DNA of 36,741 bases, taken from the IMG/VR virus record IMGVR_UViG_3300036806_000060, positions 1 to 36,741 of that record, one strand, 5' to 3'. The notes under the pieces were generated by a model, which was not told the DNA's origin, did not search any database, and saw only the letters and a program-made list of their open reading frames with translations. A program made the translations under genes and the position numbers. This document shows positions 1-36,741 of this stretch, one piece after another (within the stretch, counting starts at the first letter, position 1; every line of letters starts with the position of its first letter). This DNA comes from a virus.

Positions 1-19
1 CCAAAAAGGACAAGGGACC

Positions 20-235
20 GTGACTGATCCGGATTACATACTGCGGCTAAGATTTGAAGATTTCAGCACTTACTGGTTCGGCTATGGAAACTTAAACGTT
101 TATACCCCACGCATGTCGCCAAACTGGGTCAAGATCGAAGTAGATTACAGCGCCGCTCAAAGAGATCGCTACATATCAACGAAAATTGATCTTCAGAAGA
201 TCGACCTAACCATAGTTCAACGGAAACAAGGCTGA
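20..235 (+). CDS. Hypothetical protein at left window edge, possibly partial
   Basis: This 71-residue product has an aromatic-rich N-terminal half (repeated F, Y and W) and a charged C-terminus. I do not recognise it. The GTG start has a purine-rich AAGGACAAGGG stretch just upstream, which could be its ribosome site. However, the frame stays open to the window edge, so this may be the 3' end of a longer gene. It points toward, and ends about 95 bases from, the 3' end of the leftward early operon. No clear hairpin-plus-T terminator is visible in the gap between them. Confidence 0.5.
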   Translation: MTDPDYILRLRFEDFSTYWFGYGNLNVYTPRMSPNWVKIEVDYSAAQRDRYISTKIDLQKIDLTIVQRKQG

Positions 236-330
236 CAAGGGGCTACCGGAATTGACCATCCAGATTATCCATCAGTGCCCTCTTTGTCCCCCGCTTCCTT
301 CCCACCTTCCGGACTTTTCCCGCCGTTCGC

Positions 331-597
331 CTAAATTCCCATCCCGCCAACCAATTCCCACCACGCTTCCGGCTCGGATATCAGCTTGCGAACGCGCCCT
401 GTTCGTTCAAGCCGCATGAGCGCCACGCGGACGTGGCTCTTGCACCGTGTCCTGATCTCCGGGTCGTCCCGAGCCACGCCGCGTGCCCGCATGACGTACT
501 CTGCCACCAGTCCGGTCGAGAGTGGCTTGCCCTGGGCGCACAGGGCCGAGAGCCGGTTGCCTTCGGGTGGCCGGCTCTTTTGAGTCAGGGCACTCAT
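331..597 (-). CDS. Small helical protein, last gene of leftward early operon
   Basis: The 88-residue product is basic. Its central part reads like a winged-helix fold: a helix with LSTGLVAEYVM, then a KSHVRVALMRLERTGRVRKL segment typical of recognition helix plus wing in small phage proteins. The ATG overlaps the stop of the upstream gene in an ATGA, so translation is probably coupled. It is the most distal gene of the minus-strand operon in this window. A DNA-binding role is inference from the helix pattern only, and no family name is claimed. Confidence 0.7.
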   Translation of the reverse strand: MSALTQKSRPPEGNRLSALCAQGKPLSTGLVAEYVMRARGVARDDPEIRTRCKSHVRVALMRLERTGRVRKLISEPEAWWELVGGMGI

Positions 598-842
598 CTC
601 GTCTCACCCCTTCGCCTCGCCTTCCTGGCCGCGCGCTGTGCCTGTTTCTTGTGTTTTACGGTCGGGTCTTCCGCCTTCACGCGCGGCCTGGAACGAGAAC
701 GATATGGCTGTCTCGACAGGCTGGATAGCGCGGCGCCAAGGCCAAGCATCGCAGCGGCCATTTCGAATGGATCAGCGGGGCGCAACTCCGCGTGGACTGC
801 GGTTTCCCAAGGCGCAAGACTTCGGTCACCTACCATCTTCAT
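594..842 (-). CDS. Hypothetical basic-tailed small protein
   Basis: The 82-residue protein has an Ala-rich hydrophobic stretch near residues 26-42 and a strongly basic C-terminal third (KHKKQAQRAARKARRRGE). It starts with ATG overlapping the stop of the gene at 839-1012 (ATGA) and ends with the same overlap onto the next gene. The tail suggests nucleic-acid or membrane-surface contact, but no family is recognised. The hydrophobic run looks too weak for a confident membrane span. Confidence 0.6.
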   Translation of the reverse strand: MKMVGDRSLAPWETAVHAELRPADPFEMAAAMLGLGAALSSLSRQPYRSRSRPRVKAEDPTVKHKKQAQRAARKARRRGETR

Positions 843-1012
843 CCGCTCCGCTTGAATTCAGGGCGCTCCACGATCTCGATCACATGCCACCGCGCGCGGT
901 CATTCAAGTCGTTGGCGATCTCGGCGGCACGGGACAGCGGCATCGGCTCCGAGAGATACGATGACCAACCCTCCTCTGTCTTCGTCCAACCGTGGATGCG
1001 GTAGAACTTCAT
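839..1012 (-). CDS. Small conserved-looking phage protein, 57 residues
   Basis: This short gene encodes a product beginning MKFYRIHGWTKTEEGW and ending IVERPEFKRSG. Its reality is supported by context. Its ATG overlaps the stop of the 1009-1218 gene (ATGA), its stop overlaps the ATG of the next gene (ATGA), and it exactly fills an otherwise empty gap in the operon. The middle (PLSRAAEIANDLNDRARWHVIEIVE) looks like a compact alpha/beta fold in which a helix precedes a strand. Function is unknown. Confidence 0.75.
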   Translation of the reverse strand: MKFYRIHGWTKTEEGWSSYLSEPMPLSRAAEIANDLNDRARWHVIEIVERPEFKRSG

Positions 1013-1218
1013 CGCAACACCTCGTCAATCATGGCATGCCAGCACAGAGTAATCATCATATGATCATCCATGCCGTCATCCAGTTCATTTATTCCACGTT
1101 CGGTCATCTCCTCGGTCAGCTCCCGCATCGCCCGGATGAGTGTGCGGATATCGTCCTCGTCAGCGTTCAGCCCGCGCGCCAACGCGACATCCAGAATGCG
1201 GTCGATCATCTCGCTCAT
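1009..1218 (-). CDS. Acidic helical small protein
   Basis: The 69-residue product is acidic and predicted almost entirely helical (IDRILDVALARGLNADEDDI, then IRAMRELTEEM). Start and stop both overlap neighbours by ATGA, placing it firmly in the leftward operon. No catalytic motif or known domain is visible. It could be an accessory or inhibitor protein of the kind common in early phage regions, but that is inference from position only. Confidence 0.7.
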   Translation of the reverse strand: MSEMIDRILDVALARGLNADEDDIRTLIRAMRELTEEMTERGINELDDGMDDHMMITLCWHAMIDEVLR

Positions 1219-1385
1219 GGTTTTTTATCCGGTATGAAGGACCAGCGGAGAAACATGACACCAGCGCCGCCAAAAAAGACCAATAGCAAAGCGACATTGA
1301 AGGAGATTACAGGGTTGACGATCGCACCGATCGTGGCGGTGAGAAGGACGCCCGCGAAGAACGCGGTCAGAAGAATTCGGCTCAT
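1215..1385 (-). CDS. Two-helix membrane protein, 56 residues
   Basis: The chosen start (MSRILLTAFFAG) overlaps the upstream stop by ATGA, matching the rest of the operon. A longer in-frame form starting at 1529 would lie over the 3' part of the neighbouring gene and is rejected. The product has two hydrophobic segments, residues about 4-22 and 27-46, separated by a short NPVISF turn, and a basic C-terminus (IPDKKP). It is probably a small inner-membrane protein. No holin partner or endolysin is nearby, so a lysis role is not claimed. Confidence 0.7.
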   Translation of the reverse strand: MSRILLTAFFAGVLLTATIGAIVNPVISFNVALLLVFFGGAGVMFLRWSFIPDKKP

Positions 1386-1747
1386 GCCTTCCTCCGCTCG
1401 CATGGAGGCACGGGAAGGGGGCGCCAGTGAGTCATGTGCCGCATTGAAAGATGCGCCGGAGTGCCTGGTAGGCGTGCATTCGCCAGGATATTCCCGCGCA
1501 CGATAAATGGCGATCCGCCGGGGCACCACGTCATAAACAGTTCATCGCCTATCGGCGCGGTCTCGATCGGTTGCCATCCATCAATGCGCTCGGCGCGGAG
1601 CTTGTCGCGCTCGGCGATGATTCTATTGAAGTGACTTAGGGCTTCCGCTTGATCCACGATACCAAAAACCGATGAGTAGAAACCGGCATATGGTAAATGT
1701 CGCAGCGCTTCGCACACAATCGCCGCGTCGTCCGGTGTGTCGGTCAT
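1382..1747 (-). CDS. DUF551-like phage protein
   Basis: The 121-residue product has an N-terminal helical part. Its C-terminal half carries the signature WQPIETAPIGDE followed by THWRPLPVPP near the end. This spacing of a W-Q-P-I-E-T-A-P opening and a T-H-W-R-P-L-P closing is typical of the DUF551-type domain found in many phage genomes. The function of that domain is not established. Both ends overlap neighbours by ATGA. The last residues (CERRKA) are basic. Confidence 0.8.
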   Translation of the reverse strand: MTDTPDDAAIVCEALRHLPYAGFYSSVFGIVDQAEALSHFNRIIAERDKLRAERIDGWQPIETAPIGDELFMTWCPGGSPFIVRGNILANARLPGTPAHLSMRHMTHWRPLPVPPCERRKA

Positions 1748-2007
1748 GCGAACATCGCTTTCAGAACTGCATCGACCAGCGCGTCCATGGCTTCCTGCTT
1801 TGTTGCATACCAGCCGATTTCCTTTCCGCTTTCACTAGTCATTATCCACACTCGCCATCGTTCTAAATGGTGTTTCACTACCCACTCAGTATGTATAAGA
1901 CGACCAACGCATAGACCTCCCAGATAAAGCGCCTTTTCCGGAAGGCGCCCCTCGCGATCTCGCCACGTTAGACGGATGCCGTGCTGTTCCAAGATCGGGT
2001 AGCTCAT
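1744..2007 (-). CDS. Hypothetical protein, 87 residues
   Basis: The start MSYPILEQHGIRLTW at 2007 overlaps the upstream stop by ATGA. A longer form starting at 2031 is possible but lies inside the neighbouring gene. The product has several Trp residues (W near the N-terminus, RWRVWIM in the middle, GWYATKQEAMDALVDAVLK at the end). This suggests a small mixed fold ending in an amphipathic helix. No known family is recognised. Confidence 0.65.
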   Translation of the reverse strand: MSYPILEQHGIRLTWRDREGRLPEKALYLGGLCVGRLIHTEWVVKHHLERWRVWIMTSESGKEIGWYATKQEAMDALVDAVLKAMFA

Positions 2008-2576
2008 CCCGCCTTCCTCGCCTTCTCGCACGCAGCTTCAAGGGCGGCTGATAGTGTTGCCTCGTCTGCCTCAACCATATCCATAGAGTCATGCACAAGC
2101 TGACATCTAAAAGACCTCTGTCTTTTGAAGAGTGCCCAGAAATACCAACTCTTCGGAATCCGCGCGAGGTCGAGGCGGTTGTCCGGCGACAGGGTGTCGA
2201 TGAGGGCACGGATGGCTGCCGGAAGTCGATCCAAAACAATGCCGCTATCAACTTCTTGACCATCGTCATCCAAGCGCCAAACTTCACCCTTGCCGCCTGC
2301 CGCCACACCACAAAGGATAGCTGCTTCCTCCAACGCTTCCCGCCGCGCCTCGTCCCTGGCAGCCGCGAGTTCGTTGTCCCGTTCGGCCAATTTCGAGACC
2401 AGGCTTTCCTTGACTTCGGTTAGGGCGGCGAGTTGAGAAATAAGAGCAGTGATCTCTGTCAACGCCTTCCGGGCATTTCGGTTGATAAACACCATATCGC
2501 TACGATCGTAATATTTCGAATTATCTTCGATTGCCGTTAGCGCCTCGCAGATCGTCTCTTCCGGGCGGTCAGTCAT
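2004..2576 (-). CDS. Coiled-coil hypothetical phage protein
   Basis: The 190-residue product starts MTDRPEETICEALTAIED. The start is chosen because GAAGGAG lies about seven bases upstream of this ATG on the minus strand, better than the longer form beginning at 2615. Residues about 45-95 form a clear heptad-like coiled coil (ITALISQLAALTEVKESL, then KLAERDNELAAARDEARREALEEAA). The C-terminal part is also helical and ends near DMVEADEATLSAALEAACEK. The gene overlaps the previous stop by 8 bases. No enzymatic motif is seen. Confidence 0.7.
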   Translation of the reverse strand: MTDRPEETICEALTAIEDNSKYYDRSDMVFINRNARKALTEITALISQLAALTEVKESLVSKLAERDNELAAARDEARREALEEAAILCGVAAGGKGEVWRLDDDGQEVDSGIVLDRLPAAIRALIDTLSPDNRLDLARIPKSWYFWALFKRQRSFRCQLVHDSMDMVEADEATLSAALEAACEKARKAG

Positions 2577-3081
2577 GGGGTTGCTCCTTCGCGAGACGTT
2601 TAAGGGTCTGTCCAAGTGGAGTGAGGATGCTTATTCCAGGTCGCACCCACTCACGGAGACCTTTTTCAATCATGATATCATTTACAAAACTCGGGGCGCC
2701 TTCTGATGTGTCTGATAAGCTTTGCAGTTGGCGAACTACACGCGCCGCCGCGAGCAGCGCCGCCATGTCCTCCAGGGAGACTGTCACCGCGTGCGGCTCG
2801 CCGTCCGCGCTCCGGGGCTCTGGGATCAGAACATTGATCGCCTCTTTGAATGTGCGGCGACTGATGTCCCACGCTTCGTCGAATCCTGTGATAGAATCGT
2901 CGTAGTCCGGTTTCATTTCACATAGCGCATCGTTCATCCGACTATCGATGCTATTTTTGACCTGCTCCAACGCCTCGCGCTTCACGGCGGCAAAGGCTTC
3001 GGTGAGCGCATCCCGAATGTCGAATGACGGATCATTCTCAATCCAGGCGGCCAGTTCCAGCGCGCGTTCCTCGTGGTCCAT
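2569..3081 (-). CDS. Helical hypothetical protein, 170 residues
   Basis: The start MDHEERALELAAWIEND has a GAAGGAG site just upstream. The protein is acidic and largely helical, with segments such as IRDALTEAFAAVKREALEQVK and VSLEDMAALLAAARVVRQLQ. It resembles the neighbouring 2004-2576 product in size and helix content, but I see no convincing repeat of sequence between them. It overlaps the 3' end of the next-upstream gene by 44 bases in another frame. The ribosome site argues that the overlap is real. Confidence 0.65.
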   Translation of the reverse strand: MDHEERALELAAWIENDPSFDIRDALTEAFAAVKREALEQVKNSIDSRMNDALCEMKPDYDDSITGFDEAWDISRRTFKEAINVLIPEPRSADGEPHAVTVSLEDMAALLAAARVVRQLQSLSDTSEGAPSFVNDIMIEKGLREWVRPGISILTPLGQTLKRLAKEQPHD

Positions 3082-3256
3082 CTTCCATCTCCTTCAACCG
3101 TTCCACCACCCGCTCAAACGCTTCCCGGACCTGGCCCGGCAGCACGAAGCCGAACGTCGGTAGCCGCAGCGTCATGGTATGTGGCAATGCGGCCAGCGCC
3201 TCGCGGATGAAGGCGATGTCGTCCGGCCCAATGTCGCGTTTCTCGTGGTCCGTCAT
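3038..3256 (-). CDS. Small hypothetical protein, 72 residues
   Basis: The product (MTDHEKRDIGPDDIAFIREALAALP at its start, written here in two parts: MTDHEKRDIGPDD and IAFIREALAALP) is a short helix, a strand-like LRLPTFGFVLPGQ segment and a second helix REAFERVVERLKEME. Its ATG overlaps the stop of the 3253-3354 gene (ATGA). Its last 15 codons overlap the start of 2569-3081 in another frame. Function unknown. Confidence 0.6.
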   Translation of the reverse strand: MTDHEKRDIGPDDIAFIREALAALPHTMTLRLPTFGFVLPGQVREAFERVVERLKEMEDGPRGTRAGTGRLD

Positions 3257-3354
3257 TCTCCCCTCTCTTTCATTCGTTGCTCAAGTAGGACAACCCGATG
3301 CGCCAGGATGAACACGGCGACTGAGAGGATGGCGAGGATGCAGGGCTGGGTCAT
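3253..3354 (-). CDS. Tiny single-span membrane protein, 33 residues
   Basis: A 33-residue ORF begins MTQPCILAILSVAVF and ends LLEQRMKERGE. Residues about 4-24 form one hydrophobic helix, followed by a charged amphipathic tail. The stop overlaps the ATG of the next gene by ATGA, the same coupling used across this operon. No strong ribosome site is seen upstream. Minute one-span proteins of this type are common in phage early regions, but their roles vary, so none is assigned. Confidence 0.5.
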   Translation of the reverse strand: MTQPCILAILSVAVFILAHRVVLLEQRMKERGE

Positions 3355-3399
3355 TGGCCGCTTTCAAACAGGACGCCAGTTCCCTGGCGCCACCGTGAA

Positions 3400-5685
3400 C
3401 TACCGAGTAAGCAGCGCCTTTTGTTTACGCGCCGCATCGCGCAACGCTTCCATCTTTTCCGGATCGAGACCAGCGAGCCGTTCTCCGGCTTTCACCGTAT
3501 CGGCGGCATTGTTGTTTCGATCGTAGTCCACCATCGACTGGCACGATGTCAGGCCAAGCCATAGATATTGATACAACTGTTCGGCCGATTTTTCTTCGAT
3601 CGGCAACGCCGCCGCGAGAATGCTTTTTCGATGCGCCGTCCTGGCGATGATATCAGCTTGATCCCGATCATCAAGTTGACGCAGCTCGGCGATGGTAGCC
3701 GGGAAGACTTCCCATGCCTGGATTTGAGCGATGGTTTCGAGCGACTCCAGGTCCGCCAGCATACCGTCCTTGGCATTCCGAGGCACCGGGTCGCGCGCCG
3801 GAGCCGGTGTTAGTGCCTTCATCCGCTCCTCGAAGACCGCCAGCGCGGCTAGCCTGCGAGCGGGTGGAAACGCGGCGATCGTGTCGGCGTTGGCATCCTT
3901 GATAGCACGGAAGCCATCCACGTTGACGTTGGTCAGCGCGGCTCTGAGGCGATCGTTGTAAGCGTTGTATTCCGCCATGGTCTTATGCGCGGGCGGTGGA
4001 ACGATCAACGACGGCGCTTCGACCGCTGGCTTGTTATAGCCGGCCAGAATCGCGGAGACCTTTGTGCTGGCGATTTGCGCTTTGCGGATAGCTTCAAGGT
4101 TGGCACGCTTGAACAAATCGACGGTCGCGGCGGGCTTGGAATGCAACGCATCCATATAGGCGGTGACGAAGGCGACGGGATCTGTAAAGGCCTCGATCTC
4201 GCCATTCTCATCGGGGATTTCGTTGCCTTCGCCGTCGATCAGCCAGGCTTCGAAGGACACCGGGCCGCTGGAAGATTCCACGCCTCCAGTGGCCGCCGCA
4301 CCGGCAACGGTCGTGGTCCCGTTATCGCCGGCCGCTGTCTCAGATTCGCGACCAAACAGAGGTTGCTCCTGTTGCCGCGGTTCCTGCGCCGGCTGTGCCG
4401 TGCCAGCGCCGCGCCGCGCCCGCCAGGTGCCATCGCTGTTCTTCGCCTTGCTGGAAGCGTGCAGTGCCGCATCCCAGGCCACGCCGTTCACGTCGCGCTC
4501 CATCTCGGGCTCGTCCTTCTGCCCGGCCAGTTCGCGCTTACGATCGATCGTCGCCCGCGCCTCGGCGCGCTGTTCGTCAGTGGGCTCCGGAGGCATTTGT
4601 TCATTGACGGGCACATCCTTGGGCGAAAGACGATCAACCGCATCGTCAAGCGCCTTCTGAATTCTTTGTCTGAATTCCAGCGGCGCCATTTCGCGAGCGG
4701 ACCGGACGCATCCCAACGAAAACAAGGCGGTCAGGTCTCCGATATTGGTTGCCGTGCCCGCGAATCCCAGCAACCGTTCCAGCCATGCCTCGGGTTCCGG
4801 CTCGTCATTAAGCGCGATATCCGCCTCGATCACGAATTGACCGCGATCGTCAGGCGGCGCCGAGAAATCCGATCGTGTCGGCTGTTTCGGCGACACGCCA
4901 GTATTTTCGAACGTCGGCGCCTCATCGAGCATCTGCCGCACGATATCGGAACGCATCCATTCCAACGCATCTCGGTAGTCGTCTGGGTCCTGAACATACC
5001 CAAGGGCCGTGAACACGACCTCTGGATATCGCACATCCATGTTGAATGACATCTGTGTCACGACCTGACTGATGTCGATGCCGGAGATGTTCAGTTCACC
5101 GCAATAGCGTGCCAGATTGGGCATGCTCATCACTGGCAGGCGCAGCATCATTGGCGCGCCGCCGAAGGACTTGTTTTTCACATCCCCGGCCGGCACGACG
5201 GCGATCTTGCGACCATCGCGGCATGCCTTGCCCTTACCTTCGGTGCCGTCGTCGGATATCGCCGATCCGAACTGGTTTTTTGGACAGGTCGCGCAACTCG
5301 TCGATTGAATGCGGGGCGACTTCTGATCTGGCCTTTCGCCATCCGTCGAGAAGCAATCCGGCATCAGGATTTTAACGCCGGGACGAAACGCGGCGGCATA
5401 CCATGACTTGCTGATCGCGGGAGAAATCCCGACCACGATGACATTGAGCGTTGGCGTCGGCACGGGAGGCAGCGGCTTGTGGTTCACATCGAACCCCGGA
5501 GACTGTCTGATCACGGTCTCCACACCGCGAGTGGTGACGGACCACACGCGGCCCTCGATACTGACCACGGGGAACGGGATGCGAATGCCCTGTTGCGCGT
5601 TGGCATTCAACGCCATGGGTGGCGGATTGTTGGCGATGTGAGCGGGCAGGTTCGCGCCGGGGGAAAATGTCACCATGTCGTTCAT
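3400..5685 (-). CDS. Large Cys-motif phage protein, possible ssDNA-binding
   Basis: At 761 residues this is the largest early gene. The N-terminal half has beta-rich segments (IRIPFPVVSIEGRVW, LNVIVVGISPAISKSWY) and a possible zinc motif: C111, then C131-x2-C134, then C155 in a GKGKACRDGRKIAV context. This layout resembles a family of large proteins in phage replication regions that I have seen suggested as single-strand DNA binders. I hold that loosely. A Gln/Pro-rich linker follows near residues 420-450 (AQPAQEPRQQEQPLFGRES). The C-terminal third is helical and polar. The neighbouring exonuclease gene supports a DNA-metabolism role. Confidence 0.75.
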   Translation of the reverse strand: MNDMVTFSPGANLPAHIANNPPPMALNANAQQGIRIPFPVVSIEGRVWSVTTRGVETVIRQSPGFDVNHKPLPPVPTPTLNVIVVGISPAISKSWYAAAFRPGVKILMPDCFSTDGERPDQKSPRIQSTSCATCPKNQFGSAISDDGTEGKGKACRDGRKIAVVPAGDVKNKSFGGAPMMLRLPVMSMPNLARYCGELNISGIDISQVVTQMSFNMDVRYPEVVFTALGYVQDPDDYRDALEWMRSDIVRQMLDEAPTFENTGVSPKQPTRSDFSAPPDDRGQFVIEADIALNDEPEPEAWLERLLGFAGTATNIGDLTALFSLGCVRSAREMAPLEFRQRIQKALDDAVDRLSPKDVPVNEQMPPEPTDEQRAEARATIDRKRELAGQKDEPEMERDVNGVAWDAALHASSKAKNSDGTWRARRGAGTAQPAQEPRQQEQPLFGRESETAAGDNGTTTVAGAAATGGVESSSGPVSFEAWLIDGEGNEIPDENGEIEAFTDPVAFVTAYMDALHSKPAATVDLFKRANLEAIRKAQIASTKVSAILAGYNKPAVEAPSLIVPPPAHKTMAEYNAYNDRLRAALTNVNVDGFRAIKDANADTIAAFPPARRLAALAVFEERMKALTPAPARDPVPRNAKDGMLADLESLETIAQIQAWEVFPATIAELRQLDDRDQADIIARTAHRKSILAAALPIEEKSAEQLYQYLWLGLTSCQSMVDYDRNNNAADTVKAGERLAGLDPEKMEALRDAARKQKALLTR

Positions 5686-5715
5686 TGGGATTTCAGTTCC
5701 TTGTTGGAGGTTGGA

Positions 5716-6372
5716 TTAGCCCTGGTAATTACCAGCGCGAAGGATTGATGGTTCCGGACATTGGCCGATCTCGATCAGCTTGCGGAAAACGGCGAGGCAG
5801 GCATGCGCATCGGCCATGGACGTGTGCGCATCAGGAAACTCGTCACCATAAAAATACTGATACGCCTCCATCAGCTTCGGCTGTTTGAAACCCCTTCGAC
5901 CAGAGGCGAGTTGCGCGTGTGTCGGTGCCAGTTTCAACACCTCGAGTGTAGCGCGCATGGTGCAGATGTTCAATGTCTGTTCGAAAAGATCATCCATGCC
6001 GACGCGGCGTAGCTCTCCCCTCATTATTTTCGTATCGAATTGCGCGTTGTGCGCGACCACGATCCAGCCATTCGCGATATATTCGCTGTAGATGCCGAGA
6101 ACATCGCGCACGTTGATGCCTTCGGCGCCCAGCTTGTCCATCGTCAGACCGTTGACCGCCATCGCGCCTTCGGACATGACCCATCCGTCGGGTCGGATCA
6201 GTGCCGTGATACTTTGTTCCTCGTCCACTTCCAGTTCCGGTGTCGTCACCAGTGCCGTGAAGCTGGCGAGGCGTGGTTGGCCCGGCGCATCGGCGGCGGG
6301 AGGTGGTTCGCCTTTCTTCGCGTAGAGCGGCAGGCCGGACGTTTCGGTATCGATGATGACATAACGCGGCAT
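5716..6372 (-). CDS. DEDDh-type 3'-5' exonuclease, DnaQ-like
   Basis: The 218-residue protein begins MPRYVIIDTETSGLP. The Exo I motif is D8-T-E10, Exo II is AHNAQFD at about residues 107-113, and Exo III is the H183-x4-D188 pair in HTSMADAHACLAVF. These are the acidic and histidine residues of RNase-T/DnaQ-fold exonucleases, which remove nucleotides from 3' ends using two metals. The chosen ATG overlaps the upstream stop in TGATG. A longer version from 6444 would run through the neighbouring gene and is rejected. No polymerase domain is attached, so it is stand-alone, likely acting in replication, repair or recombination with the adjacent early genes. Confidence 0.9.
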   Translation of the reverse strand: MPRYVIIDTETSGLPLYAKKGEPPPAADAPGQPRLASFTALVTTPELEVDEEQSITALIRPDGWVMSEGAMAVNGLTMDKLGAEGINVRDVLGIYSEYIANGWIVVAHNAQFDTKIMRGELRRVGMDDLFEQTLNICTMRATLEVLKLAPTHAQLASGRRGFKQPKLMEAYQYFYGDEFPDAHTSMADAHACLAVFRKLIEIGQCPEPSILRAGNYQG

Positions 6373-6548
6373 CAGACTAGCTCCTTCTCTTTGGCCAGCC
6401 ATTCTGGCATGGCCATCGTCTTGTCGGTTGCATCCCATTCGCATTGCGACTTAGGAAGCCAAACGGTGCGAATGCCGTCATGAAACCGATAGGCCGCATC
6501 TGTCTCGCCGCGAATTTCGCCAGCGATATCTACCAGATCGGATTTCAT
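6372..6548 (-). CDS. Small phage protein upstream of exonuclease, 58 residues
   Basis: The product starts MKSDLVDIAGEIRGE and contains AYRFHDGIRTVWLPKSQCEW followed by MAMPEWLAKEKELV. The pattern x-W-L-P-K-S-Q-x-E-W followed by M-P-E-W-L-A-x-x-K recurs in small proteins of phage recombination or replication modules, in my memory. Its function is not known to me. The start overlaps the upstream stop by ATGA, and its stop overlaps the exonuclease ATG. Confidence 0.7.
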   Translation of the reverse strand: MKSDLVDIAGEIRGETDAAYRFHDGIRTVWLPKSQCEWDATDKTMAMPEWLAKEKELV

Positions 6549-7354
6549 CGGCGCACCGTCAGATCGGGCTCGCAATATTCAATCGGCACGTCTGATGGTT
6601 TCACGATCTTATAGACACGAATATCCTCGAAGGTAACACCGGCGATAACAGGGAACGGCGTTCCTGGCTTGCCCATCGCGGCGGCGATCTTCACATGATC
6701 TGGTTTGTATTTGAGTGAGGTTGTTCCGACCTGATCCCCATGTGTGCGTGTCAGGTCCGCCGGCCTGGCGGTGGCCACTTGTCGCGCATCTTCGGCTTGT
6801 TGCGCGGCCACGGCGGCATCCGCCATCGTGACGGTGTTGCTGCCCGCGCTGGCCAGCCGTTCCGCCATCTCGGCTTCATCGGCCTTGCGTTTGGCCTCGG
6901 CCTCGGCTTCGCGGCGAATGCGCGTGGCCTTCTCGGCCTTGTAGTTGATGCTGGCGCGAATGATGGCCTGAGACGCGGCTTCGACGCTCACGGCGACGGC
7001 GGCGAATGGGCCGTTTTCCATACTACCGATCGCGTTGCCAGCATCCAGGATCGGTCTTTTGAATGCTTCTCGGATCATATCGACGCGGCCCGTCTTTTTC
7101 GTGATGAACTTAGCGATCGTACCGAGTATCTCGGTTGCTTCACTATCAATCCCGTCATCCTCAATGAGAAAACGTGGCTCGGTCTCTCCCGGCATAATCA
7201 TGGTATTGTCGGCGATGAAATCGTTTACATATCCAATCAGCTCCGTGGCTCGCTCTTTCAGCGGCGCGATCTCTCTGTCTATCATTTGTTTGATCAGATC
7301 AACGGGGATCAGGTCCGTCAGTTTCGGTAGGTTCGATCCATGCGTGGCGCTCAT
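6545..7354 (-). CDS. Coiled-coil phage early protein, 269 residues
   Basis: The N-terminal half is helical (VDLIKQMIDREIAPLKERAT). The centre has a long charged coiled coil around residues 130-165 (YKAEKATRIRREAEAEAKRK, ADEAEMAERLA), then an Ala-rich AAVAAQQAEDARQVA segment. The C-terminus is a compact part with GTTSLKYKPDHVKIAAAMG and DIRVYKIVKPSDVP. This helix plus C-terminal strand layout is common in proteins encoded next to phage recombinases or exonucleases, with no fixed name. The ATGA overlap to 7351-7683 shows operon membership. Confidence 0.7.
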   Translation of the reverse strand: MSATHGSNLPKLTDLIPVDLIKQMIDREIAPLKERATELIGYVNDFIADNTMIMPGETEPRFLIEDDGIDSEATEILGTIAKFITKKTGRVDMIREAFKRPILDAGNAIGSMENGPFAAVAVSVEAASQAIIRASINYKAEKATRIRREAEAEAKRKADEAEMAERLASAGSNTVTMADAAVAAQQAEDARQVATARPADLTRTHGDQVGTTSLKYKPDHVKIAAAMGKPGTPFPVIAGVTFEDIRVYKIVKPSDVPIEYCEPDLTVRR

Positions 7355-7683
7355 CGCGACTTTCTCCGGTAGGCAATATGCGTATCGAGGTCAATTGTCC
7401 GCGTGGGATTGGCGGCGGGTTCGGATGGCGCGTAAATCTCAGCCCATCGTTTGTAACCGATGCGGAACCGGACTTCGCTTTCAGTGGCTTCGCGGGCATA
7501 GTGATGGATGCGTTCCATCATCGGTAGGAGCCATGGGTTAGTGGATGGTCCTTCCCAGACACCATCGATCATGCAGGACCATTGGCCATCCTCACACTTG
7601 ATCTGACAGCCAACCCATGGGCCTCCCCGCACCAGTCTAAGCATGTAGAAGCCAGGCGTGGGCGTGTCGGAAACGCGGGTCAT
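7351..7683 (-). CDS. Trp-rich small phage protein
   Basis: The 110-residue protein has a beta-rich N-terminal part ([20 protein letters not shown], then [16 protein letters not shown]), resembling a small barrel-like domain, and a helix [19 protein letters not shown]. The C-terminus is basic. Start and stop each overlap neighbours by ATGA. It resembles unnamed small proteins with T-P-G-x-Y/F near the start that are found in many phages. No function is assigned. Confidence 0.65.
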
Positions 7684-8231
7684 TCTGGTTTGATAAATCC
7701 GCGAATGATCGCCAACTTCTCAATGTAATCCAGAATGCACATTGTCTCGTCGCCAAGCTGTGTATTAGCGCGCGTCCGTATCCAATGCTCGCGACCTGTG
7801 ATGATATCGAAGTCACGGCATCCGGCATGGATCATCAACACATTTTCCCTGATCCATCCAACGAAATGATATCCGTCGGATCGGCTACCGCCGTCTATGA
7901 CGCCTCTAGCGCCGTCGAGGTTGGCGCCGTCGAGGTTGGCGCCGGCGAGGTAGGCGCCGGCGAGATTGGCGCGGGCGAGGTAGGCGCCGGCGAGGTAGGC
8001 GCCGTCGAGGTTGGCGCCGTCGAGGGTGGCGCCGGCGAGGTTGGCGCCGTCGAGGGTGGCGCCGGCGAGGTTGGCGCCGGCGAGGTAGGCGCGGGCGAGG
8101 GTGGCGCGGGCGAGGGTGGCGCCGGCGAGGTAGGCGCCGGCGAGATTGGCGCGGACGCCGGTGCTTTCATTGCGTAACCATTGCGCGTGTGCCTTCACGA
8201 TGGCAGGCAAATCTAATGATATCTCAGTCAT
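7680..8231 (-). CDS. Pentapeptide-repeat protein with C-terminal domain
   Basis: An AGGAG site precedes the ATG. Residues 1-27 are a helical lead ([20 protein letters not shown]). Residues 28-107 are 16 uninterrupted five-residue units of the form A-(N/Y/T)-L-(A/D)-(G/R). Such arrays fold as a right-handed quadrilateral beta-helix. In MfpA and Qnr proteins this fold mimics DNA and acts on gyrase, but many other pentapeptide proteins have unknown roles. The C-terminal 75 residues ([20 protein letters not shown], then [16 protein letters not shown]) form a separate alpha/beta domain, often paired with such arrays in phages. The array is unusually regular, with almost no variation from consensus. 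Confidence 0.9.
7911..8150 (-). repeat. Tandem 15-base repeats coding the pentapeptide array
   Basis: About 16 direct repeats of 15 bases follow each other without gaps. On the plus strand they read as alternating blocks such as GGCGCCGGCGAGGTA and GGCGCCGTCGAGGTT. Units differ at only one to three positions, giving N/Y/T, A/D and G/R choices in the protein. The near-identity at DNA level suggests recent expansion or homogenisation by slippage or unequal exchange. Long open frames in other phases here are by-products of the repeat. Confidence 0.95.
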
Positions 8232-8246
8232 GACGTTCTCCTGTTA

Positions 8247-9113
8247 TTATGCCGCCTCGCGTGTCAGTTCCGGGAACCGCGCTCCGAGAGCGGCCAGCGC
8301 ATCAACGAATTCCGCCGGCAGTCCCTCCATGACTTTCGGTCCGATTTCATGCGATGCGCGCACGACCTCGCGGGCCAGGCTGTGAACGCTCGCGGGCTCG
8401 GTGCGCGGTGCGGCTGGCCTCGTCACCTCCTCGACATGCCGTGCGCGCACCTTCGCCTCGGCCGGCTCACGGCCCTTGGCGCGGGCCTCGCGGGCGGCGG
8501 CATCCGTGGCGCCCTTGAATGTGGCGACAGCGGCGGCGGCCGTCTCAGCTTCCCGGATCAGGCGAGCGGCGGCGGTGCGGCCGATCGTGTCTTCCTTCAC
8601 GGCCTCGGCGATTTGCTCGGGTCCGCTGGCGATCGTGATCGTGTCCCTGACCCATGATACCGGCCGGCCAAGCGCCTTGGCGATCCTGGCATCGCTCCAC
8701 TGCCAGCCTATGAGCCGCTGGATATCGGGCAGCACCTCCATCGGCGAGCGTTCCACGCCCTGCGGCCGGAGCCGGATCAGGACGCGTTTGAGGGCATCGG
8801 TGGCACGGTCCTCGTGCCGACACGGGACGATGCGGTTTTCCATGCCACGATCCACGGCGCGAGCGAAGCCAATCCTTCGCCGATGGCCATCCGTCACCAT
8901 GGCGCGACCGTTGCCAGTGGGGCGCACAAGCAGCTCCTGGCCCGCATCGAAGCCCGTGGCCAGCAATCGCTCCGTGATCTGCGCATCGATCAGCGCGAGC
9001 GCGGCGGGGCTGGTCACGTCCCGATTATTGTCGGGATCAGGATCAAGCATGTCGATATCGTAGCCATGGATATCGGCGACGTGCTTTGGCTTGCCGGCCT
9101 TATCAGCGGCCAT
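8247..9113 (-). CDS. ParB/Spo0J-like nuclease-fold protein
   Basis: The 288-residue product has the ParB-domain signature TDGHRRRIGFARA at about residues 74-86, preceded by a QELLVRPTG strand. A helix-turn-helix-like part follows: WSDARIAKALGRPVSWVRDT near residues 140-160, then IGRTAAARLIREAE. The C-terminus is Ala/Arg/Glu-rich. The start at 9113 is chosen because AGGAG lies six bases upstream; the ATG at 9119 touches that site. ParB-fold proteins bind DNA and, in chromosomes, hydrolyse CTP as clamps. No ParA gene is seen, so a role in regulation or in phage DNA processing is as likely as partition. Confidence 0.85.
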   Translation of the reverse strand: MAADKAGKPKHVADIHGYDIDMLDPDPDNNRDVTSPAALALIDAQITERLLATGFDAGQELLVRPTGNGRAMVTDGHRRRIGFARAVDRGMENRIVPCRHEDRATDALKRVLIRLRPQGVERSPMEVLPDIQRLIGWQWSDARIAKALGRPVSWVRDTITIASGPEQIAEAVKEDTIGRTAAARLIREAETAAAAVATFKGATDAAAREARAKGREPAEAKVRARHVEEVTRPAAPRTEPASVHSLAREVVRASHEIGPKVMEGLPAEFVDALAALGARFPELTREAA

Positions 9114-9146
9114 GATCATCTCCTGTTGCGCCTCGTGACGGAGTTT

Positions 9147-9175
9147 GATATACGAGTTTATCAGATACTCGGCAA
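9147..9175 (-). promoter_or_regulatory. Candidate leftward promoter for ParB-like gene
   Basis: Reading the minus strand, TTGCCG (9175-9170) and TATATC (9152-9147) are separated by 17 bases, a sigma-70-like pair about 35 bases upstream of the ParB-like start. The same AT-rich stretch carries a broken inverted repeat (GAGT...TGAT and ATCA...ACTC on the plus strand), which could be an operator. It would drive the leftward genes from 9113 independently of the upstream part of the operon. Confidence 0.45.
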
Positions 9176-9184
9176 GAGGCTTTC

Positions 9185-9457
9185 ATGGCTCTGAGCGAAA
9201 ATACCGATCGGCAGTATGTCTCGGCCTGGATGGCCTTCCAGGCGTGGTGCAAGGAACGTGAAAAATATCCCAATCGGGCCAATGAGGCAGACATCGCGGA
9301 TTATCTTGGCGTTGTCCTGAAAATCAGAGGACCATACTCGGTTCCGGTGCATTGCTCAGCCATCGCGCGGTCTTTCAGAGAGAGAGGCAGGCCACTGGAT
9401 ACAAAGAGTGACGTTATCCAGTTGATACTCAAGAAGGCTCGCAAGCAGCGTGGTTAA
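9185..9457 (+). CDS. Recombinase core-binding-like domain, no catalytic part
   Basis: The 90-residue product (SENTDRQYVSAWMAFQAWCK, ADIADYLGVVLKIRG, AIARSFRERGRPLDTKSDVI) matches the SAM-like N-terminal core-binding domain of tyrosine recombinases, which grips the core site. It stops where the catalytic R-H-R-Y domain would begin, and no such domain follows. An AGAGG site lies five bases before the ATG. It lies on the plus strand, opposite the surrounding operon, and overlaps the RusA-like gene by 8 bases. It may be a DNA-binding accessory or a remnant of an integrase. Confidence 0.7.
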   Translation: MALSENTDRQYVSAWMAFQAWCKEREKYPNRANEADIADYLGVVLKIRGPYSVPVHCSAIARSFRERGRPLDTKSDVIQLILKKARKQRG

Positions 9458-9884
9458 AATCGTGCTCCCATTTGCCATCGAAAGCCTCAATAAGCGAGAC
9501 AGGCGCGAGCATTGGGGCCAGAGAACCAAGGCTAAGAACCGCCTCGCGCTCGAAGTCCTGGCGGCGATCGGCGGTCCCCGATATCTGCCAGCCGCACCGA
9601 TTGAGCGGGCGAGCGTGACGATTGTTCGGTATTCGTCTCGGCGCCTCGATCTCGATAATCTCTATGGGGGTGCGAAGGAAATCATTGATCTGTTGTGCGT
9701 CCATTCACGCTCAAAACCTCGTGGCATGGGCTATATACGAGATGATGACCCGGATCATTTGATGCTGGACATGGGACAGATCATCGTGCCGCGCGCGGAA
9801 GCGCGAACCGAGATCACGATCCGGGATGCGTCAATCGAACAATCCACGCCTCGGAACGCGAGCGGGGATAGCGCGGCGCTGTAG
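9450..9884 (+). CDS. rusA: RusA-type Holliday junction resolvase
   Basis: The 144-residue product carries the RusA core: IERASVTIVRYSSRRLDLDN with D67, D69 and N70, then KEIIDLL with D80, then GMGYIRDDDPDHL with D98-D100. In E. coli RusA, clustered Asp residues bind the metal used to cut four-way junctions symmetrically. The GTG start overlaps the stop of the upstream gene by 8 bases. A later in-frame GTG at 9465 is an alternative. The C-terminal codons overlap the 3' end of the minus-strand gene 9831-10112 by 54 bases. It probably resolves phage recombination or replication intermediates before packaging. Confidence 0.9.
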   Translation: MVKIVLPFAIESLNKRDRREHWGQRTKAKNRLALEVLAAIGGPRYLPAAPIERASVTIVRYSSRRLDLDNLYGGAKEIIDLLCVHSRSKPRGMGYIRDDDPDHLMLDMGQIIVPRAEARTEITIRDASIEQSTPRNASGDSAAL

Positions 9885-10112
9885 CTCGCCCCGGCACCAC
9901 GCCTTCCATTCCCGGTGCCAGTCGTCGCTGAAACGGCCGCGTTGTTCGGCGGCGAAGCGGTTGGCGGTGATGGCGTAGTCCGCCTCGGAAACCTTCGCCA
10001 TCATGAGATCGATGCGCCAGTGGACGCGGCCCGTCCAGCGAGCCGGCGACCAGAAGTCACTCGGCAGCGGCGCACCGATCGGCCTGGCGATGCGGACAGC
10101 GCGGCGAGCCAT
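9831..10112 (-). CDS. Hypothetical protein ending in GLFD
   Basis: The 93-residue product is basic at the N-terminus (MARRAVRIARPIGAPLPSDF) and helical later (VSEADYAITANRFAAEQRGR, DDWHREWKAWCRGELQRR). It ends PRRGLFD, a terminus shared with two other early proteins here. The ATG overlaps the upstream stop in TGATG. Its 3' end runs antisense into the rusA-like gene. Function unknown. Confidence 0.65.
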   Translation of the reverse strand: MARRAVRIARPIGAPLPSDFWSPARWTGRVHWRIDLMMAKVSEADYAITANRFAAEQRGRFSDDWHREWKAWCRGELQRRAIPARVPRRGLFD

Positions 10113-10441
10113 CAGACGGACTTGCCATCCTCGACGCTCGGCGCGTGAGGTCCTGTCGTCGGCCGGCCGCGATCGTCGAATTCCATGTTTTCCAGCGATA
10201 AACGATTGCGATATTCACGGTTCCATATTTGCGCCTCAGTGGCGCACTGGAATGCCTCGTTGGCGACCTCTATATCTTCCTTCGGCTTCATGCCATGGGC
10301 GACCATGTTCTGGCGCCACCATGCCCAGAAACGAACGAAGATAGGCATATCATCGTCGCGGGCACGTAACAGAAAAAAGGGTTCGTCCGGCGCGAGTTCC
10401 GCATAAAGATCGCGCGGACCTGGATTTTGCCTGGTTGACAT
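10112..10441 (-). CDS. Conserved-type phage hypothetical protein
   Basis: The 109-residue product begins MSTRQNPGPRDLYAELAPDE and contains PFFLLRARDDDMPIFVRFWA followed by a helical part (EVANEAFQCATEAQIWNREY). The Y-x-E-L-A-P-D-E-P-F-F-L-L-R-A-R-D pattern recurs in phage early regions, in my memory, without known function. The stop overlaps the next start, and the gene lies eight bases from the methyltransferase stop. Confidence 0.75.
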   Translation of the reverse strand: MSTRQNPGPRDLYAELAPDEPFFLLRARDDDMPIFVRFWAWWRQNMVAHGMKPKEDIEVANEAFQCATEAQIWNREYRNRLSLENMEFDDRGRPTTGPHAPSVEDGKSV

Positions 10442-10448
10442 GAGTTCC

Positions 10449-11585
10449 TCAATCGGCGAAGAGGCCGGCTTTCTGTTTGACGGGCATGTCCATGTGTTCG
10501 AACAACGTGCCCGTTTTGCGTTGCTGCTCGGCGAGCCTGAGATTGGCGCATGCCTGCCGGTAGTAACTCGCTTTCAGTTCGGCGCCGATGAAACGCCGGC
10601 CAAGCTCAATCGCCACATAGCCGGCCGTGCCGATGCCAGCGAATGGCGATAGCACGATCTCACCTGGATTGGTCCACAGATCGATGCAGCGCCGCACCGG
10701 CGTCAGTTGGAGCGGCGAGATGTGGCGTTCGTCGTGCTCTTCGCGCGCCACTTTTCGGGATAGCACGTCATTTTGTTTGATATCAGTCCAGACCATATCG
10801 GCATATCGTTGCCATATCTGAATAGACTTGTGATCTTCAAATGTTCGAGCCTTTTCCTGATGAGCGATGGCCTTGCGAACCGCCGCGATGACAGCCTTGC
10901 GAGGCATATCCGGTTCAATGATGTTCCACTCCCGGGCAATCTCAATTGCCTCATCATCAGTGACATCTTGCCCCAGGAACGTGCGTCGGGCCTTGGAGGT
11001 AAATTCCGCGTCCGTCATGTCGTCGCCGTGGTATTCCTCAAAGATGCCGGATATGGGCTCATCGTTATCTCCAGGCTTGCGAAGCGTGATCAGTTGATCA
11101 GCGATGGCCATGCGACTCAAGGCGCTATCCTTCACGACCTGTTTGTGTAACAGGCCAATTGCCTTGGTGCGCTGCATCGCGCTAACTGGGTCTTTGCGAA
11201 TGAAGGTGCGGGAATGAAAGATAAATCCGCAATCCTCTGCCAGTTTACGGTTGTCGGCGGGGAAGTCATCCATGCCGATGAATCCATTGGACTGTATTGA
11301 AGTGGGTAAATCCATGGCGTGAATAGTGATCAGCCGTCCCGGCTTTATGGCCCTGAATATCTCGCTCATAATAAAACGATATTGATCCCAGAATTCCCTG
11401 GGATCGCGGCAGTTGGATAAATCCTTTTTGTCGTCACTGAATGTGTAAAGATTGCGAAACGCGGGACTCCATATGGCATAGTGAACGCTATCCGATGGCA
11501 ATCTCGCGAGAGTCGGTGTCGCATCGTTATTATAAAGCGCCCAATTTTCCCCTCGATCCTGATCGATGACGTTCACCTGATCCAT
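10449..11585 (-). CDS. DNA N4/N6-type methyltransferase, motif IV variant
   Basis: The 378-residue protein has a beta-class amino-methyltransferase layout. Motif IV lies near the N-terminus (W39-S-P-A-F43) and the SAM-binding motif I near the C-terminus (LSPFAGIGTAGYVAIELGRR at about 312-331). Between them is a long phage-specific insert with KDPVSAMQRTKAIGLL and a helical region. Related phage enzymes usually have S-P-P-F/Y where this has S-P-A-F. The start MDQVNVIDQD overlaps the helicase stop by 13 bases. The C-terminus ends KAGLFAD. No matching restriction enzyme is seen, so protection of phage DNA or a regulatory mark is likelier than a restriction pair. Confidence 0.88.
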   Translation of the reverse strand: MDQVNVIDQDRGENWALYNNDATPTLARLPSDSVHYAIWSPAFRNLYTFSDDKKDLSNCRDPREFWDQYRFIMSEIFRAIKPGRLITIHAMDLPTSIQSNGFIGMDDFPADNRKLAEDCGFIFHSRTFIRKDPVSAMQRTKAIGLLHKQVVKDSALSRMAIADQLITLRKPGDNDEPISGIFEEYHGDDMTDAEFTSKARRTFLGQDVTDDEAIEIAREWNIIEPDMPRKAVIAAVRKAIAHQEKARTFEDHKSIQIWQRYADMVWTDIKQNDVLSRKVAREEHDERHISPLQLTPVRRCIDLWTNPGEIVLSPFAGIGTAGYVAIELGRRFIGAELKASYYRQACANLRLAEQQRKTGTLFEHMDMPVKQKAGLFAD

Positions 11586-13000
11586 TCTGGAATCTCCATG
11601 GGCATGCGGGGCGTTACGTAATCTGTCGTGTTGCGTCCGCCGATCACATTCTCTTTCATCAGGTCGCACATGTGGATCGCCATCGCGTCCAGCATCTTCT
11701 CAAACGCCACCTCCTTGCGTTTCAGATTGGCCACGACGGCGCCTTCGAGTTCCGAGGCGATGAAGTAGGCTTCGACTGGTCTCGTCTGTCCGAAGCGCCA
11801 AGCCCTTCGTAATAACTGATATATTTCTTCGAAGCTGTCAGTTAATCCTACACAGATGATCCGCGCACAATGCTGGTAGTTCATGCCATGAGCGATTATC
11901 GACCCTTTAGAAGCCAGTTGGAGAGGGTTGCCAGTCTTGAAGCCGAGAAGCCGTTGAACCTTGATCTCGGTCTTATGCGTTCCCTTGACTTGCAAACAAT
12001 CCGGCAAAAGTTTCTCGATCGCGTCTGCTTCGCTATTAAGATGGCAACAAATAAGCCATGGTTCATTCGGTTCGCGTAATACGATCTCAGCGGCGCTCTG
12101 GACGCGGGCGATGGCCGTATCTTTCCGCACGCCGATGCGTTGGCCAAGCGTGGAGGCTTGTATCGGGAACAACTCGCCGGCCGTGGGTTTGTATTCGGCC
12201 GCTACCGTGACCTGATGCAGATTGAGCGGCGGCAGATCATAGCCGGGTTCGTCGAAGCCAAGATCGCGAGGATGGCGCACCATCACGGACCACGATGCGA
12301 GCCAACGCCAGAAGTCCTGTGCCGCGTGCCGCTTCATGCGCCAGCCGTCATTGCCTTGCGTGGCATCGCCGGCCCGGATCGATCCGTCGTGAACAAAATA
12401 CATCGCCAGCATTTCCTTGGCATCCATCACGCCCAGAAACTCCGCGTGCTGGCCAAGCTCTGTGTAATCGTTGGGGGCTGGCGTGGCGGAACAGCACAAG
12501 CGCCATGGCACGACGCGACAGGATTCCGTGAGTAGCTTTCGCGTCTTGCCATCCTGAGATTTGATGATCCCGCTTTCATCGAGCACGATCCCGGCGAATT
12601 GCCGAACATCGAATTTCTCGAAGCGTTCGTAATTCGTCACGACAATATTGCTAGCGATTTGTGATTGATCGGCGGCGTAGGCCACGCCTTCAATACCGAA
12701 CTTCGCGGCCTCGGCCACGGTTTGCTCGGCCACGGCGAGCGGGCAGAGGATCAGAACATGCTCGCCGATCCAATCGACAACCGCGTTGGACCATTCGAGT
12801 TGCATCAGCGTTTTGCCAAGGCCGGTGCCCGCGAAGATCGCCGCCCGGCCCCGACGCAGCGCCCATGATGTGATCGCGGCCTGGAATGGTTTCAGGCGCC
12901 GCGATAGCTCCGGCACCTCGGCCATTCCGCTCGGCGCATCCATCGGCGCCTTGCTCGCCAGGAACCTCTGATACGCGGCGGCATCAAATGTCGAGGACAC
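11573..13000 (-). CDS. SNF2/DEAD-like superfamily 2 helicase
   Basis: The 475-residue protein has Walker A G-T-G-L-G-K-T at about 58-64, Walker B L-D-E-S-G at about 140-144, motif III CSATPAPNDY near 170-179, and motif VI QLLRRAWRFGQTRPVEAYF in the C-terminal half. These define an SF2 DNA-dependent ATPase of the SNF2 type seen in phages. GTG at 13000 is chosen because GAAAGGA lies nine bases upstream; an in-frame TTG at 13018 lies within that site. The gene overlaps its upstream neighbour by 17 bases and the methyltransferase by 13. It probably remodels or unwinds DNA in phage replication. Confidence 0.9.
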   Translation of the reverse strand: MSSTFDAAAYQRFLASKAPMDAPSGMAEVPELSRRLKPFQAAITSWALRRGRAAIFAGTGLGKTLMQLEWSNAVVDWIGEHVLILCPLAVAEQTVAEAAKFGIEGVAYAADQSQIASNIVVTNYERFEKFDVRQFAGIVLDESGIIKSQDGKTRKLLTESCRVVPWRLCCSATPAPNDYTELGQHAEFLGVMDAKEMLAMYFVHDGSIRAGDATQGNDGWRMKRHAAQDFWRWLASWSVMVRHPRDLGFDEPGYDLPPLNLHQVTVAAEYKPTAGELFPIQASTLGQRIGVRKDTAIARVQSAAEIVLREPNEPWLICCHLNSEADAIEKLLPDCLQVKGTHKTEIKVQRLLGFKTGNPLQLASKGSIIAHGMNYQHCARIICVGLTDSFEEIYQLLRRAWRFGQTRPVEAYFIASELEGAVVANLKRKEVAFEKMLDAMAIHMCDLMKENVIGGRNTTDYVTPRMPMEIPEWIR

Positions 13001-13160
13001 CTTGCAACGTCCTTTCAATTTCTTCCATGAGTTTGATGCGATGATCGGCGGTGGATCGTGACATCTTGCGCATCTCGACCTGTCGCGCGTAAACGGCGCG
13101 GCGCATCTCGATTTCCCGTCGCACTTCCTGGATCATGTCGCCGAGAGTGATTTCAGCCAT
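12984..13160 (-). CDS. Small helical phage protein upstream of helicase, 58 residues
   Basis: The product reads MAEITLGDMIQEVRREIEMR then RAVYARQVEMRKMSRSTADH then RIKLMEEIERTLQGVLDI. It is a charged two-helix protein. Its start overlaps the stop of 13153-13335 in an 8-base ATGGCTGA overlap. It covers the otherwise empty gap before the helicase, and its 3' end overlaps the helicase start. The pattern R-R-E-I-E-M-R-x-x-V-Y-x-x-x-V resembles small proteins of unknown role next to phage helicases. Confidence 0.8.
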   Translation of the reverse strand: MAEITLGDMIQEVRREIEMRRAVYARQVEMRKMSRSTADHRIKLMEEIERTLQGVLDI

Positions 13161-13335
13161 TGGCGTAAGCCCGCAGCGCGGCGACGATCAAAGCAATATC
13201 GCATCGTTCCAAGGGCCGCATCTCGTCGTCGTATTCACCAAATGACAGACAACCCTGTTCGATGCGCCGGGCCGACTCCTTTGCCTGAGACAATGAAAAT
13301 CCAGGTTCGCGAACGCAAGAGGTAAGGTGAACCAT
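13153..13335 (-). CDS. Small hypothetical protein, 60 residues
   Basis: The product begins MVHLTSCVREPGFSLSQAKE and ends ERCDIALIVAALRAYANG. It is predicted as a helical hairpin with a hydrophobic C-terminal helix. It starts one base after the stop of 13337-14047 and overlaps the next gene by 8 bases. Nothing identifies a function. Confidence 0.65.
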   Translation of the reverse strand: MVHLTSCVREPGFSLSQAKESARRIEQGCLSFGEYDDEMRPLERCDIALIVAALRAYANG

Positions 13336-13336
13336 G

Positions 13337-14047
13337 TCAGTCTCCGTATAATCCGCCGCCAGATGGCGCGGGAAGAGCCGGGGGAGGAGGCTCGATCGGT
13401 TCGGGATGCGCGATGGCGTTCAGTTCGTCGAACAGTGCCGGGCCATGCTGCGGTGCATGAAGGCGCACGCATGTCGCGAGCCACTTCAGTAGCGGGCCAC
13501 GCATCCAGGGGTTGGCGGCGACGGCACGGGCCTTGGCGCGGATCGCCGCCTCGTCATCCCAATCGACGGCCAGATCCGCCTCGCTCAACGGCACGTGCCA
13601 GCGGCGCCATGTCGCGATCTCAGCGGCGCGGGTATCGATGCGGACCAAATACGCATAGGCCTCGGGACATTTGTCGCGGATCAGCGCCAGTTCCCGCTCG
13701 GCGCCGGCCTCGTCCAGCGGCTTATACCACCCCACCAGCCATTGTCGCGCCTGCGGACTGACCGGGGCACTGGTCACTTCATCGGGCAGACGGAAGCCCT
13801 TGGCCGCGTTCTCGGCCCGCCAGCCTTCCAGCGCGCGGATGATGCCCGCCTCGTTCCAGGTCAAATTGGCGGCCACGGCGGCGTCCATACTGGTCTGACA
13901 GAAAGCCTCGGCCGGGAACCGGACCTGCAGCGTGGGCAGCGCCAGGGCGATGACCCGCTCGGTTTCGTCGACCGATCGCGCGGTGCCCTGCTTCGCCAAC
14001 ACGCCCAGCATCCAGACGCGGACCTGTTTGCGGGTAGCTTTGATCAT
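13337..14047 (-). CDS. Helical phage early protein, 236 residues
   Basis: The start MIKATRKQVRVWMLGVLAKQ overlaps the upstream stop by ATGA. Longer in-frame forms back to 14167 lie within the next gene. The protein is helical and Ala/Trp-rich (NLTWNEAGIIRALEGWRAEN, AKGFRLPDEV) with a Pro-rich tail ending GGGLYGD. It sits next to a replication-protein-like gene (14237-14599), so a replication accessory role is possible. No motif proves it. Confidence 0.65.
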   Translation of the reverse strand: MIKATRKQVRVWMLGVLAKQGTARSVDETERVIALALPTLQVRFPAEAFCQTSMDAAVAANLTWNEAGIIRALEGWRAENAAKGFRLPDEVTSAPVSPQARQWLVGWYKPLDEAGAERELALIRDKCPEAYAYLVRIDTRAAEIATWRRWHVPLSEADLAVDWDDEAAIRAKARAVAANPWMRGPLLKWLATCVRLHAPQHGPALFDELNAIAHPEPIEPPPPALPAPSGGGLYGD

Positions 14048-14244
14048 CCGTCGCTTCCTTGCGTGACGATCAGGAGGCGCAGCTCCACCGGGGACAACCG
14101 CTCGGGTGGCAGTTTCGAGAGAAAGGCCAGCATCACGTCGCGGGCGTATTGGCGGCAGCGGTAGCACGCCTCACCGTGGCGCGCGGTGTCGCATAGCTCC
14201 AGCGCGGCATGGTTGATCGCGGCGCGGATCGAGGTCTCAGTCAC
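14044..14244 (-). CDS. Small Cys-containing protein, 66 residues
   Basis: GTG at 14244 is chosen. GGAAGG lies eight bases upstream, and GTGACTGA overlaps the previous stop. A longer form from 14337 or 14265 would run deep into the neighbouring gene. The product is helical (TETSIRAAINHAALELCDTA) with ARHGEACYRCRQYAR, where Cys residues are spaced C-x2-C after an upstream Cys. It ends with PVELRLLIVTQGSDG. Zinc binding is possible but not shown. Confidence 0.6.
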   Translation of the reverse strand: MTETSIRAAINHAALELCDTARHGEACYRCRQYARDVMLAFLSKLPPERLSPVELRLLIVTQGSDG

Positions 14245-14599
14245 CGGCGGGGCCTTCCAGCGCATCCCATGCGACCGGCACGTCATCGACCACGGCGAAG
14301 CCAGCGGCCTCGCGGGCCAGCAGTTCCATCGCGCCATTGCGGTAGGACTCGCGAGCGATGGTGGCCGGGGCGGTATCGGGCTCGCTGTCCCATCTTTCCT
14401 GGTTCAGCCACGTTGACGGCATCGGACGATAACGTGGGTCATCGCTGAACGGGTAGCGCGCCAGGCCATCCATGATATCGGAGAAGGTGACGATCGCCAG
14501 CGCCCTGGCGAAACTGCGCCGCGCCGCGCCCTTGGCGTCCTTGCGTGGATAGGCCCGCCAGAAGGCGAGGAATTCAGGTGTGTCGCGGGCATCGTTCAT
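14237..14599 (-). CDS. Replication-protein-like small phage protein
   Basis: The 120-residue product has EFLAFWRAYPRKDAKGAARR near the start and RYRPMPSTWLNQERWDSEPD in the middle. The F-W-x-A-Y-P-R-K plus P-x-T-W-L-N-x-x-R-W pairing is typical of the C-terminal domain of phage replication initiators (O-like or DnaT-like proteins). Here it stands alone without the DNA-binding N-terminal part. The rest is helical. The ATG overlaps the upstream stop by ATGA. It may recruit the host helicase or helicase loader, which is inference from the family pattern. Confidence 0.75.
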   Translation of the reverse strand: MNDARDTPEFLAFWRAYPRKDAKGAARRSFARALAIVTFSDIMDGLARYPFSDDPRYRPMPSTWLNQERWDSEPDTAPATIARESYRNGAMELLAREAAGFAVVDDVPVAWDALEGPAGD

Positions 14600-14919
14600 G
14601 GGTCGTGGCCCTCGGCGTTGGCGATAGCCGCACGGGCTTTATTCAAGGCGTTCTCACCGGGCATTTTAATACTGGCCCAATGAGGCGCGAGCGTCTCCCC
14701 TTCGATCGTAATGGACTTGTATTCGGAGCCTTTCATCATGGCTCGGCAGGCTTCCAGCAAATCCGGTGCGGCGGCGAGCAAACGTGCGTCGTCTTCACTG
14801 ACAAACCCGGTCACCGAGAAGCCATTTGGTGTAAAACCGTTGCCACCCGCGATCTCGCGGTAATCGTCGTCATCATCAAGCGGTTTGAACTGACGCCATG
14901 GACCTGATGTGTGGGACAT
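14596..14919 (-). CDS. APDLLEA-motif phage protein, first gene after repressor
   Basis: The 107-residue product begins MSHTSGPWRQFKPLD and contains SEDDARLLAAAPDLLEACRA followed by a C-terminal KARAAIANAEGHDP. The (T/S)-x-G-P-W opening with the D-A-R-L-L-A-A-A-P-D-L-L-E-A block is widespread in phages, with unknown function. ATG at 14919 is preceded by GGAGGG. A longer GTG form from 14949 is possible. It follows the repressor across a 190-base gap containing inverted repeats, and it begins the tight leftward gene chain. Confidence 0.8.
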   Translation of the reverse strand: MSHTSGPWRQFKPLDDDDDYREIAGGNGFTPNGFSVTGFVSEDDARLLAAAPDLLEACRAMMKGSEYKSITIEGETLAPHWASIKMPGENALNKARAAIANAEGHDP

Positions 14920-14933
14920 GTTCCCTCCGTCCG

Positions 14934-14990
14934 TTACAATTCGGCGCACGAGGGTTGTAATGTCGGTCGCGGACCGCTAAATCGCGGACC
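14934..14990. promoter_or_regulatory. Clustered inverted and direct repeats, candidate operator
   Basis: In front of the 14919 start lie TTACAA (14934-14939) and its inverse TTGTAA (14955-14960). Next comes a palindrome CGGTCGCGGACCG (14965-14977), and two direct copies of TCGCGGACC starting at 14967 and 14982 (15-base period). This density of symmetric sites just upstream of an operon fits a repressor or activator binding region. Which protein binds is unknown; the adjacent repressor is the first candidate. I see no strong -10/-35 pair for the 14919 gene. Confidence 0.4.
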
Positions 14991-15109
14991 AGAGGCCGGC
15001 TCACAACACGCTCGCACCGTGTTAAGCCATGAAGAGGGAGGGTCGGTTCGCCGCCGGCTCTCCCCGCCATCTCCCGACGATGCGCCCGCGCACCGCCTCC
15101 GTCAAGGCG

Positions 15110-15331
15110 CTAATCGAAAAGGCCGGCCTTTTTCGGGACGGCGAAATCCTCCAGCTTCATCTCTTCGCGCGTCGCGGCGATGATGGCCAGCATGGTCTCC
15201 ATCCTCGGCTTGCCGCGTCCATTCATGATGCGTGACAGCGTGGCCGGCATGATGCCGGTGCGGATCGCGAAATGGTTCGCCGATTCGCCATTGTCGAAAA
15301 GCCAGCGCCGCAAGGGATGTCGTGTTGCCAT
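15110..15331 (-). CDS. Cro/C1-type HTH repressor
   Basis: The 73-residue product is a single XRE-family domain: FDNGESANHFAIRTGIMPAT as helices 2-3, LSRIMNGRGKPRMETMLAII as the rest. It ends KKAGLFD and is far shorter than lambda CI, with no oligomerisation or LexA-like cleavage domain, so Cro-like or small-repressor behaviour is likely. It faces left. No Shine-Dalgarno precedes its ATG. The candidate -10 (15338-15343) ends six bases before the start, which suggests a leaderless message. It probably sets the balance between leftward and rightward early transcription. Confidence 0.88.
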   Translation of the reverse strand: MATRHPLRRWLFDNGESANHFAIRTGIMPATLSRIMNGRGKPRMETMLAIIAATREEMKLEDFAVPKKAGLFD

Positions 15332-15337
15332 GACGGC

Positions 15338-15366
15338 TACATATGCGATAAGAAAATTAGCGTCAA
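15338..15366 (-). promoter_or_regulatory. Leftward promoter of repressor, predicted leaderless
   Basis: On the minus strand, TTGACG (15366-15361) and TATGTA (15343-15338) are separated by exactly 17 bases. Six bases then separate the -10 from the repressor ATG, so the usual start point falls on or next to the A of ATG. The -35 is mirrored by a rightward TTGACG twenty bases away. Confidence 0.6.
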
Positions 15367-15380
15367 GGCGAAAATAGCGG

Positions 15381-15409
15381 TTGACGTGGTAATATCATTA
15401 TCGTAAAAG
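15381..15409 (+). promoter_or_regulatory. Rightward early promoter facing away from repressor
   Basis: TTGACG at 15381-15386 is followed after 17 bases by TAAAAG (15404-15409), a weaker -10. It points toward the 15453 gene and its GAGGAGA site. Together with the leftward promoter it forms a nearly symmetric region centred near 15374: CGATAA/TTATCG and CGTCAA/TTGACG pairs lie at matching distances. Competition between the two directions or a shared operator is likely. Confidence 0.45.
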
Positions 15410-15452
15410 GATGCGCGGCGCGGGAATGGCCCGGGCGAGAGGAGAGACGGGG

Positions 15453-15701
15453 ATGGACATGAATGCGAGAGAAGAGCTGGAGGCGGCGGCCCATTGGCTC
15501 GGATATCAACACGAAGACCTGAGTTTCGGTCTTAAGTCGGCCGAGGATGCCATCAAACTTTGGCGTGCCTGGACTTCGAACCCCGCGTTACCGGAGTTTT
15601 GTGATGTTTGCGAAACGCTGAATGAGGGCCGACGGTTTCGCGCCCTCATGAAAAAGACGCTGGGATATGATCCTTGGAAGCACGCCGTGACTTCGGCCTG
15701 A
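15453..15701 (+). CDS. First rightward early gene, hypothetical
   Basis: The 82-residue product starts MDMNAREELEAAAHWLGYQH. GAGGAGA lies eight bases upstream of this ATG, so the longer frame from 15411 is not used. The protein is helical and acidic/aromatic, with CDVCETLNEGRRFRALMKK near the C-terminus. By position it would be the cro counterpart, but it shows no helix-turn-helix, and the leftward gene is the HTH protein. Unknown family. Confidence 0.65.
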   Translation: MDMNAREELEAAAHWLGYQHEDLSFGLKSAEDAIKLWRAWTSNPALPEFCDVCETLNEGRRFRALMKKTLGYDPWKHAVTSA

Positions 15702-15706
15702 CCATC

Positions 15707-15787
15707 GTGCGGCCGGCCACCGGGCCGATGTTCTCCGGGCGGGACCAATATCGCTATGACAGAAACGGCCGCATTCATTGCGCATAA
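15707..15787 (+). CDS. Possible 26-codon ORF in operon gap
   Basis: A GTG at 15707 opens a short frame ending in GRDQYRYDRNGRIHCA with a TAA at 15785-15787. It starts six bases after the previous stop and fills most of the gap before the next gene. No ribosome site is visible. It is listed only because every other gap in these operons holds a small gene. It may well be non-coding. Confidence 0.25.
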   Translation: MRPATGPMFSGRDQYRYDRNGRIHCA

Positions 15788-15799
15788 AGGAGAATGTCG

Positions 15800-16033
15800 A
15801 TGATCACGATCTACGCGAACTGGTCAGGGAACAGCCTTACCCGTGGCGAGACTCTGGTGGATGCGCGCGCGAAACTGACAATGGCCGATTGCGCGCCGGG
15901 CACCATGTTCGGTGACGGGCCGGCCGAGTTGACCGCGCTGGATACAGGGCCACACGACACGATCCGGCCGGGCCGAGAGAAGCTCGACGCGCTCCAGGTC
16001 GCGAAAGAGTTCTTCTCGAAGGTCAGCTCCTGA
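15800..16033 (+). CDS. Hypothetical protein, 77 residues
   Basis: ATG at 15800 is preferred because AGGAG lies seven bases upstream; an ATG at 15794 is only one base from that site. The product has a beta-like N-terminal part (MITIYANWSGNSLTRGETL), a central acidic loop and a helix (REKLDALQVAKEFFSKVSS). No family is recognised. It is one of the chain of small rightward genes between the switch and the non-coding region. Confidence 0.65.
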   Translation: MITIYANWSGNSLTRGETLVDARAKLTMADCAPGTMFGDGPAELTALDTGPHDTIRPGREKLDALQVAKEFFSKVSS

Positions 16034-16085
16034 CATTCGTGCGGCTGGCCTCAGCGACATGAGAGCCAGGGGATGGGGAAGCATC

Positions 16086-16313
16086 ATGAGTAACAGACTT
16101 ATCATCAATTCACGCGGCGAGACCATCAAGGCGATCGATCTCGCTGATGGCCGCGTCCGGCTCCAGGTCGCGGCGCTCGCGGACAGTCTCACGCTGACCA
16201 CGCGCGGTGCCACCGTCGAGATCGAGTTCAGCCGCCAGGAAGCGGCGGCGCTGTGCCTCTCGCTCGCCGATGCGATCGATATGGCGTGCGAACTGACGCC
16301 GAGGAAAATCTGA
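16086..16313 (+). CDS. Small beta/alpha hypothetical protein
   Basis: The 75-residue product (MSNRLIINSRGETIKAIDL, DGRVRLQVAALADSLTLTTR, FSRQEAAALCLSLADAIDMA) is a set of beta strands followed by one helix. A GGGGAAGC site precedes the ATG; the frame extending to 16059 lacks one. The stop overlaps the next ATG in TGATG. Strand-rich proteins with a final A-x-A-L-C-x-x-L-x-D-A-I helix occur in phage accessory regions, with no known role. Confidence 0.7.
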   Translation: MSNRLIINSRGETIKAIDLADGRVRLQVAALADSLTLTTRGATVEIEFSRQEAAALCLSLADAIDMACELTPRKI

Positions 16314-16618
16314 TGTCCTGGGGTGCTCAGCGCGAATGGACGCCGGCCGAGGATGCCTTCGTGCGGGCCAATTGGTTCAGCCTGTCGCTCGTCGCGATGG
16401 GTCGTGCGATCGGTGTGACGCATGCGACCGTGCTGCATCGCGGCACCCGCGTGCTTGACCTGCCCTGGCCACGTGAACGCGAAACCACACCTCCCGCCGA
16501 TCCCGCCGAGGACATGGACCTCGATCGCGATCCGCTGCCCGCCGGCCATCCCATGAGCTGGGGACTGATCACCGCCGGCACATGCCTCGCCGGCACCCTC
16601 TATCCGGAGCCATGCTAA
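16313..16618 (+). CDS. GcrA/Myb-like HTH DNA-binding protein
   Basis: The 101-residue product opens MSWGAQREWTPAEDAFVRAN and continues WFSLSLVAMGRAIGVTHATV then LHRGTRVLDLPWPRERE. The W-T-P-A-E-D opening followed by an R-A-I-G-V-T-x-x-x-V-x-x-R helix matches the N-terminal HTH of GcrA and SANT/Myb-like phage regulators. The C-terminal part (AGHPMSWGLITAGTCLAGTL) is separate and short. GAGGAAAA precedes the ATG, which overlaps the previous stop. It lacks the GcrA Cys-rich tail, which is instead present in the 18248-18895 protein. Confidence 0.7.
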   Translation: MSWGAQREWTPAEDAFVRANWFSLSLVAMGRAIGVTHATVLHRGTRVLDLPWPRERETTPPADPAEDMDLDRDPLPAGHPMSWGLITAGTCLAGTLYPEPC

Positions 16619-16770
16619 TGACGCTACCCAGATATGAGAAATATGATCCCTCGTGGCGGCGGCGCGAGAGCGACCGGCAAATCATCGCCAAGGTGGGACT
16701 GGTCATCATCGGCAGTTGCGCCTTCTGGGCAGCCATCGCCATGATGGTGCTGGCCTGGGTGCATCGGTGA
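16618..16770 (+). CDS. Single-span membrane protein, 50 residues
   Basis: The ATG at 16618 overlaps the previous TAA, with GGAG eight bases upstream. The product starts MTLPRYEKYDPSWRRRESDR, a strongly basic cytoplasmic head, followed by one hydrophobic helix (VGLVIIGSCAFWAAIAMMVL) and a short AWVHR end. Positive residues before the span predict an N-in orientation. Its role is unknown. Confidence 0.7.
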   Translation: MTLPRYEKYDPSWRRRESDRQIIAKVGLVIIGSCAFWAAIAMMVLAWVHR

Positions 16771-17000
16771 ACGAATCCATCCTGATCACCCTGGCCCGCG
16801 CCATCGCGCGGCGGAACCTGGAGCGAATCGGCGAAGGGCTCGGCGGCATGGCCGAGATGGTGTTGCCGGCGGAAACGTTCGATCATCTCGTCCGGGAGCT
16901 GCGAGGCCAGCATGTGAGACCGCCATGGACGATGACCGAACCGCTGATCTTCTGCTCCGTCGTGATGAAACGGCTCGAATCGAACGGCCCGCCCGGTTGA
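16767..17000 (+). CDS. Hypothetical helical protein, 77 residues
   Basis: GTG at 16767 forms a GTGA overlap with the previous stop. The product starts MNESILITLARAIARRNLER and continues GLGGMAEMVLPAETFDHLVR. It is helical and ends with SNGPPG. Its TGA overlaps the next ATG. Earlier in-frame starts lie within the membrane protein gene and are rejected. Confidence 0.65.
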   Translation: MNESILITLARAIARRNLERIGEGLGGMAEMVLPAETFDHLVRELRGQHVRPPWTMTEPLIFCSVVMKRLESNGPPG

Positions 17001-17191
17001 TGCCATCCATCGTCCATGACCCAGGATCGCCGCTCGATGGCCATGGCCTGCTGATGATCGTCGCGCGCGATATCTGGATCTGCCAGGCGACGGATGATCG
17101 TGACCGGATGCTCGCCCCGCTCGGGGCACTGATCCGAAACAGTTCCGCCCCGGAAGGCGATTGCCAACCGGGGCGGGATGTGATCCAATGA
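17000..17191 (+). CDS. Small hypothetical protein, 63 residues
   Basis: The start MPSIVHDPGSPLDGHGLLMI overlaps the previous stop in TGATG. A longer form starting at 16925 is rejected because it covers the previous gene. The centre (ARDIWICQATDDRDRMLAPL) is a strand followed by a helix. The C-terminal segment SAPEGDCQPGRDVIQ is loop-like. No function can be read. Confidence 0.6.
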   Translation: MPSIVHDPGSPLDGHGLLMIVARDIWICQATDDRDRMLAPLGALIRNSSAPEGDCQPGRDVIQ

Positions 17192-17342
17192 ACCTGTCCA
17201 CCGCGAGTTGACTGCTCCGGGGACGTGAGAGCGGGCGACGCTCTGGGTTCGAAACGTGTAGCCGGGTTTCCGGTTCCGTGCAACCCCCAGACCCGCAGCG
17301 CCATCGAAATTTCATCCGGGAGACCGGAGGGGGCGAATTGGC
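17192..17342 (+). other. Hairpin-rich 150-base leader before 17343 gene
   Basis: No gene is seen here. Three clean hairpins lie in order: AGAGCG/CGCTCT (17228-17244), CCGG-GTTT-CCGG (17262-17273) and TCCGG-GAGA-CCGGA (17315-17328, a GNRA-type loop). The last lies just before the GGAGGGGG ribosome site of the next gene. A GGTTCGAAAC string resembles a tRNA T-loop, but no tRNA folds around it. A structured 5' leader is the simplest reading. Confidence 0.4.
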
Positions 17343-17744
17343 GTGAGCAAGCGGCACGGCACATGGAACGGATTAAAGCAGCGTCGGTGGACGCGGCGCA
17401 AATATCGCTCCGTTGATAGCGTGGCTCACACTGAGTGGCTCGGTGATCAAAAGATCGGAACCTTTGGCCCCGCCGCCCCGGCGCTACGCGTTGATCCGCG
17501 CACCGGCGCCAAATACAATCTGCCAACCACGGCTGCTCAACGCGTGTGGGATAGCTATCCGCCGAAGCGGCAACGCGTCCCTGCCGGACCTCCCGAGATA
17601 TGCATCGTCGTTGGCGCGGATTGCCCGTGGAACACAACGCCCGGCGTCCGGCAGGTCCACCAGTTCACCACTATTTTTGAGGCGCGGAATGCGGGTTTCA
17701 ATATCCCGTTATTCAGCCGGGGAGGCCGCGACCGCGATCGATAA
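17343..17744 (+). CDS. Basic hypothetical protein between structured regions
   Basis: The 133-residue product begins MSKRHGTWNGLKQRRWTRRK, a strongly basic N-terminus, and later has PEICIVVGADCPWNTTPGVR and a basic end SRGGRDRDR. GTG at 17343 has GGAGGGGG nine bases upstream. No nuclease, HNH or LAGLIDADG motif is visible, so it is not clearly a homing endonuclease despite its setting between two structured non-coding stretches. Codon use is less biased than its neighbours, so the coding call is moderate. Confidence 0.5.
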   Translation: MSKRHGTWNGLKQRRWTRRKYRSVDSVAHTEWLGDQKIGTFGPAAPALRVDPRTGAKYNLPTTAAQRVWDSYPPKRQRVPAGPPEICIVVGADCPWNTTPGVRQVHQFTTIFEARNAGFNIPLFSRGGRDRDR

Positions 17745-18247
17745 CACCTGTCGAGGATGATGATCCTCTGCGCGCGAAATCCGTAGCGCACCGTCGGGGT
17801 TAGGACGGCAGGGGGCAGGTGACGATAAGAGGGTTACTGTGGGAAGCGCGAAATCCCTCCGCCTACGACTGGCTCCGGCCGGCACTCCGGCGCGCGCACG
17901 GGAGAGACAATCGATCGGCTGTGACTTGTCATGAGCTGGTTGATTGACCCGTTAGGTGGTGTCCGGGTGACGGTCGGCCTCTCCGGCACGTCTGCCTGTC
18001 CGCATCAGGTTCTAACCTGGCCGGTCAGTTGTCCTGACACCTACGGGTGTCGCGTAGGGACGACTCTGAGCCGGTCCATTGTTCCAATGGACGCATGAGT
18101 CGGCATTGATGAACGATCGTTTATTGTTTAGGGAAAAAAGAAAGATTCTTCTGGACGTACAGCAAAATCGTCGTTTTTTCGCAAAAATCGCGTTTTCGTC
18201 AATCGCGCCGATAACATCGTGTCAACATAACCGAAAGGGATAACGTC
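17745..18247 (+). other. 503-base structured non-coding region, candidate ncRNA or leader
   Basis: No credible gene is found. Stems read on the plus strand include GAGGAT/ATCCTC (17753-17768), CCGTC/GACGG (17791-17808), GAGGG/CCCTC (17829-17859), CAGGT/ACCTG (18006-18019), GACACC-TACG-GGTGTC (18036-18051, a UNCG-type loop) and GTCCATTG-TTC-CAATGGAC (18074-18092) inside an outer CGACTC/GAGTCG stem (18061-18102). A perfect AACGATCGTT palindrome sits at 18112-18121. An AT-rich stretch with repeated AAAATCG blocks leads to the AAAGGGA site of the GcrA-like gene. It may be a long 5' leader, a phage RNA, or both. No promoter is certain. Confidence 0.45.
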
Positions 18248-18895
18248 ATGGCCTATCACGCTAAACTCAGTGAAATCCGCTCTCCGATCCGCACCCCTCA
18301 AATCGTGGCTCGCATTCGATCGTTCATCGCCGAGAGGGGACCGGGGAATGCGGGTAACATCGTTATCGCGGATATGATTTGGCGGGAATTCAATATTCCG
18401 GTCACAGGAGGACAGGTTGCTGGATGTCTTACCCGCGAAGGAATATCGAGAGGCGGCGCCCGACCTGGAATACATCGCGTCGAGAGCAAGCCCCCAGGTC
18501 CGAAGCCCAAAGAGCGGCCAGCGGAAATAGCGCATCCCACGCCAGCGCCTCTACCGCCGCTGCCATCCCTGGCAAGCGATACGCCAATGATCGAACCAAC
18601 GAAAATACCGCCGCCGATCGCGGAAAAATACCGCGCCATGTCGCGGCAGGCCGAGTTGCTGAGAACCGTCAGGTCCGTGCAAGGGACCGTTATCACAGAG
18701 GCACCCTCGCCGTTTCGCCGCTCACGCCAATGTCTCTGGCCCATCGGGGAGCCGGGCACACGGGATTTCCGCTACTGTGACGCACCTCACAACGGCCCGA
18801 AGGACTATTGCCCGGAGCATCACGCCATGGCGTATCAGCGGCACGATCGACGACCGGACACCGCCCCGCCCGTTGATCAAGGAGGCTACATATGA
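18248..18895 (+). CDS. GcrA-family regulator, probable late-gene activator
   Basis: The 215-residue protein has an N-terminal winged-helix-like part (ADMIWREFNIPVTGGQVAGC, LTREGISRGGARPG at about 41-75), a long Pro-rich linker (about 80-125) and the GcrA C-terminal signature: QCLWPIGEPGTRDFRYCDAP with C162 and C177, then KDYCPEHHAMAYQ with C188 and H191. In Caulobacter, GcrA binds sigma-70 and methylated GANTC promoters. The N-terminal part differs from the usual W-T-x-E opening. An AAAGGGA site precedes ATG. It is the first gene upstream of the packaging and head genes, so late activation is a reasonable inference. Confidence 0.85.
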   Translation: MAYHAKLSEIRSPIRTPQIVARIRSFIAERGPGNAGNIVIADMIWREFNIPVTGGQVAGCLTREGISRGGARPGIHRVESKPPGPKPKERPAEIAHPTPAPLPPLPSLASDTPMIEPTKIPPPIAEKYRAMSRQAELLRTVRSVQGTVITEAPSPFRRSRQCLWPIGEPGTRDFRYCDAPHNGPKDYCPEHHAMAYQRHDRRPDTAPPVDQGGYI

Positions 18896-19173
18896 AACAC
18901 GAAACGCTGAAAATGCACGATAGCGAGGTAACGTCGGAGATGATGCTCGCCGGATTGCACGCTTGGGTAGAGCTGGCGGACGGAGAGGTCACTGAGGATG
19001 ACTTCGCCAAACTCTACCGCGCCATGCGCGCCGCCGCGCCGGAATGGACCTGGGATCGGGAGCAGAGATATCGTATGGCGTTCAATGCCATACTTGATGC
19101 GGCCAACAATTACATTGCGACACTGAGTGCCCCCTTTGAGCTGACTGACGTGGACTTCGCCCCCGCCCGTTGA
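18892..19173 (+). CDS. Small helical protein coupled to GcrA-like gene
   Basis: The 93-residue product starts MKHETLKMHDSEVTSEMMLA. It is acidic and helical (VTEDDFAKLYRAMRAAAPEW, NAILDAANNYIATLSAPFEL). AAGGAGG precedes the ATG, which overlaps the GcrA-like stop (ATGA), so the two are co-translated. No family is recognised. A partner or modulator of the regulator is possible by position only. Confidence 0.7.
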   Translation: MKHETLKMHDSEVTSEMMLAGLHAWVELADGEVTEDDFAKLYRAMRAAAPEWTWDREQRYRMAFNAILDAANNYIATLSAPFELTDVDFAPAR

Positions 19174-19303
19174 CCTGGCGCATCCGTTCTGACAGCGTGG
19201 GGTTGAGGAAGCCGAACCTTGGGCCGGTCGTGTGGTAGTGAGACGAACTATCTCCATTTTGGAAAAAGTTCGATCCGGAGCCAATTCCCCGGCCTTTTTC
19301 TTG

Positions 19304-19327
19304 CCCATCCCCTTTATTCGATATAAT
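19304..19327 (+). promoter_or_regulatory. Candidate late promoter before terminase
   Basis: A perfect TATAAT lies at 19322-19327, 36 bases before the small-terminase ATG. No consensus -35 stands at 17 bases, and weak options (TTCTTG or TTGCCC) are off-spacing. That is what one expects of a promoter needing an activator such as the GcrA-like protein just upstream. The preceding C/T-rich stretch with a CCGG pair and TTTTT (about 19275-19300) might be a weak terminator. Confidence 0.4.
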
Positions 19328-19362
19328 CCCGGTTTGACTGACCGCATTTTGAAACTCGGGAG

Positions 19363-19770
19363 ATGACGAAACCTACTGGCAGACCACCGGGGCGACCTCG
19401 TAAGGATGGACAGGCGCCCAAGCCAGCGCCGCTCCGTTACATGGCCGCCGAGGAGATAGCTCGCCGCAAGGTCGAAGCCGGCGAAGCCGAGGCGCTGTTC
19501 GGCCTGACAGAGGCCGAGATACAGGCGCTTCTCCCCCGAGACATCCTGCGCTTGGCCGCGCACCATGCCGTGCGGGTGGGCGACCTCAAGCTCGCCCGCG
19601 AAATCGCCAAGGACTGGGCACCCTATGAGCATGCCCGGAAGTCTGAGACCGTCACCATCACACCGGAGGATCTGAAGCGTGTCGCTGACACTGCGCGACG
19701 TGAAGCGGCCCGACGCGGCCTCGATGTGGAGCTTGCCCGACTCCCTGTTGCTGGAGCTGTGCCGAATTGA
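19363..19770 (+). CDS. terS: Terminase small subunit, probable
   Basis: The 135-residue protein starts with an AT-hook-like GRPPGRPRKDGQAP segment. A helical core follows (MAAEEIARRKVEAGEAEALF, GLTEAEIQALLPRDILRLAA) and a basic C-terminal helix (LKRVADTARREAARRGLD). Small basic/helical proteins directly upstream of the large terminase usually recognise the packaging site. The ATG is the only good start, though its GGGAG is tight against it. It overlaps the large subunit by 92 bases. The call rests mostly on position and the AT-hook. Confidence 0.75.
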   Translation: MTKPTGRPPGRPRKDGQAPKPAPLRYMAAEEIARRKVEAGEAEALFGLTEAEIQALLPRDILRLAAHHAVRVGDLKLAREIAKDWAPYEHARKSETVTITPEDLKRVADTARREAARRGLDVELARLPVAGAVPN

Positions 19771-21259
19771 CGAAGAACTGGAGCCCTCGCTCGCGGCTCC
19801 CATCTATGACACACCAGCGGAAGCCGACGAGATCGCCGAACTCTGCCGCTCCGGCCTGATGGACTGGTGCTACGAGGCGCTGCGCCACGAGGGCATGGAG
19901 CCGGCCGCGCACCATCGCCTGTTGATCGATCATCTTCAGGCCGTGGCCGACGGCCAGATCAGCAAGCTCATGGTGTTCATGCCGCCTGGCAGCGCCAAGA
20001 GCAAATATGTCAGCGAACTGTTCCCCGCGTGGTTCATGGCGCATTGCCCTGGCGAGCCGATCATCGCCGCTTCGCACACCGCGCGTCTCGCCATTCGCTT
20101 CTCAGGCCGTGTGCAGCGATACGTCCGCGCTTTCCAGGCGGTGCTCGGCTACGGCCTGATGACCGAGGCCAAGGATCGTTGGGAAAACACGCATAACGCT
20201 GAATATCTGGCCGCGACCGTGGGAAGCTCGCTGCCGGGCTTTCGCGCCAAGGTCGCCATCGTCGATGATCCCTATAAAGGTCGTGAGGACGCCGACTCGG
20301 AAAATACCCGCGAATCGGTGTGGGAATGGTGGAACGGCGATCTATCGCCCCGCCTCAAGCCCGATGCCGGCCTGATCCTGATGCACACACGCTATCACGA
20401 AGACGATCAGGCCGCGCGCCTCCTGGCCGCTGAGCCGAACGAATGGACCGTGCTGAGCCTGCCGGCGGTGGCCGAGGACCCGGCCGCGAGCACGCCGGAG
20501 AACATCATTCTGCCCGATGCGCTTGGTCGCGCGCCGGGCGTGCCGATCTGGGCCGATGATCCGAAATATCCGTTCGGCGATCTCATGCTGAAAACCCGCG
20601 ATGCCTTGGCCCGGCGTGGCGCCACGCGGGAATGGCAATCACAATATCAGCAGCGACCACGGCCAACCGAAGGCGCCTTGTTCCATGTCTCGAACATCGC
20701 CGTGCTGGAAATCGCTCCAAACCTCCGTGGCGCGCATGTCGGGCGAGGATGGGATCTGGCCGCGACTCGCAAGATAGGAACGAACGATCCGGATTGGACT
20801 GTCGGCATCAAGCTGGCCCGCATGGCGAGCGGTCTCTATGTGGTGCTGGACGTGGAACGTTTTCGCGGCGGCCCGGACGAGGTCGATACCCGCATCAAGA
20901 ACGTCGCCGATCAAGATGGACCGATAAAGGTTGGCCTGCCACAAGATCCAGGCCAGGCCGGCAAGGCACAGGTGCTGGCCTTCACGCGCCTCCTGTCGGG
21001 CCATCGCATTGAATCGAGCGTGGAGACCGGTGACAAGGCCACGCGCGCCGCGCCGGCCATCAGCCAGGTCAACGGCGGGAACTTCGCGATCGTCGCCGCC
21101 CCATGGAACCGCGCCTTTCTCGACGAGTTGAGCGCGTTCCCCGCCGGCGTGAAGGATGATCAGGTCGATGCGCTGAGCCGGGCATTCTCGCTGGTTGGCC
21201 TTGGCGCCGGATCGCTTATAGTGACCAAAGAACTTCTGGCGGCGATGGCAACGCGATGA
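19679..21259 (+). CDS. terL: Terminase large subunit
   Basis: The 526-residue protein has an N-terminal ATPase with Walker A P-P-G-S-A-K-S at about 102-108, an acidic Walker B V-A-I-V-D-D-P at about 192-198, and a DPYKG continuation. The C-terminal nuclease part has the RNase H-like acids: GWDLAATRK (D359), LPQDPGQAG (D423) and KDDQVDALSRAF (D493-D497). It pumps DNA into proheads and cuts it. The GTG at 19679 has GGAGG nine bases upstream, which favours it over the later ATG despite the 92-base overlap with terS. Confidence 0.95.
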   Translation: MSLTLRDVKRPDAASMWSLPDSLLLELCRIDEELEPSLAAPIYDTPAEADEIAELCRSGLMDWCYEALRHEGMEPAAHHRLLIDHLQAVADGQISKLMVFMPPGSAKSKYVSELFPAWFMAHCPGEPIIAASHTARLAIRFSGRVQRYVRAFQAVLGYGLMTEAKDRWENTHNAEYLAATVGSSLPGFRAKVAIVDDPYKGREDADSENTRESVWEWWNGDLSPRLKPDAGLILMHTRYHEDDQAARLLAAEPNEWTVLSLPAVAEDPAASTPENIILPDALGRAPGVPIWADDPKYPFGDLMLKTRDALARRGATREWQSQYQQRPRPTEGALFHVSNIAVLEIAPNLRGAHVGRGWDLAATRKIGTNDPDWTVGIKLARMASGLYVVLDVERFRGGPDEVDTRIKNVADQDGPIKVGLPQDPGQAGKAQVLAFTRLLSGHRIESSVETGDKATRAAPAISQVNGGNFAIVAAPWNRAFLDELSAFPAGVKDDQVDALSRAFSLVGLGAGSLIVTKELLAAMATR

Positions 21260-22899
21260 AACTCTGGCCCTGGTCCCGACGCGCCGTCCCCCTCGCCATC
21301 CCATTGCCTCAACGCGCCCCGCTCACGCCGGAGCCGCTGAACTTCTCGCTCGCCGCCGAGGCGATGCGCGCTGATCCGCGTGGCAATCTCCCTCGCGGCT
21401 ACAAGGAACTGCCGCGCCACGAGAACCCGTTCCGAGGTCTGCCGAAGCCACCGCCCGGTGTGCGGCCCGAAGGCCATCCGGTCCCGATCGGCATGGCGAT
21501 GGACACCAGGAGCGCCGAACTCGCCGGCATGGCCACCGATGACGCTTTCGCCACTACGCCGGGATGGGGCGCATGGGCGCAGGGCGGACTATGGGGCGAA
21601 GGACTGTTCTTCCCCGGCTATGCTTACCTCGCCGAACTTCAGCAACGATCCGAATATCGCAACATCGTCGCGACCGTCGCCGAGGAGATGACGCGGAAAT
21701 GGATCAATCTCGTATCGACGGGCGATGACGACAAAGAACCCACGATCAAAAAGCTGGAAGCCGCGATGCAGCGGCACAGACTCAAGGCGAAGTTCCGCCG
21801 TGCCTCACAACTCGATGGCGCGATGGGCATGGCGTTCATCTATATGGACTTCGGATGCGCCGACAATCCCGAGGAACTGCGCTCATCGATCATGGATATC
21901 GAGGGCAATCTGCTTCCGGAGAAGATCACGCGAGGATCGCTGAAATACTTCCAGGTCGTCGATCCCACGTGGGTATCCCCGGTATTTTACAATTCGACCG
22001 ATCCTTTGAAACCGGATTATTTCATTCCCTCGCTTTGGTATATCATGGGCAAGCAGGTCCATGCCTCGCGTCTGCTGATCATCCGATCGCGCGAAGTGCC
22101 GGACATTCTCAAGGCGGCCTATAATTTCGGCGGTGTGTCGCTCGCGCAGATGAGCAAGCCATCGGTCGATAACTGGCTTCGCACGCGGCAATCCGTCTCC
22201 GACCTGTTGCACGCCTTCACGACATGGGTGCTCAAGACGAACATGCAGGCTTATGTGCAAAATACCTCCATGCTCATGCATCGGTTGTCGCTGTTCATCC
22301 TTGGCCGAGACAATAAGGGTCTGATGGTTGTGGACAAGGATACCGAGGAGTTGGACAACGTCTCAGCCCCGCTCGGCGGCCTTGATCATCTCCAGGCGCA
22401 GGCGCAGGAACAACAATTCGCGGTGTCGAAAGAGCCTCTGACCAAGGCGCTCGGCTATGTGCCGTCGGGGTTGAGCAATACCGACGAGGCCGGCATTCGG
22501 AACTGGTATGACCACGTTCACGCTGAGCAAGAGGCTGTCTATGACGATGCGCTTCGCATCGCGCTCCAGGTCATCCAGCTATCCGAACTCGGAACGATTG
22601 ACGAGGAAATCGATCACGAATTCGTGCCTCTCTGGGAGCTGGACGAAGCGGGCAAGGCGGCGATCGAGAAAACCAAGGCTGATACCGATGCCGTGTTGAT
22701 GCAGGATGGCGTGATCGATAATGATGAGGCCCGCACGCGCATCCGCAACGATCCGGCGAGCCCATATCATGGCCTGGAAGGCGATGCGCCTGATCCGCCG
22801 ATGATGCAGATGGGTGGCAATGAGGGCGATGATCCGACCGACAAGATTGATCGCGGTGGCGCGGAAGGATCGGAGGTCGCGGCTAACTCAGGAGTATAG
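21256..22899 (+). CDS. Portal protein, DUF1073-type
   Basis: The 547-residue protein shares the DUF1073 portal features: NPFRGLPKPPPGVRPEGHPV near the start, YRNIVATVAEEMTRKWINL, then a central GLMVVDKDTEELDNVSAPLG and KALGYVPSGLSNTDEAGIRN. The C-terminal tail is acidic and Gly-rich. DUF1073 proteins form the portal ring through which DNA enters. The ATG overlaps the terL stop (ATGA). Anti-defence Acb1 proteins have sometimes been filed under similar names, but this length and position fit a portal. Confidence 0.9.
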   Translation: MKLWPWSRRAVPLAIPLPQRAPLTPEPLNFSLAAEAMRADPRGNLPRGYKELPRHENPFRGLPKPPPGVRPEGHPVPIGMAMDTRSAELAGMATDDAFATTPGWGAWAQGGLWGEGLFFPGYAYLAELQQRSEYRNIVATVAEEMTRKWINLVSTGDDDKEPTIKKLEAAMQRHRLKAKFRRASQLDGAMGMAFIYMDFGCADNPEELRSSIMDIEGNLLPEKITRGSLKYFQVVDPTWVSPVFYNSTDPLKPDYFIPSLWYIMGKQVHASRLLIIRSREVPDILKAAYNFGGVSLAQMSKPSVDNWLRTRQSVSDLLHAFTTWVLKTNMQAYVQNTSMLMHRLSLFILGRDNKGLMVVDKDTEELDNVSAPLGGLDHLQAQAQEQQFAVSKEPLTKALGYVPSGLSNTDEAGIRNWYDHVHAEQEAVYDDALRIALQVIQLSELGTIDEEIDHEFVPLWELDEAGKAAIEKTKADTDAVLMQDGVIDNDEARTRIRNDPASPYHGLEGDAPDPPMMQMGGNEGDDPTDKIDRGGAEGSEVAANSGV

Positions 22900-22915
22900 A
22901 GGGTGCGGCGGGATA

Positions 22916-23149
22916 TCATTTCAACCCCTCGAAAAAGATATCGATATTTATGCCGAGACTATCTAATGACCATTCTATAATCGCATCTTCCAGCGACTGC
23001 ATTACCCAGTCATCGTGTCCCTCACGCTTATCAAGATTCGCATTGGCGCGCTCAAATACCGCGTCGTCATGTGAATACAACTCATCCTTGACCGGAGATC
23101 GATTTCTCTGATCAGAGAACGTCAGGCGGTAAAGATCAGCGGCTTTCAT
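22916..23149 (-). CDS. Small acidic partner of HTH gene
   Basis: The 77-residue product starts MKAADLYRLTFSDQRNRSPV and ends LDSLGINIDIFFEGLK. It is acidic, with DDAVFERANANLDKREGHDD and MQSLEDAIIEWSLDSL helices. GGGAG lies just upstream. Its start overlaps the HTH gene stop by 14 bases, forming a two-gene minus-strand cassette opposite to the late operon. It resembles no toxin or antitoxin that I know. The pair could be a regulator/effector cassette. Confidence 0.65.
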   Translation of the reverse strand: MKAADLYRLTFSDQRNRSPVKDELYSHDDAVFERANANLDKREGHDDWVMQSLEDAIIEWSLDSLGINIDIFFEGLK

Positions 23150-23372
23150 ACTTTTCTCCCATGACTTCGCGCAACTCGGTAATCGCATAACCGTCGGCAT
23201 CTTTGTTATCGGCATACCATCGGATCAACCGCAGGAGCCGCATCGTCGGTTCCGGCACCGCGCGACCGTTCATCCAATTGTCCGCCGCCTGCCGGGTCAC
23301 GCCGACAAGCCGGGCCAGTTGAGCGGTCGTGAGACCCATCCGGTCGCGTAAGGTGACGATTTCGTATGCCAT
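23136..23372 (-). CDS. XRE-type HTH regulator within late operon
   Basis: The 78-residue product has a clear HTH: LRDRMGLTTAQLARLVGVTR then QAADNWMNGRAVPEPTMRLL. The start MAYEIVTL at 23372 has no Shine-Dalgarno. A candidate -10 (TACATA) ends six bases before it, the same geometry as the repressor at 15331, so a leaderless message is likely. The longer frame to 23477 would overlap the next gene and is rejected. It lies next to a palindromic site and probably controls itself and perhaps the rightward gene that starts there. Confidence 0.8.
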   Translation of the reverse strand: MAYEIVTLRDRMGLTTAQLARLVGVTRQAADNWMNGRAVPEPTMRLLRLIRWYADNKDADGYAITELREVMGEKYESR

Positions 23373-23378
23373 GAGGTA

Positions 23379-23407
23379 TATGTAAATCCGATTGACAAAG
23401 GAAGCAA
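23379..23407 (-). promoter_or_regulatory. Promoter of HTH cassette, predicted leaderless
   Basis: On the minus strand, TTGCTT (23407-23402) and TACATA (23384-23379) stand 17 bases apart, with six bases to the ATG. The -35 overlaps the adjacent palindrome. Confidence 0.5.
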
Positions 23408-23418
23408 ACGGTTTGTCA
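23393..23418. promoter_or_regulatory. Nested palindromic operator
   Basis: TGACAAA (23393-23399) and TTTGTCA (23412-23418) form a perfect 7-base inverted repeat 12 bases apart. Nested within is CAAACGGTTTG (23405-23415). The site covers the -35 of the leftward HTH promoter and the ribosome site and start of the rightward gpF-like gene, so bound HTH protein could block both. Confidence 0.55.
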
Positions 23419-24225
23419 CGCAAGCCTCTCACCGCTCCCGATCGCCGCGCCATCCGTCTCGGCCCTGTCCGCCCCAATGCCGGCCTGACGGAGACCTATC
23501 AACGCAAGCTGGACCGGCTGATCCTGGCCATGAGCCGCGACGTGCTGCGCCGCGTCCGCGCGCAATGGCGGGTCAATCCGCCCGAAATGGCCACCGACGA
23601 AAGCTCGCCGGCCGCGCTGCGGGCTCTGTTCGCCCGCCTGGCCAGGGAATGGACGCGCCGATTCGATGACTTCGCTCAATCCGCCGGCCGCAAGTTTGGC
23701 GTCGATGCCGCCGCATCAGCCGATCGCGTCTTCGCCGCTCAGCTTCGCAAGGCTGGATTCACGGTCAAATTCACAATGACGCCGGCCGCCAACGAGATCA
23801 TGCAGGCCACGATCGGCGAACAGGTTGGGCTCATCAAATCCATCCCGGCTGAATATCTGGTCGATGTGCAGGGGGCCGTGATGCGCTCCGTCCAGGTCGG
23901 GCGCGACCTCGCCAGCCTCACGCAAGAGATCGAGGCGAAATACGGAATTGCCCACCGGCGGGCCGCGTTCATCGCCCGCGACCAGAACAATAAGGCCACC
24001 GCGAGCATTACCAAGGCCCGGCAACTCGAACTCGGCATCACCGAGGCCATCTGGCTTCACTCGGCGGGTGGCAAGGTGCCTCGTCCAACTCATGTTGCAA
24101 ATTCTGGTAGACGCTATAACATCGCCGAGGGTTGGCTTGATCCGGCGATCGATAGGCGGATCTGGCCGGGAACGGAGATCAACTGCCGATGTGTTTCGAA
24201 GGCGATAATTCCCGGTCTGGACTGA
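23413..24225 (+). CDS. Phage Mu gpF-like head morphogenesis protein
   Basis: The 270-residue protein has the Mu F-like C-terminal signature: AIWLHSAGGKVPRPTHVANS followed by GRRYNIAEGW and GTEINCRCVSKAIIPGLD. Upstream it is helical (IEAKYGIAHRRAAFIARDQN). Such proteins are minor head proteins placed after the portal gene. The TTG at 23413 has AAAGGA about ten bases upstream. Another TTG at 23392 would put the start inside the palindrome and lacks a site. The start choice remains uncertain. Confidence 0.85.
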   Translation: MSRKPLTAPDRRAIRLGPVRPNAGLTETYQRKLDRLILAMSRDVLRRVRAQWRVNPPEMATDESSPAALRALFARLAREWTRRFDDFAQSAGRKFGVDAAASADRVFAAQLRKAGFTVKFTMTPAANEIMQATIGEQVGLIKSIPAEYLVDVQGAVMRSVQVGRDLASLTQEIEAKYGIAHRRAAFIARDQNNKATASITKARQLELGITEAIWLHSAGGKVPRPTHVANSGRRYNIAEGWLDPAIDRRIWPGTEINCRCVSKAIIPGLD

Positions 24226-24226
24226 C

Positions 24227-25609
24227 GTGACCGATCTCGCCCTTGATCAATCGTCGCAGCGCCACAAAGATCAGGACGGCCGTCTCCATATCGCCTGGAC
24301 GCCGATCAGCAAGGCGATGGTTTGCCCCTACTATGGGCGGGAAATACCGCGCTGGCGAGAACTCGGCCTCGATCCGAATCGCATCTATCAGCTCTGGCGC
24401 CATCCCGAGGAGCTGAACCGGGCCGCCTCGACGTTCAACAACGTCCAGGTCATGTCGTCGCACGTGGCCGTCAATGCCGACGATCCGAAAGAGGAATTCG
24501 TCGCCGGCTCACTTGGCACCGATTGCGAATTCCGATCGCCATATCTCGGTAATTCCATGGTTATCTGGCGGGCCGAGGATATCGCCGCGATCGAAAATAA
24601 CCGCCGCCGTCAGATCAGCGCCGGCTATTACTACGACGCGGACATGACGCCGGGCGAGTATGAAGGTTGCGCGTATGATGGGATCATGCGCAATATCCGT
24701 GCCAACCATGTCGCTCTGGTGGAGGCTGGCCGCGCCGGTCCCGATGTTTTGGTCACTGATTCAGGGGAAATGCACATGCCGCAGGCTCTGACCTCCCGCA
24801 AGGCTCTGATCGCCAGGGGCGCGCTCGCCGCGTTTCTTCGCCCGCATCTGCTGCCCGGCACCACGCTGGCGCTGGATCAGGCGCTCGGCGGGGTGAACCG
24901 GGCCAACTGGAAAACGAAGAAACCGGAGGTTCTGGCCGCCGTGATCCAGTTCGCCACGCCGAAGCTGGCCAAGGATGCCGCGCTCGATAAGGTCAAGGCC
25001 GATCTGCAAATGGCCCTCGATCGCATGGACGACGAGGAGGACGGCGACGACGACGAGGTGAAGGCCAAGGACGCCGAGGGCGAATCAGAGGAAGAACGTG
25101 AGGCCCGCGAGAAGCGCGAAAAAGAGGCCAAGGACAAGAAAGCCAAGGATGCCAAACTGGCCGGCGACAAAAAGGCGGCGATGGACAAGCTCCGGGCGCG
25201 CTACGATGCGGCTCGCGACAAGGATTTCGAGGATTGGGCCAAAGAGGAAGAGGACGAGCCTGAGCACAAGGCCGATGATAAGGCGAAGGATGCCAAGGCC
25301 ATGGATGCCGCGATTACCGCTGCCAAGGCCGATATCCGCGCTGATTTCACCGCCGCCGCCGAGGCCCGCGAACTGGTGCGTCCGATCGTCGGCAATGTCT
25401 CTCTCGCCCTCGATACCGCCGAGGGCATCTATCGCTTCGCCTTGAAGCAAAAAGGCGTGGATGCGAAGGCCGTGCATGCCTCGGCGCTGAAGGCGATGGT
25501 GCAGATGCTGCCCGTGCCGAATAAGCGACTCGCGATGGCGACTGATGCCGCGCCCGCCGCTTCGCTCCACCAGAAATTCCCCGATCTGGCCCGCATCGGC
25601 CACGCATAA
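24227..25609 (+). CDS. DUF2213 prohead protease with scaffold-like tail
   Basis: The 460-residue protein has an N-terminal DUF2213-type domain: ISKAMVCPYYGREIPRWREL, QVMSSHVAVNAD, RQISAGYYYDADMTPGEYEG, IRANHVALVEAGRAGPDVL. Conserved His and Ser/Gly-Tyr positions are thought to be part of a maturation protease. From about residue 265 comes a long Asp/Glu/Lys-rich helical region (EESEEEREAREKREKEAKDK-like) typical of scaffold. A short folded end contains KAMVQMLPVPNKRLAMATD. The GTG follows the gpF-like stop by one base. It likely builds and trims the prohead. Confidence 0.85.
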   Translation: MTDLALDQSSQRHKDQDGRLHIAWTPISKAMVCPYYGREIPRWRELGLDPNRIYQLWRHPEELNRAASTFNNVQVMSSHVAVNADDPKEEFVAGSLGTDCEFRSPYLGNSMVIWRAEDIAAIENNRRRQISAGYYYDADMTPGEYEGCAYDGIMRNIRANHVALVEAGRAGPDVLVTDSGEMHMPQALTSRKALIARGALAAFLRPHLLPGTTLALDQALGGVNRANWKTKKPEVLAAVIQFATPKLAKDAALDKVKADLQMALDRMDDEEDGDDDEVKAKDAEGESEEEREAREKREKEAKDKKAKDAKLAGDKKAAMDKLRARYDAARDKDFEDWAKEEEDEPEHKADDKAKDAKAMDAAITAAKADIRADFTAAAEARELVRPIVGNVSLALDTAEGIYRFALKQKGVDAKAVHASALKAMVQMLPVPNKRLAMATDAAPAASLHQKFPDLARIGHA

Positions 25610-25621
25610 GGAAACGCCAGC

Positions 25622-26581
25622 ATGTCGGGATCATTCCAAACCGCGACGCACAACCTCCAGGCACCAGGCATCGCGGGCGACTTCGCCTCGGCCAACCCGC
25701 GTGCCGTTTTGCTTTCGAGCCAGTATTACAATGTCGCTGGCTTCAAAGCTGGACCGCTTGGCCTAACGATCGGCCTGTTCTGCTGGGCCGATGCATCGAC
25801 ACGCACGCTGCTCAACAACTTTGGTGCCGGTGCCCCGGACGCGTTCGTGGGCCGCCAGGGCGCGGGCGCGTTGATCACGACCTACCTCAATGCCTATGGC
25901 ATGACGATCCCGGCCGGCTTCCAGTATGGCAATGCCTACAATGCAGGCGACTTCTTCGTGGTCAACAACGGCACGGCCGAGGCGACGCCGGGCATGAAGG
26001 CCTACGCGAACAACGTGACGGGCGTCGCCACCTTCGCCGCGACGGGGGCGCCAACGCAGGGCGGCACGTCCACGGCCAGCACGATCGCGCCTGAGACCGG
26101 ATCATCGGCATCGAGCACCATCGTCGATAACCTGTTCACCACCGGTCCATCCGTGACCGGCACCCTCGTTGTCGGCGGCGTGCTGTCGGGGACCAATGTC
26201 GCCAGTGGCACCGTGATCCAGTCTCAGGTCACGCCGCTGCTGGCCGGCGAGGTGGCGGGTGGCGTGGGCAGATATATTGTCTCGCCGCGCGATCAGACCG
26301 TGACATCGACCACAATCAGCGAGACCTATGGTTTGTTGACCGTCGGCGGCTCCGTCGCCGGCACATTCGCGCCGGGCCAGTCACTCTATGATGGCAGCAC
26401 CACGAGCTACGGCACCATCACGGCAGCCGGAACTGGCGTGGGCGGCGCGGGCACCTACTACACGCAAACGCGCACCGTCAGTTCGGGCACGGTCGACTCC
26501 TACACCAATACCGAAACGAAATGGTATTGCGAGTCTTTCGGCCAGCCCGGCGATGTCGTCAAAATCAGCACGCGCCAGTAA
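25622..26581 (+). CDS. Virion structural (decoration-like) protein with beta-modules
   Basis: The 319-residue protein begins like small phage structural proteins found beside the capsid gene (APGIAGDFASANPRAVLLSS, DAFVGRQGAGALITTYLNAY, DFFVVNNGTAEATPGMKAYA). After about residue 135 it carries two glycine-rich beta-modules (about 181-233 and 237-292) of the type V-x-x-G-T-x-I-x-x-Q-V...G-G-x-G-x-Y-x-V-S. AAGGAAA precedes the ATG. It probably decorates the capsid surface. The modules recur in two other virion proteins here. Confidence 0.75.
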   Translation: MSGSFQTATHNLQAPGIAGDFASANPRAVLLSSQYYNVAGFKAGPLGLTIGLFCWADASTRTLLNNFGAGAPDAFVGRQGAGALITTYLNAYGMTIPAGFQYGNAYNAGDFFVVNNGTAEATPGMKAYANNVTGVATFAATGAPTQGGTSTASTIAPETGSSASSTIVDNLFTTGPSVTGTLVVGGVLSGTNVASGTVIQSQVTPLLAGEVAGGVGRYIVSPRDQTVTSTTISETYGLLTVGGSVAGTFAPGQSLYDGSTTSYGTITAAGTGVGGAGTYYTQTRTVSSGTVDSYTNTETKWYCESFGQPGDVVKISTRQ

Positions 26582-26595
26582 GGGGAAATCCACAC

Positions 26596-27723
26596 ATGCG
26601 CACACGCAACCCGGAACTGGACCTGCTGGCCGCCGATGCCGGTATCGTCTTTGATCAGGCGCTTGACTTCCTGCCTCGCCTGCCTGGGGTTGGCCATAAT
26701 GGCGGTCCTCCGCTCGCGATGGACAGCAAGTTCGGCGCGCTGAATCGCCGCGAGGTCGAACTGGCGATCGATGAATTCATGGGCGCGATGGATGCGCCGA
26801 ATTACAATCAGCAATCGCTGATCACGCAACCGAATGCCGGTATTCCCGCGTTCCTGACAACGTATCTCGATCCGAAGCTGATCGAGGTATTGCTCACGCC
26901 GCTCAAGGCCGAGGACATTTATGGCGTGGCGAAGAAGGGCGATTGGACCTCGTCGACGCTGATGTTCATGATGGTGGAAATGACGGGCGAGGTCTCCGGT
27001 TATGGCGACTTCAACGAAAACGGCCGATCCGATGCCAATGTGAACTATCCGCAGCGTCAACCATTCCTCTGGCAGACCATGACGGAATGGGGCGAGCGTC
27101 AACTCGCGGTCATGGAAGCGGGCCGCGTCGATTGGGCTTCGCGGCTCAACATTTCGAGCGCGAACACGCTCAATCGCTTCATGAACCTCGTCTATTTCTT
27201 CGGCGTGTCCGGCTTGCAGAATTACGGCGGCCTGAACGATCCATCGCTATCGGCCGCATTGACGCCGGCGACCAAGGCGGCGGGCGGCACGGGATGGCAA
27301 CATGCGTTGCCCACGGAAATCCTGGCCGATGGGCAGGCGCTTTTTGCTAACCTGATCACGCAATCGCCGGGCAACGTCACTCTGGACAGCCGCATGACAT
27401 GGGCCATGCATCCGCAGTCGGAACTTTACATGGCCAACACGAATTCCTTCGGCCTGACCGGCAAGGAAATGGTCATGAAGGTATTCCCGAACGTCACGAT
27501 CAAGACAGCACCGGAATATCTCTCCGGATCAACCTATTCGTGTCAGCTTATCGTCGACGAATGGTTCGATGGCCAGCGCACCGCCGAGGCATCGTTCACC
27601 GAGAAGATGCGAGCGCACGGCATCGTCAAGGCATCGTCATCCTGGAAACAAAAGAAGTCGGCCGGCGCTTCGGGCACGATCATCTATCGCCCGATCGGCA
27701 TCGCGCAAATGGCGGGGCTTTGA
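26596..27723 (+). CDS. Major capsid protein, DUF2184-type
   Basis: The 375-residue protein starts MRTRNPELDLLAADAGIVFD (AAGGGGAA upstream; a longer frame from 26521 covers the previous gene). Family-like segments include GIPAFLTTYLDPKLIEVLLT, SSTLMFMMVEMTGEVSGYGD and MTWAMHPQSELYMANTNSFG. It closes with KASSSWKQKKSAGASGTIIY. DUF2184 proteins have the HK97 fold and form the shell. The acidic N-terminal stretch may be a delta-like peptide removed by the DUF2213 protease. Confidence 0.9.
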   Translation: MRTRNPELDLLAADAGIVFDQALDFLPRLPGVGHNGGPPLAMDSKFGALNRREVELAIDEFMGAMDAPNYNQQSLITQPNAGIPAFLTTYLDPKLIEVLLTPLKAEDIYGVAKKGDWTSSTLMFMMVEMTGEVSGYGDFNENGRSDANVNYPQRQPFLWQTMTEWGERQLAVMEAGRVDWASRLNISSANTLNRFMNLVYFFGVSGLQNYGGLNDPSLSAALTPATKAAGGTGWQHALPTEILADGQALFANLITQSPGNVTLDSRMTWAMHPQSELYMANTNSFGLTGKEMVMKVFPNVTIKTAPEYLSGSTYSCQLIVDEWFDGQRTAEASFTEKMRAHGIVKASSSWKQKKSAGASGTIIYRPIGIAQMAGL

Positions 27724-27726
27724 TCC

Positions 27727-28209
27727 ATGGCGGCGGAAGGCATTTTCGGCGGCGACACGAAGCCCGTCGCGACGGCGCGCAAGATGGTCACGATCGGGTG
27801 CAAGCATCCAAACGGCGTGGTGCTCAACCTCGACAAATACGAGCGCATGAGCACCGATCCGAACAATCTTCAGGTGCTGCGCCAGGATGGTCCGGCGACG
27901 TTCATGCTCAAAGGCTATGCCATGCCGGCGACGCCCAAGGAAATTCGCGCGTGGCAGCGCCAACCGAACGCCGCCGATCGGATCGAGGGCGGCTATGCGC
28001 TTACCCAGATCCCCGCCGACTTCTGGGAGCAATGGCTCAAGACGCATGGCGATTTCCCCATGCTCCGCGACCGCACCATCATCGGGCCGCATTCGGACAT
28101 GCTTGGCAAGGCGCGCGACATGGAAGCCGTGGAGGCGATGAACCGGCCCGTGCCGGAAAGCGGGAAGGACCCGCGCGCTCCCGGCGTTGAGAAGGACGAA
28201 GCGGCCTGA
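27727..28209 (+). CDS. Virion-associated protein downstream of capsid gene
   Basis: The 160-residue protein has VTIGCKHPNGVVLNLDKYER, ATFMLKGYAMPATPKEIRAW and LTQIPADFWEQWLKTHGDFP. The mixture of short strands and a C-terminal helix is like phage proteins encoded directly after DUF2184 capsids. Their role (capsid pore or decoration) is not fixed. The last 20 residues are charged and probably flexible. It starts just three bases after the capsid stop. Confidence 0.7.
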   Translation: MAAEGIFGGDTKPVATARKMVTIGCKHPNGVVLNLDKYERMSTDPNNLQVLRQDGPATFMLKGYAMPATPKEIRAWQRQPNAADRIEGGYALTQIPADFWEQWLKTHGDFPMLRDRTIIGPHSDMLGKARDMEAVEAMNRPVPESGKDPRAPGVEKDEAA

Positions 28210-28697
28210 TGTCACAGGCGACAACGCCACTCGTGACATTCGACTATACGGCGTGGTCCGCGTTGTTTCCCACGCTCGCGGCATCGGTGTCGCAGCCGCA
28301 GGCGCAGCTTTATTTCAATCTGGCGCAGGACTTTTGCGACAATACCGCGCTATCTCAACTCGTGTGCGATCTTCGGCGCCTGACTGATGTGCTCAACCTG
28401 CTGACGGCGCATATCGCGCTTTTGTTCCAGGGTATCAACGGCAACAACTCCATCGTGGGCCGGATCAGCAACGCGACCGAGGGCAGCGTGTCCGTCGCCG
28501 TCGAGATGCCGACCACCATGAACGCGGCCTGGTTCAATCAGACGCAGCCCGGTGCGATGGCATGGCAGGCGATGGCGCCCTACCGCACCGCGCTCTATGT
28601 CGCCGCGCCGCAGATACCGCTTTCGGCGCAGTCCCTCCCTGGCTTCCCAGGCTTCAATCTCCTGCCATTCAACGGGGGCTTCCCGTGGCGGAGATAA
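28209..28697 (+). CDS. DUF4054 head-completion/adaptor protein
   Basis: The 162-residue protein matches the DUF4054 pattern: TFDYTAWSALFPTLAASVSQ, AQLYFNLAQDFCDNTALSQL, DVLNLLTAHIALLFQGINGN and FNQTQPGAMAWQAMAPYRTA. Such proteins bind the portal after packaging, bridging head and neck. The ATG overlaps the previous stop (TGATG). Its TAA lies within the start of the following gene. Confidence 0.85.
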   Translation: MSQATTPLVTFDYTAWSALFPTLAASVSQPQAQLYFNLAQDFCDNTALSQLVCDLRRLTDVLNLLTAHIALLFQGINGNNSIVGRISNATEGSVSVAVEMPTTMNAAWFNQTQPGAMAWQAMAPYRTALYVAAPQIPLSAQSLPGFPGFNLLPFNGGFPWRR

Positions 28698-29323
28698 ATC
28701 TCGGCCCGGACTTCGTCGCTCCCGGCTCCGGTGGCGCGCCGGCATTCAAGGGTGGCCAAAAGCTGATGGCCTATCTGAGCAAGCTGGAACGCAATCTGAC
28801 ATCGGCCGGGGATAATCCAGAGGTCCGTGTTGGCTTCCTGGAGAATGCCAAATATCCAGATGGCAAGTCGGTAGCGGCCATCGCCGCGCAGAACGAATTC
28901 GGTGGCGTGATCCAGCGTGAGGCCGGCGAGGTCACGGTCTATCGCAAGGTCGCCGCGTCAGGCACGCATTTTCTCCGCAATGGCCGGTTCGTGAAACGCA
29001 AGGATGCGAACTTCTCCTCGACGCACACCCATGGCGCCTATGAAATTCGCATCCCGCCGCGTCCTTTCTTCCGGAATATGATCAAAAAACATGGACCGGA
29101 ATGGGGCGGCGATATCGCGAAGTTGCTTGTTCCGAACGAATTCAATGCCGCCAAGGTGCTCGGCCTGATGGGTCAGCGCATCGTCGGGCAGCTTCGGCAA
29201 TCGATCGTGGATACCAACGAGCCGCCGAACGCTCCATCCACGATCGCGCGCAAGGGATTCAACAAACCGCTGGTCGATACCGGCCACATGCTTAACTCGG
29301 CCGACTTTGAAGTCTCAACCTAG
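28685..29323 (+). CDS. Neck/tail-completion protein, HK97 gp10-like type
   Basis: The GTG at 28685 gives 212 residues. Hallmarks are VAAIAAQNEFGGVIQREAGE, IPPRPFFRNMIKKHGPEWGG and DTGHMLNSADFEVST, the N-E-F-G ... I-P-x-R-P-F-F pattern of phage neck and tail-completion proteins. The frame extending to 28562 is inside the previous gene. It overlaps that gene by 13 bases. It likely helps close the head and join the tail. Confidence 0.8.
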   Translation: MAEINLGPDFVAPGSGGAPAFKGGQKLMAYLSKLERNLTSAGDNPEVRVGFLENAKYPDGKSVAAIAAQNEFGGVIQREAGEVTVYRKVAASGTHFLRNGRFVKRKDANFSSTHTHGAYEIRIPPRPFFRNMIKKHGPEWGGDIAKLLVPNEFNAAKVLGLMGQRIVGQLRQSIVDTNEPPNAPSTIARKGFNKPLVDTGHMLNSADFEVST

Positions 29324-29335
29324 GGGAACGCCATC

Positions 29336-29896
29336 GTGGCAACACCTGATACGATTGTGATGACGCAGGGTCTCGCCTCTGTCGCGGCACCGAATGTTCT
29401 GGTCACGCCAACAGGGGGCACGCAAGGTAAGCTCGGTGACTTCGTGAACGGCGGCACGGTCGCGCAAACCCTGCCGGCGGGCTCCACGATTGGCGCGGGG
29501 TCGACGATCGGCACGGGCAGCACGATTCAGTCGCCGGTCATCGCCGGCATTCTGGTCAAGAGCGTCACCAATGCGATCACGGCCTCGACCACGCAAACCT
29601 TGGCGGGTGCGTTGGCTCTCACGACGGCCGTGAATGTCGTGTCCACAGTAGGAACGGCAGGCGATGCGGTGAAACTGCCGGCGGTGAACAATCTCAATGT
29701 CGGATACGCTCAGGAAGTGGTGATCATCAACAACGGGGCATCCGCGCTTTCGATCTTCCCGAATGAGACCGCCACCGCGATCGATAGCCATGCCACGGCG
29801 GCAGCGGGAACCCTGACTGCCGCGCATCGTGCCACGTTCTATCAGAACAGCGCCTCTACGTGGGCATCCGTCGCCAGCGTTTCGGCCGCGACGTAA
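29336..29896 (+). CDS. Virion structural protein, Thr/Ala/Gly-rich
   Basis: The 186-residue protein is rich in Thr, Ala, Gly and Val. The middle carries repeated GSTIG units (PAGSTIGAGSTIGTGSTIQS), like a short beta-helix turn. Its C-terminal part (VVIINNGASALSIFPNETAT, AHRATFYQNSASTWASV) matches a small beta-sandwich found in many phage surface proteins. An AGGGGAA site lies before the GTG. Role: surface or neck decoration, by inference. Confidence 0.65.
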   Translation: MATPDTIVMTQGLASVAAPNVLVTPTGGTQGKLGDFVNGGTVAQTLPAGSTIGAGSTIGTGSTIQSPVIAGILVKSVTNAITASTTQTLAGALALTTAVNVVSTVGTAGDAVKLPAVNNLNVGYAQEVVIINNGASALSIFPNETATAIDSHATAAAGTLTAAHRATFYQNSASTWASVASVSAAT

Positions 29897-30288
29897 TGAA
29901 CCTCCACGCCATCGCATCGCCGGCCATCGGCGTCGTCAATCCTCCCGTGTTCTGCACAGTGCAGACCTCGACCGGATCGAGCACGAATGCCGATGGCACG
30001 CGCACGCCAACCTATGTTCAGACCGATAACGTGCCCGTCCAGGTGCAGGCGTTGCAATACACCGACCTGATGAAAATGGACGGGCTCAACATCCAGGGCA
30101 CGCGGCGCAAGGGGTATTTCTTTGGCAATATCGAAGGGCTGGACCGCTCCGCGATGAAGGGCGGCGATATCGTCATCATGCCCGATCTGCCGACATTCCC
30201 CGGTCCCACGACGTGGCTGGTCGCGCTGCCGCTTGAGCACTATGAGGGCTGGACCAGCGTCGCCCTGACGCTCCAGGATAGGAGTTAA
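29896..30288 (+). CDS. Head-tail connector-region structural protein
   Basis: The ATG at 29896 overlaps the previous stop (TAATG), giving 130 residues beginning MNLHAIASPAIGVVNPPVFC. It is beta-rich (VPVQVQALQYTDLMKMDGLN, GYFFGNIEGLDRSAMKGGDI, TWLVALPLEHYEGWTSVALT). The strand pattern resembles phage head-closure or tail-completion proteins of the gp5/gp6 kind, but I cannot name the family. Context between neck genes supports this role. Confidence 0.65.
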   Translation: MNLHAIASPAIGVVNPPVFCTVQTSTGSSTNADGTRTPTYVQTDNVPVQVQALQYTDLMKMDGLNIQGTRRKGYFFGNIEGLDRSAMKGGDIVIMPDLPTFPGPTTWLVALPLEHYEGWTSVALTLQDRS

Positions 30289-30290
30289 CC

Positions 30291-30575
30291 ATGGAAGCCT
30301 ATCTTAGTTCCATCACGCAAGTCACTGCCGAACGCCACGCTATATTTGTGCTACGCGTTCCGGTGGGATACTTCGCTACGTCGGATTTTGCCAAATATTT
30401 CGACGCGGTGTGGAACCATGCCTGGAAGGAGGCGAGAAGAACGACGGCGCCTCCAGTTATCGTTATCGGCGACGATATGGAACTTACTGCCATCAATGAT
30501 GCGGAGTTGAAAAACGCCGGCCTGATGCGAATCGAAAACCGGGAGACTATTTCCATCGATCTCGCGCCACCATGA
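30291..30575 (+). CDS. Small hypothetical protein in neck region
   Basis: AGGAG precedes the ATG. The 94-residue product starts MEAYLSSITQVTAERHAIFV and has a strand (IFVLRVPVGYFATSDFAKYF), a helix (DAVWNHAWKEARRT), and a PPVIVIGDDMELTAINDAEL strand-turn. It is a compact alpha/beta protein of unknown function. Its lower GC and different style from neighbours hint at a later insertion into the late operon. Confidence 0.65.
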   Translation: MEAYLSSITQVTAERHAIFVLRVPVGYFATSDFAKYFDAVWNHAWKEARRTTAPPVIVIGDDMELTAINDAELKNAGLMRIENRETISIDLAPP

Positions 30576-30585
30576 GGTTTTGACG

Positions 30586-30834
30586 ATGGACCTGACCGAC
30601 GAGATGCGAGAGCGTTTCGCCAGTCTCGGCCCGGATAAAGTGCGCCGCATGATCGATAACGGGATGATGGTCATGCATCTCGTGGTTCCCGCCGAACACT
30701 GGCTGATCGAAAAGGAGACGCCCGATGTCGTTGCTCAAGGGGAAAGAAAACATCGGCCGGAACATCAAGGAAATGGAGAAGGCGGGCCATCCTCCGGCGC
30801 AGGCGAAGGCAGCGGCGCTCCGGACAGCCCTTGA
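30586..30834 (+). CDS. Hypothetical protein overlapping next gene
   Basis: The 82-residue frame starts MDLTDEMRERFASLGPDKVR and continues RMIDNGMMVMHLVVPAEHWL, which looks coding. Its last 37 codons overlap the 30725-30940 gene in another frame and become Gly/Ser-rich (NGEGGPSSGAGEGSGAPDSP), a composition that may be forced by the overlap. The first part is needed to explain 30586-30724. Role unknown. Confidence 0.55.
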   Translation: MDLTDEMRERFASLGPDKVRRMIDNGMMVMHLVVPAEHWLIEKETPDVVAQGERKHRPEHQGNGEGGPSSGAGEGSGAPDSP

Positions 30835-30940
30835 TCAACCCGGTCTCGTGACGCAGGCCAACGCCGCCCCACCTCCCGCGCGTCGCCGCGTCGCCGAGGA
30901 TGGGTCCTATTCGATCCCCTGGAATGGACGCAACGCTTGA
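30725..30940 (+). CDS. Small conserved-type phage protein (K-G-x-x-x-x-x-R-N-I motif)
   Basis: The 71-residue product begins MSLLKGKENIGRNIKEMEKA and continues GHPPAQAKAAALRTALDQPG. The I-G-R-N-I-K-E-M-x-K-A-G-x-P-x-x-Q-A-x-A-A-A pattern is widespread in phage structural operons, with unknown role. An AAGGAGA site lies eight bases before the ATG, supporting this frame over its overlapping neighbour. It ends with a TTGA overlap onto the next gene. Confidence 0.75.
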   Translation: MSLLKGKENIGRNIKEMEKAGHPPAQAKAAALRTALDQPGLVTQANAAPPPARRRVAEDGSYSIPWNGRNA

Positions 30941-31203
30941 GCCTGCCACAACAAGCCATCGATGCCGGCGCGAATGTGCTGCTCAACGAGTTGGGCACAT
31001 GCGATCCCGGCCCGCTGTTTCTGCCCGGCAGGGTAGCCGAGGCCGTGTGGCAAGCCATGGCGGCGCACATCGAGATGCCGAAGGCACGGGGGTTCGTATT
31101 GAAACTCGACGCGACTGAGTTTCGCGAGGCTATTGCCGAACTGCAAATCACGGTCGACTCGTTCACGAAGGCGGTCGAGTCGGCACAGGAAATCGAGCCC
31201 TGA
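30937..31203 (+). CDS. Hypothetical helical protein before neck terminator
   Basis: The 88-residue product starts MSLPQQAIDAGANVLLNELG from a TTG that overlaps the previous stop. It is helical and acidic (TEFREAIAELQITVDSFTKA). The stop overlaps the next ATG (TGATG). The unusual start codon lowers confidence in the exact 5' end, but the open frame and neat overlaps support a gene. Confidence 0.6.
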   Translation: MSLPQQAIDAGANVLLNELGTCDPGPLFLPGRVAEAVWQAMAAHIEMPKARGFVLKLDATEFREAIAELQITVDSFTKAVESAQEIEP

Positions 31204-32093
31204 TGTCCGCCACGCTCAACATCACCGAAAGCCAGATATTCGCCGCCGTCCGATCGGCGCTGCTGACGTTTGGCCTGGCGGATGCGAGCGGCAATCAGAT
31301 CCCCGTCATCCAGGGTCAGATCAACCGCGTCTCGGAGCCGCGCGAGCAAGATTATCTGGTCATATGGGCCATCTCGCGCGATCGGCTCGCACTCAATATC
31401 GACACTGTTCTGGACAGCCAGGGCATCGGCTCGATCACCTCAAGTGTGATGAACCTCACATCCCTGAATGTCGGCGGCGTGGCGATCGGACAGCCGGTCT
31501 ATGGCTCCGGCGTGGCCACGGGATGCGTGATCCGTTCGCAACTCACGGGCACACCGGGCGGGACCGGCACCTATGCCGTTTCGACCACGCCAGACGTGAC
31601 CATGACGAACCTGTATTTCGGCACGAAAACGCTGTTGCAGAAGTTCGAGATGACCATCCAGGCAGACGTGCATGGTCCGTTGTCAGGAGACAACGCCATC
31701 CGCCTCTCGACGCTCTGGCGCGATCAGTTTGGCGTGGACGCCTTCGAGGGCACGCCAATCGCACCGCTTTATACCAGCGATCCGAAGCAGATGCCGTTCT
31801 ATAACGCTGCGCAACAGTTCGAAGAGCGTTACGTCGTCGATCTTTGCATGGAGATCGATCTGAGCGTGACTGTATCGCAGCAGTTCGCCGATCAGCTTGT
31901 CACGAAACTTTGGCCCGTCGATGTCACGCCGAATTTCAATACCGATGCGCTGTTGCTTGTGCGGGGCGGTCCTCTGTTCGTCAGAGATCAAACGATCATT
32001 CTGACAAAGAATGTTCTCACGCCCTTTCTTCTGGCCAGCGGCGCCAATTTGCAGTTCGTTGGTGGCAGTCAGTTCTTGTTGATGGGAGGCTGA
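31203..32093 (+). CDS. Neck/tail terminator protein (gp12-like) with inserted beta-module
   Basis: The 296-residue protein has the neck-terminator core: FAAVRSALLTFGLADASGNQ, IPVIQGQINRVSEPREQDYL at the start, then QKFEMTIQADVHGPLSGDNA, RLSTLWRDQFG, APLYTSDPKQMPFYNAAQQF and EERYVVDLCMEIDLSVTVSQ. Residues about 83-138 interrupt this fold with a Gly-rich beta-module (VYGSGVATGCVIRSQL, GGTGTYAVS). The terminator caps the tail where it meets the neck. The ATG overlaps the previous TGA. Confidence 0.8.
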   Translation: MSATLNITESQIFAAVRSALLTFGLADASGNQIPVIQGQINRVSEPREQDYLVIWAISRDRLALNIDTVLDSQGIGSITSSVMNLTSLNVGGVAIGQPVYGSGVATGCVIRSQLTGTPGGTGTYAVSTTPDVTMTNLYFGTKTLLQKFEMTIQADVHGPLSGDNAIRLSTLWRDQFGVDAFEGTPIAPLYTSDPKQMPFYNAAQQFEERYVVDLCMEIDLSVTVSQQFADQLVTKLWPVDVTPNFNTDALLLVRGGPLFVRDQTIILTKNVLTPFLLASGANLQFVGGSQFLLMGG

Positions 32094-32094
32094 G

Positions 32095-32376
32095 ATGTCG
32101 GGCTCAACCCTTCCCAATCTTCCCACCGCTGTTCAGCCGTTATCCGGCACCGAACTCTTGTATCTCGTGCAAGGTGGCGCGGACAGACAAACTCCCGTGA
32201 GCACATTGCCCGGCGCGGCGACGGCGCAGGAAGCGTTGGCGCTCGCGCAGGCCGCACTACCCAATACGATCGCGGCCCTTGCCTCTTTGATGACGGCATG
32301 GCTCAACAGTCTCCCGACCTCCCCGCAATCTTCGCCTGGATGGTGGAATAACAGTGGTCAGCCAGTATTTTCGTAA
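32095..32376 (+). CDS. Fibre-attachment-like virion protein, 93 residues
   Basis: The product starts MSGSTLPNLPTAVQPLSGTE and continues LLYLVQGGADRQTPVSTLPG. The P-L-S-G-T-E-x-x-Y-x-V-Q-G-G-x-x-x-Q-T-P-V opening is the typical N-terminal virion-binding segment of phage tail fibres, here standing alone. The C-terminal half is a helix and a Trp-containing end. It precedes and overlaps the tailspike gene by 23 bases, so the two may form a split fibre: adaptor plus spike. Confidence 0.65.
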   Translation: MSGSTLPNLPTAVQPLSGTELLYLVQGGADRQTPVSTLPGAATAQEALALAQAALPNTIAALASLMTAWLNSLPTSPQSSPGWWNNSGQPVFS

Positions 32377-34696
32377 GGCGCTTTTGGCGCTTCCATTATG
32401 CGCGTTGTCGGCGATGACGGCATTTGGGCAGGCGTATCAGTCGCCGACTTATAATAATCTGACAATCAGAGGCGCCATCGGTGGCCCTGGTATTGGCACC
32501 GGCGTCGGCACCGCGCTCGGGCAGGCCGTTACCGGTTCTGGCGGGATCGCATTGGCAACCGGGCCAGCGATCTCGCCATTGTCCATCGACAACGTCGTTT
32601 ACTGTTCTGCCTACGCTACTCTGGCGCTTTGCTACGCTGCGCTTCCGTCCACTGGCGGTAAAATGCTACTACCGCCGAATACAGTTGTAGCGCAATCGGC
32701 GACTCTCAATATCACGAACCCAAACGTCACGCTTGAATGTCCTGGTTGGGGCACTATTCTTCAACGCTCAGGAGGGCTGACCACACAGATAGTCCATACG
32801 ACCGGGGACGGTGATAGCGTTCGCGGATGCACGTTCGACGACGCCTCGTATACTGGCGGCACAGGCGGTGCGCTTCAAATGAGTTCCGTCAACGGTGCGG
32901 TGGAGCACAACCAGTTCATCAATCCGGGGGCCAGCGAGTCGATCCAACTCGCCCTTGATGGTGCCAACGCGCGAGCGAGTTGGAATAAGATTGTCGGCAA
33001 CAATAGTAGCAGCAATACGACACAGGCTATTTGGACGAACAATACCGTAAAAGTCGACCACAATACGATCAGTTATGCCGGCATCGATGCTATCGCTGTG
33101 CGAGGTAATGGCACGATCGTTGACAGCAACCATCTATTTGGCAATCATTGCTATACCGGCGTCGGCGGTGGCCAACTTGTTGTTTACTCTGGTTATAGCG
33201 GCATTGTCATTTCGAACAATACCATTGATCAGGGATGCGCGGCGCAGTCGCACGGCATGGAGCTGGCTGGCGGAGCCGATGTGGTCGGCAATACTGTGCA
33301 AAATCAACAATGGATGGGCGCGACTGTCCACTCCGGTCCCCTCAATTTCGTCGGGAATGTCTTCAAGAACAATAACCAAACCACATCGAATCCGGTCAAT
33401 GGCGCCGTCACCGTGAATGCCGGTGCAAGTCATCTGAACTTCGTTGGCAACCGATTCGTTGATGACCAGGGCTCGCCAACGCAGGCGACAGGCATCTATA
33501 TCGCGGCCGGTGTGAGCGACTATATAACGATTGTGGGAGATGATCTGTCGGGGAATATCAACGGACCAATATCCGACAACTCCACGGGCACAAACAAGAT
33601 ATTCAATAATAATCTGCCCAATACTGTTACATTCGGACAACCGACGACGCGTGATAACCGAATCATTAATCCTTGTTTTTCCGTTGATCAGCAGAACGAG
33701 GGTGCCAGCTATCCAACCGGCGGCGGTCTCCGACAGATCATGGATGGCTGGACGGCTACGCAGCCCCTGGGGTCGTTTACGGAGCAGCGGAGCGCAGCGG
33801 TCACATCTCCCGGTTGCGGCGCCATGGGGCTGCATGCGGTCCTCACGATACAACGCACCGCCGGTTCAACCGATGTTTACAACCTATCTCAGAAGATAGA
33901 AGGCGACGACCTACAGGATTTGAACTACGGAACCTCCGCTGCGAAAGCCATGATGCTGGAGTTTTGCGTAAAGAATTCCGTCACGGGAACATACTCATTC
34001 GTTCTTACAAATCTTAGCGCCAACTATTATTACGCACAGCAGTTCTCCTTGACCGGCGGAACGCAACAGTGCCTGTCGTATTTCATCCCAGGCGACACGG
34101 CTCACGCCATTTCAAATGCGACGACAGGACAATTCCAACTTTCCTTCAACATGGGCTCTGGTTCGTCGGAACTGACAAGCACTGTTGGCGCCTGGACGAC
34201 TGGCACTCCATGGGGAGTTGTTGGCGATACGCCCTTTAACCAGCAGACGATCACCACGACAACGCTGGACCTGAGCGCCGTGCGGCTTTACATCGGCCAG
34301 ATCACGACGCCATGGGCGCGACGCTCCGCGACCGAGGAACTGGCCAAGGCTCAGAGGCGATATCAAAAGTCGTTCCCGATTGGGACGGCTGTCGCGCAGA
34401 ATGCCGGACAGACCGGTGCGATTGTCATCGGCGCGCCTTATGCGTCAGGCACAAATGACAATCTTCGTTTGCCGCTGACCTTTGTTCCCATGCGGGCCGC
34501 GCCTACTGTCACTTTCTATTCCCCGTCCGCCGCTACGGCGAACTGCTATAATCTGACTGGTGCAGCGGATATAGGCGCTGGCGCAGCGACGTTGATTGGA
34601 ACGAACTCGTTGATCGTGACGTGCCCGGTCGGCGCGGGGAGTTACTCGATCGGCGATGAGGTGCTGTTCAACTATACATTGGACAGCAGAATATGA
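32354..34696 (+). CDS. Tailspike with beta-helix and N-terminal signal peptide
   Basis: The 780-residue protein starts VSQYFRKALLALPLCALSAM then TAFGQA, a classic signal peptide with cleavage expected after GQA. A PTYNNLTIRGAIGGPGIG part follows. Residues about 90-440 are a parallel beta-helix of pectate-lyase type, with repeated N-x-I and N-x-F turns (VEHNQFINPG, KVDHNTISYAG, VISNNTIDQG, FVGNVFKNN). A beta-sandwich comes next, and the tail has EELAKAQRRYQKSFPIGTAV, a motif of fibre C-termini. It likely binds or cleaves surface glycan. The GTG start has a weak ribosome site. Confidence 0.8.
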   Translation: MVSQYFRKALLALPLCALSAMTAFGQAYQSPTYNNLTIRGAIGGPGIGTGVGTALGQAVTGSGGIALATGPAISPLSIDNVVYCSAYATLALCYAALPSTGGKMLLPPNTVVAQSATLNITNPNVTLECPGWGTILQRSGGLTTQIVHTTGDGDSVRGCTFDDASYTGGTGGALQMSSVNGAVEHNQFINPGASESIQLALDGANARASWNKIVGNNSSSNTTQAIWTNNTVKVDHNTISYAGIDAIAVRGNGTIVDSNHLFGNHCYTGVGGGQLVVYSGYSGIVISNNTIDQGCAAQSHGMELAGGADVVGNTVQNQQWMGATVHSGPLNFVGNVFKNNNQTTSNPVNGAVTVNAGASHLNFVGNRFVDDQGSPTQATGIYIAAGVSDYITIVGDDLSGNINGPISDNSTGTNKIFNNNLPNTVTFGQPTTRDNRIINPCFSVDQQNEGASYPTGGGLRQIMDGWTATQPLGSFTEQRSAAVTSPGCGAMGLHAVLTIQRTAGSTDVYNLSQKIEGDDLQDLNYGTSAAKAMMLEFCVKNSVTGTYSFVLTNLSANYYYAQQFSLTGGTQQCLSYFIPGDTAHAISNATTGQFQLSFNMGSGSSELTSTVGAWTTGTPWGVVGDTPFNQQTITTTTLDLSAVRLYIGQITTPWARRSATEELAKAQRRYQKSFPIGTAVAQNAGQTGAIVIGAPYASGTNDNLRLPLTFVPMRAAPTVTFYSPSAATANCYNLTGAADIGAGAATLIGTNSLIVTCPVGAGSYSIGDEVLFNYTLDSRI

Positions 34697-34752
34697 CCGC
34701 CAGCGTTCCGACCTTCGCGACGTGCGATGGCACGAACTGGAGCTTCCGATAA
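34693..34752 (+). CDS. 19-codon ORF bridging tailspike and sheath
   Basis: The frame MTASVPTFATCDGTNWSFR starts in an ATGA overlap with the tailspike stop and ends in a TAATG overlap with the sheath start, so it is coupled at both ends. The D-G-T-N-W end is a motif common at the end of small beta-sandwich domains in fibre proteins, so it may be a remnant of one. Alternatively it serves only to carry ribosomes to the sheath gene. Confidence 0.4.
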   Translation: MTASVPTFATCDGTNWSFR

Positions 34753-36737
34753 TGTCCGCCACCATGAACACGATCCCCGCCAGCGATATCGTCTCGGACG
34801 TTCCGAGTGTCATCGGCGCGGGTTCAACCGGCATCGATCTGATCGAGATCATGCTGACAACGAATCCACGCGTGCCGGTCGGTCTGGTGCTTTCCTTTCC
34901 GTCGCTCGGCACCGTGCAATCCTATTTCGGTGCCACATCGCTGGAAGCAACCGAGGCGGCGGTGTATTTCGCCGGCTTCAACGGTTCTACGCTCAAGCCT
35001 GGCGCGCTGCTTCTCGCGCAATACAATACCGTGGACGTGGGGGCATATCTCCGGGGCGGAAACATCTCAGGCCTCACGCTGGCGCAGCTACAGGCCATCA
35101 CGGGCGTCCTGACGATCACGATCGATGGCACCACCACCACCAGCTCATCGATCAATCTCTCGGCCGCCACTTCATTCTCGGCCGCCGCTGGTCTGATCAC
35201 GACGGCTCTCGGCATCACCGGCCCGACCGTCGCCAGTGTCACCGGCATCCAGGGCGCCACGTTCACCGCGCATGGCAGCGGCTTCGTCGATATGGTCGTC
35301 TCGGCGGTGGCGGGCGGCACGATCAATATCGGCGATGTGTTGACCGGATCGAGCGTGACGGCCGGAACGACGGTGCTTTCCCAGGTCTCCGGCACAACGG
35401 GCGGGACCGGCACCTACATCGTGAGCCGGGCATTCCCCGCATCGCCAACCAGCACCACGGCGCATTCGAGCGTGCTGGACGTGACGGTTCTGGGCTCCGG
35501 CACCATCGCGGTTGGCGATCAGGTGACGGGCGCGGGAGTGGGCACCGGCACCTTCATCGCGGCGCAAACCAGTGGCACGGCTGGCGGTGTCGGTTTCTAT
35601 ACGACGACGACACAAAACCAATACGCATCGGAATCCCTCACGATCATCGAACCCGTCGTGACCTACGATTCGGTTTCCGGTGCCTTCGTCGTCGTCTCGA
35701 ATACCACGGGCGCGGCATCCACGATCGGCTTCGGTTCCGGCACCATCGCGGCATCCCTGGCGCTCACGCAGGCGACGGGCGCGGTCACGTCCCAGGGCGC
35801 TGTCACGGCGACGCCGAATGCCTTCATGGCCGCGATCATCGCGCAAACGACCAACTGGATATCATTTCAAACCTTGTTCGATCCCGATGCGGGCAGCGGC
35901 AACGCGCAAAAGCAACTCTTCTCGGCCTGGGTCAATTCGACCGGCAACCGGTATCTCTACCTCTGCACCGATACCGACATCACCCCGACGCTGGTCACGG
36001 ATGCCTCGACGTGCATGGGTCAAATTCTGAAGCGAACCAATAGCTCGGGAACCGCGCTTCTTTGGCAACCAGCGGGTGGCGCCAATCATCTGGCCGCATT
36101 CCTCGGCGGTGCCATCGCCTCGATCGATTATGATCAGACGAACGGGCGCACCGATCTTTGCTTCCGTTCGCAGTCCGGCATCGTGCCAAGCGTGACCAGC
36201 CAACTCGCCGCCGCCAATCTTCGTGCCAATGGCTATAATTTCTATGGCATCTGGGCCAATGGCGCCGCACAATGGCAGTTCCTCAACCCCGGTTCGGCGA
36301 CGGGTCCGTTCTCCTGGATCGACAGCTACGTCAACCAGGTGTGGCTCAACAATCAGTGCATCGACGCGTTGATGAACCTGCTGACGACGGTGCGTTCGAT
36401 CCCCTACAACCCGCAGGGCTATGGCATGGTGCGCGCCACGCTGAGCGGAGGGGCCGATACGCCCGTGGCATTGCCGCCAGCCTCGCCCGTCGCCGCCGCG
36501 CTCAACAACGGCGTGATCCGGCAGAACGTGCCTCTCTCGGCCGAGGAGGCCATCGCGGCCAATGCGCTCGCCGGCCAAACGGTCGATGGCGTGCTTTCGA
36601 CCACGGGATGGTATCTCGTCATCCAGCCGGCGACGGCACAGGTCCGCGCCGCACGTGAGTCGCCGACGATTATCTTGCTGTATACTGATGGCCAGAGCAT
36701 ACAAAAGATCAATTTGTCTAGCGTTCTGGTGCAATAG
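34752..36737 (+). CDS. Tail sheath-like protein, DUF3383 type, with two beta-modules
   Basis: The 661-residue protein starts MSATMNTIPASDIVSDVPSV and has the DUF3383 opening (IPVGLVLSF-like VPVGLVLSFPSLGTVQSYFG, VYFAGFNG, STLKPGALLLAQYN). Its C-terminal part includes FYGIWANGAAQWQFLNPGSA and FSWIDSYVNQVWLNNQCIDA. DUF3383 proteins are contractile-sheath-like, which points to a myovirus-type tail. Residues about 174-298 carry two Gly-rich beta-modules (GTYIVS, then GVGFYTTTT). These are probably displayed on the outside of the sheath. The gene ends four bases before the window edge. Confidence 0.85.
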   Translation: MSATMNTIPASDIVSDVPSVIGAGSTGIDLIEIMLTTNPRVPVGLVLSFPSLGTVQSYFGATSLEATEAAVYFAGFNGSTLKPGALLLAQYNTVDVGAYLRGGNISGLTLAQLQAITGVLTITIDGTTTTSSSINLSAATSFSAAAGLITTALGITGPTVASVTGIQGATFTAHGSGFVDMVVSAVAGGTINIGDVLTGSSVTAGTTVLSQVSGTTGGTGTYIVSRAFPASPTSTTAHSSVLDVTVLGSGTIAVGDQVTGAGVGTGTFIAAQTSGTAGGVGFYTTTTQNQYASESLTIIEPVVTYDSVSGAFVVVSNTTGAASTIGFGSGTIAASLALTQATGAVTSQGAVTATPNAFMAAIIAQTTNWISFQTLFDPDAGSGNAQKQLFSAWVNSTGNRYLYLCTDTDITPTLVTDASTCMGQILKRTNSSGTALLWQPAGGANHLAAFLGGAIASIDYDQTNGRTDLCFRSQSGIVPSVTSQLAAANLRANGYNFYGIWANGAAQWQFLNPGSATGPFSWIDSYVNQVWLNNQCIDALMNLLTTVRSIPYNPQGYGMVRATLSGGADTPVALPPASPVAAALNNGVIRQNVPLSAEEAIAANALAGQTVDGVLSTTGWYLVIQPATAQVRAARESPTIILLYTDGQSIQKINLSSVLVQ

Positions 36738-36741
36738 GAGC

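Follow-up and report, generated by a model that had tools for sequence, protein, structure and literature searches.

A minus-strand HTH cassette in a phage head operon resembles an exchangeable accessory slot more than a one-off switch

Two small genes on the minus strand, one encoding an HTH protein and the other an acidic partner, lie among the plus-strand head genes of a virus record of 36,741 bases, referred to below as the window (Table 1). Rather than a switch peculiar to this phage, the HTH cassette seems to represent a slot in which accessory genes can be exchanged. On balance, we think it probable that it is a mobile, moron-like accessory unit, placed antisense at a hotspot between the portal and gpF genes, in which a constant, autoregulating HTH gene accompanies variable cargo and whose expression would interfere with transcription of the head genes. 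The data support an insertion, an antisense orientation, recurrence of the HTH gene with changing cargo, purifying selection and one footprint of transfer. Recurrence of the antisense HTH gene with changing cargo is the stronger finding, the single case in the window being modest; it would mark out a set site, in a clade of phages, at which small accessory genes enter the head operon in reverse orientation along with a conserved regulator.

Table 1. Features at and around the portal-gpF junction of the window
Feature	Position	Strand	Basis or remark
Terminase	19679-21259	+	
Portal, left flank	21256..22899	+	Pfam PF06381, E 1e-78; stop at 22899
GTGCGGCGG, probable stranded old gpF start	22903..22911	+	Compare GTG CGT AGG in L004/L005; AGGAG upstream
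Inserted cassette, borders approximate	22912..23412		Absent from L004-L007 and L106
Partner gene, 77 aa, acidic, pI 4.5	22916..23149	-	ORF, Shine-Dalgarno, overlap with HTH gene
HTH gene, 78 aa, Cro/C1 type	23136..23372	-	HTH_31 and HTH_3
Candidate HTH promoter, TTGCTT-17-TACATA	23379..23407	-	Direct reading; weak
Perfect inverted repeat TGACAAA-N12-TTTGTCA, inner CAAAC-G-GTTTG	23393..23418		Candidate operator
Likely present gpF start, AAGGAAG then TTG (23413)	23398..23415	+	Direct reading; inside repeat
gpF-like head morphogenesis gene, right flank	23413..24225 (ORF from 23392)	+	PF04233, E 1.1e-10; phrog_324, E 5e-74

An earlier note on this DNA had placed an HTH gene and an acidic partner on the opposite strand between the portal and gpF-like genes, and the two overlapping minus-strand ORFs were confirmed. 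The head genes on both flanks run on the plus strand and the cassette on the minus strand, a layout that is the same in three related phages described below (L105, L115 and L180). Using portal and gpF as probes, we measured 160 portal-gpF junctions, some of them from repeated records. The two genes were contiguous at 110, separated by 60-300 bp at 21, and separated by more than 300 bp at 29. In the nearest relatives that carry no insert (L004-L007 and L106, with portals 55-59% identical to that of the window), portal and gpF abut or overlap. Because these near relatives, and the 110 contiguous junctions, have the two genes side by side, the cassette is, on this comparison of gene order, an insertion that separates two otherwise neighbouring genes, as for a moron. 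The comparison of related phages for presence or absence of the cassette, which the earlier note had called for, thus gave a clean pattern.

The bases bordering the cassette may retain a trace of this insertion. In L004 and L005, gpF begins GTG CGT AGG CCC CTA ACC (VRRPLT), and the first three of these codons have a probable counterpart left of the cassette in the window, i.e., GTGCGGCGG. To the right of the cassette the gpF sequence picks up as TTG TCA CGC AAG CCT CTC ACC, and homology to other gpF proteins starts just past the likely TTG start at 23413. On the simplest reading, which draws on nine bases, the old gpF start would have been left behind and a new one supplied by the cassette. 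The closest gpF relatives (72% identical), L103 (4846-4990) and L104, have a 139-bp spacer free of ORFs between portal and gpF; this gap was considered as a relic of the cassette and discarded, as it has no similarity to it.

Three diverged phages carry an antisense gene of this HTH family at their portal-gpF junctions, i.e., L105 (portal 58% and gpF 60% identical to those of the window), L115 (48% and 51%) and L180 (51% and 52%). These were the strongest other members found in IMG/VR by an HTH profile scan, with weaker matches elsewhere. HTH genes of L183, L184 and L221-L223 were discarded as further cases, being located away from the portal-gpF junction, as were HTH matches in Acetobacterales genomes, where this junction was not seen at the 7 loci examined. 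The earlier note had proposed that the cassette is a moron; it holds good as an inserted cassette, the junction being contiguous in relatives, but not as a one-off, given its recurrence in these phages.

The genes that accompany the HTH gene differ from phage to phage. In L105 they encode two predicted membrane (TM) proteins and one helical protein, upstream of the HTH gene; in L115 there is one ORF; and in L180 a number of small ORFs lie upstream and another partner lies downstream, with an ATGA overlap. In all four carriers, the antisense ORFs extend from near the gpF start to about 17 bp or less from the portal stop. The antisense operon of L180 has one consensus promoter (TTGACT-18-TATGGT, 9/12), positioned on the gpF start.

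Other relatives carry different inserts at this junction. In L228 (3336-5600, minus strand), about eight small antisense ORFs are tiled so as to fill the portal-gpF gap; this cluster has no HTH gene of the cassette family, and one of its ORFs matches phrog_18004. L018 has one antisense gene there. Two inserts are in the sense orientation: L084, a Rhodopila MAG prophage or phage contig, has an HNH endonuclease gene (HNH_3; 9538-9993, plus strand), possibly a homing insertion, and L012 has a gene that by eye resembles a winged-helix (wHTH-like) regulator. From these varied inserts, we conclude that the portal-gpF junction is an accessory hotspot.

In a tree of gpF and portal, the HTH carriers fell into two subclades, interleaved with empty sites, a pattern that would fit an ancestral gene lost several times as well as it would fit transfer. 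A further clue came from L115, in which the complete gpF is preceded by a relic encoding 36 aa of the N-terminus of a gpF (4855-4965, plus strand). The DNA of the relic and of the zone upstream of it matched L180, at the start of gpF and the zone of the antisense promoter, with a score of 70, compared with a maximum of 26 in shuffles; none of 200 shuffles gave an equally good match, and the start of L115's own gpF was not matched. Such a relic is what would be left as the footprint of a cassette transferred by recombination together with the 5' end of the donor's gpF.

The protein common to all four carriers belongs to the Cro/C1-type HTH families (PF01381/PF13560). In a Pfam search with the 78-aa protein of the window, HTH_31 (E 2.7e-7, 31.2 bits) and HTH_3 (E 8e-6, 26.2 bits) both exceeded their curated cut-offs, of 27 and 23 respectively, and an AlphaFold2 (AF2) model showed five helices with a pLDDT of 80. 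Across the family, the core of the protein reads LTTxxLAxLVGVTxxxAxxW..G..xPEPxxRLL. Pairwise dN/dS ratios among the window, L105, L115 and L180 were 0.09-0.35 (rough values, as dS is high in most pairs), which indicates a selected gene under purifying selection. The protein is most likely a DNA-binding autoregulator. Weak PADLOC matches to RmrA and mad1 were confined to the HTH part.

The nearest solved sequences are those of HigA-2 antitoxins (profile E 2.5e-5), together with a 434 repressor derivative. The likeness to HigA-2 and other Cro/C1 regulators lies in the HTH core (PDB 5jaa and 9tv9; profile E about 1e-5), whereas the cassette HTH gene has no HigB-type toxin beside it and has other neighbours, and the match is confined to the HTH. 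The cassette might also be a type II toxin-antitoxin system that stabilises an integrated or plasmid-like phage, with the HTH protein as an antitoxin that regulates its own synthesis and the acidic 77-aa partner as the toxin, or with these roles exchanged. The HTH gene does come first of two small ORFs that overlap by 14 bp, and weak matches to MqsA- and HigA-type antitoxin models accompany the HigA-2 resemblance. However, no match to an antitoxin family reaches its curated cut-off or extends beyond the HTH, and the partner belongs to no toxin or antitoxin family in Pfam, NCBIfam, PHROGs or PADLOC. True toxin-antitoxin pairs travel together, whereas L105, L115 and L180 keep the HTH gene without the partner found in the window, and we consider a toxin-antitoxin system unlikely.

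The partner ORF overlaps the stop of the HTH gene and its start is preceded by a GGGAG Shine-Dalgarno sequence. Its GC content of 0.46, compared with 0.57-0.67 in most genes of the phage, gives it the composition unlike the phage core that marks morons, a trait of the partner only; that of the HTH gene is ordinary (0.59). We found no match to the partner in Pfam, PHROGs, NCBIfam or PADLOC, and no relatives among IMG/VR viral contigs, GTDB genomes, phages and plasmids, or in genomes sampled from the order (299) and the class (385). An AF2 model of the partner alone (pLDDT 60) was too poor for use. A LYxLTFxxQ motif common to the partner and a neighbour of the HTH gene in L105 was discarded, the BLASTP E value being 0.35. 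The partner would therefore be orphan cargo, with a coding status read from its ORF, Shine-Dalgarno sequence and overlap only.

Morons are accessory genes inserted between conserved phage genes. The cassette resembles them in lying between genes that abut in relatives, in its low-GC orphan cargo, and in the variation among inserts at the junction. It differs in having an HTH gene of its own, met again at this site in distant relatives, and in being antisense with no terminator found.

The candidate promoter of the HTH gene has TTGCTT at 23402-23407 and TACATA at 23379-23384, followed by 6 nt and then the HTH ATG (23372). If this promoter is used, the 6-nt gap implies a leaderless mRNA. A second small HTH gene (15110-15331, minus strand), which encodes 73 aa with a weak BcepMu gp16-like match and heads the minus-strand early genes, is preceded by TTGACG-17-TATGTA-6-ATG, with spacing equal to that of the cassette; both genes could yield leaderless mRNAs. 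The letters, the spacing and the geometry shared with the gene at 15331 were as the earlier note had given them, but the promoter itself proved weak, with three of six positions agreeing with the consensus in each hexamer and no call made by a promoter scan at its threshold.

The inverted repeat, within which lies CAAACGGTTTG (23393-23418), is perfect. As had been claimed, it spans the proposed -35 and the start of gpF, i.e., the Shine-Dalgarno sequence AAGGAAG (23398-23404) and the likely TTG (23413), but it does not cover both starts, since the ATG of the HTH gene lies outside it. The exact TGACAAA/TTTGTCA repeat was recovered in 0 of 100 shuffles. Perfect repeats with 7-bp arms and spacers of 0-20 bp number 83 in the window (about 0.14 per 60 bp), and because comparable repeats are this common, it is only a little surprising to meet one in a promoter. 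The promoter zones of L105, L115 and L180 contained no perfect repeat with arms of at least 6. Close to chance and without a counterpart in these zones, the repeat is possibly an operator, and the switch that the earlier note placed here is putative. It might instead act in the head mRNA, as an RNA element that influences gpF translation, with the Shine-Dalgarno sequence in the loop and the TTG in the stem; the repeat does bracket AAGGAAG and the TTG, and the isolated 38 nt fold into a 7-bp stem, but the fold energy was no better than that of shuffles (z about 0) and a 63-nt context favoured another fold, and we regard an RNA role as very improbable.

A promoter scan found no plus-strand promoter at the gpF start. 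The earlier suggestion that the cassette could silence one head gene therefore found no support, gpF being part of a long head operon. The arrangement also differs from a lambda-type switch, in which a divergent repressor/Cro pair shares operators: here there are one HTH gene and one candidate site, and neither a second regulator nor a plus-strand promoter was seen. What the cassette does display is antisense genes inside a co-directional operon, as in noncontiguous operons.

In the mechanism that we propose for a mobile accessory unit, the constant part would be the small Cro/C1-type HTH protein, which would bind its own promoter near the gpF start and keep the antisense transcript low, and the variable part would be the cargo, here one orphan acidic protein. 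No minus-strand terminator was found at the end of the cassette in the window, and none was clear in the antisense direction in any of the four carriers; the antisense transcript would thus enter the 3' end of portal, and late head transcription would cross the cassette in the opposite direction. Since the cassette opposes the head operon and has no evident terminator, antisense expression and late head transcription should interfere with each other, so that the cargo would be made mainly while the head genes are off. We infer the autoregulation, the timing, the interference and a cargo that serves the host or excludes phages. It is conceivable, although we are doubtful, that in this alphaproteobacterial clade the HTH protein and the promoter at the gpF start form a slot that makes expression of cargo and head genes mutually exclusive, in which case new cargo, such as defence or exclusion genes, would arrive already wired to be off during assembly.

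A phage precedent for opposed transcription is taiEcA of phi80, which lies antisense in the late operon and is lowered once late transcription is switched on (PMC11364771). The cassette resembles the phi80 taiEcA/atiEcA system in being small and antisense within a late operon, with a candidate promoter of its own and opposed by late transcription (PMC11364771). It differs in its location between portal and gpF, in encoding other proteins, including an HTH protein, and in having no known pair of immunity and counter-defence genes. In Staphylococcus aureus phage 80alpha, tha/ith similarly places an antisense phage gene within an operon, where it serves as a switch between lysogeny and lysis (PMC11087260), but it is the cI operon that is interrupted there and the head operon here, and we identified no HEPN or Ith homologue. 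Antisense placement couples phage-borne immunity to the life cycle in both phi80 tai and 80alpha tha (PMC11364771, PMC11087260).

The phi80 case also bears on the idea that the cassette is a regulator of the phage itself, in which the HTH protein and antisense transcription into portal would damp leaky head genes outside the late phase, as a noncontiguous-operon switch in part of the clade. In each of the four carriers the antisense operon occupies the space between the gpF start and the portal stop, transcription opposed to late genes alters expression in phi80 (PMC11364771), and the HTH gene is under purifying selection. However, most relatives have a closed junction and no cassette, and it must be dispensable for head assembly in the family; nor was there a conserved operator. 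Self-regulation of this kind therefore seems improbable.

A more specific form of the accessory-unit reading is that the cargo provides superinfection exclusion or defence, being expressed early or in a prophage and shut off by late transcription. The layout equals that of tha/ith and tai/ati (PMC11087260, PMC11364771), the cargo is a low-GC orphan, and that of L105 includes two predicted membrane proteins; against this, the partner matches no PADLOC family, no counter-defence gene was identified, and a temperate life is only putative. We regard this form as a distinct but minority possibility; for the role of the acidic partner, our favoured guess is nevertheless exclusion, or some other advantage to the cell, whether infected or lysogenic. 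With phi80 tai and 80alpha tha as precedents, antisense slots are good places to seek new exclusion or defence genes, and concrete candidates are the acidic orphan and the cargo genes of L105, L180 and L228.

A role in the prophage state, also raised in the earlier note, did not fare well: the records of the window, L105, L115 and L180, which are possibly fragments, yielded neither a tyrosine or serine recombinase nor an rve transposase. With no integrase identified in the phage, a temperate life would be putative, and lysogenic expression of the cassette may not apply. As to the host, the C-terminal part of a protein encoded at 18248-18895 (plus strand) matches the GcrA family of cell-cycle regulators, which indicates an alphaproteobacterium, and the clade with the portal-gpF hotspot probably infects Acetobacterales. 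Two minus-strand genes elsewhere in the window may be mentioned. One (3400-5685) encodes a large early protein, a 761-aa ORF for which Pfam gave no match at E 0.01; the other (7680-8231) encodes an early-region pentapeptide-repeat protein that is possibly a DNA mimic.
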